64,000 nt of DNA from a bacterium HR40. Lineage in GTDB: Bacteria > Pseudomonadota > Alphaproteobacteria > Geminicoccales > Geminicoccaceae. Below are positions 1 through 64,000 of this stretch, one piece after another (the stretch's first letter is position 1; every line of letters starts with the position of its first letter). The stretch spans positions 186,001-250,000 of the forward strand of contig BEIQ01000004.1 of the NCBI GenBank assembly GCA_002898275.1. The letters run 5' to 3'. The notes under the pieces are model-generated. The model did not search any database, was not told the origin of the DNA, and saw only the letters and a list, made by a program, of their open reading frames with translations. Position numbers and translations under genes: made by a program.

Positions 1-1
1 G

Positions 2-157
2 CTGATCGAAGACCGAGAAGTGACGCTCAAGCGTCTGCGTCGACGCGGTGCCTCGATCGCTCTCGAGGCGGCCAATCCCGCCTATGAGACGCGGATTTTC
101 GGACCGCACCAGGTCAAGATCCAGGGCCGGCTGGTCGGTCTCTTGCGCCGTTATTGA
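2..157 (+). CDS. lexA: LexA repressor, C-terminal end (partial)
   Basis: The window opens inside a gene whose last 51 codons read [12 protein letters not shown], then [10 protein letters not shown], and end [10 protein letters not shown]. This is the end of the S24 peptidase domain of the SOS repressor LexA. The lysine in EVTLKRL aligns with the catalytic Lys of LexA self-cleavage (Lys156 in E. coli); the catalytic Ser and the DNA-binding domain lie outside the window. LexA represses DNA-damage genes and cleaves itself when RecA is activated. The TGA stop overlaps the stop of the convergent phosphodiesterase gene by 7 bp, so the two transcripts must run into each other. Identity is strong despite the short fragment. 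Confidence 0.9.
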
Positions 158-945
158 GGCCGCCCCAGGGCAGCGAGCAGGAGGTCGGGGACGTCGCTGA
201 ACAGGCCCGCGGCACCGGCTTCCAGCAGCTGCGCGGCGCGCGCGGGATCGTTCACCGTATAGAGCAAGACCGCAACCCCCGCCTCGCGCATCGCCCGCAA
301 GGCCTTCAGGCTCACCCTTCGGTGGTCGAGGTGGAGGGTGACGCAGTCGAGAGCGACCAGCCGATCCTGCCAGTTCCTTCCCGGGGCTTCGCGAAGCAGA
401 CCGCGCGGGATCTCGGGGGCGATGCGCCGGGCCACCGCCAGGGCTTCTTCCGAGAAGCTCGAAAAGAGCGGCACCGGCCGCTCCGCGGGCCACAGTCGCA
501 GCACTTGGCGAGCGACCACCTCGGCGGTCTCCGCCTCCCGACCACGGCAAGGCTTGATCTCGATATTGGCATCGAGGTCGAGCTCGTGGAGGAGAGCGAT
601 GGCGTCGGCGAGAGTGGGCACCGGCTCGCCGGCAAAGCGCGAGTCGAACCATCGTCCAGCGTCGAGCTGGCGAAACTCGGCGGCGTCCAGGTCGCGCGCG
701 CGACCGCGGCCGCTCGTCGTGCGTTCGAGGCGCTCGTCGTGGAGCAACACGGGGATCCGATCGCGCGTCAGCTTGACGTCGAATTCCACCCAGCGACATC
801 CCCGCCGCTTCGCTTCCCTGAGACCGGCGAGGGTGTTCTCGGGCGCCCAGGCAGCGGCACCGCGATGCCCGATCACCGGGATCTCGAGGGCGAACCCGGT
901 GGCGCCCCGCTCCGGCCGCCAGGGTTGCCAGTCGCGTGTGCGCAT
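151..945 (-). CDS. Glycerophosphodiester phosphodiesterase
   Basis: A 264-residue GDPD-family TIM-barrel enzyme, expected to hydrolyse glycerophosphodiesters to glycerol-3-phosphate and an alcohol. The family signature is clear: [14 protein letters not shown] near residue 24, then [18 protein letters not shown] with the metal-binding Glu and Asp and the second catalytic His, then NIEIKP, and LYTVND near the end. No signal peptide is visible, so a cytoplasmic UgpQ-like role is likely. I chose the ATG at 945 because AGGGAAAAGCG precedes it; the frame stays open to 1077, but that extension is low-complexity. Its TAA stop overlaps the lexA stop tail to tail. Confidence 0.88.
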
Positions 946-1052
946 CGCTTTTCCCTTTCCTCGGGCTGGCGCCGGCGACCCAGGGGCGGTCGCTGCCCGC
1001 GGTCCGGACGACGCATTAGGGCGGGAACCGGTCGCAGTGCAACCTCGCCGCG

Positions 1053-1082
1053 TTGACTTGCCGACACCGGCGCCCATATGCG
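1053..1082 (+). promoter_or_regulatory. Putative sigma70 promoter of the DEAD-box helicase gene
   Basis: TTGACT at 1053-1058 is followed after 18 bases by TATGCG at 1077-1082 (or CATATG at 1075 with a 16-base spacer). It lies about 55 bp upstream of the helicase ATG and is the best -35/-10 pair in the 190-bp gap. Predicted by eye only. Confidence 0.45.
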
Positions 1083-1136
1083 AGGCGAGTGCAAAGTTTT
1101 CCCAACCGTGGATTTTCCCCGACCTTGAGCAACGAC

Positions 1137-2570
1137 ATGAACGGCTTCGCGCGGCTCGGACTGCGCGAGGAACTGCTGCGGGCGATCGCCGAAGCCGGCT
1201 ATACGGAGCCGACCCCCATCCAGCAACGGGCCATTCCGGCGGTCCTCGAAGGCCGCGACGTGATCGGTATCGCCCAGACCGGCACGGGCAAGACCGCCTC
1301 CTTCACCCTGCCCATGCTGCAGATCCTCGCCGCCGGCCGGTCGCGGGCGCGGATGCCGCGGGCTCTCATCCTCTCGCCGACGCGCGAGCTCGCGACCCAA
1401 ACTGCGCACAACTTCGACCTCTACGGCAAGTATCTGGCCCTCACCAAGGCGCTTCTCATCGGCGGTGTGGGCATGGCCGATCAGGAGCGGCTGCTGGACC
1501 GCGGGGTCGACGTGCTGATCGCCACGCCTGGCCGTCTGCTCGACTGGTTCGAGCGCGGCAAGGTCCTGCTCGGTGGCGTGCAGCTGCTCGTCATCGACGA
1601 AGCCGACCGGATGCTCGATATGGGCTTCATTCCCGATGTCGAGCGCATCGTCGGGCTTTTGCCGAATCGTCGACAGACCCTGCTCTTTTCGGCCACCATG
1701 GGGCGCGAGGTGCGGCGGCTCGCCGACCGTTTCCTGCGCGATCCCGTCGCCATCGAAGTGACGCCGCCAGCCCGCAAGGCGGAGTCGGTCGATGACGCCT
1801 TCGTCCCGGTGACGGGGCGCGACAAGCGGCAGCTGCTCGAGGCGCTCCTGACGCGCGAGGGCATCGAGACGGCGATGATCTTCTGCAACACCAAGCGCGA
1901 GGTCGCCTCGCTCACCCGCTGGCTCGTGCGGCGCGGGGTGGATGCCCGCGAGCTCCACGGCGATCTCGAGCAAACGGCCCGTCAGGCAGCGCTCGACGCC
2001 TTCCGGCGCGGCGAGGTCAAATTCCTGGTCGCCACCGATGTGGCGGCGCGCGGTCTCGACATCGACGACATGCCGGTGGTGATCAACTACGACGTGCCCC
2101 ACACCCCGGACGACTATGTGCACCGGATCGGCCGCACCGGCCGAGCTGGACGCCGAGGGCGGGCGTTCACTCTCGTCAGCGAGACCGAGGCGAGGGCGGT
2201 CGCCGCGATCGAACGCGCGACCGGGCGCGCCGTCCCGCGCCTCGACATCTCGCTCGAGGAAGCGCCGGCCGAGCGCTTCGTGCCGCGAACCGAGCCCGCC
2301 CGCGCCAGCATCGGCGGGAGGAGGGCGCGTGCTGCCGGAGCAGCGGCGTCGACCCCGGTCGGCGGTAGCGACGGTGCCGGTTCGGGGGCGAAGGTGGCGG
2401 CGAACGAAGGCAAGCTGCGTCCGCGCGCGGAAGGCACGAGGAGAAGCGAGGCGAGTCGGACACAGTCGCCCGAACGCGCCGCACCGGTGGTCGGCCTCGG
2501 GGACCATGTCCCCCGTTTCCTCATGCGCGAAGTTCCGCTACGCAAGCTTGCGAGCAGCGAGGCGGAGTGA
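1137..2570 (+). CDS. DEAD-box ATP-dependent RNA helicase (RhlE-like)
   Basis: A 477-residue helicase with all motifs in order: Q motif GYTEPTPIQQRAIP, Walker A AQTGTGKT, PTRELA, TPGR, VIDEADRMLDMGF, SAT, and HRIGRTGRAGRRG. It ends in a roughly 100-residue basic, low-complexity tail rich in Arg, Ala and Ser, typical of RhlE-type proteins that remodel ribosomal or degradosome RNA. I chose the ATG at 1137 because homologs begin just before the Q motif; the ribosome-binding site is weak. The TGA stop overlaps the ATG of the next small gene (TGATG), so the two are probably translationally coupled. The exact paralog name is uncertain. Confidence 0.93.
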   Translation: MNGFARLGLREELLRAIAEAGYTEPTPIQQRAIPAVLEGRDVIGIAQTGTGKTASFTLPMLQILAAGRSRARMPRALILSPTRELATQTAHNFDLYGKYLALTKALLIGGVGMADQERLLDRGVDVLIATPGRLLDWFERGKVLLGGVQLLVIDEADRMLDMGFIPDVERIVGLLPNRRQTLLFSATMGREVRRLADRFLRDPVAIEVTPPARKAESVDDAFVPVTGRDKRQLLEALLTREGIETAMIFCNTKREVASLTRWLVRRGVDARELHGDLEQTARQAALDAFRRGEVKFLVATDVAARGLDIDDMPVVINYDVPHTPDDYVHRIGRTGRAGRRGRAFTLVSETEARAVAAIERATGRAVPRLDISLEEAPAERFVPRTEPARASIGGRRARAAGAAASTPVGGSDGAGSGAKVAANEGKLRPRAEGTRRSEASRTQSPERAAPVVGLGDHVPRFLMREVPLRKLASSEAE

Positions 2571-2812
2571 TGCGGACCATCTTCGTACTGGTGAAATGCG
2601 AGCTCGGCCGCGCCTATGATGTGGCGGATGCCGCCGTGCAGAACATCGAGCAGGTGTCAGAGGTCTACTCGATCAGCGGCCAGTACGACCTCATCATGAA
2701 GTTCCACCTCGACGAGGAGGTGGACATCGGGCGCTTCGTCACGAGTCGGGTGCAGACCCTGCCGGGCGTGAAAGACACGTTCACGCTCATCACCTTCAAG
2801 GCCTTCGCCTGA
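2570..2812 (+). CDS. Stand-alone Lrp/AsnC ligand-binding (RAM) domain protein
   Basis: An 80-residue protein covering only the effector-binding domain of Lrp/AsnC regulators: RTIFVLVKCELGRAYDVAD, then EVYSISGQYDLIMKFHLD, then LPGVKDTFTLITF. There is no helix-turn-helix. Such stand-alone RAM proteins form ring oligomers and bind small ligands such as amino acids; a regulatory partner is not evident here. The ATG at 2570 overlaps the helicase stop by one base; an in-frame GTG one codon earlier is less likely. Coupling to an RNA helicase gene is the only contextual clue. Confidence 0.85.
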   Translation: MRTIFVLVKCELGRAYDVADAAVQNIEQVSEVYSISGQYDLIMKFHLDEEVDIGRFVTSRVQTLPGVKDTFTLITFKAFA

Positions 2813-2824
2813 CGGCGCACCGCC

Positions 2825-3460
2825 GTGAGCCCGACGCCGCCGCCCAAACGGCTGCACTTCGAGATCCTGGGGCGGGAGCGCGTCTACGAAGGCTTCTACG
2901 CCTTCGACCGGCTTCTCCTCCGGCACGAGCGGTTCGCGGGCGGCTGGAGCCCGCCGCTCGTCCGCGAACTGCTCGTCCAACGCCATGCCGTGGCGGTGCT
3001 GCCCTACGATCCCGAGCGCGACCTCGTGGTGTTGATCGAACAGTTCCGAGTGGGCGCGATCGACGCGGACGACGGCCCTTGGCTCGTCGAAGCGGTGGCG
3101 GGATTGGTGGAGCCCGGCGAGACGGTGGAGCAGGTGGCCCGCCGCGAGCTGCGCGAGGAGGCCGGGCTCGACGCGGGACGCCTCGCCTTCGTCGGCCGCT
3201 ATCGCTCGAGCCCGGGCGGCACCACGGAACAGGTCGAGGTGTTCGTCGCCGAGGTGCGCGCGCCCGACAGGGAAGGGGTGTACGGCAGCGGCCACGAGCA
3301 CGAGGACATTCGCACCCGGATCCTCCCCTCCACCGATGCCTTCGCGGCCGTCGCCCGCGGCGAGATCGTCGCTGCCACTGCGGTGGTGCCGCTGCTCTGG
3401 CTCGAGAGCCACCGATCGCGGCTGCGTCGGGAATGGGGCGAGCCTCCGCCTCCTGCCTGA
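2825..3460 (+). CDS. nudF: Nudix hydrolase, ADP-ribose pyrophosphatase type
   Basis: A 211-residue protein with a perfect Nudix box at residues 93-115: GLVEPGET followed by RRELREEAGL, matching Gx5Ex7REUxEExGU. The preceding IEQFRVGA and LVEAVAGLVEPGE and the following RYRSSPGGTTEQVEVFVAEV are characteristic of ADP-ribose pyrophosphatases (NudF group), which hydrolyse ADP-ribose to AMP and ribose-5-phosphate. The GTG start at 2825 is 12 bp after the previous gene, suggesting cotranscription, but its ribosome-binding site is weak. Substrate within the ADP-ribose/NDP-sugar group is inferred from family similarity. Confidence 0.9.
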   Translation: MSPTPPPKRLHFEILGRERVYEGFYAFDRLLLRHERFAGGWSPPLVRELLVQRHAVAVLPYDPERDLVVLIEQFRVGAIDADDGPWLVEAVAGLVEPGETVEQVARRELREEAGLDAGRLAFVGRYRSSPGGTTEQVEVFVAEVRAPDREGVYGSGHEHEDIRTRILPSTDAFAAVARGEIVAATAVVPLLWLESHRSRLRREWGEPPPPA

Positions 3461-3502
3461 ACCCGGCCGTTTCCTGGGAGCGAGGACCTCGGGAGATCTG
3501 TC

Positions 3503-3790
3503 ATGATCGCACGCATCTATCGCCCGGCCAAGCCCGCGGGATCTTCCGGGCGCGCCAAGAGCCGCCAGTGGATCCTGGAGTTCGAACCGCAGGCCGCGAG
3601 ACTCCCGGACCGTCTCGTGGGTTGGTCGGGTTCCACCGATACGCCGCAGCAACTGCGGCTCCGCTTTGCCAGCCGCGAGGAAGCCATCGACTATTGCCGC
3701 CGCCACGGCATACCCTTCGAGCTCGCCGAGCCGCACGATCCCGCTTTCCGGCCGCGCGCCTACGCCGAAAACTTCGTGCGCCGCCCGTGA
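3503..3790 (+). CDS. ETC complex I accessory subunit, NDUFS4-like
   Basis: A 95-residue protein of the ETC complex I conserved-region family, related to mitochondrial NDUFS4 (18 kDa). It begins with ARIYRPAK and has SRQWILEFEP, then GWSGSTDTPQQLRLRFASRE, EEAIDYCRRHG and RPRAYAENF, the typical spacing. In alphaproteobacteria this supernumerary subunit stabilises the NADH-binding arm of respiratory complex I. The other nuo genes are not in the window. The ATG at 3503 is preceded by GGGAGA 7 bases upstream. Confidence 0.9.
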   Translation: MIARIYRPAKPAGSSGRAKSRQWILEFEPQAARLPDRLVGWSGSTDTPQQLRLRFASREEAIDYCRRHGIPFELAEPHDPAFRPRAYAENFVRRP

Positions 3791-3796
3791 CCAATA

Positions 3797-3811
3797 TCAA
3801 CCTAAGGTTGA
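3797..3811. promoter_or_regulatory. Perfect 7-bp inverted repeat (possible operator)
   Basis: TCAACCT-A-AGGTTGA is a perfect 15-bp palindrome whose right arm overlaps the predicted -35 box of the comF promoter. That placement suggests a repressor or MerR-like regulator binding site. No regulator gene is adjacent, so the protein that binds is unknown. Confidence 0.4.
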
Positions 3812-3836
3812 AATCCCGCTGGCCTCCGGCTAGCAT
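3808..3836 (+). promoter_or_regulatory. Putative sigma70 promoter of comF-grxC-DUF1178
   Basis: TTGAAA at 3808-3813, a 17-base spacer, and TAGCAT at 3831-3836. The predicted transcript starts about 20 bp before the comF GTG. Near-consensus boxes with ideal spacing; predicted by eye. Confidence 0.5.
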
Positions 3837-3862
3837 GCTGCGGTCAGGCTACTGGAGGATCG

Positions 3863-4642
3863 GTGCGCGCCAGCTCGCTGCCGTCGCCGCTGCTTTCCAT
3901 CCTCGAAGGGGCGGCGCGGTGGTGTCTCGATGTCCTTTTGCCGCCCCGCTGTCCAGGTTGTGGGACGGTGGTCGAGGCGCAGGGACGGATGTGCGGCCGC
4001 TGTTTTGGCGACATGGCGTTCATCGTCGCTCCGCTGTGCCGGGCGTGCGGTTTTCCGCTTCCCCATGCCGCGGCCGGCGAGCCGCTGTGTGGCGCCTGTG
4101 CCCGCGAACCGCTGCCGCTCGAACGGGTGCGGTCGGCGATCCGCTACGAAGGCGTGGGCCGGCGCTTGATTTTGCGCTTCAAACACGGCGGTCGAACCGA
4201 TGGCCTCGGCCTGTTCGCCGAATGGATGGTGGAGGCTGGACGGCCGCTGCTCGCCGAGTCGGATCTCATCGTTCCCGTGCCGCTCCATCGCCGCCGGCTG
4301 TTCGTGCGAGGCTTCAACCAGTCGGCGCTGCTCGCCCGGGCGGTGGCAGCGCGCAGCGGCGTGCCCGCCGTCGTCGATCTCTTGCGCAAGATCCGTCCAA
4401 CCCTCTCCCAGCAGGGGCTATCGGCGGCGGCTCGGCGGGAGAACGTGACACCGGCCGCCTTCGCTGTGGATCGGCGACGAGCGTCTCTGGTCGTCGGAGC
4501 GCGGGTGCTATTGATCGACGACGTCTTTACGACCGGTACCACCCTCGCTGCCTGCGCGCGCGTTCTCGAGCGTGCGGGTGCTGCGCGGGTCGAGGCATTG
4601 ACCCTTGCCCGGGTAGTAAGGGACGAAGCGCATCCCATATGA
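3863..4642 (+). CDS. comF: ComF family phosphoribosyltransferase-like protein
   Basis: A 259-residue ComF-family protein. The N-terminal third carries zinc-ribbon cysteine pairs (CPGCG, CGRCF, CRACG, CGAC). The phosphoribosyltransferase half ends in VLLIDDVFTTGTTL near residue 215, the PRPP-binding loop, and includes VPVPLHRRRLFVRGFNQS. ComF proteins are linked to DNA uptake in competent species; in most proteobacteria the exact role is unknown. GTG start at 3863 with GGAGG upstream. The stop overlaps an in-frame ATG of the glutaredoxin frame (ATGA), implying translational coupling. Confidence 0.92.
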   Translation: MRASSLPSPLLSILEGAARWCLDVLLPPRCPGCGTVVEAQGRMCGRCFGDMAFIVAPLCRACGFPLPHAAAGEPLCGACAREPLPLERVRSAIRYEGVGRRLILRFKHGGRTDGLGLFAEWMVEAGRPLLAESDLIVPVPLHRRRLFVRGFNQSALLARAVAARSGVPAVVDLLRKIRPTLSQQGLSAAARRENVTPAAFAVDRRRASLVVGARVLLIDDVFTTGTTLAACARVLERAGAARVEALTLARVVRDEAHPI

Positions 4643-4683
4643 TCTGGCAGAAAGCGCCATGTGTTCGCGTGGATGTTCCGCCG

Positions 4684-4968
4684 ATGCCGGCCGAAGTCGA
4701 GATCTACACCACCCCCATCTGTCCCTACTGCGCGCGCGCCAAGCGGCTTCTCGAGCGCAAGGGTGTGGCCTATCGCGAGATCGACCTGTGGCGCGAGCCT
4801 GACCGGCGGGGCGAGATGATCGCGCGCAGCGGCGGCCGGCACACCGTGCCCCAGATTTTTGTCGACGGCACGGGCATCGGCGGCTGCGACGATCTCTACG
4901 CGCTCGAGGCCGCGGGCGAGCTCGACCGCTTGCTCGGGATCGCGCCGGCCGGACGGGATGCGCCATGA
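4684..4968 (+). CDS. grxC: Glutaredoxin 3 (GrxC type)
   Basis: A 94-residue dithiol glutaredoxin with the active site CPYC at residues 13-16 in IYTTPICPYCARAKRLL, followed by TVPQIFVDG and GGCDDLYAL, the glutathione-binding elements. It reduces disulfides and glutathione mixed disulfides in the cytoplasm. I chose the ATG at 4684 because mature family members begin right there; an upstream in-frame ATG at 4639 overlaps the comF stop and would add 15 residues. The stop overlaps the next ATG (ATGA), so comF, grxC and the DUF1178 gene form one coupled operon. Confidence 0.93.
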   Translation: MPAEVEIYTTPICPYCARAKRLLERKGVAYREIDLWREPDRRGEMIARSGGRHTVPQIFVDGTGIGGCDDLYALEAAGELDRLLGIAPAGRDAP

Positions 4969-5423
4969 TCCGCTACGAGATGGTCTGCGGCCTGTCGCAC
5001 CGCTTCGAGGCGTGGTTCCCCGACAGTGCCGCCTGCGACGAGCAGCAGGCAAAGGGGCTACTGTCCTGTCCCATCTGCGGCGACCGCGAGGTCCGCAAGG
5101 CGCCCATGGCACCCGCGGTCAAGCGGAATCGCGAGCCCGCTTCCGCAGCGGCAGCGGATGGAAGCCCTGCGCCGGTGGCCACGGCCAGCGACAGCGAGCG
5201 TCTCGCGGCGATGATGCGCGTGCTGCGGGCGCTGCGTCGGCACGTCGAAGAGAATTTCGAGTATGTCGGCGACAGGTTTCCCGAGGAGGTGCGCCGTATC
5301 CACTATGGCGAGACGGAGGCGCGCGACGTCTGGGGCCAGGCGAGCGCCCACGAGGTGCGGGAGCTGCTCGACGAGGGGATCGCCGTTCTGCCGCTGCCGT
5401 CCGTTCCGGACTACGACGCCTAG
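4965..5423 (+). CDS. DUF1178 family protein
   Basis: A 152-residue protein of the alphaproteobacterial DUF1178 family. It starts with MIRYEMVCGLSHRFEAWF, has a zinc-finger-like CPICG near residue 36 with the conserved MAPAV after it, and ends with the conserved block VGDRFPEEVRRIHYGE then GIAVLPLP. The first cysteine of the expected N-terminal pair appears as MVCG. Function is unknown; the finger suggests metal or nucleic acid contact. It is coupled to grxC by an ATGA overlap, and its TAG stop overlaps the stop of convergent ubiG. Confidence 0.85.
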   Translation: MIRYEMVCGLSHRFEAWFPDSAACDEQQAKGLLSCPICGDREVRKAPMAPAVKRNREPASAAAADGSPAPVATASDSERLAAMMRVLRALRRHVEENFEYVGDRFPEEVRRIHYGETEARDVWGQASAHEVRELLDEGIAVLPLPSVPDYDA

Positions 5424-6145
5424 GAGCGCACCGCCGCTAGCATGTAGTTGATCGACGGTTGCCGCACCAGGACGAAGCGGTCGTGCGCCGCATCCCAGCC
5501 GACCCCGGTGAGGGCCACCGGCTGCAAGCCATGGGTCCGCAGCATGCGAGCGAGCTCCGAGGGTCGAAGGAAACGGCGCCAGTCGTGGGTGCCGGGGGGA
5601 AGCCAGCCCAACAGCCATTCGGCGGCGAGGATACCGCCGAGGAGCGAGGCGAGGGTGCGGTTGAGGGTCGAGAGCAGGAGGAGGCCGCCGCGCCGGGTGA
5701 GCCGAGCGAGGTCGGCGACGAGCGCTTCCGGCTCGTCCACATGTTCGATCACCTCGAGGGCACAGACGAGATCGAACGTCTCGCCGCGGTCGGCGAGGTC
5801 CGCGGCGGTCGCCACGCGGTAGTCGATGGCGAGTCCGACCTCGGCGGCATGGCGGCGGGCCACCTCGATGCTCGCCGCTGCCGGATCGATGGCGACCACG
5901 AGCGCGCCGAGGCGCGCGAGGGGCTCGGCGAGCAAACCGCCACCGCAACCGACATCGAGGGCAGCCAATCCGCCAAGGGGGCGAAGCTGCCGCTCGTCGC
6001 GTCCGAAATGCCGGCAGGCGAGTGCCCGGATCCAGGCGAGGCGTACCGGATTGAGGGCGTGCAGCGGCCGCATGGGCCCCATCGGGTCCCACCATTCTTC
6101 CGCCAACGCCTCGAAACGGGCGATCTCTTCGCGATCTGCGGTCAT
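5420..6145 (-). CDS. ubiG: Ubiquinone biosynthesis O-methyltransferase UbiG
   Basis: A 241-residue class I SAM-dependent methyltransferase that performs both O-methylations in ubiquinone synthesis. It has the SAM site ALDVGCGGGLLAEPLARLGA, the acidic loop VVAIDPA, LVCALEVIEHVDEP, and the UbiG-specific tail LSTLNRTLASLLGGILAAEW plus LPPGTHDW. The N-terminus ARFEALAEEWWDPMGPMRPL is also diagnostic. I chose the ATG at 6145, preceded by AGGGGTT. Its stop overlaps the convergent DUF1178 stop by 3 bp. Confidence 0.95.
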   Translation of the reverse strand: MTADREEIARFEALAEEWWDPMGPMRPLHALNPVRLAWIRALACRHFGRDERQLRPLGGLAALDVGCGGGLLAEPLARLGALVVAIDPAAASIEVARRHAAEVGLAIDYRVATAADLADRGETFDLVCALEVIEHVDEPEALVADLARLTRRGGLLLLSTLNRTLASLLGGILAAEWLLGWLPPGTHDWRRFLRPSELARMLRTHGLQPVALTGVGWDAAHDRFVLVRQPSINYMLAAVRS

Positions 6146-6177
6146 TGCGGAACCCCTGGTACCTCCCAGCTCGCTCG

Positions 6178-6663
6178 TCAGGAGCGCAGCCCTGCGGCCG
6201 CGCCCAGCGAGGGGGCACGCTTTTGCGGTTCGAGGCCGAGGTCGCGCAAGAACGAGGAAGGTGCCGGCACGAGATCGGCAAGGGTGACCCGTTCCAGTTC
6301 GGCGAAAAAGGCCGCGCGCGCCCGCTCGAGGAGCCGTTCCAGGCGGCAGCGACCCATGAGCGGACAACAGCTGCCGCTCGCTCGCTGACATTCAACGAGG
6401 GCGAAGTCGGCCTCGGTCGCGCGCAACACTTCGGCCACCCGAATCTCGCTCGCCGATCGGCCCAGGCCGAAGCCGCCGCGCCGCCCGCGCCGCGAGCGCA
6501 GAAAACCGGCCCGTGCGAGCTCGTGCACGATCTTGCGCATATGGCTTTCGGCTATGCCGAAGACGCGGGCCACCTCGGAGATCGTGACCGTCCGCGATGG
6601 CGCGAGTGCCGCCGCGAGCATGAGGGTTCTCAGGGCATAATCCGAATAACCCGACAGACGCAT
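6178..6663 (-). CDS. Rrf2 family transcriptional regulator, NsrR-like
   Basis: A 161-residue Rrf2-family winged-helix protein. It begins MRLSGYSDYALRTLMLAA; the recognition region includes ISEVARVFGIAESHMRKIVHE. Cysteines at 92, 99, 100 and 106 sit where NsrR has its three Fe-S ligands, so it probably senses nitric oxide or Fe-S status. The gene is divergent from a YeeE/YedE sulfur transporter and likely controls it, itself, or both; that target is an inference. The ATG at 6663 fits family starts; upstream in-frame codons up to 6831 run into the promoter region. Confidence 0.85.
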   Translation of the reverse strand: MRLSGYSDYALRTLMLAAALAPSRTVTISEVARVFGIAESHMRKIVHELARAGFLRSRRGRRGGFGLGRSASEIRVAEVLRATEADFALVECQRASGSCCPLMGRCRLERLLERARAAFFAELERVTLADLVPAPSSFLRDLGLEPQKRAPSLGAAAGLRS

Positions 6664-6790
6664 TTGGCGAACCCCACGGGAGCTCGTCCCGGCTGCGAAC
6701 TTAACCCGTCCGCGCGGGGCGACCAGCGGAGGGAACGGGCAGGTGCGACAGCATCGCGCGGGGCCCCGTTCTTCACACGCGACATGGCCA

Positions 6791-6819
6791 TTGCCGGCAG
6801 GATTGTCGCGATATATATT
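6791..6819 (+). promoter_or_regulatory. Putative sigma70 promoter of the YeeE/YedE gene
   Basis: TTGCCG at 6791-6796, a 17-base spacer, and TATATT at 6814-6819, in an unusually AT-rich patch. The transcript would start near 6826, giving a leader of about 30 bases. Confidence 0.45.
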
Positions 6820-6833
6820 GTGCTTTGTCACAA
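6818..6833. promoter_or_regulatory. Operator-like palindrome TTGTG-N6-CACAA
   Basis: A perfect TTGTG-N6-CACAA palindrome overlaps the predicted start of transcription of the YeeE/YedE gene, between it and the divergent Rrf2 regulator gene. It is a candidate site for that regulator or for a CRP/FNR-family protein. Confidence 0.4.
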
Positions 6834-6854
6834 ACAGCGTTGTGGATATGTAGA

Positions 6855-8036
6855 ATGTCCGCTGCGGCCTGCTCCATTCCCGTTACAGGTCGTCTGCCGC
6901 AGGTGCGGTTGGCGGCCGTAGCCCTTGCCCTTGCCGTCTTGGGAGGCCTGCTCGCCTGGCGGGCGGCAGGTGAACGGCAGCTCGCCCTCTACGGGGTCGG
7001 GCTTTTGCTCGGCCTTTCCCTCTATCATGCCAGCTTTGGCTTCACCTCCGCCTGGCGGCGGCTCGTGGTGGAGGGCGACGGCCGCGGACTTCGGGCGCAA
7101 CTGGTGATGCTCGCGGTGGCGGTGCTGTTGTTCTTTCCGGCCCTCGCCGAGGGCGAGCTGTTCGGGCGGCCGGTGAGCGGCTTCGTGGCACCTGCCGGCA
7201 CGAGCGTGGCGATCGGGGCCTTTCTCTTCGGCCTCGGCATGCAGCTCGGCGGCGGTTGCGCTTCCGGCACGCTCTATGCCGTCGGCGGCGGCAGCACGCG
7301 GATGATCGTCACGCTATTTTTCTTCATCCTGGGCTCGGTCATCGCCACCGCCCATCTGCCCTTCTGGCACTCCCTTCCGGCGCTCGAGCCATTCTCTTTC
7401 GTCGAGGCGCTGGGTCTGCTGCCAGCACTCGTCCTCCATCTCGGACTCTTCGCGCTGATCTTCGCCCTGAGCCTCTTGGTCGAGCGGCGGCGACATGGCC
7501 ATATCCTCGAGAATCCGCGGCTGGCCTGGCATCCGCTGCGCGGTCCTTGGCCGATTTGGGCGGGCGCCGTGGCCCTCGCGCTGCTCAATTTCGCCACTCT
7601 CGCGCTTGCCGGCCGGCCCTGGGGCATCACTTCGGCCTTCGCTCTGTGGGGTGCGAAGCTGTTCGACGCCGTCGGCATCGGTGTGCGCGAATGGGAATGG
7701 TGGCGCAACCAGCAGACCCTGCTCGAACTCGACCTCTGGCAGGACATTACCTCGGTCATGGATTTCGGCATCATGATCGGGGCGTTTCTCGCCGCGAGCC
7801 TAGCCGGCGAGTTCCGGCCCGGGTGGAGGGTGCCGCCGCGGGTTCTGCTCGCTGCCGCCCTCGGCGGGCTGCTCCTGGGCTACGGCGCGCGCCTCGCCTT
7901 CGGCTGCAACATCGGCGCCTATTTCTCGGGCATCGCCTCGGGCAGCCTGCACGGTTGGTTGTGGCCGGTGGCAGCGCTCGCCGGTACTGCCGTGGGGGTC
8001 CGTCTGCGGCCGCGCTTCGGCCTCTCCAACCCCTGA
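6855..8036 (+). CDS. YeeE/YedE family (TsuA-like) sulfur transporter
   Basis: A 393-residue polytopic inner-membrane protein with about ten hydrophobic segments. It has both YeeE/YedE cysteine signatures: LGMQLGGGCASGTLYAVGGG (Cys135) and AFGCNIGAYFSGIASG (Cys351). In the thiosulfate channel TsuA such cysteines pass thiosulfate across the membrane by transient S-S contacts, so thiosulfate or another reduced sulfur compound is the likely substrate. I chose the ATG at 6855; the frame opens ten codons earlier but that part lies in the promoter. It is divergent from an Rrf2 regulator. Confidence 0.9.
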   Translation: MSAAACSIPVTGRLPQVRLAAVALALAVLGGLLAWRAAGERQLALYGVGLLLGLSLYHASFGFTSAWRRLVVEGDGRGLRAQLVMLAVAVLLFFPALAEGELFGRPVSGFVAPAGTSVAIGAFLFGLGMQLGGGCASGTLYAVGGGSTRMIVTLFFFILGSVIATAHLPFWHSLPALEPFSFVEALGLLPALVLHLGLFALIFALSLLVERRRHGHILENPRLAWHPLRGPWPIWAGAVALALLNFATLALAGRPWGITSAFALWGAKLFDAVGIGVREWEWWRNQQTLLELDLWQDITSVMDFGIMIGAFLAASLAGEFRPGWRVPPRVLLAAALGGLLLGYGARLAFGCNIGAYFSGIASGSLHGWLWPVAALAGTAVGVRLRPRFGLSNP

Positions 8037-8048
8037 TCCTGCTCGCCC

Positions 8049-8666
8049 TCAGAACGCTCGCGCGAGCAGACGGCGTGCCTCGTCGAGATCCTCGGGCCGG
8101 TTGACGTTGAAGAAGGGATCGAAGGGTTCCACCGGCCAATCGACGATCGCCAGTCGATGGTCGGCGGTGAAGAGGTCGATCTTGCGGATCCCCTCTTCTC
8201 GCATCGCCCGCTCGAGCGCATCGCGCAGGGCCAGCGGCCACAGACCGAAGACGGGGTGGCGGCGACCGCCGGAGCTCGCGCAAGCGAGCTCCGCTCGGTT
8301 CGCGTCCACTGCCGCCCGCAGCCGGGCGACGAGGTCGAGCGGAAAGAAGGGAGTGTCGCTGGCGAAGGTGACGAGCCAATCCGCTTCCGGCACCTGAGCG
8401 AGCGCCCAGTCCATCCCGGCCAATACCCCGGCAAGCGGCCCCGCGAAGCCCTCGATCCCGTCCGCCACCACCGGCAGGCCGAACGAGGCGAACCGCGCCG
8501 GATCGCCATTGGCATTGAGCGCCAGGGCAGCGACCTGGGGGCGAGCGCGCTCGATCACATGCCAGAGCAGCGGCCGCTCGCCCAGCGGGAGCAGGCATTT
8601 GTCGCCGCCGCCCATGCGTCGGGCGAGGCCGCCGGCGAGGATCACACCGACGACGGCGCCGCTCAC
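8049..8666 (-). CDS. mobA: Molybdenum cofactor guanylyltransferase MobA
   Basis: A 205-residue nucleotidyltransferase that attaches GMP to molybdopterin to form the bis-MGD cofactor. Diagnostic parts are VGVILAGGLARRMGGGDK at the N-terminus (GTP binding), LVTFASDTPFFP (the metal-binding Asp), HPVFGLWP and FFNVNRPEDL. The GTG start at 8666 overlaps the fdhD stop (GTGA), so it is translated behind FdhD. Pairing with FdhD points to maturation of a bis-MGD formate dehydrogenase, whose structural genes are not in the window. Confidence 0.93.
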   Translation of the reverse strand: MSGAVVGVILAGGLARRMGGGDKCLLPLGERPLLWHVIERARPQVAALALNANGDPARFASFGLPVVADGIEGFAGPLAGVLAGMDWALAQVPEADWLVTFASDTPFFPLDLVARLRAAVDANRAELACASSGGRRHPVFGLWPLALRDALERAMREEGIRKIDLFTADHRLAIVDWPVEPFDPFFNVNRPEDLDEARRLLARAF

Positions 8667-9553
8667 GCGCCCTCCTCGAGGGTTTCGGGCAGGCTGGCCT
8701 TGCGTACCGCCCGCGAGTCCTCCTCGAAGGCATGGCGCGGATCGGCATCGAAGACGATCCGGTGTTCGCCAGCGAGCGCGAGGAAACGCCGGCCGCGCGC
8801 CCGGCCGACGAGGGTGAGCCCGGCCTGGCGGGCGAGATCGACGCCGAAAGCGGTGAACCCGGAGCGGGAGATCAGGATCGGGATCTCCATCTGCACCGTC
8901 TTGATCACCATTTCCGAGGTCAGGCGTCCCGTGGTGTAGAAAATCTTGTCGTGCGGCGAGATCCCGTGGCGGAACATGTATCCCGCGATCTTGTCGACCG
9001 CATTGTGCCGGCCGACGTCCTCCATGTAGATGAGGATGTCCTCCCCCTGACAGAGCACACAGCCGTGGATGGCCCCGGCCTTGAGATAGAGCGAGGGGCA
9101 GGTGTTGATCTTGCGGGTGAGGGCATAGAGCCAAGAGGTGCGCAACACCGCCTGGTCCGACAGGCGCACCTCGCGGAACCGCTCCATGATGTCGCCGAAC
9201 ACCGTGCCCTGGGCACAACCCGAGGTGCGGATCTTCTTGGCGAGCTTGCTCTCGAAGTCGGTCTCGCGGCGGGTGCGCACCACGACCACGTCGAGCTCCT
9301 CGTCGTATTCGACGGCGGTGACCTCGTCCTCGGGTCGCAGCATGTTCTGGTTCAGGAGATAGCCGAGGGCGAGATATTCGGGGTGATCGCCTATGGTCAT
9401 GAGAGTGACGATTTCGCGCCCGTTGAGGAAAAGCGTAAGCGGGCGCTCGTGGACGATCGCCGCCTCGACGACGCGCCCGTCCTGGTCGATGCCCGTCACC
9501 GTGCGTGTCAGGCGGGGATCCTCGCAGTCCGGGAGCACGAGCGGTTCTACCAT
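8663..9553 (-). CDS. fdhD: Formate dehydrogenase accessory sulfurtransferase FdhD
   Basis: A 296-residue FdhD protein, which moves sulfur from a cysteine desulfurase to the Mo cofactor of formate dehydrogenase. Visible signatures are YLALGYLLNQNML, RTSGCAQGTVFGD with Cys113, GAIHGCVLCQG, YMEDVGRHNAVDKIAGY and FYTTGRLTSEMV. The loop has one cysteine in GCAQG rather than the CxxC of E. coli FdhD, a variant seen in many family members. ATG start with a weak ribosome-binding site; 45 bp separate it from the divergent penicillin-binding protein gene. Confidence 0.95.
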   Translation of the reverse strand: MVEPLVLPDCEDPRLTRTVTGIDQDGRVVEAAIVHERPLTLFLNGREIVTLMTIGDHPEYLALGYLLNQNMLRPEDEVTAVEYDEELDVVVVRTRRETDFESKLAKKIRTSGCAQGTVFGDIMERFREVRLSDQAVLRTSWLYALTRKINTCPSLYLKAGAIHGCVLCQGEDILIYMEDVGRHNAVDKIAGYMFRHGISPHDKIFYTTGRLTSEMVIKTVQMEIPILISRSGFTAFGVDLARQAGLTLVGRARGRRFLALAGEHRIVFDADPRHAFEEDSRAVRKASLPETLEEGA

Positions 9554-9598
9554 GTCGAGGCCCAGAGTGCTGATGCGGCGGATGGTGTATAGCTAGCC

Positions 9599-11512
9599 GT
9601 GGACAGGCGAGAAAGAAAGAGCGGCGCGCTTCGCCGGCCGGGCGAGGGGCGCCCGAACGGTCGATCCTCCCAGCAGCGAGGCGGCCTCGGCCGTCGTTTC
9701 GCTGCGCATGCGCTGCGCGCCTTGCCAGGGCTCGCGGCGGGGCTCCTGATCCTGCTCGCCGGCGGGTTCGCCCTCCTGCTCCCGGATCTGCCCGATCCCG
9801 CCAGCCTGCGCCTCGCTAACCGCCAGGCCCGCGTCACCGTCCTCGCCGCCGACGCTTCCCTCCTCGATGAGCGGGCCGACGCGGGCGGACCGCACCTGCG
9901 TCTCGGCGAGATCTCGCCCTGGCTGGTGCGCGCTGTTCTCGCCGTCGAGGACCGGCGGTTCTACAGCCACTTCGGCTTCGACCTCTTCGGCACCGCGCGC
10001 GCCGCCGTGCGCGATCTGCTGGCCGGGGACTATGTGGCGGGTGGCAGTACCATCACCCAGCAGCTCGCCAAGAACCTCTATTTGGGCTCGGAGCGAACGT
10101 TGCTGCGCAAGCTGCGCGAGTTGCTCCTCGCCCTGTGGTTGGAGGCGCGTCTGTCCAAAGACGAGATCCTCGAGCTCTATCTCAACCGGGTCTATTTCGG
10201 GGCTGGTGCCTACGGGGCCGAAGCCGCGGCCCGGACCTATTTCGGCAAGCCGGCCCACGATCTCGAACTGGCCGAGGCGGCGATGCTGGCAGGACTGCTC
10301 AAGGCCCCGTCGCGCTACGCCCCCGATCGCGATCCGGCAGCAGCCCGCGCCCGCGCGCAAGTGGTCCTCGACGCCATGGTGGAGGCCGGCTTCCTCGATC
10401 CGCAGACGGCGGCGATGGCCAAAGCCCAGCCAGCGCGTCCGATGGTCGCGCAGGCGGGCTTCGCCCGGCATTTCGTCGATCGCGCGCTCGATGTCCTGAC
10501 CAGCGAACTGGGACGGCCGACGGACGATCGTGTGGTCCGCACCACTCTCGATCCCGCCCTGCAGCGCGTGGCCCGCGAGGCGTTGCGTCGGCGGCTCGCA
10601 CGGCTTCCCGGCGCCGAGGGGGCGGTGGTGGTTCTCGATTCGCAAGGAGCGGTGCGGGCGCTCGTCGGCGGCATCGACCGCCGGAGCCCTCTCTACGATC
10701 GCGCGAGTCTCGTGCGCCGCCAGCCCGGTTCGGCCTTCAAGCTCTTCGTCTATGCCGCGGCGCTCGCCAACGGCCGCTCGCCGGCCGATATCGTGGAAGA
10801 CGAGCCGCTCTCCATCGCCGGCTGGAGCCCTCGCAACATCGATGGCCAATATCGTGGTCCGGTGACCCTGGAACAGGCCTTCGCCGAGTCGCTGAACACC
10901 GTGGCGGTGCGCCTCGCCCTCGAGACCGGGCTCGGGCGCATTGCCGCACTCGCGAAGAGTCTCGGCATCGAGAGCGAGCTCCGGCAGGTGCCATCGCTCG
11001 CCCTGGGAACATCGGAGATCACCCCGCTCGAACTCGCCCGGGCGGCCCTTGCCCTCGTCACCGACGGTCGAGCTCGGCGCGAATATTGGATCGAGCGCGT
11101 CCAAGACGGGGCGGGCGCGGTGCTTTGGCAGCACGCGGCGCAGCCCCGGCGGGTGCTGGATGGGCGCACGATCGCCGCCCTCAAGCAGCTGCTCAGGACA
11201 GCGGTCGAGCGGGGAACCGGGCGGGCGGCTCGGATCCGCGGGCGCACCGTGCTCGGCAAGACCGGCACGAGCCAAGAGGGTCGCGACGGCTGGTTCGTGG
11301 GCTTCGACGGGAGCCATCTGGTGGTGGTATGGGTCGGACGCGACGATTACCGCCCGGTCCGTGGACTGACGGGCGGCGGCGTCCCGGCCCAGATCGCACG
11401 CGACATTCTCGCGGCCTCGCCGGCTCCACCCGTGGAGATCCCTCCGGCCACTCCCGAACTCGACGGCGCCGCCGCCCTGCGCCGTTGGCTCGAGGACGTG
11501 TTCGGCCGCTGA
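9599..11512 (+). CDS. Class A penicillin-binding protein (glycosyltransferase/transpeptidase)
   Basis: A 637-residue bifunctional peptidoglycan synthase. A basic cytoplasmic tail and one membrane segment (about residues 41-62) precede the GT51 domain with Glu117 in VEDRRFYSHFGFD and GGSTITQQLAKNL near 149-160. The transpeptidase domain has SAFK (378-381), SLN (431-433) and KTG (554-556). It polymerises lipid II and cross-links peptides in the periplasm. At 637 residues it is shorter than PBP1a and lacks an OB insertion, nearer to compact PBP1-type enzymes. GTG start at 9599 with a weak ribosome-binding site. Confidence 0.94.
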   Translation: MDRRERKSGALRRPGEGRPNGRSSQQRGGLGRRFAAHALRALPGLAAGLLILLAGGFALLLPDLPDPASLRLANRQARVTVLAADASLLDERADAGGPHLRLGEISPWLVRAVLAVEDRRFYSHFGFDLFGTARAAVRDLLAGDYVAGGSTITQQLAKNLYLGSERTLLRKLRELLLALWLEARLSKDEILELYLNRVYFGAGAYGAEAAARTYFGKPAHDLELAEAAMLAGLLKAPSRYAPDRDPAAARARAQVVLDAMVEAGFLDPQTAAMAKAQPARPMVAQAGFARHFVDRALDVLTSELGRPTDDRVVRTTLDPALQRVAREALRRRLARLPGAEGAVVVLDSQGAVRALVGGIDRRSPLYDRASLVRRQPGSAFKLFVYAAALANGRSPADIVEDEPLSIAGWSPRNIDGQYRGPVTLEQAFAESLNTVAVRLALETGLGRIAALAKSLGIESELRQVPSLALGTSEITPLELARAALALVTDGRARREYWIERVQDGAGAVLWQHAAQPRRVLDGRTIAALKQLLRTAVERGTGRAARIRGRTVLGKTGTSQEGRDGWFVGFDGSHLVVVWVGRDDYRPVRGLTGGGVPAQIARDILAASPAPPVEIPPATPELDGAAALRRWLEDVFGR

Positions 11513-11624
11513 GGGCAGGCGGGGCGGTTGCACCGGCGAGGGGCGGCACCACATCAGGTGAACGCCATCCCTCCCACGATGGGATAGCGGGAGACAGCGT
11601 CGATTCTTTCGGGAGGCCCCGGCC

Positions 11625-12104
11625 ATGGCCTTCGCGCTGCGTTCATCGGCTTTTGCCGACGGTGGCGAGATCCCGAGCTTGTATACCTGCGAGGGGCGTG
11701 ACATCTCCCCTCCGCTCCTTTGGGACGAGCCGCCGGCCGGAACTCGCGCCTTTGCCCTCCTCGTCCATGATCCGGACGCCCCGGATCCGGCGGCGCCGCG
11801 GATGGATTGGGTGCATTGGCTGCTGTGGGACATCCCGGCCGCGGCGCGAGGGCTTCCCGAGGATGCCGCTGGCCGTGGACTCCCTCCCGGCACTCGGGTC
11901 GGGCTCAACGATTGGAAGCGGCAGGGCTGGGGTGGTCCGTGTCCGCCGGTCGGCCGGCATCGCTACTTCTTCGAACTGTCCGCCCTCTCGGCTCCGCTCG
12001 GCGACCTCGGGCGGGCAACGCGAGCCGAAGTCGAGCGAGCGATGCGTGGCCGGGTGCTGGGTCGGGCGGTTTTGGTGGGAACTTACGCCAAAAAGCGGCG
12101 CTGA
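11625..12104 (+). CDS. YbhB/YbcL family (PEBP-like) protein
   Basis: A 159-residue phosphatidylethanolamine-binding-protein-like fold. It has the family markers YTCEGRDISPPLLW, ALLVHDPDAPDP, WVHWLLWDIP and GWGGPCPPVGRHRYFFELSA. Bacterial YbhB-type proteins have no established biochemical role. ATG at 11625 with GGGAGG 9 bases upstream. Its stop lies 3 bp from the stop of convergent ubiD. The 112-bp gap before it holds only a weak short hairpin. Confidence 0.92.
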   Translation: MAFALRSSAFADGGEIPSLYTCEGRDISPPLLWDEPPAGTRAFALLVHDPDAPDPAAPRMDWVHWLLWDIPAAARGLPEDAAGRGLPPGTRVGLNDWKRQGWGGPCPPVGRHRYFFELSALSAPLGDLGRATRAEVERAMRGRVLGRAVLVGTYAKKRR

Positions 12105-12107
12105 GCT

Positions 12108-13580
12108 TCAGCTGCCGATGCCGTAGCGGCTCCACTTCTCGTCGACGAGGCGAACGATCTCGGGGTCCATCTCGATCCGGCGGCCCCATTCGCGCTTGGT
12201 CTCGGGTGGCCATTTGTGGGTCGCGTCGATGCCGAGTTTGGCGCCGAGGCCGGATTCGGGCGAAGCGAAATCGAGATAGTCGATGGGGGTGTGGTCGATG
12301 ACGAGGAGATCGCGCGCCGGATCCACTCGAGTCGAGATCGCCCACACTACGTCCTTCCAGTCGCGGCAGTCGATGTCGTCGTCCACCACGATCACGAACT
12401 TGGTGTAGATGAACTGCCGCAGGTACGACCACACCGCCATCATGATCCGCCGCGCGTGGCCGGGATAGGCCTTGCGGATGGAGACCACCGCGACCCGGTA
12501 GGAACAACCCTCGGGCGGCAGCCAGAAGTCGACGATCTCGGGGAACTGCTGCTGCAGCAGGGGCAGGAAGACCTCGTTGAGCGCCTCGCCGAGAACGGAC
12601 GGCTCGTCGGGCGGCCTGCCGGTAAAGGTCGAGAGATAGATGGGATCGCGGCGCATGGTGATGGCCGTGAGGCGAAAGACCGGGAAGGGTTCCACGGCAT
12701 TGTAGTAGCCGGTATGGTCGCCGTAGGGTCCCTCCTCGCCATATTCGTCGAGCAACACCTCGCCCTCGAGCACGATCTCTGCCTGCGCCGGCACCTCGAG
12801 CGGCTGGCTCACGCACGAGACCAGCTCGACCCGCCGGCCGCGCAAAAGACCGGCGAACTGGTATTCCGAGAGGGTGTCGGGCACCGGGGTGACAGCTGCG
12901 AGGATGGTGCCGGGATCGCAGCCGATCACCGCCGCCGCCGGCAGGGGCTCGCGCCGGGACCTCTTCCAGCGCGCATAGTGCTGGGCACCGCCCCGGTGGC
13001 TGAGCCAGCGCATGAGGGTGCGGTCGCGACCCACCACCTGCATCCGGTAGATCCCGAGATTGTACCGGTCCTCGCGTCGTTCCGAGGGGCCGCGGGTGAC
13101 CACCACCGGCCAAGTGATGAGCGGTGCCGGTTCGCCGGGCCAGCAGGTCTGCACCGGCAGCCGACCGAGGTCGATGTCGTCGCCGCGCAACACCACCTCT
13201 TGGCAGGGTGCCGAGCCCACGCGCTTGGGTTTCATGGCGAGCGCCGCCCGCAGCACCGGAGCGAGCTCCCAAGCCTCCTTGAGGGATTCGGGCGGCTGCG
13301 GCTGGCGCAAAAAGGCGAGCAGGCGGCCGAAGTCGCGCAGCTCGCCGGGCTCGCGTCCCATGCCCCAGGCAACCCGCTCGACCGTGCCGAAGAGGTTGAC
13401 CAGCATGGGTATCGAAAAGCCGCGGACGTTCTCGAAGAGCAGCGCCGGTCCACGCTTGGCGATCACCCGCCGGTGGATCTCCGTGACCTCCAGCACGGGG
13501 CTCACCGGCTCGCGGATCCGCAGCAGGCGCCCCCTCGTCTCGAGATGGGCGAGGAAGTCGCGCAGGCTCTCGAAACTCAC
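12108..13580 (-). CDS. ubiD: 3-octaprenyl-4-hydroxybenzoate decarboxylase UbiD
   Basis: A 490-residue UbiD-family, prenylated-FMN-dependent decarboxylase for ubiquinone biosynthesis. Hallmarks are [32 protein letters not shown], the N-terminal [20 protein letters not shown], and the C-terminal [12 protein letters not shown]. Length equals the E. coli enzyme. I chose the GTG at 13580, which has GGGAGG 6 bases upstream; no in-frame ATG fits. The partner UbiX, which makes the prenyl-FMN cofactor, is not in the window. Confidence 0.95.
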
Positions 13581-13654
13581 GGCCCCTCCCGGCACCTGCT
13601 CGGAGCGGTCCGATCCGTCGTTGGTAACCGTCGTGTCGCCTGCGTCGCGTCCTT

Positions 13655-14212
13655 CTAGGCGTGCTCGCGCCATTTGATGGAGCAGCCCATGGACGGCACC
13701 TGCTCGGCCGGCCCGCGGCCCGTCCTGGCCACCAGCACCATGGCCTCGAACAGCTCGCGCTTGGCGCCCGGAGGGGCGGGTTGGCGGCCGGAAGCGTCGA
13801 GTCGACCGCGATACTGCAGCTCGAGGTTGGCATTGTAGCCAAAGAAATCCGGCGTGCAGACAGCGCCGTAGGCGCGCGCCACCTCCTGGGTCTCGTCCAC
13901 CAGATAGGGGAACGGGAAATCCTTCTCGCGGGCCCAGCGCTTCATGTTCTCGAAGCTGTCTTCGGGATATTGCTCGGGATCGTTGGGGTTGATGGCGATG
14001 GTCGTAACGCCGTGGGCGAGAAGCTCGCGGGCGTCGCGAACCAAGCGGTCGATGATCGCCTTCACATAAGGGCAGTGGTTGCACATGAAGACGATGAGCG
14101 TCCCCCGCTCCCCCTTGAGCTCCTCGAGGGTGTGGTAGCGGCCATCGACCCCGAGCAGCCGGAAGGGCTTGGCTTTTTCGCCGAAGTTGCACACCGGTGT
14201 GGTCACGGCCAT
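13655..14212 (-). CDS. Thioredoxin-family (AhpC/TSA-like) redox protein
   Basis: A 185-residue thioredoxin-fold protein with CNHC at 44-47 in the signature [17 protein letters not shown], then [40 protein letters not shown] and GCSIKW near the end. This subgroup is widespread and annotated as thioredoxin family or thiol-disulfide protein; its partner is not known. No signal peptide is visible, so it should act in the cytoplasm. ATG at 14212 with GGAGG upstream. The convergence of short gaps suggests it is transcribed just before ubiD. Confidence 0.88.
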
Positions 14213-14325
14213 GGCGGCCTCCTTCCGCCTCTTCGAGCCCTGCTGCGAGATGGCGCCCGGCGCTTGTCGGCGCAAGCCCTGCGCGTGCTAGGATGAGGCG
14301 GGGATCGATCGAGAGGACGGGGACG

Positions 14326-15747
14326 GTGGACACTGGAACGTTCGCCGAACGGGCACGAGCGCTGATCGCCCGCGTGGCGCGCTATCTCGAGGACGTCGAG
14401 CGGCTACCGGTGCGGGCCCAGGTGGCACCGGGCAGCATCACGGCCGCCCTTCCCGCAGCCGCGCCCGAGGAACCGGATCCCTTCGAGGAGGTCCTCGCCG
14501 ATTTCGAGCGTCTCGTGCTGCCCGGGCTCACCCATTGGCAGCACCCCCGTTTTCTGGCTTATTTCCCGGCCAATGCCGATCCTGCCTCGATTCTCGGGGA
14601 GATCCTGACGGCGGGCCTCGCGGTCAATGCCATGCTGTGGCAGACCAGCCCGGCGGCGACGGAGCTCGAAAGCCGTGTCCTCGCATGGCTAGCGCGGGGC
14701 TGCGGCCTACCCGAGGGCTGGTTCGGGGTGGTGCAGGGGACCGCCTCGGAAGCTACCCTCTGCGCCTTGCTCGCGGCACGCGAGCGAGCTCTCGACTTTC
14801 GCGGCAACGAGGACGGGCTCGCGGGTGGACCGCGGCTGCGCGTGTATGCGAGCGAAGAGGCCCATTCCTCGGTCGAGAAGGGGGCGATGATTGCCGGCTA
14901 CGGCCGGACCGGGCTGGCGAAGATCGCGATCGACGAGCGAGGCGCCATGCGGCCCGAGCTCTTGGAGCAGGCGATCGCCGCCGATCGCGCGGCCGGGATC
15001 AAGCCCGCCTGTGTGGTCGCCACTCTCGGCACGACCGGGATCGGCGGCTTCGACGATCTGCGGGCCGTGGGCGAGATTTGCCGTCGCCACGGGCTCTTCC
15101 TGCACGTCGATGCGGCCTGGGCGGGAAGTGCGCTCCTGCTTCCCGAATGGCGACATCTCGCGCTCGGGCTCGAGCAGGTGGACAGTTTCGTCTTCAACCC
15201 GCACAAGTGGCTCGGCATCCAGTTCGACTTCTCCGCCCACTATCTCCGCGACCCGGAACTCCTGCGCCGCACCCTGTCGGTGACCCCGTTCTATCTCACC
15301 GCGACCGGGCCGGAGCAGGTCGTCGATCTGCGCGACTATGGAATCGCCCTCGGGCGGCGCTTCCGCGCCCTCAAGGCGTGGTTCGTGTTGCGGCTCGTCG
15401 GGTTGCGCGGGCTGCGGTCGATGCTGCGTCGGCACATCGCGCTCGCTCGCGAGCTCGCCTCCTGGATCGATGCCGAGCCCGACTTCGAGCGCGTGACCGG
15501 ACCGAATCTCGCGCTGCTCACCTTCCGCTACCGGCCGGCATCGACCCGAGACGAGGAAGTTCTGGACCGGCTCAACCAGGAGCTGGTGGAAACGGTGAAC
15601 GCCGACGGCCGCACCTACCTGACTCCGACCCGCTGGCGCGGCCGGACCGTGATCCGCGCCTGCATCGGTCAGCTGCGCACCGAGCGCCGCCATGTCGAGG
15701 AGGGCTGGCAGGCGGTGGTCGAGCTGGCGCGCCGCTTGGCGCGTTGA
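14326..15747 (+). CDS. PLP-dependent aromatic-L-amino-acid decarboxylase-like enzyme
   Basis: A 473-residue group II PLP decarboxylase. The PLP lysine is Lys294 in [14 protein letters not shown]; other markers are [41 protein letters not shown], the stacking His in [11 protein letters not shown] and [15 protein letters not shown]. Such enzymes decarboxylate L-DOPA, tryptophan, phenylalanine or tyrosine to amines; the substrate cannot be read here. Start chosen at GTG 14326, with GAGAGG 9 bases before and the family-typical N-terminus; an in-frame ATG at 14293 is possible. Its amine product would suit the amine dehydrogenase at 53-55 kb, but that link is speculative. Confidence 0.9.
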
Positions 15748-15836
15748 GCGTCGAATGGCTTGACCCCATGGCCTCGGTCGTGGCCCCATCTCCGCCGTCA
15801 CCTGCGCGGGTGACCGTGAGCTCGGGAGGAGAGGCG

Positions 15837-16160
15837 ATGGACAGAGCGGTCGTGGCACTCCTTTTCGTCGCTGCCGCGTCGTTCGGGGCCTCGCCGGCGG
15901 TGGCCGGCGGACGCGGTCCCTTTGGCTATTGGGATCACCCGATGATGGGCTTCGGTTGGATGTTGGGCTTTCTCCTCAGCCTGTTGTTGCTCGGTGCCAT
16001 CGTCGCCGCGGTGATCTTCGTGCTGCGCTGGCTCGGCATCGGTCCCAGCCACTTCGCTGGCAGTCGCCCCGATCCCCTCGATATCCTCAAAGAGCGGCTG
16101 GCGCGGGGCGAGATTTCGGTCGCCGAATACGAGGAGCGCAAGCGCGCGCTCGGCAGCTGA
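15837..16160 (+). CDS. Membrane protein with C-terminal SHOCT domain
   Basis: A 107-residue protein with a signal peptide or first membrane segment (residues 3-22), a short His/Met-containing linker (GYWDHPMMGFGW), one strong transmembrane helix (about 43-64), and a SHOCT domain DPLDILKERLARGEISVAEY at the end. SHOCT modules are short oligomerisation motifs common in small membrane proteins. ATG at 15837 with GGGAGGAGAGG just upstream, a strong ribosome-binding site. Function unknown. Confidence 0.85.
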   Translation: MDRAVVALLFVAAASFGASPAVAGGRGPFGYWDHPMMGFGWMLGFLLSLLLLGAIVAAVIFVLRWLGIGPSHFAGSRPDPLDILKERLARGEISVAEYEERKRALGS

Positions 16161-16170
16161 GGGAGAGAAA

Positions 16171-16205
16171 GCCGCCGTCGCGGCCGCACCGACCGCGACG
16201 GTGGC
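16171..16205. terminator. Strong hairpin between convergent genes
   Basis: A 13-bp stem (one G-T pair) formed by GCCGCCGTCGCGG at 16171-16183 and CCGCGACGGTGGC at 16193-16205, with a 9-base loop. It lies between the ends of two convergent genes and could terminate both transcripts. No U-tract follows. Confidence 0.55.
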
Positions 16206-16224
16206 GCCAGCCCCGAAAGCCCCG

Positions 16225-16683
16225 TTACGCTTCCTGGGGCAGACTGCCCTTGCCGCGCCGACGCTCGCTGCGCGCGGTCATCTCCTCGGGCGAAGCCGGA
16301 GCTCCGGCTTCGGGCGCGGCTGCAGCAGTCGCCGCCGCTGGCGTCTCGTCTGCCGTCGGCTCAGGCTCCCAAACTGCCGGTTTCGGGAACATCCCTTCGA
16401 GGAGCAGCTGCTCGCCGGCCAGCATCGCCTCGCCGGTCTCGCGCAGGAACTGGCATCCGAGCTCGCCGAGTCGCCCATAGACCGCGACCATCCGCTGCCA
16501 GGTGGCGCCGGCCCGCTGCGGCAAAAGCCCTCGGCTCGTCTCCTCGATCAAAAGGTCGAGCAGCGCTCCCGTCAGGCTCAGCTGGCTTTCGAACACGCGC
16601 CCCGAACACAAGACCAGTGCACGCACGGTCGCAAGGCCAGCGGTGCTGGAGCTCGCGAGATCCGCGACAGCAGAAGCGGACAT
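16225..16683 (-). CDS. Phasin-like protein (polyhydroxyalkanoate granule associated, putative)
   Basis: A 152-residue protein with a helical, amphipathic first 100 residues and an Ala/Pro/Glu-rich tail ending in a basic patch (SERRRGKGS). Size and layout resemble phasins, which coat polyhydroxyalkanoate granules, but sequence resemblance is modest. The strongest support is the leader: a large palindrome containing CTGC-N3-GCAG, the pattern reported for the phasin regulator PhaR. I chose the ATG at 16683 because GGAGG lies 8 bases upstream; the ATG at 16695 is inside the palindrome. Alternative: an uncharacterised helical protein. Confidence 0.55.
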   Translation of the reverse strand: MSASAVADLASSSTAGLATVRALVLCSGRVFESQLSLTGALLDLLIEETSRGLLPQRAGATWQRMVAVYGRLGELGCQFLRETGEAMLAGEQLLLEGMFPKPAVWEPEPTADETPAAATAAAAPEAGAPASPEEMTARSERRRGKGSLPQEA

Positions 16684-16692
16684 GGCGTCCTC

Positions 16693-16725
16693 CATGGTTC
16701 ATGCTGCATCGCAGCATGAACCATG
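16693..16725. promoter_or_regulatory. Perfect 33-bp palindrome with CTGC-N3-GCAG core (PhaR-like box)
   Basis: Perfect 15-bp arms (16693-16707 and 16711-16725) around the 3-base centre ATC. The left arm reads CATGGTTCATGCTGC. The core CTGC-ATC-GCAG fits the CTGC-N3-GCAG pattern described for PhaR of Rhodobacter and Paracoccus. It lies directly upstream of the Shine-Dalgarno sequence of the phasin-like gene and between it and putA. Confidence 0.6.
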
Positions 16726-16836
16726 CCACGGGCCGGCGGCGCTGTCGAGAGCAAAGACAGTTGGCCGGCAGGTGGTCGGAACGGCGAAGGCTTGCTAGCA
16801 TGGCCCGGACCCCGACCGACGTTCGCGGAGGTGCCT

Positions 16837-19800
16837 ATGGTCCAGGACGAGCTGGCGCCCGCACCGCGGACACCGGACGTCGCCCGGCTACCGGTCTTCC
16901 GCGCTCCCTTCGCGCCGCCCGATGAGGAGCTGATTGCAGGTTTTTGGGCTTCCGCCACTTTCCCCCCGGAGGCCGAAGCGCGCATCGACGCCGAGGCGAC
17001 TCGGCTCATCCGTCACATTCGAGAGACCGGCGGAGCGATCGGAGCCCTTGAGGACTTTCTCCACGAATACGGGCTTTCGACCCGCGAAGGCCTCGCCCTC
17101 ATGGTGCTAGCCGAGGCCCTGCTGCGGGTGCCGGATGCGGCGACCGCGGATCGTCTCATCGAGGAGAAGCTCGGGGGTGCCGACTGGAGCGGGCGCGCGC
17201 AGCGGACCGACAGCTGGCTGGTCACACTGTCCACCTGGGCCCTCGGGGTGGGAAGCCGGATCGTCGCTCCCGACGAGCGACCTGAAGATATCCTCCACCT
17301 GCTGGTACGGCGCCTCGGCCAGCCGGCGGTGCGGGCGGCAGTGCGGCGAGCGGTGTCGCTGCTTGCGCACCATTTCGTCCTGGGCGAGACCATCGAGCAG
17401 GCCTTGCAGCGGGCGCGGCCGATGGCCGAGCGCGGCTATCGCTTTTCCTTCGACATGCTGGGCGAAGGAGCGCGCACCGCTGCCGACGCCGCCCGCTATT
17501 TCGATGGCTATGCTCGGGCCATCGTCGCCATTGCCGCAGCTGCCGGCGATACCCCTCTGCCCGCCCGCCACGGGATCTCGGTCAAACTCTCGGCCCTCCA
17601 CCCGCGCTACGAGCCCTGCCAGCGCGAGCGCGTGCTGCGCGAGCTTGGAGGGCGGTTGCTCGAGCTTGCCAGGCTCGCTCGCGACCATGGACTCGCCATG
17701 ACCGTCGATGCCGAGGAGGCGGATCGCCTCGAGCTTTCCCTCGAATTGGTGGCTCGGGTCGCTGCCGATGCGTCGCTCGCCGATTGGGAGGGCTTCGGGC
17801 TCGCCGTCCAAGCCTATCAGAAGCGCGCGCCGGCGGTGGTGGAATGGATCGGTGAATTGGCCTCTTCTCTGCACCGCCGGTTCATGGTGCGGCTCGTCAA
17901 GGGGGCCTATTGGGATACCGAGATCAAGCGCGCCCAAGAGCGGGGTCTGGACGATTATCCGGTCTTCACCCGCAAGGCGGCGACCGACCTCTGCTATCTC
18001 GTCTGCGCGCGCCGCCTGCTCGCACTGCGTCCGCGTCTTTTCCCGCAGTTCGCTACCCACAACGCGCTCACGGTGGCGACCATCGCCGAGCTCGCTGGCC
18101 AGGAGCGCGACGGCTTCGAGTTCCAGCGCCTCCACGGCATGGGCGAAGCCCTCTACGAGGCCGTGAGCGAGCAGGGCCAGCGTTTTCCTTGCCGCATCTA
18201 CGCGCCCGTTGGCGGCCATCGCGACCTGCTCGCCTATCTCGTCCGCCGCCTGCTCGAGAACGGCGCCAATTCCTCCTTCGTGGCCGTGGTACGCGATCGC
18301 AACGTCGCGCTCGCCACCCTGCTCGCCCGCCCAGCCCAGCTCCTCGGCAGTCCGCGCGATGCCCGTCATCCGAAGATCCCGCGTCCCCAGGACCTCTATC
18401 TCCCGGAGCGGCGCAATTCGCGTGGCCTCGAGTTCGGCGAGCGGGCGCAGCTCGAACGGCTGTTGCAAGAGATGCGACAAGCGGAACCGGTGCGCAGCGC
18501 GCACAGCCTCGGAGCCGCTCTGCACCGAGCCGAGCGGCGTCCGGTCGTCAGCCCCATCGACGGCAGCACCATCGGCGAGGTCGCGGAAGCGCACCCCGAG
18601 GAGGTCGAGTCCCTGTTCGCGGTGGCGCGGCGGGGCTTCGAGCGCTGGCGTCGGGTGGCGGTCGAGGAGCGGGCGCGGATCCTCGAGCGTGCCTCGGATC
18701 TGCTGGAGGCCAGACGGGCGCTCTTCGTTCGCCTGTGCGCGGAGGAGGCGGGCAAGACGCTCGCCGACGGCATTGCCGAGGTGCGCGAAGCCGTCGACGG
18801 TCTCCGCTATTACGGCGCCCGCGCCCGCGAGCTCATGGGCGAAGGGCGTTCCATGCCAGGGCCCACGGGCGAGGAGAACCTCTATTTCTGGCGGCCGCGC
18901 GGCATCTTCGTCTGCATCTCGCCCTGGAATTTCCCGCTCGCCATCTTCACCGGCCAGGTCGGCGCGGCGCTCGCGGCGGGCAATGCGGTGATCGCCAAGC
19001 CGGCCGAACAGACCCCGCTCGTTGCCTTCGCCATGGTGCGCCTGCTGCACGAGGCTGGGGTGCCGGAGGAGGCGCTTCTCTTGGTCCCCGGCGACGGTCG
19101 GGTGGGTGCCGCACTTCTCGCCCATCCCGAGGTCGGCGGAGTGGCCTTCACCGGTTCCACCGAGACCGCCTTCGCCATCAACCGACAGCTTGCGGCGAAG
19201 ACCGGGCCGATCGTCCCCCTGATCGCCGAAACCGGCGGAATCAACGCCATGATCGTGGACGCCACGGCGCTGCCGGAGCAAGTGACCGACGACGTGATGC
19301 AAAGCGCCTTCCGTTCGACCGGCCAGCGCTGTTCGGCGCTCCGCCTGCTCTGTTTGCAGGAGGAGGTGGCGGACCGCATCCTGGCGATGATCGAGGGTGC
19401 GGCACGCGAGCTCGCCATTGGCGACCCGCGCGAGCCGGCGACGGACATGGGACCGGTGATCGATGCCGAGGCCAAGGAGCGATTGCTGGCGGCGATCGCC
19501 CGTGGACGCGCGCAGGCTCGCACCATTCTCGCCGGCCCGTTGCCGCCCGAGCTCCCGCGAGCCGGCTACTGGATCGCGCCCCATATCTTCGAGCTCGAGG
19601 ATGCGGGCATGCTGCGCGAGGAGATCTTCGGCCCCGTGCTCCATGTGGTGCGCTGGCGCAGTGACCGCCTCGACCAGCTCCTGGAGAGGATCGCCGCAAC
19701 CGGCTACGGCCTGACCCTCGGCATCCACACCCGTATCCAGCGGACCATCGACCGCATCGTCGAGCGACTTCCGGTCGGCAACGTCTATGTCAACCGCAGC

Positions 19801-19980
19801 ATGATCGGGGCGGTCGTAGGCACCCAGCCCTTCGGCGGAAGCGGCCTCTCGGGCACCGGCTTCAAAGCCGGTGGTCCCGCCTATCTCACCCGCTTTGCCC
19901 TCGAACAGGTGGTGACCACCAACACCGCCGCCTCGGGGGGCAACGCCAGCCTCATCGTCCAAGCGGGCGATCGCTGGTAG
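16837..19980 (+). CDS. putA: Bifunctional proline dehydrogenase / P5C dehydrogenase PutA
   Basis: A 1047-residue PutA that oxidises proline to glutamate in two steps. The FAD-dependent proline dehydrogenase half shows GISVKLSALHPRYE and RLVKGAYWDTEIKRAQ; the aldehyde dehydrogenase half shows ISPWNFPLAIFTGQ, the general base Glu798 in IAETGGINAM and the nucleophile Cys832 in TGQRCSAL. It has no N-terminal ribbon-helix-helix, so it is the short catalytic type without repressor function, and no own regulator is adjacent. ATG at 16837 with GGAGG 5 bases before it. Its last 29 bp overlap the convergent nhaA gene. Confidence 0.96.
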   Translation: MVQDELAPAPRTPDVARLPVFRAPFAPPDEELIAGFWASATFPPEAEARIDAEATRLIRHIRETGGAIGALEDFLHEYGLSTREGLALMVLAEALLRVPDAATADRLIEEKLGGADWSGRAQRTDSWLVTLSTWALGVGSRIVAPDERPEDILHLLVRRLGQPAVRAAVRRAVSLLAHHFVLGETIEQALQRARPMAERGYRFSFDMLGEGARTAADAARYFDGYARAIVAIAAAAGDTPLPARHGISVKLSALHPRYEPCQRERVLRELGGRLLELARLARDHGLAMTVDAEEADRLELSLELVARVAADASLADWEGFGLAVQAYQKRAPAVVEWIGELASSLHRRFMVRLVKGAYWDTEIKRAQERGLDDYPVFTRKAATDLCYLVCARRLLALRPRLFPQFATHNALTVATIAELAGQERDGFEFQRLHGMGEALYEAVSEQGQRFPCRIYAPVGGHRDLLAYLVRRLLENGANSSFVAVVRDRNVALATLLARPAQLLGSPRDARHPKIPRPQDLYLPERRNSRGLEFGERAQLERLLQEMRQAEPVRSAHSLGAALHRAERRPVVSPIDGSTIGEVAEAHPEEVESLFAVARRGFERWRRVAVEERARILERASDLLEARRALFVRLCAEEAGKTLADGIAEVREAVDGLRYYGARARELMGEGRSMPGPTGEENLYFWRPRGIFVCISPWNFPLAIFTGQVGAALAAGNAVIAKPAEQTPLVAFAMVRLLHEAGVPEEALLLVPGDGRVGAALLAHPEVGGVAFTGSTETAFAINRQLAAKTGPIVPLIAETGGINAMIVDATALPEQVTDDVMQSAFRSTGQRCSALRLLCLQEEVADRILAMIEGAARELAIGDPREPATDMGPVIDAEAKERLLAAIARGRAQARTILAGPLPPELPRAGYWIAPHIFELEDAGMLREEIFGPVLHVVRWRSDRLDQLLERIAATGYGLTLGIHTRIQRTIDRIVERLPVGNVYVNRSMIGAVVGTQPFGGSGLSGTGFKAGGPAYLTRFALEQVVTTNTAASGGNASLIVQAGDRW

Positions 19981-21319
19981 TGGCCGCTCCTCGCGAGAGC
20001 TGGCGATCTCTGCCGCCGGTGGGTCCGGCGCCGGCTGGGATGGCAAGCAGGAGGGCACCGGTCACCGCAGCCAACAGGGAGGCCGCGAGGATGCCCAGCT
20101 TCGCCTCGTCGAGCGCGCTTCCCTCGCCGAAGGCGAGATGGCCGATGAAGAGCGCCATGGTAAAGCCGATGCCGGCGAGCAACCCCACTCCCGCGAGCTG
20201 GCGAAGATTGCCCCATTCCGGCATGCGGGCGATGGCGAGGCGGTCGGCGAGCAGGCAGGCCCCGACGATGCCGAGCGGCTTACCGAAGAGTAGACCGAGG
20301 AAGACGCCCGTGGTCACAGGGGAGGCGATGGCCGTGCCGATCTCGCTGGGTAGCTTCACTCCCGCATTGAGAAGAGCGAAGAGCGGGACGATCAGGAAGG
20401 CGACCCAGGGGGCGAGAGCGTGCTCGAAGCGGTGCAGCGGGCTGCGCGCCTCGAGAAGGACTTCCGCGGCGCGACCGATACCCATCTCGATCTCCTCGAA
20501 GCTCCCCCCCATTTTGCTCCGCAGCTCCGCGCGCAGCGCCGCGAGATCGACCCGATGCGCGATCGGCACGGTCGCGGCGAGGGCGATGCCCGCCAACGTG
20601 GCATGGACCCCGGAGCGGAGCACGAACCCCCAGAGGAGGATGCCGAGCACGGCATAGATGCCTGCCCGCCCGCCGCCGCTTCGGCCATAGGCGAAGGCGA
20701 GCAGCCAGACGAGGCCGGCGAGCAGGAGCGGGGTCGTCTCGAGATTCCCCGTATAGAAGAGAGCGATCACGAGGACCGCCCCGAGATCGTCGATGATGGC
20801 GAGAGCGAGCAGGAAGACCGAGAGCTGGGGAGGCACGCGGCTGCCGAGAAGGGAGAGGACGCCCAGGGCGAAGGCGATATCCGTCGCCATGGGAACGCCC
20901 CAGCCGCCAGCCGTCGGGGTACCGGCGTTGACGGCAGAATAGATCGCCGCTGGCACGGCCATGCCGCCCAGGCCGGCGAAGAGTGGCAGCGACGCCTGGT
21001 GCCAACCCCGCAACTCGCCGACCAGGAGCTCGCGCTTGATCTCGAGACCCACGAGGAAGAAGAAGACCGCCATCAACAGGTCGTTGACCCAAAGGTAGAG
21101 GGGCTTTTCGAGACCGCCGTCGCCGATCCGCACGGAGACCGGCAGGTTGCGCAGCCAGCTGTAGCTTTCGTGCCAAGGCGAATTGGCCCAAAGGAGAGCG
21201 GCCAGGGTCACGGCGAGCAGGAGGACTCCGCTCGCCGCCTCCGTGGCGATCAACTCCTGGATCGGCAGCGCGAACCGTCGTGGGTCTTTCGGGGCAGATC
21301 GTGCAAGGTCAGCTGGCAT
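19952..21319 (-). CDS. nhaA: Na+/H+ antiporter NhaA
   Basis: A 455-residue NhaA antiporter with about 12 membrane helices. The ion-binding aspartate pair is Asp177-Asp178 in LALAIIDDLGAVLVIALFYT; other markers are DLLMAVFFFLVGLEIKREL, GVPMATDIAFALGVLSLLG and GIGFTMALFIGHLAF. It exports sodium in exchange for protons at high pH or salinity. The C-terminus extends about 40 residues past the usual end with a polar tail, which is where the gene overlaps putA. ATG with GAGGGT upstream; the upstream ggt gene ends 7 bp before it, so the two are cotranscribed. Confidence 0.95.
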   Translation of the reverse strand: MPADLARSAPKDPRRFALPIQELIATEAASGVLLLAVTLAALLWANSPWHESYSWLRNLPVSVRIGDGGLEKPLYLWVNDLLMAVFFFLVGLEIKRELLVGELRGWHQASLPLFAGLGGMAVPAAIYSAVNAGTPTAGGWGVPMATDIAFALGVLSLLGSRVPPQLSVFLLALAIIDDLGAVLVIALFYTGNLETTPLLLAGLVWLLAFAYGRSGGGRAGIYAVLGILLWGFVLRSGVHATLAGIALAATVPIAHRVDLAALRAELRSKMGGSFEEIEMGIGRAAEVLLEARSPLHRFEHALAPWVAFLIVPLFALLNAGVKLPSEIGTAIASPVTTGVFLGLLFGKPLGIVGACLLADRLAIARMPEWGNLRQLAGVGLLAGIGFTMALFIGHLAFGEGSALDEAKLGILAASLLAAVTGALLLAIPAGAGPTGGRDRQLSRGAATTSDRPLGR

Positions 21320-21326
21320 ACCCTCT

Positions 21327-22913
21327 TTACCAGCCGAGGGCGATGCCGTCCTTGCGCGGATCGGAACCGCCGATGAGCAGGTTGCGCCGGTGGTCGACGA
21401 GGATGCACTGGCCGCCGCCGTGTGGGGTCTCGCTCTCCACCACGCGGTGACCCTTCGTGGCGAGTGCCGCCCGCACGTCCGGTCGCACCCCCCGTTCCAC
21501 GAGCAGATCCTGAGGGTAGGCCATCACCCGCGGCGAATCCAGTGCCGTCTGGGGATCCATGCCGAAATCGACGAGATTGGTGAGCAGGTGCACGTGGCCT
21601 ACCGGCTGATAGTCCGCACCCATCACGCCGAAGCAGGCCCACAGCTCGCCGCCGCGGAAAGCGAGACCCGGAATGATGGTGTGCATCGGCCGCTTGCGCG
21701 GAGCCACCAGGTTGGGATGCCCTGGATCGAGGCGGAAGGCGCGGCCGCGGCAGTGGAACAAGACCCCGGTTTCCGGGCAGCAGATGCCGGAACCGAAATT
21801 GTCGTAGAGCGAGTTGATGAACGAGCAGGCATTGCGCTCCTCGTCCACCACCGCGATGTAGACGGTATTGCCGACGTCCCGCAGCAGGGGGGGCGGCAGA
21901 TTGCCGATCGCGCGCTCGGGATCGATGCATTTCGCGAGCTTGGCGGCGTAGGCCTTGTCGAGGAGCTCCTCGAGCGGCACGGGAGCATGACGCGGATCGG
22001 CGAGGAACGCGTCGCGGTCGCGGAAGGCGAGGCGGGTGGCTTCGGCTTCGAGATGGAAGCGCTCGGCGCCGTGCGGATCGAGCCGGCCGAGATCGAACTG
22101 CTCGAGGATGTTGAGCATGAGCAGGGTGACGAGCCCTTGGCCATTGGGCGGGCACTCGTAGACCAAGATATCGCGGTAGCTCGCGTGAATGGGCTTGACG
22201 AACTCCGGCGCGAATTCCGCGAAATCCGCCTCTTCGTGCAAACCGCCCAAGCCCTTGAGCGTGGCCACCATGCGACTGGCGAGCTCGCCGCGATAGAAGG
22301 CCTCGGCACCGCGTTGGGCGAGGATCTCGAGGGTGCGGGCAAGCGCCGGCAAGCGCACGATCTGCCCTGGCGCCGGCGCTGCTCCCCCAGGGAGATAGGC
22401 GTCGGCGGCGGCGGGAGTGCGACGCAACCGTGCTTCGCCGCGCTGCCAGTCGAAGGCCACCCTCGGGAACACCGGAAAACCGTCCCGGGCATAGCCGATG
22501 GCGGGCTCCAGCACCTCGGCGAAGGACAGCCGACCGTGCTGCCGTTGCAACAGCTCCCAAGCCGCAACCGCCCCCGGCACGGTCACACTGTGGGGGCTTT
22601 CCGCCTCGATGCGCTCGAGGCCGAGGGCGGAAAGCCGCTCGGAGCTCGCCGCTGCCGGTGCCCAGCCCGAGCCGTTGAGTGCCACCACACCACCCGAAGC
22701 CGGCGCGAAGAGCGCGAAACAGTCGCCACCGATGCCGGTCGACTGTGGCTCGACCACACCCTGTACGGCGCAGGCAGCGATCGCCGCATCCACGGCATTG
22801 CCGCCGCGGCGAAGGATCTCGAGGGCTGCCAAAGTGGCGAACGGGTGCGAGGTGGCGGCCATGCCGCCACGGGCATAGACGGTCGAGCGGCCCGGCAGCT
22901 GGAAATCCCGCAT
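21327..22913 (-). CDS. ggt: Gamma-glutamyltransferase family protein (YwrD-like)
   Basis: A 528-residue Ntn-hydrolase. It has the N-terminal block GGMAATSHPFATLAALEILR and GGNAVDAAIAA, VEPQSTGIGGDCF, and the self-cleavage site GNTVYIAVVD, in which the Thr should become the N-terminal nucleophile of the small subunit. The later block DNFGSGICCPETGVLFHCRG fits the family. No signal peptide is seen, so it may be a cytoplasmic YwrD-type enzyme rather than periplasmic glutathione hydrolase. ATG at 22913 with GAGAGG upstream. The substrate, glutathione or another gamma-glutamyl compound, is not settled. Confidence 0.9.
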   Translation of the reverse strand: MRDFQLPGRSTVYARGGMAATSHPFATLAALEILRRGGNAVDAAIAACAVQGVVEPQSTGIGGDCFALFAPASGGVVALNGSGWAPAAASSERLSALGLERIEAESPHSVTVPGAVAAWELLQRQHGRLSFAEVLEPAIGYARDGFPVFPRVAFDWQRGEARLRRTPAAADAYLPGGAAPAPGQIVRLPALARTLEILAQRGAEAFYRGELASRMVATLKGLGGLHEEADFAEFAPEFVKPIHASYRDILVYECPPNGQGLVTLLMLNILEQFDLGRLDPHGAERFHLEAEATRLAFRDRDAFLADPRHAPVPLEELLDKAYAAKLAKCIDPERAIGNLPPPLLRDVGNTVYIAVVDEERNACSFINSLYDNFGSGICCPETGVLFHCRGRAFRLDPGHPNLVAPRKRPMHTIIPGLAFRGGELWACFGVMGADYQPVGHVHLLTNLVDFGMDPQTALDSPRVMAYPQDLLVERGVRPDVRAALATKGHRVVESETPHGGGQCILVDHRRNLLIGGSDPRKDGIALGW

Positions 22914-22973
22914 GCGCCTCTCTCGTCGTTGAGCGGCGCGCTTATAGCCGACGGTCGAGCGGATCGCTAGCCG

Positions 22974-23396
22974 TCACGCGTTCGCCGAGGCTGCCGCTTC
23001 GGCGAGAGCGGCAAACGGCAGGAGGACGCAGTCGTGGCGGCTCTTGACGGCGGCAACCGGCGCGAAGACGCGGAGTTCCCCTGGCGTGCTCGCACACGGT
23101 CGGCCAGCGAGGAGATCCTGGACGTGCCGAACGAGAGCCTGGGCCTCGCCAGGCGTCATGCCGAGTGCGAGCTGGGCCACCAGCGCCGCAGCCGCTTCGG
23201 TGAGCAGACAGCCGCGGGTGCGGTGGGCGAGTCCGACGATCCGCCCGCCTTCGAGCCGCAGATCGAGGCTGATGCGGTCGCCGCAGAGGGGGTTGTCCCG
23301 GCTCACCCGCACGCACGGTCCTTCGAGCTGCCCGGCCCCGGTCCGCGAGCGGGCGAGAGCGAGGATCCGATCGTTGTAGAGATCCGCTGCGGTCAT
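22974..23396 (-). CDS. sufU: SufU-type iron-sulfur / sulfur-transfer scaffold
   Basis: A 140-residue NifU/IscU-like protein of the SufU subtype. Ligands match B. subtilis SufU: Cys38 and Asp40 in NPLCGD, Cys63 in RGCLLTE and Cys123 in RHDCVLLPF. SufU binds zinc and takes persulfide sulfur from SufS. The ATG overlaps the sufS stop (ATGA). It is the last gene of the leftward coxD operon, which suggests a dedicated sulfur-donor pair for Mo-cofactor sulfuration rather than general Fe-S assembly; that is inference. No other suf genes are adjacent. Confidence 0.9.
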   Translation of the reverse strand: MTAADLYNDRILALARSRTGAGQLEGPCVRVSRDNPLCGDRISLDLRLEGGRIVGLAHRTRGCLLTEAAAALVAQLALGMTPGEAQALVRHVQDLLAGRPCASTPGELRVFAPVAAVKSRHDCVLLPFAALAEAAASANA

Positions 23397-24610
23397 CGGA
23401 ACTTCCGCGAGATGACCTCGAGGCCGGTGAGCAAGGCATCGACGTCGGCCTCGTCGTTGTAGGGAGCGAGGCTCGCCCGCACGCTCGCCACCGTGCCGAA
23501 CCGGTCCATGAGCGGTTGAGCGCAGTGGTGGCCGCCGCGGGTGCACACGCCGAAGCCGTCGAGGAGCTGGCAGACGTCGTGGGCGTGCAGCCCCGCGACC
23601 TCGAAGGCGACGATACCGAAGCGATCGCGAATGTCGCGCGGTCCGAGGATGCGGATCGCCGGGAGCGCCGCCAGTCCGTCGAGGAGCCGTGCCGTCAGGG
23701 CCTCCTCCCGCCGGCGAACGGTCTGCCAGTTCAGGGTGAGAAGCCAGCGCGCCGCGGCACCGAGAGCCAGTACCGGACCGATCGCCGGAGTTCCCGCCTC
23801 GAAGCGGTGGGGCGGGCGAGCGTAGGTGGTCCCGGCGAACGACACTCGCGCGATCATCTCGCCGCCACCCAGAAACGGCGGCAACTCTTCGGCAAGCTCG
23901 CGGCGAATCCAGATCGCTCCGGCACCGGTCGCGGCGAACATCTTGTGGCCGGAAAAGGCGTAGAGGTCGCAGCCGAGCGCCCGCACATCGAATGGACCGT
24001 GCGGCACCCGCTGGGCGCCATCGACGACGAGGAGCGCCCCCACCGCCCGCGCCGCCGCCCCCACGCGCGCGACATCGACGAGGATCCCAGTGACATTCGA
24101 GACATGGGCGATGGCGACGACCGCCACCCGCTCGTCGAGCAGCGCCTCGAGCCGGTCGACGAGAAGACGGCCCTCCTCGTCCACCGGCGCCACTCGCAGT
24201 TCGGCACCGGTTCTCTCCGCCGCCATCTGCCACGGCACGATGTTGCTGTGGTGTTCGAGTTCGCTCACCAAAATCGCGCGCCCCGGTCCGAGACGAGGGC
24301 TCAGCACATGGGCGGCGAGATTGAGGCCCATGGTGGTGCCGCTCGTGAAGGCGATTTCGCTCGGGTCATCGGTCCCGAGATAGGCCGCGACCGCGGTCCG
24401 CGCCTCCTCGAAGGCGGCGGTGGCGGCGTCGGCGAGGCGATAGACACCGCGCTTGACGTTCGCTCGGCCGCGCGTTTCGAAGGCATGCAGCGCTTCGGCG
24501 GCGGAATGGCAGATCTGGGCGGTGGCCGCATTGTCGAGATAGTGGAACGGCGGCGGCACCGCGGCGAAGATGGGAAAGGCGCGGCGCAGCTCCGTCACCT
24601 CGCTGTTCAC
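23393..24610 (-). CDS. sufS: Cysteine desulfurase, SufS type
   Basis: A 405-residue class V aminotransferase-fold desulfurase. The PLP lysine is Lys223 in AFSGHKMFAATGAG and the persulfide-forming Cys363 sits in RGGHHCAQP, matching group II (SufS/CsdA) enzymes. Also visible are YLDNAATAQ, FTSGTTMGLNLAA and SELEHHSNIVPW. It removes sulfur from cysteine and passes it to SufU. GTG start at 24610 overlaps the stop of the upstream fusion gene (GTGA). Absence of sufBCD next to it supports a specialised role within this operon. Confidence 0.94.
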   Translation of the reverse strand: MNSEVTELRRAFPIFAAVPPPFHYLDNAATAQICHSAAEALHAFETRGRANVKRGVYRLADAATAAFEEARTAVAAYLGTDDPSEIAFTSGTTMGLNLAAHVLSPRLGPGRAILVSELEHHSNIVPWQMAAERTGAELRVAPVDEEGRLLVDRLEALLDERVAVVAIAHVSNVTGILVDVARVGAAARAVGALLVVDGAQRVPHGPFDVRALGCDLYAFSGHKMFAATGAGAIWIRRELAEELPPFLGGGEMIARVSFAGTTYARPPHRFEAGTPAIGPVLALGAAARWLLTLNWQTVRRREEALTARLLDGLAALPAIRILGPRDIRDRFGIVAFEVAGLHAHDVCQLLDGFGVCTRGGHHCAQPLMDRFGTVASVRASLAPYNDEADVDALLTGLEVISRKFR

Positions 24611-26223
24611 GGTTCCTGCTCCCGCAGCTGGGCGAAGGCTTCGGGCGTATCCACATCGACCAGCACCGCCGGGTCGCCCGTCTCCACTTCCACGACCGCC
24701 TCCGGATAGGCGAGCAGAATGTGGCGCGCTCCGACATCGCCCGCGATCCGCTTCATCTCGTCGAAGAATGCCCGCCCGAACAGGACCGGATTGCCGCGGC
24801 GACCGCCGCAGGTGGGAACGACGATGGACTGGCCCCGTTCCGGGGCGAAGGCGCCGAGCAACCGCTCGATCAGGGGTGCCGTGAGCCGGGGCATGTCGCC
24901 GAGACACACGAGCGTGCCGTCGCAGTCTTCGGGCAGGGCCTCGATCCCGGCTCGCAGCGAGGTCGAGAGCCCTTCGCAGTAGGCGGGATTGTGAACGAAG
25001 GTGACGGGAAGCCCGACCAGCGCAGCCTCGATCCGCTCCCGCTCGTGGCCAGTGACGACGACAATCGGACGCGCTGGCGAGGCGGCGAGTGCCTCGACCA
25101 CGCGCCGCACCATCGCCTTGCCGCCGACCTCGAGCAAAAGCTTGTTCTCCCCGCCCATCCGGGTCGAACGGCCGGCGGCGAGCACGAGCGCGGCGATCCG
25201 CCGCTCCTGCCCGGGCCGGGGGCGCAGCTGACGCGGCTGCGGACGGCTCGGGATCTCGCTCAGGAGCCCGCCCACACCCATGCGTGCGATGTCCTCGGGG
25301 CTCGGCGGGATGCCTGCCGCGTACCGCCGCATCACGATGTCCACACCGGATTCCTTGGGCGAGCGGGCAGAGCCGGGAAGTGCGAGCACTGGCCTTCCCG
25401 CGAGCTCGGCGATGAGCAACAGATTGCCGGGATCGACCGGCATGCCGAAGCGCAAGATCTTGCCGCCAGCGCGCAGGATCGCCGAAGGCACCACATCGCC
25501 CCGGTCGGCGGTGGCCGAGGCGCCGACCACGAGCAGCATATCGAAACCCTCGGCTGCGGCGGCGGCGATCGAGGCCGCTACCGCATCCACCTCGTGGGGG
25601 CAGCGGTCGTCAGCGAGCAGCCTGCCGCCCATCGCGGCGAGCCGCTCGCGGGTGACCGCCGTGGTCTTTTCGAGGACTTTCTCGGCTGTTCCCGGCAGGA
25701 TCGTCTGGATCAAGCGGGCGGAGAAAGGCCGGAACGGGGCGAGTCGCAAGGGCTTGCGCTCCGCTGCGACCGCCTCGGCGCGGGCGAGGGCGGAAGATGG
25801 CACCGCGAACGGCACGATCTTGATGGTCGCCGCCATATCGCCGGCGGCGAGGGCGGCAAAGGGGAGAGGTGTCGCGAGGGTGATGCCCTCGTGCACAGCG
25901 TTGACCGCATCCACGCCTTCCCGGTCCACCAGCAGCAACCCTGCAGCCGAGGCATAGAGGCTGCAGCGGCCGGTGCCGGGCCGGTCGGTGACCAGACCCT
26001 CGCTGAGGAGGGCACGGGCGAGCCGTTCCGCTGCTTCGTCCTCGTGCGTATCCCCGGGCTCGAGAAGCACGGCGACGATCTCGCGCACACCCGCCTGCCG
26101 CAAGCGTTCGATGCGCGCACGGTCGAGCCGCTCGCCTTTGGCCATGACCAAGCCATCGGCCACCAGGCGATGGGCGAGGATGGCACCTTCTGCGGCTTCT
26201 GGCGACAGGGTGAGGAAGCGCAC
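24607..26223 (-). CDS. MoeA-like / MobA-like (MocA) molybdopterin fusion protein
   Basis: A 538-residue two-domain protein. Residues 1 to about 335 form a MoeA/MogA-like molybdopterin-binding region (LLVVGASATADRGDVVPSAI, then FGMPVDPGNLLLIAELAGRP). Residues from about 344 form a MobA-like nucleotidyltransferase: ALVLAAGRSTRMGGENKLLL, VCLGDMPRLT, GRRGNPVLFG and LVDVDTP. Such fusions in alphaproteobacteria are linked to the cytidylated cofactor (MCD) of CO dehydrogenase and xanthine dehydrogenase-type enzymes, similar to MocA. GTG start at 26223 with GGGAGG upstream; 26 bp follow the TAXI gene. Confidence 0.9.
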   Translation of the reverse strand: MRFLTLSPEAAEGAILAHRLVADGLVMAKGERLDRARIERLRQAGVREIVAVLLEPGDTHEDEAAERLARALLSEGLVTDRPGTGRCSLYASAAGLLLVDREGVDAVNAVHEGITLATPLPFAALAAGDMAATIKIVPFAVPSSALARAEAVAAERKPLRLAPFRPFSARLIQTILPGTAEKVLEKTTAVTRERLAAMGGRLLADDRCPHEVDAVAASIAAAAAEGFDMLLVVGASATADRGDVVPSAILRAGGKILRFGMPVDPGNLLLIAELAGRPVLALPGSARSPKESGVDIVMRRYAAGIPPSPEDIARMGVGGLLSEIPSRPQPRQLRPRPGQERRIAALVLAAGRSTRMGGENKLLLEVGGKAMVRRVVEALAASPARPIVVVTGHERERIEAALVGLPVTFVHNPAYCEGLSTSLRAGIEALPEDCDGTLVCLGDMPRLTAPLIERLLGAFAPERGQSIVVPTCGGRRGNPVLFGRAFFDEMKRIAGDVGARHILLAYPEAVVEVETGDPAVLVDVDTPEAFAQLREQEP

Positions 26224-26249
26224 GGGGCGTGCCTCCCGGGCCTCGCGCC

Positions 26250-27152
26250 TCAGTCGCGGAACGGCTTGCCCTCGCCGTAGGCGACCGCTTCGATGTCCTT
26301 CGCCCCCATGAGCAGCAGCATGGCGAGTTGCGAGCGCGCTTGCGGGTTGGTGGCGAGATAAGCCTTGGCGACCCCGAGCACCGCGCCGATCGCCAGGGTC
26401 TCCGGATCTCCGAAGCCGGCGAGATTGGGATAGCGCTCGTCGTCGAAGGTGACGATGTCGTAGATCCGCTTACCGTCGATCGTGAAGTTCTCGAGATCGC
26501 GGTTGTCGATCTCGGCGAAGCGCAACTGGGTTCCGGTGCGCTCGTGGTCGTTGAGGATTCGCACGAGGTCCGACTGCGGAGCGATGACGTCGAACACGCA
26601 GGCGGCCTTGCCCTCGAGCACGGCAAGCGCGCCCTCGAAGCCGTTTGCCGGGTAGATGCGGATGTCTCCGTAGAGCTCCGGGGCGAGGAGCTGCAAATTG
26701 AGCATGGTGGCAAGCGACCCGCTCCCGGTATCTCCGGCGGCGATCACCGCCCCTCGCGCTTCGTCGAGATCGTCGATGCCCGACCCGCGATGGCAGAGGA
26801 GCAGACCGAGTTCCTTGTAGAGTTCGCCCAACACCTCGAATTTCGCTCGCGCACCCGGCTGGATGCGGGCATCGTAGAAGGCGATGGCGTCGCCCTGGGC
26901 GATGAAGGCATCGCAACGGCCGGCGAGCGTACGGTCGAGATTGTCGAGCGAGCCGCCGGTCGGTACCACCTCGATCGCCAGCTGGCCCATGGTGGATCTT
27001 GCCGCGAGCTCGGCGAGCTTCTCGCCGACCCGCAGGTAGGTCTTGCCCGGGCTTCCGGTGCACAGCCGCAAAGGGGTTGCGGCCAGTGCCGGGGCGACCA
27101 CCAGAAAAACGGCGGACAGGACCGCGAGTCCGCGAAGGGTACGGCGGATCAT
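26250..27152 (-). CDS. TAXI family periplasmic substrate-binding protein
   Basis: A 300-residue protein with a signal peptide (about residues 1-25, ending APALA) and a TAXI-type TRAP binding fold: LCTGSPGKTYLRVGEKLAEL, VVPTGGSLDNLDRTLAGRCD, IAAGDTGSGSLATM and DNRDLENFTIDGKRIY. The usual TRAP membrane subunits are not nearby. Its place inside a molybdenum-enzyme maturation operon is odd; it could be a ligand sensor or a solute receptor for a distant permease. ATG at 27152 overlaps the upstream stop (ATGA), with AGGAGG 7 bases before it. Confidence 0.82.
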   Translation of the reverse strand: MIRRTLRGLAVLSAVFLVVAPALAATPLRLCTGSPGKTYLRVGEKLAELAARSTMGQLAIEVVPTGGSLDNLDRTLAGRCDAFIAQGDAIAFYDARIQPGARAKFEVLGELYKELGLLLCHRGSGIDDLDEARGAVIAAGDTGSGSLATMLNLQLLAPELYGDIRIYPANGFEGALAVLEGKAACVFDVIAPQSDLVRILNDHERTGTQLRFAEIDNRDLENFTIDGKRIYDIVTFDDERYPNLAGFGDPETLAIGAVLGVAKAYLATNPQARSQLAMLLLMGAKDIEAVAYGEGKPFRD

Positions 27153-27880
27153 GCGCAAGCCTCCTCGCGCCCGGGGCGGCGGAAACTGTAGCCCTTGCGC
27201 AGCACCATGGTCATCTCGGCGAGGATGGAGAGCGCGATTTCGGCCGGGCTCACGGCGCCGATGTCGAGCCCGGCAGGGCCGTGGATGCGGGCGAGCGCAG
27301 CCTCGTCATGGCCCAGGGCCCGCAGCCGCTCGAGCCGCTTGGCGTGCGTCCGGGAGCTGCCGAGCGCGGCGATATAAAAAGCCGGCGAGCGCAGCGCGAC
27401 GTCCAGCGCCGGATCGTCGAGCTTGGGATCGTGGGTCAAGGTGACGACCGCCGTGCGCCGGTCGAGCCCGAGCTGGGTGAGGGCTTCGTCCGGCCAGTCG
27501 GTCGAGAGGGCCACATCGGGAAAGCGGTCGGCGCTGGCAAAAGCCCGCCGCGGATCCACCACCACGACCCGATAGCCGGTCATGGCCGCCATGGGGGCGA
27601 GCGCTTGCGCGATGTGCACGGCGCCGACGATGACGAGGCGTAGCGGCGGGTTGAAGACCTCGAAAAAGGTGCGGCCGCGGCTCGTCTCGACGGTCAAAGA
27701 GCGATCGAGTCGCAGTGCCCGATCGGCGGCCTCGCGCACATCCTCTGGAAGCGGGCCGCCAATGACCACTTCACCGTCGACGACGAGTGCCGCCTCCTGG
27801 CTTTCGAGGAAGCGCACCAGGCACACCGCGCGTTTGGCCCGGCAGGCCGCCGTCAGTCTCTCGAGCAGTTCGAGTCTCAT
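27149..27880 (-). CDS. XdhC family protein (Rossmann C-terminal type)
   Basis: A 243-residue XdhC/CoxF-family protein. A short N-terminal XdhC-like part (RLELLERLTAACRAKRAVC) leads into the Rossmann domain LRLVIVGAVHIAQALAPMA, YRVVVVDPR, then VVTLTHDPKLDDPAL and YIAALGSSRTHAKRLERL. XdhC proteins bind sulfurated Mo cofactor and hand it to xanthine dehydrogenase or CO dehydrogenase. The ATG at 27880 overlaps the stop of the smaller XdhC gene (ATGA). An upstream in-frame extension to 27937 is out of keeping with the family. Confidence 0.9.
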   Translation of the reverse strand: MRLELLERLTAACRAKRAVCLVRFLESQEAALVVDGEVVIGGPLPEDVREAADRALRLDRSLTVETSRGRTFFEVFNPPLRLVIVGAVHIAQALAPMAAMTGYRVVVVDPRRAFASADRFPDVALSTDWPDEALTQLGLDRRTAVVTLTHDPKLDDPALDVALRSPAFYIAALGSSRTHAKRLERLRALGHDEAALARIHGPAGLDIGAVSPAEIALSILAEMTMVLRKGYSFRRPGREEACA

Positions 27881-28197
27881 TCGACCGCCTCGACCCAGAC
27901 TTGAACGCGGCCGCCGCAGGCGAGGCCGACCTGCCATGCCTGCTCGTCGCTCACGCCGAATTCGAGCAACTTGGGCGGAGCGCCGCGCATCACCTCCATC
28001 GCTTCCTTGACCACAGCCCCCTCGATGCAGCCGCCGGAAACCGAGCCGAGCATGTGGCCCTCCTCGTCGACTACCAGGTGGCTCCCAGCCGGCCGCGGCG
28101 ACGAGCCCCAGGTCGAGACGACGGTGGCGATGGCCACCCTGCGGCCGCTCCGGCGCCAGGCGATCGCACGCTCGAGCAGCTCCTCTTCGCCGATCAT
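27877..28197 (-). CDS. XdhC/CoxI N-terminal-domain protein
   Basis: A 106-residue protein covering only the N-terminal XdhC_CoxI domain: IATVVSTWGSSPRPAGSHLV, GHMLGSVSGGCIEGAVVKEA and WQVGLACGGRVQVWVE. The conserved cysteines in SGGCIEG and ACGG are the proposed cofactor or sulfur contacts. With the following XdhC gene it gives a two-piece version of full-length XdhC. ATG overlaps the coxE stop (ATGA). No separate ribosome-binding site is evident, so it depends on coupling. Confidence 0.9.
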   Translation of the reverse strand: MIGEEELLERAIAWRRSGRRVAIATVVSTWGSSPRPAGSHLVVDEEGHMLGSVSGGCIEGAVVKEAMEVMRGAPPKLLEFGVSDEQAWQVGLACGGRVQVWVEAVE

Positions 28198-29444
28198 GCG
28201 GCCCTCCCGCTTTCCGCTGCCCGCACCCAGCTCGTCAGGCCCTCGGCGCGCCGCGGGCCGTCGCGCGCTAGGGCTTCGGCGAGATCCCGCAGGCTTGCGA
28301 GATTGTGCACGCTTTTGAAATCGTCCACATGGCGGATGATGATGCGCGCGCCGGCCGAGATCGGCGCATAACGGTCGTAGCGCAGGAGCGGGTTCAGCCA
28401 GATCAGCCGGCGGCAGCTCTTGTGCAGGCGCTCCATCTCGACCTCGAGCCCAGCGCCGGCGTCGCGGTCGAGGCCGTCGGTGATGAGCAGGACGATCGCC
28501 CCCTGGGAGAGCACGCGGCGCGACCAGAACCGATTGAACTCGTGCAGACAGTGAGCGATGCGCGTACCGCCGCCCCAATCCGGCACCTTCTTGCCGATGT
28601 CCTCGAGGGCCCGATCGGGATCGCGCTGGCGCAGCTCGCGCGTGACATTGGAGAGCCGGGTGCCGAAGAGGAAGCTGTGGACGCGATCGCGGTCGTTGGC
28701 GAGGGTGTGCATGAAGAGCAGCAGCATCCGCGAGTAGCGGCTCATCGACCCCGAGATGTCGCACAGGATCACGATCGGTGGCGGACGCTGCTCGCGGCGC
28801 CGACGCACGATGTCGATCACCGCTCCGCCGCCGCGCAGCGAGCGGCGCAAGGTGCGCCGCAAATCGATGGGCTGTCCACGCGCATGCGGCTCGAAGCGCC
28901 GGGTGGGGACCTCGAGGGTAGCGAGTCGCATCCGCCGGATCTCGCGCCGCGCTTGCTCGAGCTCGGCTGCCGACATCTGCTCGAAGTCCTTGTGCTGGAG
29001 CGTCTCGCGCGCCGACCAGGTGAGATGGGCATCGAGCTCGAGGGTCGGCGGCTTTTCCTCTCCACGCCCCGCCTCTTGCCCGGGACGGAGTTCCGGGGCG
29101 AAGGCCTCGGCCACTCGGCGCTTGGCGGGCTCGCCCGGCATCCGTTCGCGCGGCACCTCCATCTGCGGCAGCAGCAGTCCCAGCATGCGCTCGAGGATCT
29201 TGGGATCGCGCCAAAAGATGTGGAAGCACTGATCGAAGATCTCGCGCTGATCCTGCCGGTTCACGAACACGGCGTGCAGGGTCCAGTAGAGATCGTCACG
29301 GCGCCCTGGCCCTACGACCTCGATCGCCCGCAACGCCTCCAGCACCCGTCCGGGCCCGACCGGCAGGCCGGCGGCCCGCAGCGCCCGGGCGAAATGCACC
29401 ACGTTGCGGACGAAACGCCCGCTCGTCTCGGCGGATTCGTTCAC
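28194..29444 (-). CDS. coxE: CoxE-like VWA domain protein
   Basis: A 416-residue VWA-containing CoxE-family protein. The MIDAS motif is ILCDISGSMSRYSRMLL, with DWGGGTRIAHCLHEF and LITDGLDRD as further metal-site elements; a helical N-terminal half (FARALRAAGLPVGPGRVLEA) precedes it. CoxE works with the AAA+ ATPase CoxD to insert copper or sulfur into the Mo-Cu site of CO dehydrogenase or related hydroxylases. GTG start at 29444 overlaps the coxD stop (GTGA). Confidence 0.92.
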   Translation of the reverse strand: MNESAETSGRFVRNVVHFARALRAAGLPVGPGRVLEALRAIEVVGPGRRDDLYWTLHAVFVNRQDQREIFDQCFHIFWRDPKILERMLGLLLPQMEVPRERMPGEPAKRRVAEAFAPELRPGQEAGRGEEKPPTLELDAHLTWSARETLQHKDFEQMSAAELEQARREIRRMRLATLEVPTRRFEPHARGQPIDLRRTLRRSLRGGGAVIDIVRRRREQRPPPIVILCDISGSMSRYSRMLLLFMHTLANDRDRVHSFLFGTRLSNVTRELRQRDPDRALEDIGKKVPDWGGGTRIAHCLHEFNRFWSRRVLSQGAIVLLITDGLDRDAGAGLEVEMERLHKSCRRLIWLNPLLRYDRYAPISAGARIIIRHVDDFKSVHNLASLRDLAEALARDGPRRAEGLTSWVRAAESGRAA

Positions 29445-30358
29445 CCCACCGGCTCCCGTGCCTTGGCGCGGATCTCCTCGAGGATGCGGGCAGCCTCGGA
29501 GCCACGAATCTTCAGGATGTCGTCCTGGTATTTGAGGAGGGTGCCGAGAGTGTCGTTGACCACTTCGGGCGTGATCTCGAGCACGTCGAGGGTGAGAAGG
29601 GCCCGCGCCCAGTCGAGGGTCTCGGCCACTCCCGGCAGTTTGAACAGGTCCCGCTTGCGCAGTTCCTGGACGAAGGCGACGATCTGGCGGCTCAGCCGCT
29701 CCTCGATGCCGGGAATGCGCACCCGCACGATTTCCAGCTCGCGCTCGAGCGTCGGATAGTCGACCCAATGGTAGAAGCAGCGACGCTTGAGGGCATCGTG
29801 GATCTCGCGCGTGCGATTGCTCGTGATCACCACGATGGGCGGTCGCTCGGCGCGAATCGTGCCGATCTCGGGGATGGTGATCTGGAAGTCCGACAGCACC
29901 TCGAGGAGATAGGCCTCGAATGGCTCGTCCGTACGGTCGAGCTCGTCGATGAGGAGCACCGGCGGTCCACCCTCGTGGCGTTCGAGGGCCTGCAAGAGCG
30001 GCCGGCGGATCAGGAAGCGTTCGTCGAAGATGTCCTGGGAAAGAGCCTCCTTGCTGGTTTCGCCCGTCACCTCGGCGAGCCGGATCTCCAGCATTTGTCG
30101 CTGGTAGTTCCACTCGTAGACGGCAGAGGCGACATCGAGTCCCTCGTAACATTGCAACCGGATCAGCCGTCGGCCGAGCGTTTCGGCGAGCACTTTGGCG
30201 ATCTCGGTCTTGCCCACCCCGGCCTCGCCCTCGAGAAAGAGCGGCCGCTCGAGACGCAGGGCGAGGAAGAGGGCCGTGGCAAGCGGCCGGTCGGCGACGT
30301 AGTGACCGCGGGCGAGAAGCTCGAGGGTATCGTCGACGGAAGCGGGGATCGGGCTCAT
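29441..30358 (-). CDS. coxD: CoxD-like MoxR family AAA+ ATPase
   Basis: A 305-residue MoxR-type AAA+ ATPase. Walker A is FLEGEAGVGKTEIAKVLAE, then LQCYEGLDVASAVYEWNYQ, Walker B VLLIDELDRTDEPFEAYLLE, sensor 1 ITSNRTREIHDALKRRC. This is the CoxD signature; CoxD is a chaperone for maturation of the Mo hydroxylase active site. It heads a coupled operon of eight genes running left to sufU. The ATG at 30358 has only a weak ribosome-binding site. The 114 bp before it gave no clear promoter by eye. Confidence 0.93.
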   Translation of the reverse strand: MSPIPASVDDTLELLARGHYVADRPLATALFLALRLERPLFLEGEAGVGKTEIAKVLAETLGRRLIRLQCYEGLDVASAVYEWNYQRQMLEIRLAEVTGETSKEALSQDIFDERFLIRRPLLQALERHEGGPPVLLIDELDRTDEPFEAYLLEVLSDFQITIPEIGTIRAERPPIVVITSNRTREIHDALKRRCFYHWVDYPTLERELEIVRVRIPGIEERLSRQIVAFVQELRKRDLFKLPGVAETLDWARALLTLDVLEITPEVVNDTLGTLLKYQDDILKIRGSEAARILEEIRAKAREPVG

Positions 30359-30472
30359 GAGCGATGGCTGTCCGGCTCGAGAATGTCCGCGCTGCCCCAG
30401 GGGCTCTGTCCTCCATATGGCGGCTTCTCGCATTCCTTCGAGCCTGTCTCGACGTCGCAGGGACTGGTCACG

Positions 30473-31654
30473 TCATACACCCTCGCCGGTGAACGCGTCC
30501 TCGAGCAGCTGGCGGGCCACTTCGACGGTGAGCGGGGTCGGATTGCCGGCAGCCGTCGGATCCTCGACCGCCATCCGCGCGAGTTCGTCGAAGCGGTCGC
30601 GGGGAATGCCGAGCTCCTGCAGGGTGTGAGGGATGCCGAGGCGCTGGCGGAGCTCGAGGATCCAGTCGAGGAAGGCCCCGAAACTCGGCTGCGGCAGTCC
30701 GAGGAAGGCGGCGAGCCGGGTGATCCGGGTCTCGATCGCCTCGTAATTGTGGGCGAGCACATAGGGCAAAAGGACAGCGTTGGTGAGCCCGTGATGGGTG
30801 TCGTAGATCGCCCCGATCGGGTGACTGAGGGCGTGGACGGCGCCCAGCCCCTTCTGGAAGGCGACGGCACCCATGGCCGAGGCCGCCAACATTCGGCCGC
30901 GAGCGGCGATGTCGCTACCATCCTCGAAGGCGACGACGAGCGCCTTGTGGATCTGCCGCACGCCCTCTACCGCCACCCCATCGGAGAGCGGATGGAAGGC
31001 CGGTGCGCAATAAGCCTCGATGCAGTGGGATAGGGCGTCCATGCCGGTCCAAGCGGTGAGCCGGGGCGGCAGGCCGAGGGTGAGCTGCGGATCGAGGATG
31101 GCGGTTTTGGGCATCATGAGCGGATGAAAGATCACCCGCTTGCGGTGACTCGCCGGATCGGTGACCACCCCGGCACGACCCACTTCCGAGCCCGTGCCAG
31201 CGGTCGTGGGGATCGCGACCACTGGGCGGATGCCCGCGGTCTCCGCCCGTTTCCAATTGTCGCCGATGTCCTCGAAGTCCCAGATCGGTCGCTTTTGCGC
31301 CGCCATGAAAGCCACGAGCTTGCCCACGTCGAGGGCGCTGCCGCCGCCGATGGCGACGATCCCGTCGTGGTCGCCGGTGCGCAGCACCTGCACCCCTTCG
31401 CGCACGTTCTCTTCCGTCGGGTTGGGGCGAACGCCCGTGAAGAGAGCGGGTGCGAGACCGCCGCTGGCGAGGGCTTCGAGACAGCGGGCGACCGGCATCA
31501 ATTTCGCCAGCTCGGGATCGGTCACCACGAGCGGCCGCGCGATCCCCGCCTCCCGACAGGCTTCGGCGACCCGCCCGATGGTGCCCGGGCCGAACAGGAT
31601 TCGCGTGGGATAGGACCAGCTCGTCACCAATGTCTCGAGATCGCGCCCGGGCAT
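30473..31654 (-). CDS. Iron-containing alcohol dehydrogenase
   Basis: A 393-residue group III (iron-dependent) alcohol dehydrogenase. NAD-binding elements GIVAIGGGSALDVGKLVA and IPTTAGTGSEVGRAGVV are present, and the metal residues are in ILDPQL, TGMDALSHCIEAYCAP, HALSHPIGAIYDTHHG. Substrate is not readable; relatives act on butanol, lactaldehyde or hydroxybutyrate. ATG at 31654 is set by GGAGGGGG just upstream. It precedes coxD on the same strand by 114 bp, so readthrough is possible but a shared function is not evident. Confidence 0.93.
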   Translation of the reverse strand: MPGRDLETLVTSWSYPTRILFGPGTIGRVAEACREAGIARPLVVTDPELAKLMPVARCLEALASGGLAPALFTGVRPNPTEENVREGVQVLRTGDHDGIVAIGGGSALDVGKLVAFMAAQKRPIWDFEDIGDNWKRAETAGIRPVVAIPTTAGTGSEVGRAGVVTDPASHRKRVIFHPLMMPKTAILDPQLTLGLPPRLTAWTGMDALSHCIEAYCAPAFHPLSDGVAVEGVRQIHKALVVAFEDGSDIAARGRMLAASAMGAVAFQKGLGAVHALSHPIGAIYDTHHGLTNAVLLPYVLAHNYEAIETRITRLAAFLGLPQPSFGAFLDWILELRQRLGIPHTLQELGIPRDRFDELARMAVEDPTAAGNPTPLTVEVARQLLEDAFTGEGV

Positions 31655-31710
31655 GCTCCCCCTCCGGTCGTGACAACCGCCGCACCGATAGACGGAATCC
31701 TGCCCCCTGC

Positions 31711-33264
31711 CTAGCGATCGTCGCCGGCCGCGGGCACGGGGGCGCGTCGAAAGAGGCTTCTCAGCTCCTCGCCATGGAAGGCACCTGCCCAACGGGCTGC
31801 GGCGAAATAGACGACGAGACCGGTGGGCACGAGCAAGGACAGGCGCGCGAGCGAAGGCAAACCAGCGGCGAGCCGCTCGAGCCCCGAGAGCGCGCCGCCC
31901 ATGAGCGCCGAGGCGAAAACGATCGCCCCGAGACGCCGGGCGAGGCGGCCATCGGCTCGCAGCTCGCCGCGCCACCACAGCAAAAGGCCGAGAAGGAAGG
32001 CGTTGGTCCAGCTCGAGATGGCGGTGGCGAGGGCGATACCGGCATGAGCGAGCGGGCCGACCAGGGCGAGGATGGCACCGATGTTGACGAGAAGACAGAA
32101 GGCGGCGATCAGGACCGGTGTCCGGGTGTCCTCGCGGGCGAAAAAGCCCGGAGCCAGCACTTTGACCAGCACATAAGCGGGAAGGCCGATGGCGAAGGCC
32201 GCGAGGGCTGCCGCTGTCGCCACGACGGCCTGGGCATCGAACTCGCCACGGCCGAAGAGCGCCTCGACGAGGGTCACCGGCATGGTCAAAAAGGCGACCG
32301 TGGCCGGTACCGCGAAGAGCATCCCCACCTCGATGGCGCGGGTCTGCAGTCGCCGCGCCTCGTCCTCGCGTCCGGCCCGAAGCGCCCGCGCGAGACCAGG
32401 GAGCAGGGCGGTGGCGAGGGCCACACCCACCGCTCCGAGCGGCAGCTGGTTGAGGCGGTCGGCATAGAAGAGATAGGAGACGGCACCTTCCGGCAGCCGC
32501 GAGGCGAACCAGGTGTCGATCACGAGACTGAGTTGGTAGACCCCTGCCCCCAGGGCGCCGGGCAGCACGAGCGCGAAAAGGCGGCGCATCCGGCCGTCGA
32601 GCTTCGGCCGCACCAGGCGCAAGGGGAAGCCGGCGCGAGCGCTCGCCGAGAGCACGAGGGCGAGCTGGGCGACGCCGGCTGCGGCCACTCCCCAGGCCAA
32701 CGGATAAGCCGCGTGCGCATCCGCCAAGGCAGCGCAGACCAGGGCCGCGATCAGCACCAGATTGAGCAGAACCGGGGCGAAGGCGGCAGCCGCGAAGGCG
32801 CCGACGCTATTGAGCACGCCAGCCGCGATGGCGGCGAGCGAGATGAAGGCCAGGTAGGGAAAGGTGATGCGCGACAATTCGACGGCGAGCGCGTAGCGTT
32901 CGCTCTCCGGCGCGAACCCCGGGGCGAGGGCCGCCACCACCCAGGGCATGGCGAGCTCGGCTGCGAGCACCACGAGGAGCAGCACCAGGCTCATGAGGGA
33001 GAACGCGGCGTTGGCGAAGCCGCGCGCTGCCTCTTCGCCCTCGCCTTCGAGAGTGCGGGCAAACAGCGGTACGAAGCCGGCGTTGAAGGCGCCTTCGGCG
33101 AACAGCCGGCGCAGCAGATTGGCGAGTTTGAAGGCGACGAAGAAGGCGTCGGCGGCTGCCGAAGCACCGAGCAAAAAGGCGATGCCGGCATCGCGCAGAA
33201 AGCCGGTCAGACGCGAGAGCAGGGTAAGCGAACCGACGGTCGCCGCCGCGCGCAGCAGGTTCAC
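31711..33264 (-). CDS. murJ: Lipid II flippase MurJ
   Basis: A 517-residue MATE-like (MOP superfamily) membrane protein with about 14 helices. It begins NLLRAAATVGSLTLLSRLTG and has FFVAFKLANLLRRLFAEGAF, VSYLFYADRLNQLPLGAVGV and FFAREDTRTPV, all MurJ/MviN markers with the conserved arginines. It flips lipid II to the periplasmic face for peptidoglycan synthesis. GTG start overlaps the glnD stop (GTGA), the common glnD-murJ order in alphaproteobacteria. Confidence 0.95.
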   Translation of the reverse strand: MNLLRAAATVGSLTLLSRLTGFLRDAGIAFLLGASAAADAFFVAFKLANLLRRLFAEGAFNAGFVPLFARTLEGEGEEAARGFANAAFSLMSLVLLLVVLAAELAMPWVVAALAPGFAPESERYALAVELSRITFPYLAFISLAAIAAGVLNSVGAFAAAAFAPVLLNLVLIAALVCAALADAHAAYPLAWGVAAAGVAQLALVLSASARAGFPLRLVRPKLDGRMRRLFALVLPGALGAGVYQLSLVIDTWFASRLPEGAVSYLFYADRLNQLPLGAVGVALATALLPGLARALRAGREDEARRLQTRAIEVGMLFAVPATVAFLTMPVTLVEALFGRGEFDAQAVVATAAALAAFAIGLPAYVLVKVLAPGFFAREDTRTPVLIAAFCLLVNIGAILALVGPLAHAGIALATAISSWTNAFLLGLLLWWRGELRADGRLARRLGAIVFASALMGGALSGLERLAAGLPSLARLSLLVPTGLVVYFAAARWAGAFHGEELRSLFRRAPVPAAGDDR

Positions 33265-35996
33265 GAGCGGACCACCGCTTGCGGGGCGAGCGCCGCCAGG
33301 AGACTCTCCTCGATGCGGCGGCGTTTTCCGGGATGGACGATCTTCATGCCGAAGACGTCCCGGACGTAGAAGGTGTCGACGGCACGCTCGCCGAAGGTGG
33401 CGATATGGGCGCTGCGGACCACGAGGTTGTGTTCGCGCAGGGCCCGCGCCAGGGCATAGAGCAGGCCGGGCCGGTCACGGCCTTCGACCTCGATCACCGT
33501 GCAGTCGCGACTCGCCCGATTGTCCATGGCCACCCGCGGCTCGACGCGAAAGGTGTCGGGGATGGGGCTGGGTGGCAGGCTGCGGTCGAGCACACGTTCG
33601 AGCACGAGCTCGCCCGAGAGCACCCGCTCGATGTTGCGACGGATGCGCTCGAGCCAGGACGGATCGTCGATTGCCCGCCGCGCCTCGGCGTGCTGGAAGC
33701 CGAAGACGTCGAGGGCCATGCCATCGGCAGTGGTGAAGATGCGGGCGTCGAGGATGCTGGCGCGCGAGAGCGCGAGCGCACCGGCGAGCTTCATGAAGAG
33801 TCCGGGATGGTCCTGCGTATAGACCATCACCTCGGTGCGCGCCTCCCGCTCTCGCACCGTGAAGTCGACGACCAGCCCGGCCTCGCCGGCGCGCTCCGCG
33901 TCGCGGATGCGACGGGCGTGACGGACCAGCTCCGCCACCGGAAAGGCGAGGAGATAAGCGGTGTCGTGCCGTTGCAGCCAGGCCTCCACCTCTTCCGCCG
34001 TCCACGGTGGCACCTCGGCGGCGAGCGCGGCGCGGAGCTCCTCCCGCACCCGAGCCGCGCGTTCGGCTCGCCGGCCCTGCACGTCTCCTGCGGTCATCGC
34101 CGCTGCCGCCTCGTGGTAGAGATCGCGCAGCAACTGTCCCTTCCACGCGTTCCACACATTGGGGCCGACGGCGCGGATATCGGCGACCGTGAGCAGGAGG
34201 AGCAGCCTCAGCCGCTCGGGGGACTGCACGATGGACACGAAATCGCTGATCGTCGCCGGATCGTCGACGTCGCGCCGGAAGGCGAAATTGGGCATGAGCA
34301 GGTGGTGGCGGACGAGCCACACCACCAACTCCCGTCGGCCGTCCGGCAGCCCGAAACGTCGGCACAGCCGGTCGGCGATCTCGGCTCCGACCTCGCTGTG
34401 CGGTCGGGTGCGACCTTTGCCGATGTCGTGCAGGAAAAGGGCGAGATAGAGCTCGGTGCGCGAGTGGATTTGCGGGAAGATGGCGGTCGAGAGGGGATGG
34501 TCGTGGGCGAGCTCGCCCTTCTCGATTCGATGCAAAACCTCGATAGCACGAATGGTATGTTCGTCGGTCGTGTAGATATGGTAAAGAGTATATTGCATCT
34601 GCGCGACGATCGGCGCGAATTCCGGTACCAACCGCTCGAGTACGCCGGCGTCGTTCATCCGCCCGAGGGTGAGAGCCGGATCCTTGGGCGAGGTCAGGAT
34701 CTTGAGAAAGATTTCGCCCGCTCGCTTCGGATCCTCCCGGACCGCCCGCGACAGCCGGCGGAGATTGGCGGCGATCGCTCTCAAGGCATCGGGATGGAGG
34801 TCGAGGCCGCGTTCCTGGGCGGTGGCGAACAGTTCGGCCATGGCAAAGGGGCGCTCGGCGAACACCGCAGGATCGCGCACCGTGAGGCGGTTGCCGACGA
34901 CCAGGAAGTCGCCGATCCGTCGCCGGCCGATGCCGAAGCGCAGCCGCAGCCGCGGGCGACGCCGGTGCTGCTCCTCGAGAGCCGCGCAGACCACCCGCGT
35001 GAGCTGTCCGACGTCACGGGCGACCAGGAAATAGTGCTTCATGAAGCGCTCGACGGCGCGGACGCGACCGCGGTCGCGATAGTGCATGGCGGCGGCGATC
35101 TGCGGCTGCAGTTCGAACGTGAGCCGTTCTTGCGCTCGTCCGGCGAGGTCGTGCAGGTGCCAGCGCACCGTCCACAGGAAGCGACGCGCCTTCTCGTACT
35201 GGGAGCGGGAAATGCGGTCGAGCACGCCGTGGCGCTCGAGCTCGTCGGTCGTCGCGGCATCGTGCAGGAAGCGCCCGAGCCACAGCAAGGCCTGCAGATC
35301 GCGCAGCCCGCCCTTGCCCTCCTTGACGTTGGGCTCGAGCAAATAACGACTGTCGCCCATCCGCGCGTGACGCTCGTCCCGCTGCGCGAGGATCGCCTCG
35401 ACGAAAGAGGCTTCCCGACCTTCGACCACCTCTCTTCGGAAACGTTCCCGGAACTTCGCGAACAGCTCCCGCGAGCCCCAGATGAAGCGGGCGTCGAGGA
35501 GCGCGGTGAGCACCGTCACGTCCTCGCGGGCGAAGCGCACGCATTCGTCGAGCGAGCGGCCGGCCGCGGCTACCTTGAAGCCGGCGTCGGTGAGCCTGAG
35601 GATCAGGAACTCCCCGAGCTGCTCGACCAGCGGCGTGCGCTTGTAGGGGTAGAGGAACATGACGTCGATGTCGGAGAACGGCGCGAGCTCCGCCCGTCCG
35701 TAGCCGCCAATGCCGAGCACCGCGAGCAGCTCGCCTTCGGTGGGATTGCTCACCGGGAACTCGTGCATGAGGGCATGGTCGAGCACGCCCGTCACCAGGG
35801 CGTCGATCCCTGCGGCGAAACGGCGCTGCACCCGTTCCACGGGTTCCCCCGCGCGAAAAGCGGCGCGCATCGCCTCCCGCAAATCCCGGCCGAGATGGCG
35901 AAGGGATGCGGCGAATTCCGCCCCCGTGCCGACCTGCCGCAGCCGCAGGTCGAGCCGTTCCAACCCGCGATCTTCCGGAACGACGAAGCTGCTCAC
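33261..35996 (-). CDS. glnD: [Protein-PII] uridylyltransferase GlnD
   Basis: A 911-residue nitrogen sensor that uridylylates and deuridylylates PII proteins in response to glutamine. The nucleotidyltransferase site is GIGGYGRAELAPFSDIDVMF, the HD hydrolase site FLHDIGKGRTRPHSEVGAE, and two ACT domains follow (EVMVYTQDHPGLFMKLAGAL and IEVEGRDRPGLLYALARALR). I chose the GTG at 35996 because AGGAG lies 5 bases upstream; in-frame starts at 36002, 36083 and 36170 would lengthen it by 2 to 58 residues. The gene is coupled to murJ. Confidence 0.95.
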   Translation of the reverse strand: MSSFVVPEDRGLERLDLRLRQVGTGAEFAASLRHLGRDLREAMRAAFRAGEPVERVQRRFAAGIDALVTGVLDHALMHEFPVSNPTEGELLAVLGIGGYGRAELAPFSDIDVMFLYPYKRTPLVEQLGEFLILRLTDAGFKVAAAGRSLDECVRFAREDVTVLTALLDARFIWGSRELFAKFRERFRREVVEGREASFVEAILAQRDERHARMGDSRYLLEPNVKEGKGGLRDLQALLWLGRFLHDAATTDELERHGVLDRISRSQYEKARRFLWTVRWHLHDLAGRAQERLTFELQPQIAAAMHYRDRGRVRAVERFMKHYFLVARDVGQLTRVVCAALEEQHRRRPRLRLRFGIGRRRIGDFLVVGNRLTVRDPAVFAERPFAMAELFATAQERGLDLHPDALRAIAANLRRLSRAVREDPKRAGEIFLKILTSPKDPALTLGRMNDAGVLERLVPEFAPIVAQMQYTLYHIYTTDEHTIRAIEVLHRIEKGELAHDHPLSTAIFPQIHSRTELYLALFLHDIGKGRTRPHSEVGAEIADRLCRRFGLPDGRRELVVWLVRHHLLMPNFAFRRDVDDPATISDFVSIVQSPERLRLLLLLTVADIRAVGPNVWNAWKGQLLRDLYHEAAAAMTAGDVQGRRAERAARVREELRAALAAEVPPWTAEEVEAWLQRHDTAYLLAFPVAELVRHARRIRDAERAGEAGLVVDFTVREREARTEVMVYTQDHPGLFMKLAGALALSRASILDARIFTTADGMALDVFGFQHAEARRAIDDPSWLERIRRNIERVLSGELVLERVLDRSLPPSPIPDTFRVEPRVAMDNRASRDCTVIEVEGRDRPGLLYALARALREHNLVVRSAHIATFGERAVDTFYVRDVFGMKIVHPGKRRRIEESLLAALAPQAVVRS

Positions 35997-36029
35997 GTCC
36001 ACTCCTGCGGCGGGTGTCAACGGGTCGCC

Positions 36030-36058
36030 TTGCCGGCACCCCTGCCCCGGACCATAAC
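36030..36058 (+). promoter_or_regulatory. Putative sigma70 promoter of ccmDEFGH
   Basis: TTGCCG at 36030-36035, a 17-base spacer, and CATAAC at 36053-36058, about 90 bp upstream of ccmD and in the divergent glnD-ccmD gap. If real, this ccm operon starts at ccmD rather than continuing from ccmABC. Confidence 0.4.
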
Positions 36059-36150
36059 CCCATATCGACCCGATGCGCGCCATGGGCGCGGGCCCTGCGG
36101 GATCTACGATCGGGCGTCCGGCCGGGCAAGCTTGTGGGCGAGGGAAGGGC

Positions 36151-36381
36151 ATGGGTGAGTTCTTCGCCATGGGAGGCTACGGCCTCTATGTGTGGAGTGC
36201 CTTCGGCTTCTCCGCCGTCGCGATGATCGCGCTCCTCGTCCACAGCCTCCGCCTCGCCCGCCGGCGCACCGCCGAGCTCGAGGCGATGCGGCTGCGCAGC
36301 CGCGAGCCGCGCACCCGAGAGGTGCGATCGCTCGCACCGGTTCGCCCGGCCGACGCGGCCATATCTCCGGAAGGGAGCTGA
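36151..36381 (+). CDS. ccmD: Heme exporter protein CcmD
   Basis: A 76-residue one-helix membrane protein: FFAMGGYGLYVWSAFG followed by a hydrophobic segment and SLRLARRRTAELEAM, the CcmD pattern. CcmD releases holo-CcmE from the CcmABC complex in system I cytochrome c maturation. The C-terminal tail (about 35 residues) is longer than usual. ATG with GAGGGAAGG upstream; 6 bp separate it from ccmE. CcmABC genes are not in the window. Confidence 0.88.
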   Translation: MGEFFAMGGYGLYVWSAFGFSAVAMIALLVHSLRLARRRTAELEAMRLRSREPRTREVRSLAPVRPADAAISPEGS

Positions 36382-36387
36382 GCCATC

Positions 36388-36864
36388 ATGCGCCTGCGCA
36401 AGCGCCAGCGCGCCCTTCTCGTCCTGCTCGTGGTGGCGCTCGTCGGTGGGGCCACCGCCCTCGTGCTCGCCGCCCTCCGCGACAGCATCTCCTTCTTCGT
36501 CACTCCGAGCCAGCTCGCTGCCGGCAAGGTCGAGCCCGGCCGCCGCCTGAGGATCGGCGGGCTCGTCGAAGCCCACTCGATCGTGCGCGAGGCCGACGGC
36601 AGCATCCGCTTCCGCGTCACCGACACCGCGGCTGCGGTGACGGTGCACTACAAAGGGATGCTTCCCGATCTCTTCCGCGAAGGGCAGGGGGTGGTGGCCA
36701 CCGGCGTCCTGTCCGCCGACGGGACTTTTCGGGCCGAGGAAGTGCTGGCCCGCCACGACGAGCGCTACATGCCGCGCGAAGTGGCCGACGCGCTCAAGGA
36801 GGCGGGATACTGGCAAGATACGGCGCGCGGCGGCGGTGCCGGGGCCGGGGGAGACGCCCGATGA
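36388..36864 (+). CDS. ccmE: Cytochrome c maturation heme chaperone CcmE
   Basis: A 158-residue periplasmic heme chaperone anchored by an N-terminal helix (about residues 9-30). The heme-attaching His123 is in [20 protein letters not shown], the family hallmark. The OB-fold region [20 protein letters not shown] and [20 protein letters not shown] is intact. The gene overlaps ccmF (ATGA). Confidence 0.96.
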
Positions 36865-38843
36865 CCGTGGAGCTCGGCCATTTCGCCCTCGTCCTCGCTT
36901 TCTGCGTCGCCATTCTCCAGGCGATCGTGCCGCTCGTCGGCGTCGCCCGCCGCGATCCCGTGCTCGCCGGCCTGGCACCGGCTGCCGCGGCTGCCCAGTT
37001 CCTGCTCCTCACTCTCGCCTTCGCCGCGCTCGTGCGAGCGCATCTCGCCGACGACTTCTCGGTTCTCAACGTCTACGAGAACTCGCATTCGACCAAGCCC
37101 GTTCTCTACAAATTCGCGGGCGTGTGGGGCAACCACGAAGGCTCCCTCGTGCTGTGGGTGTGGATCCTGGCCCTCTTCGGCTTTGCCATCGCCCTCGCCG
37201 GACGCCATCTGCCGATGTCCTTTCTCGCCCGCGTGCTGGCGATCCAGGGACTGATCGGCGCCGGTTTCCTCGCCTTCATGCTGTTCACGTCCAACGCCTT
37301 CGAACGCTTGTATCCGGCACCCGCCGACGGCCGCGGCCTCAACCCGATCCTCCAGGATCCCGGGCTCGCGTTCCATCCACCGATGCTCTATCTCGGCTAC
37401 GTCGGCTTCTCGACCGCCTATTCCTTCGCCATGGCGGCGCTTCTCGAGGGTCGGGTGGACGCCAGCTGGGCGCGTTGGCTGCGACCGTGGGTGCTCGCCG
37501 CCTGGGTGGCCCTCACCTTGGGCATCGCGCTGGGCAGCTGGTGGGCGTATTACGAGCTCGGCTGGGGCGGCTACTGGTTCTGGGACCCGGTCGAAAATGC
37601 CTCCTTCATGCCTTGGCTTGCGGGCACCGCGCTGCTGCACTCGGCGATCGTCCTCGAGAAGCGGGGAACGCTCAAGAACTGGACGATTCTGCTCGCCATC
37701 CTGACCTTCGCCCTCTCCCTGCTCGGAACCTTCCTCGTGCGCTCGGGCGTGCTCACCTCTGTTCATGCCTTCGCCTCCGATCCCTCGCGGGGGATCTTCA
37801 TCTTGGCGCTGCTGCTGTCAGCCGTCGGCGGGTCGTTCGCCCTCTATGCCTGGCGGGCGCCGGCGATGCAGGGCGGACCGACCTTCGCCCCGATTTCGCG
37901 GGAAGCCGCCCTCGTGCTCAACAATCTGCTGCTCGGTACCGCCACGGCCACGGTCTTTCTCGGAACCCTCTATCCTCTCGCCCTCGAGGCGGTGAGCGGA
38001 GAAAAAATCTCCGTCGGTCCCCCCTATTTCGATGCCACCTTCGTGCCGCTCATGGTGCCGCTGCTCCTCGCCCTGCCGGTGGGCACGATGCTCGCTTGGA
38101 AGCGGGGTGATCTCGCGGGCGTGTTGCAGCGCCTCGGACTCGCCGCGGCGGCGGCGATCGCGGCCGCCCTGCTCCAGCTCGCCCTCGTCGATCCCCGGGC
38201 ACCTCTCGCCGCCCTCGGTTTCGCTCTCGCCGCCTGGGTGGTGGTGGGGTCCCTTTCGGAACTCGCCGGGCGCATCGCCCTGTTCCGGGTCCCCCTCTCC
38301 CACAGCCTGCGGCGGCTTCTCGGCCTGCCGCGCTCGGCGATCGCCGCCACCATCGCCCATCTCGGGCTCGGCCTGATCGTGGTCGGGATCACCGCCTCGG
38401 CGGCGGGACGGGTCGAGAAGATCCTCGTGATGCGACCCGGCGAGACGACGGAGATCGCGGGCTTCGAGGTGCGGCTCGTCGGCATTTCCGAGGTACGGGG
38501 TCCCAACTACACGGCCGAGCGAGCGACCTTCGAGGCGCGGCGCGACGGCCAGTTGGTGGCGACGCTGCATTCGGAGAAGCGGTTCTTTCCGGTCGAACGC
38601 CAGATGACCACGGAGGCGGGAATCGACAGCAGCTTGCTGCGCGATCTCTACTTCGTGATCGGCGATAGGAACGGCGAGGGATGGACGGTTCGGCTCTACG
38701 TCAATCCGCTCGTGTTCTGGATCTGGGGCGGCGCCGGCATCATGGCGGTGGGTGGACTGTTGTCGCTGGCCGACCGCAGGCTCAGGGTCGGCGCTCCGGC
38801 CCGGCTCCCGGCCCGCGGCCTGGTGGCGGGAACTCGGCCGTGA
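36861..38843 (+). CDS. ccmF: Heme lyase CcmF
   Basis: A 660-residue multispanning protein that ligates heme from CcmE to apocytochrome c in the periplasm. The WWD-domain signature is [20 protein letters not shown]; conserved histidine regions include [14 protein letters not shown] and [13 protein letters not shown] periplasmic domain near the end ([20 protein letters not shown]) is also typical. ATG overlaps the ccmE stop and the stop overlaps the ccmG start (GTGA). Confidence 0.96.
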
Positions 38844-39418
38844 ACGACACCGACCGCCTCGCGGCGCGACCCCAGCGGCGCCTGTGGCTCTATCTCCTGC
38901 CACTCGCGCTGTTCGCCGTGGTAGCGGGGTTCCTCGCCTACGGGCTCACCCGCGATGCCCGTGTGCTGCCCTCGGCACTCATCGACCGGCCGGCTCCGGA
39001 GTTCGCTCTCCCCCCCATCCCCGGACGCGATACCCACGGTTTCGCACGCACCGACCTCGGCGGCGAGCCGCAGCTCGTCAACGTCTGGGCCTCCTGGTGC
39101 GTGCCCTGCCGCGCCGAACATCCGCTGCTGACCCGTCTCGCTCGCGAGGAGGGGGTGATCGTCGACGGCATCAACTACAAGGACCAGACGGAGGACGCGC
39201 GGGCGTTTTTGACCAAACTCGGCGATCCCTTTCGCTACATCGGCCAGGACCGCGACGGCCGGGTGGCGATCGAGTGGGGTGTCTACGGCGTGCCCGAGAC
39301 TTTCGTGATCGACCGCGAGGGCAGGATACGCTACCGGCACGTCGGCCCGCTCACCCCGCGCGATGTCGAGGACCGCATTCTGCCGCTGTTGCGCGAGCTG
39401 GGCCTGGGGGCGTCATGA
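38840..39418 (+). CDS. ccmG: Thiol:disulfide interchange protein CcmG/DsbE
   Basis: A 192-residue membrane-anchored thioredoxin-fold protein. Anchor at about residues 15-36; active site Cys87-Cys90 in NVWASWCVPCRAEHP, then INYKDQTEDARAFL and GVYGVPETFVIDREG with the cis-proline. It reduces apocytochrome c cysteines before heme attachment. GTG start overlaps the ccmF stop. Confidence 0.95.
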   Translation: MNDTDRLAARPQRRLWLYLLPLALFAVVAGFLAYGLTRDARVLPSALIDRPAPEFALPPIPGRDTHGFARTDLGGEPQLVNVWASWCVPCRAEHPLLTRLAREEGVIVDGINYKDQTEDARAFLTKLGDPFRYIGQDRDGRVAIEWGVYGVPETFVIDREGRIRYRHVGPLTPRDVEDRILPLLRELGLGAS

Positions 39419-39891
39419 GCCGGCGAGCCGGGGCTGTCCTGGCGATCCTCCTGTTCGTTCTGGCGACCGTCGGCCGGGCGGCCGTCTCCCCGGAGGAAAT
39501 GCTGGCCGATCCCGCACTGGAAGCGCGGGCCCGGGCGCTGGCCCGGGAGCTCCGTTGCCTCGTCTGCCAGAATCAGTCGATCGACGACTCGGATGCACCC
39601 CTCGCCCGCGATCTCCGGCGGATCGTTCGCGAGCGCTTGCTCGCCGGCGACTCCGACGAGGACGTACGGCGGTTTCTGGTCGACCGTTATGGCACTTTCG
39701 TGCTGCTCAAACCGCCGCTCGAGCCTGCCACCATCGCCCTCTGGGTAGGCCCCTTCGTCGTGCTGCTGGGAGCCGGTCTTGCGGTCTTCCGCTATCTGCG
39801 CCGCCCGGCTTCGACCACCCACCCCGAGGATCTGACGGAGGACGAGCGCCGGCGGCTCGAGGCGCTGCTGGCTCCACCGGCTCGAGATTGA
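39415..39891 (+). CDS. ccmH: Cytochrome c maturation protein CcmH/CycL
   Basis: A 158-residue protein with a signal peptide (1-23), the heme-lyase partner motif LRCLVCQNQSIDDSDA containing Cys48 and Cys51, and one C-terminal membrane helix (IALWVGPFVVLLGAGLAVF). It presents reduced apocytochrome c to CcmF. The usual CcmI TPR gene does not follow; the next 194 bp hold no gene. ATG overlaps the ccmG stop. Confidence 0.95.
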   Translation: MSRRAGAVLAILLFVLATVGRAAVSPEEMLADPALEARARALARELRCLVCQNQSIDDSDAPLARDLRRIVRERLLAGDSDEDVRRFLVDRYGTFVLLKPPLEPATIALWVGPFVVLLGAGLAVFRYLRRPASTTHPEDLTEDERRRLEALLAPPARD

Positions 39892-40085
39892 GCGTCTCTC
39901 GCGCCGGTCGCTTCGCTGTTGATCGGGAATCCCGGACCGGTAAGCTCCAGCTCGCGAGGAGAGGAGGCCGCCCGGGCGGAATTCCGTCCCGGCCCGCGCT
40001 GCCCGCGGCGGCGATTCGGGCCCGATCGGTCCGCAGCTCGGCCGGTCGGGTGGGCCGGCCCGAAGATCGCAAGGGAGGCTCGGGA

Positions 40086-41060
40086 ATGTTCTATCGCCGG
40101 TTCGGCCGCACCGGGCTCGAGATCTCGGCCTTGACGCTGGGCGGCGGTTACGTCGGCGGGATCCTCGTGAGACCGCCCGAGGAGGTCCGACTCGAGGCAT
40201 TGCGCCGCGCCATCGCAGCCGGGTGCAACTGGATCGACACGGCGCACGACTATGGTCAGGGCGAGAGCGAGCGGACCATCGGCCGGTTGTGGCCGAAGCT
40301 CGATCCCAAACCCCACGTCTCGACCAAGTTCCGACTGGATACGCGCGATCCTGCGAGCTTCCCGCAGCAGATCCGGCGCATGCTCGAGGAGAGTCTAGCG
40401 CGCCTCGGTCTGGACCGGGTGACCCTCTACCAGCTGCACAATCCGATCGCCGCCCGCACCGGGGACGGGCGGGTGTCGCCCGAGGACGTCCTGCGCCCGG
40501 GCGGGATTGCCGATGTCCTCGACGCGTTGCGACGCGAGGGCCGGTTCGATTGGATCGGCCTCACTGCCCTCGGCGAGACGCCGGCCATTCTCGAAATCCT
40601 GCGTTCTGGCCGGTTCGATAGCGCGCAAGTCTATTTCAATCTCCTCAACCCGAGCGCGGCCGGCATCCACCCGGCTTGGGGCGGGCAGGATTTTGCCGGC
40701 GTTCTCGACGCCTGCCGTGCCACCGACATGGGGGTGATGGCGATCCGGGTGCTGGCCGGCGGTGCGCTCGCGAGCCCCGCGCCGCACGGGCGCGAGGTCC
40801 CGATTGCCGCGGATGCCGAAGTGGAGAAGGAACACGCCCGCGCCGCGAGACTCTTCGCCGAGCTCGGTACCCGCTACGGGACCCGCGCCCAGACCGCCAT
40901 CCGCTTCGTCTTGGGCGAACCCCGGGTGCACACGCTCGTCCTCGGCTTCGCCGAACTCGCCCATCTGGACGAGGCGTTGGCCGCCTTCGCCCTCGGACCC
41001 CTGCCAGCGGACGCCGCTCCTCTCCTCGAGCGGATCTGGCGCGCGCCTTTCGGAGCGTGA
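40086..41060 (+). CDS. Aldo/keto reductase
   Basis: A 324-residue TIM-barrel oxidoreductase. It starts FYRRFGRTGLEISALTLGGG and has the catalytic Asp and Tyr in IDTAHDYGQGESE, Lys in HVSTKFRLD and His in YQLHNPI, plus VLGEPRVHTLVLGF. It should reduce carbonyls with NADPH; substrate unknown. ATG at 40086 with GGGAGG 7 bases upstream. A DUF488 gene starts 4 bp after its stop. Confidence 0.93.
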   Translation: MFYRRFGRTGLEISALTLGGGYVGGILVRPPEEVRLEALRRAIAAGCNWIDTAHDYGQGESERTIGRLWPKLDPKPHVSTKFRLDTRDPASFPQQIRRMLEESLARLGLDRVTLYQLHNPIAARTGDGRVSPEDVLRPGGIADVLDALRREGRFDWIGLTALGETPAILEILRSGRFDSAQVYFNLLNPSAAGIHPAWGGQDFAGVLDACRATDMGVMAIRVLAGGALASPAPHGREVPIAADAEVEKEHARAARLFAELGTRYGTRAQTAIRFVLGEPRVHTLVLGFAELAHLDEALAAFALGPLPADAAPLLERIWRAPFGA

Positions 41061-41064
41061 TCCG

Positions 41065-41421
41065 GTGATCCGGATCAAGCGCGTCCACGACCGCCCAGAG
41101 CCCGCAGATGGGGTTCGGGTGCTCGTCGATGGCGTCTGGCCGCGCGGCATCGGCAAGGGGGAGGCGGCCATCGACCTCTGGCTGCGCGAGATCGCCCCGA
41201 GTACCGAGCTCCGCCGCTGGTTCGCCCACGAGCCCCAGCGCTTCGAGGAGTTCTATCGGCGCTACAGCGCAGAGCTGGACGAACGACCGGCCGCGGTCCG
41301 ACGTCTCCTCGACTTGGTGCGGAAGGGCGATGTGACCCTGCTGTTCGCCGCCCGCGATCGCGAGCACAACAATGCGGTCGCGTTGCTGCGTTATCTGCGG
41401 GAGCGCGGCCTCGCCGCTTGA
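41065..41421 (+). CDS. DUF488 family protein
   Basis: A 118-residue DUF488 (YeaO-like) protein: IRIKRVHDRPEPADGVRVLV, DGVWPRGIGKGEAAIDLWL, LRRWFAHEPQRFEEFYRRY and LLFAARDREHNNAVALLRYL. All family blocks are intact. Function is unknown. GTG start at 41065 matches the family N-terminus; it lies 4 bp behind the aldo/keto reductase stop, indicating cotranscription. Its stop is 5 bp from the convergent permease stop. Confidence 0.93.
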   Translation: MIRIKRVHDRPEPADGVRVLVDGVWPRGIGKGEAAIDLWLREIAPSTELRRWFAHEPQRFEEFYRRYSAELDERPAAVRRLLDLVRKGDVTLLFAARDREHNNAVALLRYLRERGLAA

Positions 41422-41426
41422 GGGTC

Positions 41427-43982
41427 TCAGGGCAGGGTCGAGATCGCGAGGATGCGAGCCGCTGGCACGCGGGTGAGACGGCGAGTCGCCAGCCAAGCGG
41501 TGAGAAGGACGAGGGCGATACCGGGGAGCAGCACAGTGGCAGCGGCTCGCCCATCGAAGGCCGGCTCGAGGTCGGCGAGAAGCCGCAAGACCAGCCACGC
41601 CCCGAGACTGCCGAAGAGAAGCGCCACCGCCGCCGCGGCACAGGCCAGCACCCCATAGCGGACGAGCAGCAGCCCTGCGAGATCGCGTCGAGTGGCGCCC
41701 AAGACCTTGAGGATGACCGTCTCGTAGCGCAGGCGGCGGCGATCGGCGGCGATCGCACCGAGAAGCGCGCACAGCCCACCTGCGACCGCGAGCAGACCCA
41801 CGACCTCGAGCGCCGTGTGGATCTTGCCGAGGACGGCACGGATCTGGGCCACCACCTCGCGCATCGGGATCGGGGTGACATTGGGAAGCTCGCGGGCCAG
41901 CCCGTCGAGGAATGCGGCTTCGGCCACCTCCGGCAAGTCGATGGCGGCAATCCAGGTCACCGGTGCACCCTCGAGCACTCCCGGGGAGAGGACGAAGACG
42001 AAGTCGATTCGCCCCTGCCGCCAGTCGATCTCGGGCCGAATGTTGGCGATTCGCGCCTCGATGATCCGGCCCAAGATGTGAAAGCTGATGGTGTCGCCGA
42101 CGGCGACGCCGTAGCCCTCGGCCACCCTCCGTTCGATCGACACGAGGGGCGGACCATCGTAGTCGGGTGGCCACCATTCGCCAGCCACGAGCCTCACCGG
42201 GGGCGGCTCGCGACGCCAGGTCAGGGCCCGCTCTCGCTGGATTGTCCAGCGGACGTCCTCGGCGATCGGCACCTCCTCGACCGGCCTTCCCCGGATCCGC
42301 ACCACCCGCGCCCGCACCACGGGCGCCTCCTGGAGGACGGCGGCCTTTGGGGTATCGGCCACCAGCCGATGCAGGGCGGCACGCTGCGCGGGTTGGATGT
42401 CGATGAGGAAGAGTGCCGCAGCGCGCTGCGGCAGGTGCTCGGTCACTTCCGCCTGCAGGCGCGCGCCCACCAAGGCGAGGGTCACGAGGACTGCCAGACC
42501 TGCGCCGAGGACCGTGACCACCCCGCTCGCCGGCGACGAGGGCTGCGCCAGAAGACCGAAGGCGAGGCGCCAACGCGGGGAATCGAGCCTGCGCGCGAGC
42601 TCTCGGCCGAGAGCGCGGAGGGCTGCGGCGAGGCCCCAGAGCGCAGCCAGCAGCAAGGGGAGGAGGGCGACGAAGGCGAGCCCGATCTCGCGTCGCGGTA
42701 CCGCTCGAAGCACCAGGCCGGCGGCGAACAGCGCCGCGAGCGCGAGAGCGACGACGAGCCCGCGGCGGAACGTCGGCACCGGTTCGACGACCGCCCGCAA
42801 CAGGCGCGCCGCCGGTACGGTCCGGATTCCGACGAGGGGCGGCAAGCTCGCCACCAATACGGCGGCGAAGCCGAGACCGGCCGCCACCAGATAGGGCTCG
42901 AGCGCGAGGATCAAGCGGATGCGCCAAGGCAGGAGATCGCCCGCGAAGGCGAAGAGGAGCGCGGGTACGAGGGTGCCGAACACGAGACCGAGTGCCGTGC
43001 CGAGGCCGGCAAAGGCCGTCGTCTCGAGCGCGAAGATGGCGACGATCTCCGGGCCGGTGGCGCCGAGACAGCGGAGGGTGGCGATGACCATCGTCTTGGC
43101 GGCGAGATAGCCGCGGATCGCGAGCGCGATGCCGAGGGCGCCCACCACGAGGACCGAGAGTGCGGCAAGTGCGAGCCAGCTGGCCAGCCGCTCGGTAAAA
43201 TGGCGCAGGCGCGGCTCGAGATCCGACGGCGTGCGCAGCTGGAAACGGGCGTCGGGAAAGCGCGACCGGATATCGGCCGCCACCGCCTCGGGGTCCTGGC
43301 CCTCCGACAAGGCGAAGTGGTAGCGATAGCTCGCGAGACTGCCGGGAAGCAAGATCTCCGCCTTCTGCAAGGTGTCGAGCGAGACGAGCAGTCGCGGCCC
43401 GATCGCCAGGAAGCCGGCCTCGCGATCGGGCTCGCGTACCAGCACCGCCCGCACCTCGATGCGGGTGCGGCCGATCTGGAGGCGATCGCCGATGCCGATT
43501 CCGAGACGGGCGAGGAGCGCCCGTTCGGCCACGGCACCGCCAGCTGCCAGGGCCTGCTCGAGCGGCATGGGGGGCTCCAGCTCGAGTCCACCGTAGAGCG
43601 GCCATCCGGGCCCGACCGCGCGGAGCGACACGGCGAGGCTGCGACCCGCTGGAGATGTCGCGAAACTGTGGGTGTGGAGCGAGCGTACGAGCCGAGCGCC
43701 TTCGGGCGCTAGGGCAGCGAGGGTGGCATCGGCGAGCGGCTCGCCGAGCGTCCCGAGCACGAGATCGCCGCCGAGCAGCACGCGCGCATCGCGCCGGATG
43801 GTCTCGACCACGCTGCGGTCGGCGAGGCCGACAGCGAGAATGCAGGCGACGCCCAAGGCGAGGCTCAGAACGAAGACGGCAAGTCCGCGCTGCCCGCCGC
43901 GCAGGTCCCGAGCAGCCACCACCGCGACGAGACGGAGGCTCGCAGCGATGCGCCACAGAAGATCGGAACGCTTTCCCCTCAC
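41427..43982 (-). CDS. ABC transporter permease, FtsX/YbbP type
   Basis: An 851-residue permease with FtsX-like domains: a membrane helix after VAARDLRGGQRGLAVFVLSL, a large periplasmic region, a first helix bundle (LAALSVLVVGALGIALAIRG) with IATLRCLGATGPEIV, and a C-terminal bundle with YETVILKVLGATRRDLAGLL. It matches YbbP, which with YbbA forms a transporter next to tesA. Role unproven; possibly lipid or lipoprotein extraction. The GTG at 43982 overlaps the ATPase stop (GTGA). Confidence 0.92.
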   Translation of the reverse strand: MRGKRSDLLWRIAASLRLVAVVAARDLRGGQRGLAVFVLSLALGVACILAVGLADRSVVETIRRDARVLLGGDLVLGTLGEPLADATLAALAPEGARLVRSLHTHSFATSPAGRSLAVSLRAVGPGWPLYGGLELEPPMPLEQALAAGGAVAERALLARLGIGIGDRLQIGRTRIEVRAVLVREPDREAGFLAIGPRLLVSLDTLQKAEILLPGSLASYRYHFALSEGQDPEAVAADIRSRFPDARFQLRTPSDLEPRLRHFTERLASWLALAALSVLVVGALGIALAIRGYLAAKTMVIATLRCLGATGPEIVAIFALETTAFAGLGTALGLVFGTLVPALLFAFAGDLLPWRIRLILALEPYLVAAGLGFAAVLVASLPPLVGIRTVPAARLLRAVVEPVPTFRRGLVVALALAALFAAGLVLRAVPRREIGLAFVALLPLLLAALWGLAAALRALGRELARRLDSPRWRLAFGLLAQPSSPASGVVTVLGAGLAVLVTLALVGARLQAEVTEHLPQRAAALFLIDIQPAQRAALHRLVADTPKAAVLQEAPVVRARVVRIRGRPVEEVPIAEDVRWTIQRERALTWRREPPPVRLVAGEWWPPDYDGPPLVSIERRVAEGYGVAVGDTISFHILGRIIEARIANIRPEIDWRQGRIDFVFVLSPGVLEGAPVTWIAAIDLPEVAEAAFLDGLARELPNVTPIPMREVVAQIRAVLGKIHTALEVVGLLAVAGGLCALLGAIAADRRRLRYETVILKVLGATRRDLAGLLLVRYGVLACAAAAVALLFGSLGAWLVLRLLADLEPAFDGRAAATVLLPGIALVLLTAWLATRRLTRVPAARILAISTLP

Positions 43983-44638
43983 GCCATCACCCGGCCGCCA
44001 TGCAACCGCACGAGGCGGGCGAGTCGGCGTGCCACCGCCTCCTCGTGGGTGACCACGAGCAGCGTGCTCTGCCGCCGCTGGCACAAGGCCAGCAAGAGAT
44101 CGATCATCCGGTCGCCGGTCTCGGGATCGAGATTGCCCGTAGGCTCGTCCGCGAGCAGCAAGACCGGGTCGTTGGCGAGGGCGCGGGCGAGTGCCACCCG
44201 CTGCTGCTCCCCTCCGGAGAGCTGCGCCGGATAATGGTGCTGGCGGTCCTGCAGTCCGACCTCCGCGAGCCGTTCGCGGGCGTGGGCGAGCGCTCGTGGT
44301 CGACCCGCCAGTTCGAGGGGAAGAGCCACGTTCTCGACCGCGGTCATGGTCGGCACCAGATGGAAGGCTTGGAACAGGATACCGACCCGCTGGCGGCGGA
44401 AGAGAGCGAGCGCGTCCTCGTCCAGTCGGTCGAGCCTCAGGCCGTCGACTTCGATCTCGCCGGAAGTCGCCCGTTCGATTCCCGCGATCACCGCGAGCAG
44501 GCTGGACTTGCCGGCGCCCGAACGGCCGAGGATGCCCACGGTTTCGCCGCGGGCGATCTCGAGATCGATGCCCCGGAGGATCGGGACCGGTCCGGCCGCG
44601 CTCGTCAGGGTCAGATGGACATTGCGGAGAGAAATCAT
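43979..44638 (-). CDS. ABC transporter ATPase, YbbA/LolD type
   Basis: A 219-residue ATPase with Walker A GILGRSGAGKSSLLAVIAG, signature QLSGGEQQRVALARALANDP, Walker B VLLLADEPTGNLDPETGD and the switch His in LLVVTHEE. This is the MacB/LolD/YbbA group. Its ATG (44636-44638 complement) lies 38 bp from the chosen start of divergent tesA, so the two promoters must lie in or beside each other's coding sequence. Confidence 0.95.
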   Translation of the reverse strand: MISLRNVHLTLTSAAGPVPILRGIDLEIARGETVGILGRSGAGKSSLLAVIAGIERATSGEIEVDGLRLDRLDEDALALFRRQRVGILFQAFHLVPTMTAVENVALPLELAGRPRALAHARERLAEVGLQDRQHHYPAQLSGGEQQRVALARALANDPVLLLADEPTGNLDPETGDRMIDLLLALCQRRQSTLLVVTHEEAVARRLARLVRLHGGRVMA

Positions 44639-44675
44639 GCAGGGCGAAAGACCATCGTCCGACGCTCGGGATGTG

Positions 44676-45329
44676 ATGGGCGTGCGGCGGCCGGGCAAGG
44701 CGGTCGCGGCCCTTCTGGCGATGTTCGCCATGAGCGCGCCGGGCTTTGCCGCGGATTGCCGGATCGCCGTGCTCGGCGATTCGCTGGCGGCAGGCTATGG
44801 CCTGCCACTCGACCTGGCCTTTCCGGCGCAGCTGGAACGGGCCCTACGGGATCGCGGTCTTCCCTGCACGGTGCTCAATGCCGGGGTTTCCGGTGACACT
44901 TCGGCGGCAGGTCGCGCTCGGCTCGCATGGGTGCTCGCCGAAGCGCCGAGCCATCTCATCGTCGAGCTCGGCGCCAACGATGCGTTGCGTGCTCTGCCGG
45001 TAGATCAACTCGAGGCCAATCTGGCAGCGATCCTCGAAGCGGCGCGGGAACGCGGGATCCCGGTGCTGCTCGCCGGCATGCTCGCACCGCCCAATCTCGG
45101 CGAGGCTTATGGCCATAGCTTCCAATCGGTGTACCGGCGACTCGCTGATCGTTTCGGAGTGCCCCTCTATCCCTTCTTCCTCGACGGCGTCATGGGCCGG
45201 CCGGAGCTCCTCCTGCCCGATGGCCTCCACCCGACAACCGAGGGTGTCGCCGAGATCGTCCGCCGCATCCTGCCTCCGGTCTTGGCTTGGCTCGAGGCGA
45301 GCGGGATCCCTCCCCGACCCGCCCGCTGA
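44676..45329 (+). CDS. tesA: Arylesterase / acyl-CoA thioesterase TesA (SGNH hydrolase)
   Basis: A 217-residue SGNH hydrolase with a signal peptide (residues 1-27, ending GFAA). Catalytic Ser36 is in VLGDSLAAGYGL; Gly in NAGVSGDTSAAG, Asn in VELGANDALRALP, and Asp/His in LLPDGLHPTTEG. It acts in the periplasm on esters, thioesters or lysophospholipids. I chose the ATG at 44676 for its compact signal peptide; an in-frame ATG at 44637 would overlap the start codon of the divergent ATPase gene. The adjacency to ybbAP-like genes matches E. coli. Confidence 0.92.
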   Translation: MGVRRPGKAVAALLAMFAMSAPGFAADCRIAVLGDSLAAGYGLPLDLAFPAQLERALRDRGLPCTVLNAGVSGDTSAAGRARLAWVLAEAPSHLIVELGANDALRALPVDQLEANLAAILEAARERGIPVLLAGMLAPPNLGEAYGHSFQSVYRRLADRFGVPLYPFFLDGVMGRPELLLPDGLHPTTEGVAEIVRRILPPVLAWLEASGIPPRPAR

Positions 45330-45350
45330 CGGGCGAGGCAGGGTCGACCC

Positions 45351-45671
45351 CTAGCAGCGCCGTGGATGGCGCCCGCGCCGCTTGCTGCGCGCGGGGGCCG
45401 TCGGGGCGTCGAACTCGGGCGGACGGCGACGGACCCAGTCGACGAAGCGGCGGATGTCCGGATGGGCCCGCAGCCTCTCGAGGTCCGAAAAGGCGCCCGC
45501 GAGTTCGCGCTCGCTGAACAGACTGTGGAGCTTGCGATGACAGATCCGGTGCATGCGCACCGTGACACGGCCGCCCTGGCTCTTGGGGAGGAGATGGTGA
45601 CGTTCCGTCCTGCCCTGTCCTAGGGGGCGGTCGCACAGTGGACAAGTCGCGTGCGGAGGCTCTGCCGGCAT
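45351..45671 (-). CDS. HNH endonuclease-like small protein
   Basis: A 106-residue protein with a zinc-knuckle pair (Cys10, Cys13 in CPLCDRPL), HHLLPKSQGG (His25-His26) and MHRICHRKLHSLF (His41, Cys44, His45, His49), the layout of small HNH-type proteins common in alphaproteobacteria. A C-terminal block on DIRRFVDWVRRRPPEF follows. Nuclease activity is not proven; no phage or restriction genes are nearby. ATG at 45671. The leader is AT-rich, and an iron-box-like site directly upstream is shared with fbpB. Confidence 0.8.
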   Translation of the reverse strand: MPAEPPHATCPLCDRPLGQGRTERHHLLPKSQGGRVTVRMHRICHRKLHSLFSERELAGAFSDLERLRAHPDIRRFVDWVRRRPPEFDAPTAPARSKRRGRHPRRC

Positions 45672-45677
45672 TGCCGA

Positions 45678-45694
45678 TTTAGAAAATTTCCAGA
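45678..45694. promoter_or_regulatory. Operator-like site TTTAGAA-N3-TTCCAGA upstream of fbpB
   Basis: A 17-bp imperfect inverted repeat with a GAA-N3-TTC core in an AT-rich patch between the HNH gene and fbpB. Its right half TTCCAGA recurs exactly in the site upstream of fbpA at 48707. The pattern resembles iron-control elements of Irr-type regulators as I recall them. Confidence 0.4.
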
Positions 45695-45737
45695 GTTTTT
45701 CCTGTCCCTTGACGCAGCTCAATGTCCGCGCTGCGCC

Positions 45738-45766
45738 TTGGCACTGCAAGGGGTGGCGAATAGTTT
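45738..45766 (+). promoter_or_regulatory. Putative sigma70 promoter of fbpB
   Basis: TTGGCA at 45738-45743, a 17-base spacer, and TAGTTT at 45761-45766. The transcript would begin about 35 bp before the fbpB ATG. The fbpA promoter on the other strand has the same TTGGCA-N17-TAG layout. Confidence 0.5.
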
Positions 45767-45808
45767 GCCGGCGCGGGTGCGGTCGCAACACCGCCCGCGG
45801 GCCAGAGG

Positions 45809-47485
45809 ATGAGAATCGCGACGGTGCGCACGGCAGGAGCGGACGGAGTAGCGGCGGGTCGCTTGCGGCCGAGCCCTCGACTGTCGCTGACACCCGTGGT
45901 CTTGCTGGGACTCGTGGTGGCCGCGCCGGTGCTCTCGGTGTTGGCCCATCTCGGGCGCCAGGACGACGGGCTGTTGCGTCACCTCGCGGCCACGGTGCTT
46001 TGGGAATATATCGCGAACAGCCTGTGGCTGTGTGCCGGAGTGGGCATCCTCACCGGGTCGGTAGGCGCCGGCTGTGCCTGGCTCGTGACGATGTACCGCT
46101 TTCCCGGGCGGCGCATCTTCGCTTGGGCGCTGCTCCTGCCGCTCGCCATGCCGGCCTATGTTCTGGCCTACGCCTACACCGACTTCCTGCAAGTGACGGG
46201 ACCCCTGCAGAGCTGGCTCCGCCAGGTCACGGGCTTGGGGGTCCGGGACTATTGGTTCCCCGAGATCCGATCGCTGGGCGGCGCCGTCTTCGTGTTGTCG
46301 ATGGCGCTTTACCCCTATGTCTACGCCCTCGCCCGTGCCGCCTTCGTCGAGCAATCGCAGTGCGCCCTCGAAGTGAGCCGGACGCTCGGTTGCACCGGCT
46401 TCGGGGCCTTCCATCGCGTCGGCCTGCCGCTCGCCCGACCGGCGGTGGCGGCGGGCATTTCCTTCGTGCTCATGGAGACCTTGGCCGATTTCGGTGCCGT
46501 CTCCTATTTTGGCATCCCCACCTTTACGACCGGCATCTACCGCGCCTGGTACGCGCTCGGCAGCCCGGTGGCCGCAGCCCAGTTGTCCTCCTTGCTGTTG
46601 CTGGCGGTGCTCGGCGTGCTCCTCGGCGAGCGCGCCCTGCGCGGGCGAGCGCGCTTCACCGCCTCGACCACCCACATCTTCCGCAAGACCTTGCCGCGGC
46701 TCGACGGCTTGCGCGGGATGGCAGCGGCAGGCCTGTGTTTCCTGCCGGTGCTGTTCGGCTTTCTCCTGCCGGCAGGGGTGTTGGTGACGATGGCCATCGA
46801 CAGCCTCGAGACACCGCCGACGGAACGACTGTTGGCGCTCGCCGCCAACACCGTGTCGTTAGGCGTGCTGGCGGCCCTTTTGCTGGGCGCGACCGCGCTC
46901 ACGACCCTGTTCACCGTGCGGCGCGATCATACCGGCTTGGGACGACAACTCGTCCGTCTGGCCACGCTCGGCTACGCCGTGCCGGGTGCGGTGATCGGTG
47001 TGGGCATCCTGCTCGTCATCGGCGCCGTCGACCATGCGATGGCCGAGCTGGTCGGTGGGCGGGGGCTCGTCTTGGGCGGCACGATCGTCGCTCTTCTCTA
47101 CGGCTATCTCGTGCGCTTTTTCGCGGTGGCCTACGGACCCCTCGAGGCCGGCCTGACCAAGATCGGCAACAACCTCGAGGACGCCGCGCGCTTGCTCGGC
47201 GCGGGGGCGTTCGGGGTGTTCGCCCGGGTGCAGGTGCCGTTGCTGCGTCCGGCGCTGACCAGCGCCATGTTGCTCGTCTTCGTCGACGTGATGAAAGAAC
47301 TGCCGGCAACCATGATCCTGCGGCCGTTCAATTTCGATACGCTGGCGGTCGAGGCGTTCCGACTCGCCACGACCGAACGCCTCGACGGTGCAGCGCTGCC
47401 CTCGCTTTTCATCGTCGTCGCCGGCCTCGTCCCGGTCATCCTCCTCGTGCGCATGGGTGAACGCCGTCGGCACACCACGGTATAG
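45809..47485 (+). CDS. fbpB: Ferric iron ABC transporter permease FbpB
   Basis: A 558-residue fused permease with two sets of about six helices. Each half has an ABC-permease coupling loop: EVSRTLGCTGFGAFHRVGLP and DAARLLGAGAFGVFARVQVP. LADFGAVSYFGIPTFTTGIY and DVMKELPATMILRPFNFDTL are typical of Fe(III) FbpB/AfuB. The ATP-binding subunit FbpC is not adjacent, and the binding protein FbpA lies convergently downstream. The ATG at 45809 directly follows AGAGG, so the true start could be a little later. Confidence 0.93.
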   Translation: MRIATVRTAGADGVAAGRLRPSPRLSLTPVVLLGLVVAAPVLSVLAHLGRQDDGLLRHLAATVLWEYIANSLWLCAGVGILTGSVGAGCAWLVTMYRFPGRRIFAWALLLPLAMPAYVLAYAYTDFLQVTGPLQSWLRQVTGLGVRDYWFPEIRSLGGAVFVLSMALYPYVYALARAAFVEQSQCALEVSRTLGCTGFGAFHRVGLPLARPAVAAGISFVLMETLADFGAVSYFGIPTFTTGIYRAWYALGSPVAAAQLSSLLLLAVLGVLLGERALRGRARFTASTTHIFRKTLPRLDGLRGMAAAGLCFLPVLFGFLLPAGVLVTMAIDSLETPPTERLLALAANTVSLGVLAALLLGATALTTLFTVRRDHTGLGRQLVRLATLGYAVPGAVIGVGILLVIGAVDHAMAELVGGRGLVLGGTIVALLYGYLVRFFAVAYGPLEAGLTKIGNNLEDAARLLGAGAFGVFARVQVPLLRPALTSAMLLVFVDVMKELPATMILRPFNFDTLAVEAFRLATTERLDGAALPSLFIVVAGLVPVILLVRMGERRRHTTV

Positions 47486-47549
47486 GCGACCGCATGGGCG
47501 CGCCGCACCCGATCGCAAGGGCGCGGGCGCCGTTCGGCCGGAACCGAAG

Positions 47550-47569
47550 GGGCCGCCACGCGGCGGCCC
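47550..47569. terminator. Hairpin between convergent fbpB and fbpA
   Basis: GGGCCGCC-ACGC-GGCGGCCC, a perfect 8-bp GC stem with a 4-base loop, preceded by a smaller TTCGG/CCGAA hairpin at 47533-47548. It sits between two convergent stops and could act in both directions. No U-tract. Confidence 0.5.
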
Positions 47570-47596
47570 TCGCCCGGTCGGTCGAATCCCGCGCGG

Positions 47597-48634
47597 TTAG
47601 CGCCAGCCGCAACGATCCATGATCCGCACTGCCTGGTCCGCGAGCTCGGCGTAACGCGCGGCACTCAGCGTGTCCTGACGGAAGCTCCCCAATTGCTGCA
47701 GCACCGGATGCGGCGGTACCTCCGGATTGACCGGATACTCGAGGCTGACGTCAGCGAAATAGCGCTGGGCTTCGGGAGTTACGAGATACTCGAGAAGCGC
47801 CACGGCATTGTCACGATGTGGAGCGTGGCGGATGACCGCACCGCCAGAAATATTGACGTGTGTGCCACGATCGTTCTGGTTCGGGAAGACAACGCCGATC
47901 TTCTCGGCGATCGCCCGCTGCTCGGGCTTTTCCGAGGCGAGAAGCCGAGCGAAATAGTAGCTGTTGACGATCGCCACGTCACCGACGCCGGCGGCAACTG
48001 CCTCGATTTGATCCGTGTCGCCACCTTGTGGCGGGCGCGCCAGGTTGGCGACCAGACCGCGGCACCATTCTTCCGTCTTTTCCGGTCCGTTAGCCGCCAG
48101 GATCGCGCCCACGAGGCTGATGTTGTAGATGTTGGTACTGCTGCGTACCAGCACCCGCCCCCGCCATTGCGGATCGGCGAGATCCTCGTAGCGCTGCAGC
48201 CGGGCGGGATCGACCCGGTCGCGCGCATAGACGAGGATGCGGGCGCGCATCGCGAGGCCCCACCACAAGCCTTCGGGGTGTCGCAGGTGGGCGGGGACGT
48301 TCTGCTCGAGCCGCGGCGTGGTCACCGGCTGGAGAAGGCCCTTGGCTGCCGCGAAGGCGAGCCGTCCGGCATCGACGGTGATGAGGACGTCGGCGGGGGA
48401 ATGCTCGCCCTCGGCAATGAGACGTTGGATCAGCTCGTCGTGGGTGCCCTCGACGACATTGACCCGGATCCCGGTTTGCGAGGTAAAGCCCTTCCAGAGA
48501 ATTTCGTCGCTACCATAGTGACGGGCGTTGTAGACATTGACGATCCGCTCCTGGGCGCGAGCCGCTGGAAACGCAGCAAGAGCTGCGGCGCAAGTGAAGC
48601 CGAAGAGCGCACTCCGGCGATCCAGTGTCGGCAT
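47597..48634 (-). CDS. fbpA: Ferric iron ABC transporter substrate-binding protein FbpA
   Basis: A 345-residue periplasmic iron-binding protein. Signal peptide to about residue 27 (AAFPAARAQ), mature start ERIVNVYNARHYGSDEILW. The paired iron-ligand tyrosines appear in IVNSYYFARLLASEKPEQ, and NISGGAVIRHAPH plus EYPVNPEV are typical. It delivers Fe(III) to FbpB. ATG at 48634 with GGGAGTGA upstream. Convergent with fbpB, an unusual arrangement for one transporter. Confidence 0.95.
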   Translation of the reverse strand: MPTLDRRSALFGFTCAAALAAFPAARAQERIVNVYNARHYGSDEILWKGFTSQTGIRVNVVEGTHDELIQRLIAEGEHSPADVLITVDAGRLAFAAAKGLLQPVTTPRLEQNVPAHLRHPEGLWWGLAMRARILVYARDRVDPARLQRYEDLADPQWRGRVLVRSSTNIYNISLVGAILAANGPEKTEEWCRGLVANLARPPQGGDTDQIEAVAAGVGDVAIVNSYYFARLLASEKPEQRAIAEKIGVVFPNQNDRGTHVNISGGAVIRHAPHRDNAVALLEYLVTPEAQRYFADVSLEYPVNPEVPPHPVLQQLGSFRQDTLSAARYAELADQAVRIMDRCGWR

Positions 48635-48676
48635 GGGCTTTCACTCCCGCATTGGCGTGTCCATGCATGCGTCGCC

Positions 48677-48705
48677 CTTCTAAATGGGACCTATGCTCCT
48701 GCCAA
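48677..48705 (-). promoter_or_regulatory. Putative sigma70 promoter of fbpA
   Basis: On the minus strand, TTGGCA (48705-48700), a 17-base spacer, and TAGAAG (48682-48677). The -10 box overlaps a TTTAGAA half-site (plus-strand TTCTAAA at 48678-48684), and an inverted repeat abuts the -35 box upstream. Confidence 0.45.
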
Positions 48706-48706
48706 A

Positions 48707-48719
48707 TGGAAGCATTCCA
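48707..48719. promoter_or_regulatory. Inverted repeat TGGAA-N3-TTCCA upstream of fbpA
   Basis: A perfect 5-bp inverted repeat with 3-base centre, 1 bp upstream of the fbpA -35 box. Extended to the right it reads TTCCAGA, identical to the right half of the site upstream of fbpB at 45678. Candidate iron-responsive operator. Confidence 0.4.
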
Positions 48720-48807
48720 GATTGAATTCAGTCGAAAGACGATTGCGTCGTGCCGGATCGCATCAGTGTCGCCTTGCCGTCCGCTGGCGGCACTAGACGG
48801 AGTCTGC

Positions 48808-49326
48808 TCACAAGCACTTGAAATATTCGAACGGCTCCCGGCAAGCGCGGCAGCGCCAGAGGGCCTTGCAGGCGGTGGAGCCGAACTCGGCGAGCCTTTC
48901 CGTGTCGTGGCTGCCGCAACGCGGGCAGGGCACCTCGGGATCGTCGGCGAACAAGGCCCGGCGGGCAGATCCGGGCACCGGCGGAGCGATGCCGGCCTCG
49001 CGCAGCTTGCGGCGCCCCTGCGGACTGATCCAATCGGTGGTCCAGGGCGGGCTCAGGCGGGTCTCGATGCGGGCATGGGCGAAGCCCGCGCGGTCGAGAG
49101 CGGCGCGCACCGAGAGCTCGATGACCCGGGAGGCGGGACAGCCGGTGTAGGTCGGGGTGAGCACCACGACGGGTGTCCCATCCTCCTCGAAGCGCAGCTC
49201 GCGGACGATCCCGAGGTCGACGATCGAAAGCTGGGGGATCTCGGGATCCTCCACCGTCGCCAGCACCTCCTCGATCTGCCGCCGCTGCTCGCTGAGGGAC
49301 CTCGGGACGGGCACGGCTCGCCTCAC
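48808..49326 (-). CDS. paaD: Phenylacetyl-CoA epoxidase subunit PaaD
   Basis: A 172-residue PaaD. The N-terminal MIP18/DUF59 domain reads VEDPEIPQLSIVDLGIVREL and LTPTYTGCPASRVIEL; the C-terminal zinc ribbon has CPRCG, STACKALWRCRAC and FEYFKCL. PaaD is thought to assemble the Fe-S or di-iron centre of the PaaABCE monooxygenase. GTG start at 49326 overlaps the paaC stop (GTGA). It is the last gene; paaE does not follow. Confidence 0.94.
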   Translation of the reverse strand: MRRAVPVPRSLSEQRRQIEEVLATVEDPEIPQLSIVDLGIVRELRFEEDGTPVVVLTPTYTGCPASRVIELSVRAALDRAGFAHARIETRLSPPWTTDWISPQGRRKLREAGIAPPVPGSARRALFADDPEVPCPRCGSHDTERLAEFGSTACKALWRCRACREPFEYFKCL

Positions 49327-50087
49327 CAGGAGGTCGCGTCCGGATAGGCGCGCTGCAGGAACTGCATCTCGGCCAGGATGTAACCGAGGTGTTCGGTGTG
49401 CATGCGCCCGTCCTTGCCCCCCCGTTGCATGAAGGAGGCCTGCGGTCTGTCGAGGGTCGCTTCGGCGAGCACCGCGTTCACTCGCCGGTTCCAGCCCTCC
49501 TCGAGCTGTCGCAGATCGGGACCGATGCGACGCCGCGCCATTTCTTCGTCCACCGAATCGGGAGCGAAGAGCTCGCCCGTGTACATCCACAGACGGTCGA
49601 GCGCCGTCTGCATGCGGCGATGACTCTCCTCGGTGCCGTCGCCGAGCCGGATCACCCATTCCCCGGCATGACGGAGGTGATAGGCCGTTTCCTTGACGGC
49701 CTTGTCGGCGATCTCCCGCAGGCGTGCATCGGCGGAGTGGCGAAGCGCCCCGTAGCGCTGCTCGTCGAAGGCGGCGACCAGGAACAGCCGTCCGATGGTG
49801 TGAGCGAAGTCGCCGTTGGGCAGCTCCACCAACAGATGGTTGCGAAAGTCGAGTACGTCGCGGCGATAGGCGAGGGCGTCCTCGTCGCGCCCGGCTCCCT
49901 CGATCTCGCCGGCGTAGGTGAGCAGCAGGCGGGCGCGACCGACCAGATCCAACGCGATGTTGATGAGCGCCATCTCTTCCTCGAGCTCGGGCGCCTTGCC
50001 CACGAGCTCCGACAGGCGTTGGGCGAGGATCAGGCTGTCGTCGCCAAGCCGCAACACATAGGCGAAGAGGGCGGGATCGCCCGGCAC
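49323..50087 (-). CDS. paaC: Phenylacetyl-CoA epoxidase subunit PaaC
   Basis: A 254-residue ferritin-like structural subunit of the epoxidase. It has LFAYVLRLGDDSLILAQRLS, EEEMALINIALDLVGRARLL, FRNHLLVELPNGDFAHTIGR and HTEHLGYILAEMQFLQRAYP. PaaC supports PaaA in the di-iron core complex. I chose the GTG at 50087 because GAGGAG lies 6 bases upstream; 10 bp separate it from paaB. Confidence 0.94.
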   Translation of the reverse strand: MPGDPALFAYVLRLGDDSLILAQRLSELVGKAPELEEEMALINIALDLVGRARLLLTYAGEIEGAGRDEDALAYRRDVLDFRNHLLVELPNGDFAHTIGRLFLVAAFDEQRYGALRHSADARLREIADKAVKETAYHLRHAGEWVIRLGDGTEESHRRMQTALDRLWMYTGELFAPDSVDEEMARRRIGPDLRQLEEGWNRRVNAVLAEATLDRPQASFMQRGGKDGRMHTEHLGYILAEMQFLQRAYPDATSW

Positions 50088-50097
50088 GGCGGTCTCC

Positions 50098-50391
50098 TCA
50101 CATGTTCTCGACGTCGGGCGGGATGTGGTAGTGCGAGGGATGGCGGAAGACCTTGTCCTCGAACGGGGCGAAGAAGGCCTCGCGGTCCTCGGGACGCGAG
50201 GCGGTGACGGCGGAGGCGGGGACGACCCAGATGCTGGTCCCCTCGCCGCGGCGGGCATAGAGGTCGCGGGCCCACTCCAGCGCCATCTCGGGATCGGGTG
50301 CGTGCAGACTGCCGACGTGGCGATGGGCGAGCCCGTTGCGCGGCCGGACGAACACTTCATAGACGGGCCATTCGCGGCGGTCGGTGGTCAT
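50098..50391 (-). CDS. paaB: Phenylacetyl-CoA epoxidase subunit PaaB
   Basis: A 97-residue PaaB: WPVYEVFVRPRNGLAHRHVG, SLHAPDPEMALEWARDLYAR, SIWVVPASAVTAS and ending FRHPSHYHIPPDVENM. It is a small structural subunit of the phenylacetyl-CoA epoxidase. ATG at 50391 with GGAGGCGAGG upstream; 14 bp behind paaA. Confidence 0.95.
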   Translation of the reverse strand: MTTDRREWPVYEVFVRPRNGLAHRHVGSLHAPDPEMALEWARDLYARRGEGTSIWVVPASAVTASRPEDREAFFAPFEDKVFRHPSHYHIPPDVENM

Positions 50392-50405
50392 CGCCTCGCC
50401 TCCGC

Positions 50406-51398
50406 TCACGCCGCCCGCCGCCTCGCCCGTTTCTCGGCGTAGGCGGCGGCCGCCTCCCGTACCCAAGCCCCTTCGGCATGGGCGCGACGACGCTGCTCCA
50501 ACCGCTCGCGATTGCAAGGTCCGTTGCCGGCGATGACGCGGTGGAACTCCTCCCAGTCGATTTCGCCGAAGTCGTAATGACCCCGTTCGGAATTCCAGCG
50601 CAGATGGGGGTCGGGAATGGTGAGGCCGAGACGTTCCGCCTGAGGCACCGTGACATCGACAAACCGTTGGCGGAGCTCGTCGTTGCTCACCCGCTTGATC
50701 TTCCACTTCATGGATTGCGCGGAATGCACGGAATCCTTGTCCGGCGGCCCGAACATCATGAGTGCCGGCCACCACCAGCGATCGAGCGCATCCTGCGCCA
50801 TTCTCCGCTGTTCCGCCGTGCCATTGGCCAGCGCCATCATGATCTCATAGCCCTGGCGCTGGTGGAAACTCTCCTCCTTGCAGATGCGCACCATGGCGCG
50901 AGCATAGGGACCATAGGAGCAACGCTGCAGCGGCACTTGGTTCATGATCGCCGCACCATCGACGAGCCAGCCGATGGCGCCGATATCCGCCCAGGTCAGG
51001 GTCGGATAGTTGAAGATCGAGGAATATTTGGCCCGGCCCGCGAGCAGCTGCTCGACGAGTTCGGCCCGGGTCGGACCGAGGGTCTCGCAGGCGGAATAGA
51101 GGTAGAGGCCGTGTCCGGCCTCGTCTTGGATCTTGGCGAGGAGGATCGCCTTGCGGCGCAGGGTCGGCGCCCGTGTCACCCAGTTGCCCTCGGGCAGCAT
51201 GCCGACGATCTCGGAATGGGCGTGCTGGCTGATCTGGCGGATCAGAGTTCGGCGGTAGCCCTCCGGCATCCAGTCCGAAGGCTCGATGCGGATCTCCGCG
51301 TCGATCTTGGCCTGGAACGCGGCCTCGCGCGCCTTTTCTTCGGCTGTTTCGGCCTCGCGCACGGGCCCGATCTGGCCATCCAGCCCCTGAGTGTACAT
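50406..51398 (-). CDS. paaA: Phenylacetyl-CoA epoxidase catalytic subunit PaaA
   Basis: A 330-residue di-iron catalytic subunit that epoxidises the ring of phenylacetyl-CoA. The metal site residues lie in [20 protein letters not shown] and [20 protein letters not shown] (two ExxH motifs). The N-terminal region [20 protein letters not shown] is also intact. It heads paaABCD; the reductase gene paaE and the rest of the phenylacetate pathway are not in the window. ATG at 51398 with GGAGGGACGG upstream. No promoter was clear by eye. Confidence 0.96.
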
Positions 51399-52684
51399 GC
51401 CCGTCCCTCCGCGCACGCCTCGATTGCCCTTCAAGATGATGGGCCATGCGAGCCGGTTCAATTGGCGCCGCGGTCGCAGGAGCCGCGCCCCTCGTGCTCG
51501 CCGCGTCCAGGTGCCGCCTCCGGATGGTGGTTCCCCCCATCGCGCCATGGCGCGCTGGGGCGAAGAGGGCGGAGGCACGGCGAGAGAAACCGCCGCATCG
51601 GCGGTGGGTTGCGGCAGAAGGCCCGGGCGTCGACGGCACCGCGCGTCGGGATCGGAGAGGTCTGCGGCCAACGACCCCTCGCGTGCACGGTGGCAGGCCT
51701 CGTCGCCTTTCGACCATCGGCGGTGGGGGCGGACGTCCCCGGGATCGCGTGCCGTGGTCAGCAAGCTCCCGGATGCGCCGGTCCTCGGGGATCCGCGAGC
51801 CGCTCTTCGCCACGAGGCCGCATGCCGTCGCTTGCCCATGCCAAGCCCATGCGGAATGGAGGCGAAGCGCACAGCGAAAGCGCGCAGCAGCGAGGCTCCT
51901 GCCTCCTTTTTCGACAAGGCCGCCGAGGCCTTGGGTTGAGGAGCAAGGGGAGAGGAGCGGCCCCGACGGCGGACGGCAAGTCGCTCTCCGCCTCGATCGG
52001 CGCCGGGCGTGCCCTGGCTGGCATGGGAGCCTGCCGCCCGCACGGTCGTCGCTCGGCCTTCCGCTGTCGCGCCGTCGACGACCGAGGCGAGGTGTGGTTC
52101 GCGCCGGGCCGCGGGCCGGGGGACGCCCGAAAGCATCCTTTGCCCGAGCGACCGGAGCGGCACCCAGCTCGCGCAGCGGCGGTGGCGCGCGTGGCGACCG
52201 GACAGGCCGGATCGAACGGCCTCCGGAACCGGGGTTCGACGCGATCGAGAACGCCCAGCCTTTCCATCGCTTCGCTCGGTCCGCATCGAAAAGCCGGGAA
52301 GCGACGGAACGCGATGCTCGCGCCCGCCGCGACGGACGGGCTCGGCCGCTCCGCGAGAGCGCGAGGGCAGCTGCCAGGAGCACCGGACGGCTGCCTATGC
52401 CAGCGAAGCGATGGTCGAGGGCGCGCACGCGAGCCCAAGGGAGCGCGAGCGATCCGACCTACCGCGGCATCTGCCCGGCGTTCCCGGCGACGTTCCGATC
52501 GGCTGCTTGCCGCGAAAGGTGCCGTCGTGCCTGCCACCGTCTCGCACCGGTGGACGACGGGCTCTCTGTCCTCGCTCCACCTGTCCTCGAGCCCGAGCAC
52601 AGGGGAAGAGAGCGCGCGTCGTGCTGCGCCTTCCAGGACAGGGAAGCGGGCGGAGAACCCCGAGGTGCGACCATCGCAGCACCG
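51399..52684. other. Gene-free stretch of about 1.3 kb
   Basis: No credible gene was found. Several long open frames exist on both strands, but none has family motifs, a ribosome-binding site with a sensible start, or normal amino-acid composition; translations are Arg/Pro/Ser/Gly-rich in all frames. Base composition is GC-rich throughout and stop codons are rare. I saw no repeats, tRNA or terminator. It could be decayed coding sequence or a structured RNA, neither supported directly. Confidence 0.6.
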
Positions 52685-52990
52685 TCAGCGTGCAGTGCGC
52701 GGGTCGCTGCAGCTCGCCGCTGGCGCCGGAGGGGCGCGCAGATCGCGCGGGTCGTCTTGTCGGGGCGCGCATGGATCGCTCGGGGCGGCGGGAGGCAGGA
52801 TACCCGGCGGCAGCGGACCGAAGCTGCCGAGATATCGGCGTTCGCGCCCAGGATCGGGTACCGGATAGCAGGCGACGTCGGCGAGCGTGCGGTAGCAAAA
52901 AGCGGCCGCCGCCGTCTCGCCCGCACGCCCCGCGGGCGCCCCACAGGCGAAGAAGACGCAGACGAAGAGCAAAGCCCGTCGCACCGTCAT
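52685..52990 (-). CDS. Small secreted cysteine-containing protein
   Basis: A 101-residue protein with a signal peptide (residues 1-23; MTVRRALLFVCVFFACGAP then AGRAGE). The conserved-looking core AAFCYRTLADVACYPVPDPG resembles small alphaproteobacterial lipoproteins with a YRTLADVxCY block. The rest is Pro-rich with further Cys. ATG at 52990 with GGAGAGGG 5 bases upstream. It is divergent from mauB with a 168-bp gap, so it may share its control region. Function unknown. Confidence 0.65.
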   Translation of the reverse strand: MTVRRALLFVCVFFACGAPAGRAGETAAAAFCYRTLADVACYPVPDPGRERRYLGSFGPLPPGILPPAAPSDPCAPRQDDPRDLRAPPAPAASCSDPRTAR

Positions 52991-53066
52991 GGCGCCCTCT
53001 CCATGCCACAGACCGGCTAAAAGAGAGTGAACGCCGGGGGACAGGCCCGCGCCTGGCCTCGGGGCT

Positions 53067-53084
53067 GTAGTAGTATGCTGCTAC
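53067..53084. promoter_or_regulatory. Inverted repeat upstream of mauB
   Basis: GTAGTAG-TATG-CTGCTAC, 7-bp arms with one mismatch, around a TAGTAT (-10-like) sequence. It lies 75 bp upstream of the mauB start, in the gap divergent from the small secreted protein. Possible operator or promoter element; no convincing -35 box. Confidence 0.3.
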
Positions 53085-53158
53085 CTCTCGGTCGGAAGTG
53101 GACCTAAACTGCCAGGCGGCTGCCGGCGGGAAGGGTCGGATCGAGGGAGGTCGTGGCA

Positions 53159-54346
53159 ATGGGAGCGCGATCCTGGCTGTGCGCGACTGTGGCGGTGCTA
53201 CCGCTGCTCGGGGTTTCGCCGCCGGTGGGAGCACAGCAGACCCTCGAGTCGCTGCCGCCCGAAGCCAAGCTCGAGGTCTCGGAAGAGCACACCACCGCCC
53301 GCCTCGGCGAGCCGAAGCCGCACTGGGTCTACGTACTCGATCCGGTATTCCCGCATTTGATCGCCTCCAAAGTGTACGTAATCGACGGCGACAGCCTGTC
53401 GATTCTCGGGATGATCAACACCGGCTATGTGCCGAACCTCGGGTTGTCACCCGATGCCCGGCAGCTCTATGTCGCCGAGACGTATTGGTCGCGCGGCACT
53501 CGGGGCGAGCGGACCGACGTGGTGACCTTCTACGACGGCGATCGCCTCGAGGCGGTCGGCGAGGTCGAGCTGCCTCGCGGACGGTTCCTGGTGGTGCCGA
53601 AGAAACCCGATGCGGCGGTCACTCCGGACGGACGATATCTCCTCTCCTTCAATATGGACCCGGCCACGAGCGTGAGCGTCGTCGACCTCGCCGAGCGGCG
53701 GTATGTCGCCGATATCGATTCGCCGGGCTGCTCCCTGGTTTTCCCGACCGCCGAACGCAGCTTCGCCATGCTGTGCCCGGATGGTTCCTTCGTCGACTTC
53801 ACCTTTTCGGCTGACGGCAAGGCAGAGGCGAAGATGAACCAGCCGTTCTTCGACGCGGAAGAGGATCCCGTGTTCGAGCACGGGGTGGTGAGCCATGCCG
53901 ACCGTCGCGCCTTCTTCGTCTCCTACGAAGGGGTGCTCTACGAGGTCGACATCTCCCAGGGTCGCACCCAACTCGCCGAGAGCTGGTCGCTCCTCGACGC
54001 CAAGGACCAAGCTGCCCACTGGCGCCCCGGCGGCTGGCAGCTCCTCGCCTATCACGCTTCGACCGATCGCCTGTTCGTGCTCATGCACCGCGGTCCGCGC
54101 TGGACCCACAAGCACGGAGGCGAGGAGGTGTGGGTGTTCGACGTCTCTCGCAATCAACGCGTGGCCCGGATCCCGCTCGAGCATCACGCGATTTCTTTGG
54201 CCGTCAGCCAGGACAGTTCGCCCCTTCTCTACGCACTGAGCGAGAGCGCCTCGCTCGCCGTGTTCGATGGCACCAGCCTGAAAGCCATGGGGGTGATGGA
54301 AGGGATCGGCGATTCCCCGTTCCTCCTCTACGTGCCGGGTGAGTGA
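53159..54346 (+). CDS. mauB: Amine dehydrogenase heavy (beta-propeller) subunit, MauB/AauB type
   Basis: A 395-residue periplasmic protein with a signal peptide (to about residue 26, PPVGAQQ) and a seven-bladed YVTN-like propeller. Family markers are WVYVLDPVFPHLIASKVYVI, LGLSPDARQLYVAETYWSRG, GERTDVVTFYD, LSFNMDPATSVSVVDL and HKHGGEEVWVFD. This matches the heavy subunit of methylamine or aralkylamine dehydrogenase. I chose the ATG at 53159 (GGAGG 8 bases upstream) over the GTG at 53153. The light subunit gene follows by 23 bp, without mauE or mauD between. Confidence 0.93.
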   Translation: MGARSWLCATVAVLPLLGVSPPVGAQQTLESLPPEAKLEVSEEHTTARLGEPKPHWVYVLDPVFPHLIASKVYVIDGDSLSILGMINTGYVPNLGLSPDARQLYVAETYWSRGTRGERTDVVTFYDGDRLEAVGEVELPRGRFLVVPKKPDAAVTPDGRYLLSFNMDPATSVSVVDLAERRYVADIDSPGCSLVFPTAERSFAMLCPDGSFVDFTFSADGKAEAKMNQPFFDAEEDPVFEHGVVSHADRRAFFVSYEGVLYEVDISQGRTQLAESWSLLDAKDQAAHWRPGGWQLLAYHASTDRLFVLMHRGPRWTHKHGGEEVWVFDVSRNQRVARIPLEHHAISLAVSQDSSPLLYALSESASLAVFDGTSLKAMGVMEGIGDSPFLLYVPGE

Positions 54347-54369
54347 AACCGCCGCGGAGGCCGACAGCG

Positions 54370-54903
54370 ATGACCACGATCAGCTTCTTCGACCGGGGTG
54401 TGGAGCGGCTGAGCCGGTTTCTTGCCCAGCGCAGCTCGCGGCGCAGCGTCCTCGCCCGACTCGGCACCTTGCTCGCCGGAGGCGCCCTGGTGCCGCTCTT
54501 GCCGGTCGACCGGACCGGGGGCGGTCGGCGGGCAAGAGCGGAAGCCTTCGCCGCCGGAGCGCAAACCAAGGATCCCACGCAGTGCAACTACTGGCGCTAC
54601 TGCGCTATCGACGGCTACATGTGCAGCTGTTGCGGCGGCGGCCCCAACACCTGTCCGCCGGGTACCCAGCCGTCACCGAGCTCCTGGGTCGGTAGCTGCA
54701 TCAATCCCGACGACGGGCAAGCCTATCTCATCGCCTACCGCGACTGCTGCGGTAAGGATTCCTGCGGCCGCTGTGCCTGTCTCGCGCTCGAAGGCGAAAT
54801 GCCCGTCTATCGCCCGCAGCTCAACAACGATATCGTCTGGTGTTTCGGCGCGCCGAGCATGGTGTACCACTGCTCCAGTGCGGCCTTGATCGGTCGCGCC
54901 TGA
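54370..54903 (+). CDS. mauA: Amine dehydrogenase light (TTQ) subunit, MauA/AauA type
   Basis: A 177-residue catalytic subunit carrying the tryptophan tryptophylquinone cofactor. A twin-arginine-type signal (SSRRSVLARLGTLLAGG) precedes the mature chain. The two TTQ tryptophans are Trp106 in SPSSWVGSC and Trp157 in NDIVWCFG, 51 residues apart as in known MADH (57 and 108). By my count 14 cysteines lie in the mature part, including CSCC and RDCCGKDSCGRCAC. ATG at 54370 has GGAGG 8 bases upstream. It oxidises primary amines in the periplasm; methylamine versus aromatic amines cannot be told. No mauE, D, F or G is nearby. Confidence 0.95.
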   Translation: MTTISFFDRGVERLSRFLAQRSSRRSVLARLGTLLAGGALVPLLPVDRTGGGRRARAEAFAAGAQTKDPTQCNYWRYCAIDGYMCSCCGGGPNTCPPGTQPSPSSWVGSCINPDDGQAYLIAYRDCCGKDSCGRCACLALEGEMPVYRPQLNNDIVWCFGAPSMVYHCSSAALIGRA

Positions 54904-54916
54904 CCAGCCAGCCCCT

Positions 54917-55680
54917 CTACGGCTCGGGAAGCACGATCACCCGGCGTCGCGGCAGAGCGCGCCGGGAAAGCTCGAGCACCGGCTCGTCGCGGATCTCGAT
55001 CTGCCAGCCTCCGCTCGTGAGCGCGAGGAATCGACCAGGTACGGCCGGCGCGAGACTAGGCATCGGCAAGACGATGCTGGGAGCGACGAGTTCGATCACT
55101 TCGACCATCTCGGCCTGGGACATCGTCCATGCGCCGTCGATGGGCGCCATCGGGACAGCGATCCGCCCGAGCGCGGCCAGCTGGTCCTCGGTGAGCAGAT
55201 GGTGCGAGTGACCGAGATGGGCGATGCACAAGATCGCCGATTTCGAAGACGAAAATCGAGTTCGACAGCTCCGCCGCACCGATACGACCGCGCACCGCAG
55301 TCGGAACATAGCGCAGCCGCATGTCGCCGACCCGCGGGTCGTGTGCGGCGACACCGCCCTCCGGATTCCCGCCGCGCAGCACGTAGCGGATCCCCCTCTC
55401 GGGGAAGGGCGCGAAATGGGCGGGATGCGCATGGTTCATGGTGACGAGGTCGCGCGTCGCCGAGCTGGCCGTGAACATCGGTGACCGCTGCGGTTCCCGC
55501 GGCGGTTTCGATCCAGAAGCTCGAGTGTCCGAGGTCGAGGATGCGGACGTCGATGCCGGAGGGAAGAGCCGCGGGGAGAACCACAGCCCGGCCGGCTGCG
55601 CCGGCGAGAACGAAGCAACCCGAGGCAGCGACCTCGCTTGCCGACGCCAGGAGGAGAAGGAAGGCGAGTCCGGAGCGCAC
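54917..55680 (-). pseudogene. MBL-fold metallo-hydrolase, broken by two frameshifts
   Basis: Three consecutive reading frames together give one secreted UlaG-like metallo-beta-lactamase-fold protein. Frame one (start GTG 55680) has a signal peptide and IRILDLGHSSFWIETAAG-like sequence (here VRILDLGHSSFWIE). Frame two carries the metal motif LVTMNHAHPAHFAPFPERG. Frame three carries CIAHLGHSHHLLT and runs to the TAG at 54917. The joins, near 55450-55460 and 55226-55234, each look like one extra base. Either the gene is dead or the assembly has two errors. It converges on mauA with a 13-bp gap. Confidence 0.72.
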
Positions 55681-56292
55681 GGGAAGTCCGCCCGTCGTCT
55701 CCCGTCATCGCATTGCCGATCGCCCTGGCAAGAGCGTGGCTGGGACCGAAAAAGGCGAAACCTCGACGTGCCGAGCCGGGGGAGGCCGGCGCAAGCGCCG
55801 TCGGATCCGGGATGGTCTGCCGATCGAGGGGCAACGTCGCCCAGGCGGCGCAAAAAGAACGAGCGAGAATGGCGGAGCGAAAGGGAGGGTCCAGCAGCCG
55901 GTTCCTGTCGAGTCGCGCTCCATGTCGGTACCGGCCGCCCGCTCCCTCGCTCCGGCTGCCGACGGCGGCCAGCTCGGGGAGCACCGATCCTGGCCGAGAG
56001 CCCGAACGTCGCCGGCTCCCACTCCTCGGCCCCCATGGGGGCCGCGATGCGGCTTCGACACGAGAGAGGGCGATTCCCCGAGAGGGCGAGATCGCAGGCC
56101 CGAGGGCGAGCCGCCACCGGCGTCCAGCGGTGCTCTCCGCGCACAGGCTCGGGCCCACCAGCGAGCGATCGCGCCGGCTGCCAGCTGGCCCGCGGGCGTC
56201 GGACCGGGGGCGGCCGGTGACAGGCCCGCAGCCATGGGGCGCCTCGCCGACGATCGGGCGCCCGGCCCGCATCGGGTTCGCGGATAGCGGAC
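55681..56292. other. Gene-free stretch of about 0.6 kb
   Basis: No credible gene was found between the broken hydrolase gene and the chemoreceptor gene. Open frames here have no motifs and unnatural composition, as in the 51.4-52.7 kb stretch. No repeat, terminator or RNA gene was recognised by eye. Confidence 0.55.
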
Positions 56293-57618
56293 CTAGGCGA
56301 CCTTGCGGGCCGCCGCCACATAGTCCTCGATCTCTTGGCGAAGGATCGCGGCGCGCTCGGCGAGGGTCTGGACGGTTGCCCGCAGCGCCAGCCGCGCCGC
56401 CTCGCCGGTCGCGGCGCGACGGCTGCCCTCGACGGCCTGCGCTACCGTTTCGACCGCCTCCGACACCTTGTGAATGCGCTCGGCGATGTCGTGCACCACC
56501 GCGCTCTGTTCCTCGACGGCCGCGGCAATGGAGGTCGCGGCCTGATCCGCACGGCCGACTTCCGCGACCACCTGTTCCAAGAGATCGGCGATCGCTTGCA
56601 CCGCCTCCTGGACTTCGCGCGAGCGCTCGCGAATCGAGGTCGTCGCATCGGCCGTCTGGCCGGCGAGGTTCTTCACTTCTGCGGCGACCACGGCGAAGCC
56701 GCGACCGGCGTCGCCGGCGTGTGCCGCCTCGATGGTGGCATTGAGGGCGAGAAGGTTGGTCTGTTCGGCGATGTCGCGGATGGTTTGCACTACGCCCGCG
56801 ATTTGGCCGGCAGTGTCGACGAGCCGGAGCGAGGAGCCACGCGATTGTTCGAGGCTGCCGGCCGCTTCGCGCACGAGGGTGGCGGCCACCTCGGCATTGC
56901 GCGCGATTTCGCGCACCGAGGCCGACAGCTCCTCGGCGGCGGCGGCGACGTTGCGCACATCCTCGGCGCTCGCTTGGGCCGCCTCGCCGAGGCGGGCGGC
57001 CATGCCGGCGAGAGCCTGGGCCACACCACCGACGTCCTCCGCCACCGCCTTCACCTTGTCCTCGAAGCGGGTCGTCAGGGTGCGGAATTCCTCGAGCCGT
57101 CCCTTGACGGCTTCGATCTGGTCGTTGGCGTACCACGCCCAGGCGCCGAATTCCCCGACCAAGCCCGCTTCCAGCACCCGGCGGAAGGTCGCGTTGCGCG
57201 CCACCTGTTCGAGTACGGCACCGAGCTCGCGCAGAGTGTTGTCGGTGAGGTCGAGAAAGCGATTGAGGTCGCGACCGAGGAGTGCCAGCAGACCGCGCTC
57301 TCCCAGGCGCAGCACCCGTTTCTGCAAGTCTCCTCGGGCGGCGCGGTGGCACACGTTGGCGATGCGGCGAAGACCGAACCATCCGCGCCACAGCCATGCG
57401 GTCGAGGCCACAGCGAGCACGGCCGTGGCCAGCCCCGACCATCCGGCATGACCGGCGGCGAGACTGCTGCCGACCGTCCACAGCGCGAGACCGGCGGTGA
57501 GACTGCTCCCGAGCACACCGAGACCGAGCGAGGACGCATCGAACCGAGGCAAGCCGGCACGGCGACGCTCTCGACGCCCAGCGACCGGCGCGGTGTCAGA
57601 GGGAGAGGACGAACTCAT
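56293..57618 (-). CDS. Methyl-accepting chemotaxis protein (Aer-like receptor half)
   Basis: A 441-residue chemoreceptor. Two membrane segments (about residues 28-72) are followed by a HAMP-like linker and a long coiled-coil signalling domain; the hairpin tip reads [20 protein letters not shown]. There is no periplasmic sensor domain, as in Aer. Its start (ATG 57618) lies inside the end of the upstream PAS gene in another frame (23-bp overlap). Together the two look like an aerotaxis receptor divided into two polypeptides. No che genes are near. Confidence 0.9.
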
Positions 57619-58156
57619 TGAACGATTTCCCCGTGCTGGCGACGATCTCGTCGAGACGCTGGCGGGAAGCCTTGAGGCCGGTGGCGCGGTCGGCGTGCCG
57701 CCGTTCGATGGCGAGCAGCTCTTCATAGAGGGGGCGGATGCGGGTGACGGCGGCGCGATCGGGGCAGCGGCGGCTCGAATGGTAGCCAACGATCCGTCCC
57801 TCGCCGTCCATGGTCGCGGTGACGTGGGCGAGCACCCAGTAATGATCGCCGTTTTTGCAGAGATTGACGATGTAGGCGAAAATCTCTCTGCCAGACGAAA
57901 TCGTCTCCCAAAGGACTTGGAAGATGCACCGTGGCATCTCGGGATGGCGAATGATGGAATGGGGTGCGCCGAGGAGCTCGCTTTCGCGGAACCCGGAGAC
58001 CGCGAGGAACGTGTCATTGGCGTAGAGGATGCGGCCTTTGGAATCCGTCTTGCTGAGGATGAAGTCGTCGCTGCGGAAGGACCGCTCCCTTCCGGTCGGC
58101 TGCACCACCCGGTGCAGGGCACGCTGGCGCTTCGGTCGCTGCAGGAGGTCGAGCAT
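57596..58156 (-). CDS. PAS domain protein (Aer-like sensor half)
   Basis: A 186-residue PAS protein of the aerotaxis type: [60 protein letters not shown] and [14 protein letters not shown]. In Aer this domain binds FAD and senses redox state. A C-terminal helix ([20 protein letters not shown]) could dock on the partner. ATG at 58156 follows GGAG; a GTG one codon earlier is possible. Overlap with the chemoreceptor gene suggests coupled synthesis. Confidence 0.9.
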
Positions 58157-58434
58157 CACGGGCGCTCCATCGGCGGGATGACCCCGGGTGACCGGGCCCG
58201 CGCCCGAGCCTAGTGCCGCTCCGTTAACGAAGAGTTACGTCGACCGCTTCTCCCTCCGCTTCGTCCCCTCCCGGGCCGCCGAGCCGGCGCGCTCGTCCGT
58301 CTCGGGGTGAACGAGATCTCGGGCGGTGCGAGCGGGAAAAGGGCATACTCGGTTGTGCGGAGGTGGCGGGACGGTTAGGAGTCGCAAAGGCCTGGAGTGA
58401 CAGCCATCGACCGCCGGCGGCAGGGAGGCTCGCC

Positions 58435-59277
58435 ATGTACGCGCTGAGGGAATGGTTCAGAATCTCGCCGAGAGGGCCGGACGAGGATCTCGAGCTGCTC
58501 GAGGGCGATCTCCGGCGCACCGTGCACTGGCTCCGCTTGGCCGTCGCGATCGGGCTCGTGGTCGTCGCTTTGTGGGCGGTGGCGACCGCCGCCAGCTGGC
58601 GGCAGACCGTGGGTCTCTTCGCCCTTACCGCCATCACCGCCGGTGCGGCTGCCGCAACCGGCGCGGCGCTGGGCTTTCTGTTCGGGGTGCCGCGAATCGG
58701 TCGACCGGAAGGGGAGGGCAGCGAACAGGCGCGGCTGGCCTTCAACACCAATCTCGTCGAAGTATCGGACTGGCTCACCAAGCTCCTCTTGGGCGCGACG
58801 CTCGTGCAGATCGGCGATCTCGCGGGCTATATCGGGCAGATCGCAGGGGCGCTCGCCGATCCTTCCGTGCCCGGCCACCGCGGTGCGGTGGCAGCGGTCC
58901 TCGTCTATTTTTTCGTCGTCGGCTTTCTCGGCTTCTATCTCGTGACCCAGATCTATCTCACACTCGCCTTCAAGCGTGCGAGCGATTATCTCAGTCCGAG
59001 CGAAGACGAGGAAAGCTTGCAGCGGGTCGCGAAAGCGTTGCGGGCCGTCGCCACCGGCTCGCAGCCGGCGCCGGCAGAGGAGGACGACCTGCGCAAGCAG
59101 ATCGAGCTGTTGCGCGCGCGTCTCGGTGACGAGCGGTTGCGCCGGGCCATGCACCAGCGCCTCGGGGTGGTCGCACGGCACAGCCGTGTACGGACCTTGC
59201 TCGGCGAACTCGCCGCGCCCGAGCCGGAGGAGGGGGGAGGCGAAAAGGCCACCGCTCGCGACGAGGGCCGCGACTGA
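58435..59277 (+). CDS. Membrane protein with LFGVPR and NTNL-SDWLTK motifs
   Basis: A 280-residue protein with four hydrophobic segments (roughly 32-55, 57-85, 110-135 and 155-180) and a soluble C-terminus with a coiled-coil-like stretch (LRKQIELLRARLGDERLRRA). The conserved blocks GAALGFLFGVPRIGR and NTNLVEVSDWLTKLLLGATLVQIG occur in a widespread family of uncharacterised membrane proteins, often in accessory gene neighbourhoods. ATG at 58435 with GGGAGG 7 bases upstream. Function unknown. Confidence 0.8.
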   Translation: MYALREWFRISPRGPDEDLELLEGDLRRTVHWLRLAVAIGLVVVALWAVATAASWRQTVGLFALTAITAGAAAATGAALGFLFGVPRIGRPEGEGSEQARLAFNTNLVEVSDWLTKLLLGATLVQIGDLAGYIGQIAGALADPSVPGHRGAVAAVLVYFFVVGFLGFYLVTQIYLTLAFKRASDYLSPSEDEESLQRVAKALRAVATGSQPAPAEEDDLRKQIELLRARLGDERLRRAMHQRLGVVARHSRVRTLLGELAAPEPEEGGGEKATARDEGRD

Positions 59278-59392
59278 AGACGGGCCGACGTGTACAACGG
59301 ATGGTTGCAATCCACGGTCGGCTGGCGCATAGCACGATCGTGCCGCGCCTAGCCCGGCGGCAGCGGTGCGCGAAGAGATGGGGACGACGTCC

Positions 59393-61864
59393 ATGACCCG
59401 AGCGGATGGCGTCCAGGAAATGCAACGTCTGCGGGATTTCCTTTCGGTCGCCTCCGACTGGCTGTGGGAGACGGATGCCGCGCTCCGCCTCGTGTGGCTG
59501 TCGCACGGCTTCTTCGCCGTGACGGGCTTGGCTCCGGAAGCTGTGCTGGGGCTCTCGTGCGTGGCCCTCGATCGGCGCGGTGCCGATCACCCGGACGTGC
59601 GAGCCCATCTCGCCGATCTCGAGGCGAGGCGGCCGTTTCGGGGTCATCGGCTGGAACTCGTCGACGCCCGTGGTCGTCTGCGCATCCTCGAGGCCGCTGG
59701 CCGTCCCGTTTTCGACCCAGATCGGCAGTTCCTCGGCTATCGCGGCAGTGCCGTCGACGTGACCCACGAGGTGGAGCTCGAGCGGGCACTGCGCGAGAGC
59801 GAGCAGCGCTTCCGCTCCCTGGTCACCAATATGCGCGGCATCGTGTTCTATCGCGGCGAGGCGGGACCCGGCCCCTACGGCTATCGGAGCGGTCTTTCCC
59901 TCTATGGTGCGGATGTCTGGGAAATCGCCGGGGCCAACGAGACCGAAGGCGAGGCGCCCGTCACCCGCTGGTACCAGGCGATCCATCCCGAGGACCGCCC
60001 TCGCTACTTGGAACTCGAGCGGCGCCGCAAAGAGCATGGCGAACCCTATAGCCTCGACTATCGCATTTACCACCCGGCGACCGGCGAGCTGCGCTGGGTG
60101 CGAGAGGTGGCCTGGGTGAGCTGCGGTCCGGCGCCGGGACAGCGTTTCTTCGACGGCTACGTGCTCGACATCACCGAGCAAAAGCGCAACGAACTCGCGC
60201 TTCGGGAAAGCGAGCGGCGCTGGCGTACCCTCATCGAGGCCGCACCGGTCGCGATCCTGGTGGCGGAAGACGGCAAGATCACCCTGGCCAACCGCAGTGC
60301 CGCACGGCTGCTCGGGGCGGCCTCGCCCGAGCAACTGCTCGGTTGCGCGATCGCGCGGTTCCGGACGAAGGGGGAGCGCTTGGCCGTCCCTGCCGGTACC
60401 GAGGAACATCCCGTTCAGGTCTGGCGACGACTCGATGGCCGCCGGCTCCTCTGCGAGGTAGGGGAGGTCGAACTGACGGAGGGCGAGCGGCGGACGCTGC
60501 AGTACGTGCTGGTCGATCTGACCGCCCGAATCGAGGCGCAGGAACGCGCTTGGTACCTCGCCCTGCACGATCCGTTGACCGGCCTCACCAACCGCGCCGG
60601 CTTCGCCGACCGTCTCGCCCATGCCCTGGCGGTGCGCACCCGTCGCCGCAGCCGCCTGGCGCTTCACCTGATCGATCTCGATGGCTTCAAGGAAGTCAAC
60701 GATACCTTCGGCCATGCCGCCGGCGACGAATTGTTGCGCCAGGTGGCGCAGCGCCTGCGCAAGGTGGTGCGCAACACCGACACCCTCGCTCGCTTGGGTG
60801 GCGACGAGTTCGCCGTGCTCCAGCTCGACATCGCCGGGCCGGAGGATGCCGCGGTGTTGGCGAAGCGGCTGCTCGATGGCTTCGCCCGTCCCTTCGCCAT
60901 CGACAATCAGGACGTGCATGCCGGGGCGAGCATCGGACTCGCCCTCTGTCCCGACGATGCGGTCGATGCCGAAACCCTGCTGCGCAAAGCCGATCTGGCC
61001 ATGTACCGGGCCAAAGAGCAGGGCCGCGGCACGTTCGCCTTCTTCGTGCCCATGCTCGATCGCATGCTCCAGCTGCGTCGCGCCATGGACGCCGAGCTGC
61101 GCCGTGCCCTCGAGCACGGGGAAATCTTCCTCTTGTTCCAGCCCAAGGTGGACCTCGAAGATGGCCGGATCGTCGGCGCCGAGGCCCTGGTGCGCTGGCG
61201 CCATCCCGGCCGCGGCCTGATCGGCCCCGACGAGTTCGTACCCGTGGCCGAATCGGGCGGCCTCATTCGTCCTCTCGGCGCGCGGGTGCTCGAGCTCGCC
61301 TGTCGTCAGCTGGCCGACTGGCGCCGGATCGGTCTCGCGCTTCCGGTCGCCGTCAACGTCTCGGCCGCCCAGCTGCGCGAGGACAGCTTCGTCGACCGGC
61401 TGGAACGTCTGCTGCGCCATTACCGCGTGGAACCGCAGCTGCTCGGCATCGAGATCACGGAGAGTCTGCTCGTCGATCCGGGTCACGAGCAGCTCGATCA
61501 GCGCCTGCGGCACATCGCCCAGCTCGGGGTGGAAGTGGCGATCGACGACTTCGGCACCGGCTATTCCTCTCTCCTCAACCTCAAGCGCATGCCGGTGCAA
61601 GTCATCAAGATCGACCGATCCTTCGTAGCGGGCATCGGCCGCGACCGCGAGAGCGAGAGTATCGTCGAGGCGATGGTCCACCTCGCCCACACCCTCGGCA
61701 AGACGGTGGTCGCAGAAGGGGTGGAGCGGGACGAACAGGCGGACTTCCTGCGGGCACGCGGCTGCCGCCTCGGCCAGGGATTCCTCTATGCGCCGCCGCT
61801 ATCGGCCGAGGCTCTCCCGGCTTTCGCTGCCTCTCGCTCGTCGCCGGTCGTCGCGGCGAGGTAG
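59393..61864 (+). CDS. PAS-GGDEF-EAL cyclic di-GMP signalling protein
   Basis: An 823-residue cytoplasmic protein: three PAS-like domains (about 10-125, 135-260, 265-380), GGDEF (about 385-550) and EAL (about 560-810). The cyclase site is [13 protein letters not shown] near residue 468 with an RNTD I-site five residues before it; the phosphodiesterase site has [11 protein letters not shown] near 597 and [14 protein letters not shown]. Both catalytic motifs are intact, so it may make and degrade cyclic di-GMP. Start chosen at ATG 59393 with GGGGAC upstream; 59378 and 59366 are alternatives. Its last 79 bp overlap argH on the other strand. Confidence 0.93.
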
Positions 61865-63258
61865 CGTGCCCGCGCCGCCTGCACCGCCTCCCGCACCCGC
61901 TCGGGTGCGGTGCCGCCAAAGCTGCGGCGCGAGGCGACCGAGGCCTCGACGGAGAGGACCGCGCGTGCCCCTTCGTCGAGACGCGGATCGATGGCGGCGA
62001 GCTCGCGAGGGTCGAGGGCGTCGAGCGAGACGCCGCGTTCTTCGGCGAGCCGTACCACCTGCCCGACGATGCGATGGGCGTCGCGGAACGGCACCCCCTT
62101 CGCGCGCACGAGCCAGTCGGCGAGGTCGGTGGCGGTGGTGTGGCCGACACCCGCCGCTCGTCGCATGCGCTCCGGAAACACGCTCATGCTGCGCAGCATT
62201 TCCCGCGTGGCGGCAAGGCCGAGCTCGAGGGTATCGGCAGCATCGAACACCGCCTCCTTGTCCTCCTGCATGTCCTTGCTGTAGGCGAGGGGCAGACCCT
62301 TGAGCACGACGAGCAGCGCCACGAGGTGGCCGATCACCCGCCCGCTCTTGCCGCGCACGAGCTCAGCGGCATCGGGATTCCGCTTCTGCGGCATGATCGA
62401 GCTGCCGGAGCTGAAGGTTTCGCTCATGCGCACGAAACCGAACTGCGGTGTCGACCACAGCACCAGCTCCTCGGCCAGACGCGAGAGATGAATGGCGCAG
62501 ATCGCCGCTGCCGCCAGATATTCGAGGGCGAAATCGCGATCCGATACGGCATCGATGGAGTTGGCGCAAGGCTGGCGGAAGCCGAGTTCACGAGCCGTCA
62601 TGTCGCGGTCGATGGGAAAGCTGGTGCCGGCGAGTGCTGCAGCCCCGAGCGGACATTCCTGGAGTCGCTCCCGGGCGTCGCGCAGGCGGCCACGATCGCG
62701 GCCGAACATCTCGACATAGGCCATGAGGTGGTGGCCGAAGGTGACGGGCTGAGCCGCCTGCAGATGGGTGAAGCCGGGCATGATCGTGGCCGCGTGCGCC
62801 TCGGCCAGATCAAGCAACACCTCTTGCAGTGCCCTAAGGAGCTCGTCGGCGCGGTCCATCGCCTCCCGCACCCACATGCGGAAGTCGGTTGCCACCTGGT
62901 CGTTGCGGGAGCGGGCGGTGTGCAGCTTGCGTCCGGGCTCGCCCACGAGCTCGGTCAGGCGGGCCTCGATGTTGAGATGGATGTCCTCGAGCTCCGGCCG
63001 GAAGGAAAAGGCACCCTGGGCGATCTCCTCGCGGATGCGCTGGAGCCCGGCGAGGATGGCATCCCGCTCCGCCTCGGTGATGATGCCGCAGGCAGCGAGC
63101 ATGCGCGCATGGGCCATGGAGCCCATGATGTCCTGCCGCCACAGCCGGTGGTCGAAGCCGATCGACGCATTGATGCGTTGCATGAGGGGTGCCGCATCGG
63201 CGGCGAAGTGGCCGCCCCACAGCTGGCGGGCAGTGCTGCCGCTTCCATCTTTGCCCAT
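61786..63258 (-). CDS. argH: Argininosuccinate lyase
   Basis: A 490-residue lyase that splits argininosuccinate to arginine and fumarate. Markers are [43 protein letters not shown] and the signature [20 protein letters not shown]. The C-terminus runs about 20 residues past the usual end ([20 protein letters not shown]), which is the part overlapping the EAL gene. ATG at 63258. Only 23 bp separate it from divergent tlpA. Confidence 0.95.
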
Positions 63259-63281
63259 GGGCCGTTCCGGAGGTTGGGTCG

Positions 63282-63809
63282 ATGGTCCTCGCGCGTGTCG
63301 CGTTCCTGCTCCTCTTGCTCGCCGCACTCCCGCATCCGGCAGTCGCAGCGGCCAGTCTCCAGCCGGCGCAGAGCCGCGAGCTGCTGCCGGATATCGCCTT
63401 CCTCGACATGGACGACAAGCCTGCGCGGCTCTCGGATTTCCGCGGGCGGGTGGTAGTGCTCAACGTCTGGGCTACCTGGTGTGCTCCCTGCCGCGAAGAG
63501 ATGCCCTCTCTCGATCGGTTGCAGCAGATCTTCGCCGACCAACCGGTGACGGTCCTCGCCCTTTCGGTGGATCGCGGAGAGGCCGGGCGCATCCGGGAAT
63601 TCCTCGCCGAGATCGGCGTCCACCGGCTTGCCGTCTACCGCGACCCGAAGATGCGAGCGATCCAGGAGCTACGCGTGCCTGGGCTACCCGCGACCATCCT
63701 CGTCGACCGGGCCGGACGGGAAGCCCTGCGTCAACTCGGGGTTGCCGTGTGGGATGCACCCGAGGTCGTCGCGCTCATCCGCGATCTGCTCGCCGAAGCC
63801 GTCCCGTGA
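63282..63809 (+). CDS. tlpA: Thiol-disulfide oxidoreductase TlpA family
   Basis: A 175-residue exported thioredoxin-fold protein. Signal or anchor at residues 1-23, active site Cys67-Cys70 in [19 protein letters not shown], then [19 protein letters not shown] and [14 protein letters not shown] with the cis-proline. TlpA proteins reduce cysteines for cytochrome oxidase and cytochrome c assembly in the periplasm. ATG at 63282 with GGAGG 8 bases upstream. Divergent tlpA/argH is a common alphaproteobacterial layout. Confidence 0.92.
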
Positions 63810-63813
63810 CGGA

Positions 63814-64000
63814 TCACGGTCGTCGGCTGTCGCCCTCCCGCTTGCGGTCGGCGAGGCAGCGTAGGGTGGCCGCGGCGAGATGGCGGCCGGTTTCGATCAC
63901 TTCCGGCACCACCACCGTGGCGTCGAGCCGGCGGTAGGTCTCGGCCTCGGACTCGTCGAGCACGCGCACGAAAAGCGGCAGCTCGGGGAACAAATAGCGC
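63814..64000 (-). CDS. Monovalent cation:proton antiporter, TrkA-N domain end (partial)
   Basis: The last 61 codons of a gene running off the window: YLFPELPLFVRVLDESEAET, YRRLDATVVVPEVIETGRHL and ending KREGDSRRP. This matches the TrkA-N (RCK) domain end of KefB/KefC-type CPA2 antiporters, where the VVPEVIE block is conserved. The membrane domain is outside the window, so the type is tentative. The stop lies 4 bp after the convergent tlpA stop. Confidence 0.55.
   Translation of the reverse strand, partial: RYLFPELPLFVRVLDESEAETYRRLDATVVVPEVIETGRHLAAATLRCLADRKREGDSRRP

Follow-up and report, generated by a model that had tools for sequence, protein, structure and literature searches.

On sequence grounds, the region 53159-54903 of the analysed window, a 64,000-nt stretch of the genome of bacterium HR40 (Geminicoccaceae, Alphaproteobacteria), encodes intact, back-to-back subunits of a TTQ amine dehydrogenase, whose TTQ formation and amine oxidation are predicted. 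Its features, in window coordinates, are as follows:

53159-54346, forward strand: large (heavy/alpha) subunit of a TTQ amine dehydrogenase, B (assigned from PF06433, identity to a paralogue on contig C1, and the tree)
54347-54369, forward strand: B-A spacer of 23 bases, with GGAGG at 54356-54360 (read from the sequence)
54370-54903, forward strand: small (light/beta) subunit of a TTQ amine dehydrogenase, A (assigned from PF02975, TIGR02659, identity to the C1 paralogue, and the alignment)

The large-subunit frame runs from an ATG at 53159 to a stop at 54346 (395 aa) and matches PF06433 in a profile search (E = 3e-73), while its TIGR02658 score of 260 bits is below the cut-off of 454. Its N terminus resembles a signal peptide by eye and, going by the neighbors of its kin, it is a putative AADH-type subunit. 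The small-subunit frame runs from an ATG at 54370 to a stop at 54903 (177 aa), and the GGAGG, which resembles a ribosome-binding site, lies 9 bases 5' of this ATG; an alternative GTG start at 54343 would give 186 aa. This subunit matches PF02975 in a profile search (E = 2.3e-52), scores above the TIGR02659 cut-off (229 versus 197 bits), and carries a leader, SRRSVLARLG, that looks twin-arginine-like by eye. The two TTQ tryptophans, W106 and W157 (177-aa numbering; spacing of 51), are strictly conserved across all 26 aligned small subunits, and so is the active-site pair D81 and D125, which we take to be Asp32 and Asp76 of MADH. The core has 14 cysteines. We rejected 14 rather than 12 core cysteines as a mark of the AADH type, given that 14 are also found in 22 of 26 MADH rows. 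The PF06433 heavy chain and PF02975 light chain thus occur as a pair, and its relatives of solved structure are methylamine and aromatic amine dehydrogenase chains. An AF2 prediction for the small subunit was of low quality (pLDDT 62.7), and no fold search was based on it.

The preliminary description of this DNA had reported adjacent TTQ subunits with both tryptophans and a cysteine-rich core intact, no mauE, mauD, mauF, mauG or electron acceptor nearby, and ccm and thioredoxin-like genes in the window. Each of these statements held: the frames are intact and separated by only the 23-base gap, and a tblastn screen of the 64 kb (68 MauD, 66 MauE, 48 cytochrome c, 25 MauG, 23 MauF, 4 cytochrome b, and 2 MauJ queries, duplicate loci included) returned no credible mau accessory gene. 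For MauD, the strongest match (5.9e-4) falls on a redoxin-like protein at 13655-14212. Two stronger "cytochrome" matches at 54645-54899 arose from queries that were stop-to-stop cytochrome ORFs overlapping the mauA region, and weak cytochrome-like matches at 51399-53158 were rejected (best E 0.001, many queries against a 3-kb target). Remnants of mauE or mauD between B and A are ruled out because the 23-base gap leaves no room for them, and none was found elsewhere in the window. An Rfam search of the window gave no hits. The following genes lie around the pair:

36151-39891: ccm genes (CcmD, CcmE, CcmF, a redoxin, and CcmH)
48808-51398, reverse strand: PaaD, PaaC, PaaB, and PaaA of phenylacetyl-CoA epoxidase (TIGR02159, TIGR02158, TIGR02157, and TIGR02156, each above cut-off)
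63282-63809: TlpA-like protein

Beyond paaABCD, the next gene encodes a solute-binding protein, not PaaE. The ~1.7 kb between paaA and the pair (51399-53158) has little coding signal and holds three long ORFs without a Pfam match; a short ORF in it (52685-52990, reverse strand) looks like a secreted protein by eye. Directly downstream of the pair, a metallo-beta-lactamase-fold gene (PF13483; 54917-55680, reverse strand) has its coding signal distributed over three frames, reflecting either a pseudogene or assembly errors. This broken gene and the long non-coding-like stretch beside the pair could be signs of local decay. A simple promoter scan found none for the pair; it says little, since only 0.2 were expected by chance.

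The HR40 genome (2.89 Mb, 8 contigs, rated 100% complete) has two PF02975 matches, one in the window (contig C4, 186001-250000) and one on contig C1. The C1 cluster (L003) has the order B, mauE, mauD, mauA, and a mono-haem cytochrome c. Its MauE matches PF07291 (E = 3e-31), and its MauD, the sole MauD match in the genome, is above the TIGR02661 cut-off with 229 bits. The window and C1 paralogues are 52% (B) and 73% (A) identical. Hence, the window pair has no mauE and mauD between B and A and no cytochrome c after A, and all three genes sit beside its C1 paralogue, so that the cell encodes helpers and a candidate acceptor at another locus. A search of this genome, rated complete, for PF03150 (the MauG/cytochrome peroxidase family) gave no match; the same search recovered a PF03150 gene ~1.2 kb after one mauA in five genomes of the family. 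MauF likewise had no match in the HR40 genome with one MauF query, whose only positive in that search (G023) was its own source but which also scores 213-267 bits on distant MauF proteins. Neither mauF nor mauG, the mark of the MADH/mau cluster, was thus found in window or genome. The preliminary description had proposed that the maturation factors are encoded elsewhere or that cofactor formation follows another route, and that finding MauF, MauE, MauD, and MauG in the genome would reduce the pair to a rearranged cluster. The first proposal holds in part: E, D, and a cytochrome c are present on C1, and F and G were not found in the genome.

We also compared mau loci of relatives; the contig scan used two peptide patterns and favors certain sequences. 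After 14 duplicate loci were dropped, 64 rows remained: 33 AADH-type, 26 MADH, and 5 bare. These labels were assigned by gene content, so that the absence of F and G from AADH rows is true by definition. E and D occur in 32 of 33 AADH-type rows, the exception (L117) starting at a contig end, and a cytochrome in 33 of 33; among MADH rows, G is present in 25 of 26 and F in 23 of 26. Our home-made gene caller performs poorly on low-GC loci, and neighbors there were therefore found by homology only. Some arrangements vary: a Pseudomonadaceae MAG has the order E-D-cytochrome-B-A (L151, 7166-10516), another case of adjacent B and A; three AADH-type loci (L097, L132, and L152) have two cytochrome c frames downstream; and L114 has two haem motifs within one stop-to-stop frame.

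A survey of relatives for the bare B-A arrangement, suggested at the outset, added four genomes to HR40: G014 (L111), Bacterium HR39 (G028, L112), G022 (L109), and G060 (L110). The flanks of the five pairs differ, except for a Sir2-like gene downstream that L111 and L112 have in common (by eye). Three of the five genomes (HR40, G014, and G028) also have a full B-E-D-A-cytochrome c cluster, and G022 has, besides its bare pair, an A gene and a cytochrome at a contig end. G060 (a 2.6-Mb MAG of unstated completeness) gave no MauE, MauD, or second mauA match. Upstream of its bare pair lies an RHH_4 gene (612-905), and the same family occurs upstream of B in L100, L114, L120, L122, and L124 and downstream of A in L125, L126, and L127. 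This recurrent ribbon-helix-helix gene could be a regulator, and its position upstream of B both in L110 and in AADH-type loci would fit a bare pair derived from a full unit that lost E, D, and cytochrome. The adjoining paaABCD genes are a hint that the window enzyme may act on an arylethylamine; they were not seen in the 4-14 kb of flank around the other four bare pairs.

We then built a tree from joined A and B sequences (508 columns, 50 rows; root not inferred, drawing midpoint-rooted), which omits 15 near-duplicate or partial MADH rows and L117, which has no B. A branch with support of 83/41 (not starred; 82% of 200 bootstrap trees) separates the five bare pairs from the other rows, and they appear to form one weakly supported clade. 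Together with seven partner B-E-D-A rows they make a starred set of 12 (96/93), and a starred set of 20 rows around the pair comprises these five and 15 AADH-type B-E-D-A-cytochrome c rows without F or G. MADH rows and the MADH reference form a starred clade with the window pair outside it, and the Alcaligenes faecalis AADH reference groups with L097 on a different branch. The AADH-type rows do not form a single clade (3 changes), and the midpoint-rooted drawing places the MADH clade between AADH-type branches; "AADH-type" is hence a gene-content group. The tree, for which no gene content was used, groups rows largely by label (4 changes against a minimum of 3). The methylamine mau cluster, the yardstick of the preliminary description, fits in having TTQ subunits but is not the nearest comparison: the closest kin of the pair are AADH-type clusters without linked F or G, so that the question of another route concerns the whole group and not this pair. 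The stem of the partner clade is longer than that of the bare clade (0.47 versus 0.033), and the bare copy thus looks the less changed one. The residue before W157 is Val in the five bare pairs and Asp (6) or Ala (2) in the seven partner rows and L117; this difference at the second TTQ tryptophan perhaps gives the partner rows, including the C1 paralogue (L003, 10901-11434), a different substrate.

How far does the lack of MauG extend? At the family level, PF02975 is carried by 17 of 60 genomes, HR40 included; at the order level it is carried by 16 of 31, all among those already found. In five of the 17 (G016, G023, G027, G029, and G030), which have two mauA copies each, a PF03150 gene lies ~1.2 kb downstream of one copy, and the sole linked cluster read among them, L108 of G023, is F-B-E-D-A-J-G. 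These are five of the six genomes of genus g6, and with one PF03150-linked mauA and one unlinked copy each they offer a natural within-cell comparison of the two cluster types. PF03150 was not matched near mauA in the remaining 12 genomes. Seven of these lack any PF03150 match (HR40 [G000], G011, G014, G021, G022, G026, and G039; completeness 100, 70, 99, 99, 90, 89, and 100%, respectively), and five have unlinked homologues (G001, G005, G007, G015, and G028). The AADH-type or bare loci led to 16 further genomes (17 loci were named, with L114's genome left out), which were searched for PF03150 alone: seven gave no PF03150 match (G060, G062, G063, G071, G072, G074, and G075), and at least one match is present in nine. 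Among the seven, G063 is the isolate Modicisalibacter luteus, with the AADH-type locus L132. Overall, 14 of 28 genomes carrying AADH-type or bare loci lack a PF03150 match. We judged from model scores that the unlinked PF03150 proteins of AADH-only genomes are probably not MauG. Seven such proteins from five genomes have MbnH and MauG model scores that differ by no more than 34 bits, with the MbnH score ahead in five (e.g., 218 versus 211), whereas linked MauG proteins score 538 (MauG) versus 202 (MbnH) in L134 and 269 versus 177 in L108, the latter below the MauG cut-off of 444.

AADH-type genomes without PF03150 must either complete the cofactor by other means or form no TTQ. We put at about even the chance that AADH-type TTQ enzymes, this pair included, build TTQ without a MauG-family di-haem enzyme, with MauE and MauD plus at most the conserved mono-haem cytochrome c (or autocatalysis) being sufficient; this would constitute a second route to TTQ. 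Our open-access literature searches turned up no paper on MauG-free TTQ, which carries little weight because most subscription papers lie outside that scope. A tentative alternative, which we consider somewhat unlikely, is that there is a counterpart of MauG after all, either so diverged that PF03150 misses it or an enzyme of a different type, haem- or flavin-based. Other enzymes are compatible with the absence of PF03150, and flavoproteins are described as serving in the making of other tryptophylquinones (PMC7876137). However, no further family stands steadily beside AADH-type clusters: besides B, E, D, A, and the cytochrome, the next family occurs in at most 10 of 38 AADH-type and bare loci, at differing places, a count that covers neighborhoods only and to which genes elsewhere are invisible.

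Pairwise Nei-Gojobori dN/dS among the five bare pairs is 0.21-0.32 for B and 0.10-0.30 for A (dS 0.4 to 1.3), values that indicate that the bare pair is under purifying selection. These data bear on the possibility that the bare pair is decaying or is a duplicate without cofactor, whose subunits may be made but would gain no TTQ because the maturation genes are not co-expressed. The poorly coding 1.7 kb and the three-frame metallo-hydrolase-like gene on its flanks are in keeping with decay, as is, for the little it says, the empty promoter scan (0.2 expected by chance), but both frames are intact, the tryptophans, aspartates, and cysteines have been retained, dN/dS lies well under 1, and the pair is retained in five genomes with mostly different flanks; we regard decay as improbable. 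Less probable still, and hard to credit, is that the bare pair can do without dedicated helpers, with autocatalysis and the general disulfide machinery of the periplasm being enough: G060, in which the bare pair supplies the only mauA match and neither MauE nor MauD is matched, would agree with this, but it is a MAG of unstated completeness, and three of five bare-pair genomes (HR40, G014, and G028) have the full cluster and a fourth, G022, has A and cytochrome c at a contig end.

We conclude that the pair is a genuine and conserved duplicate of an enzyme type already known, with helper genes located in trans. The sequence data establish its gene content, the lack of a PF03150 or MauF match in the genome, the second cluster, the phylogeny, and purifying selection. 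We suggest that it is probably a duplicated AADH-type TTQ enzyme matured by MauE and MauD in trans, its TTQ presumably formed without MauG. Weighing against this reading are G060, the weak support for the bare-pair clade, the scatter of AADH-type rows on the tree, and the possible local decay beside the pair. An ancestral B-E-D-A-cytochrome c unit would have duplicated, if we order the events correctly; the C1 copy would have kept E, D, and the cytochrome, and the other would have been left as a bare B-A operon. Both subunits would be exported to the periplasm, as the family suggests, and the small-subunit disulfides would be made with MauD and MauE supplied from C1. TTQ, if it forms, would be made without MauG, as AADH-type genomes without a detectable MauG-family gene would also require. 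The window enzyme would then oxidise an (aryl)alkylamine, possibly an arylethylamine, and pass electrons to a periplasmic c-type cytochrome, perhaps that of C1. The wider point worth testing is how TTQ enzymes fare in genomes without detectable MauG: AADH-type enzymes in genomes without a PF03150 match make a MauG-free route testable, and the bare B-A pair offers a minimal starting point for working out which helpers are really required.

Among known systems, AADH of Alcaligenes faecalis has homologous heavy and light chains (PDB 2h3x_A and 2agl_D), the same TTQ tryptophan positions, and 14 core cysteines (its count made by eye). The A. faecalis (aau) cluster has the order B-E-D-A, and we know of no mauG in it. 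The window pair differs in its distant sequence, its different tree branch, and the lack of E and D between B and A. MADH, with the mau cluster F-B-E-D-A-J-G, belongs to the same two-subunit family, and the window small subunit passes its TIGR02659 model; unlike MADH, the window pair has no F or G, a large subunit below the TIGR02658 cut-off, and a place outside the starred MADH clade. In MADH, MauG is described as the established TTQ maker (PMC6405878), acting on a mono-hydroxylated precursor; autocatalysis is thought to account for that first hydroxylation (PMC7876137). Methylacidiphilum infernorum is described as having a mauBEDA-cytochrome operon with the same subunit types and, as in the C1 cluster, the B-E-D-A order plus cytochrome c with no MauF in the operon as reported (PMC2474590). 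In contrast to the window pair, E and D are linked there, and the same genome is reported to encode a MauG homologue at another location (PMC2474590).
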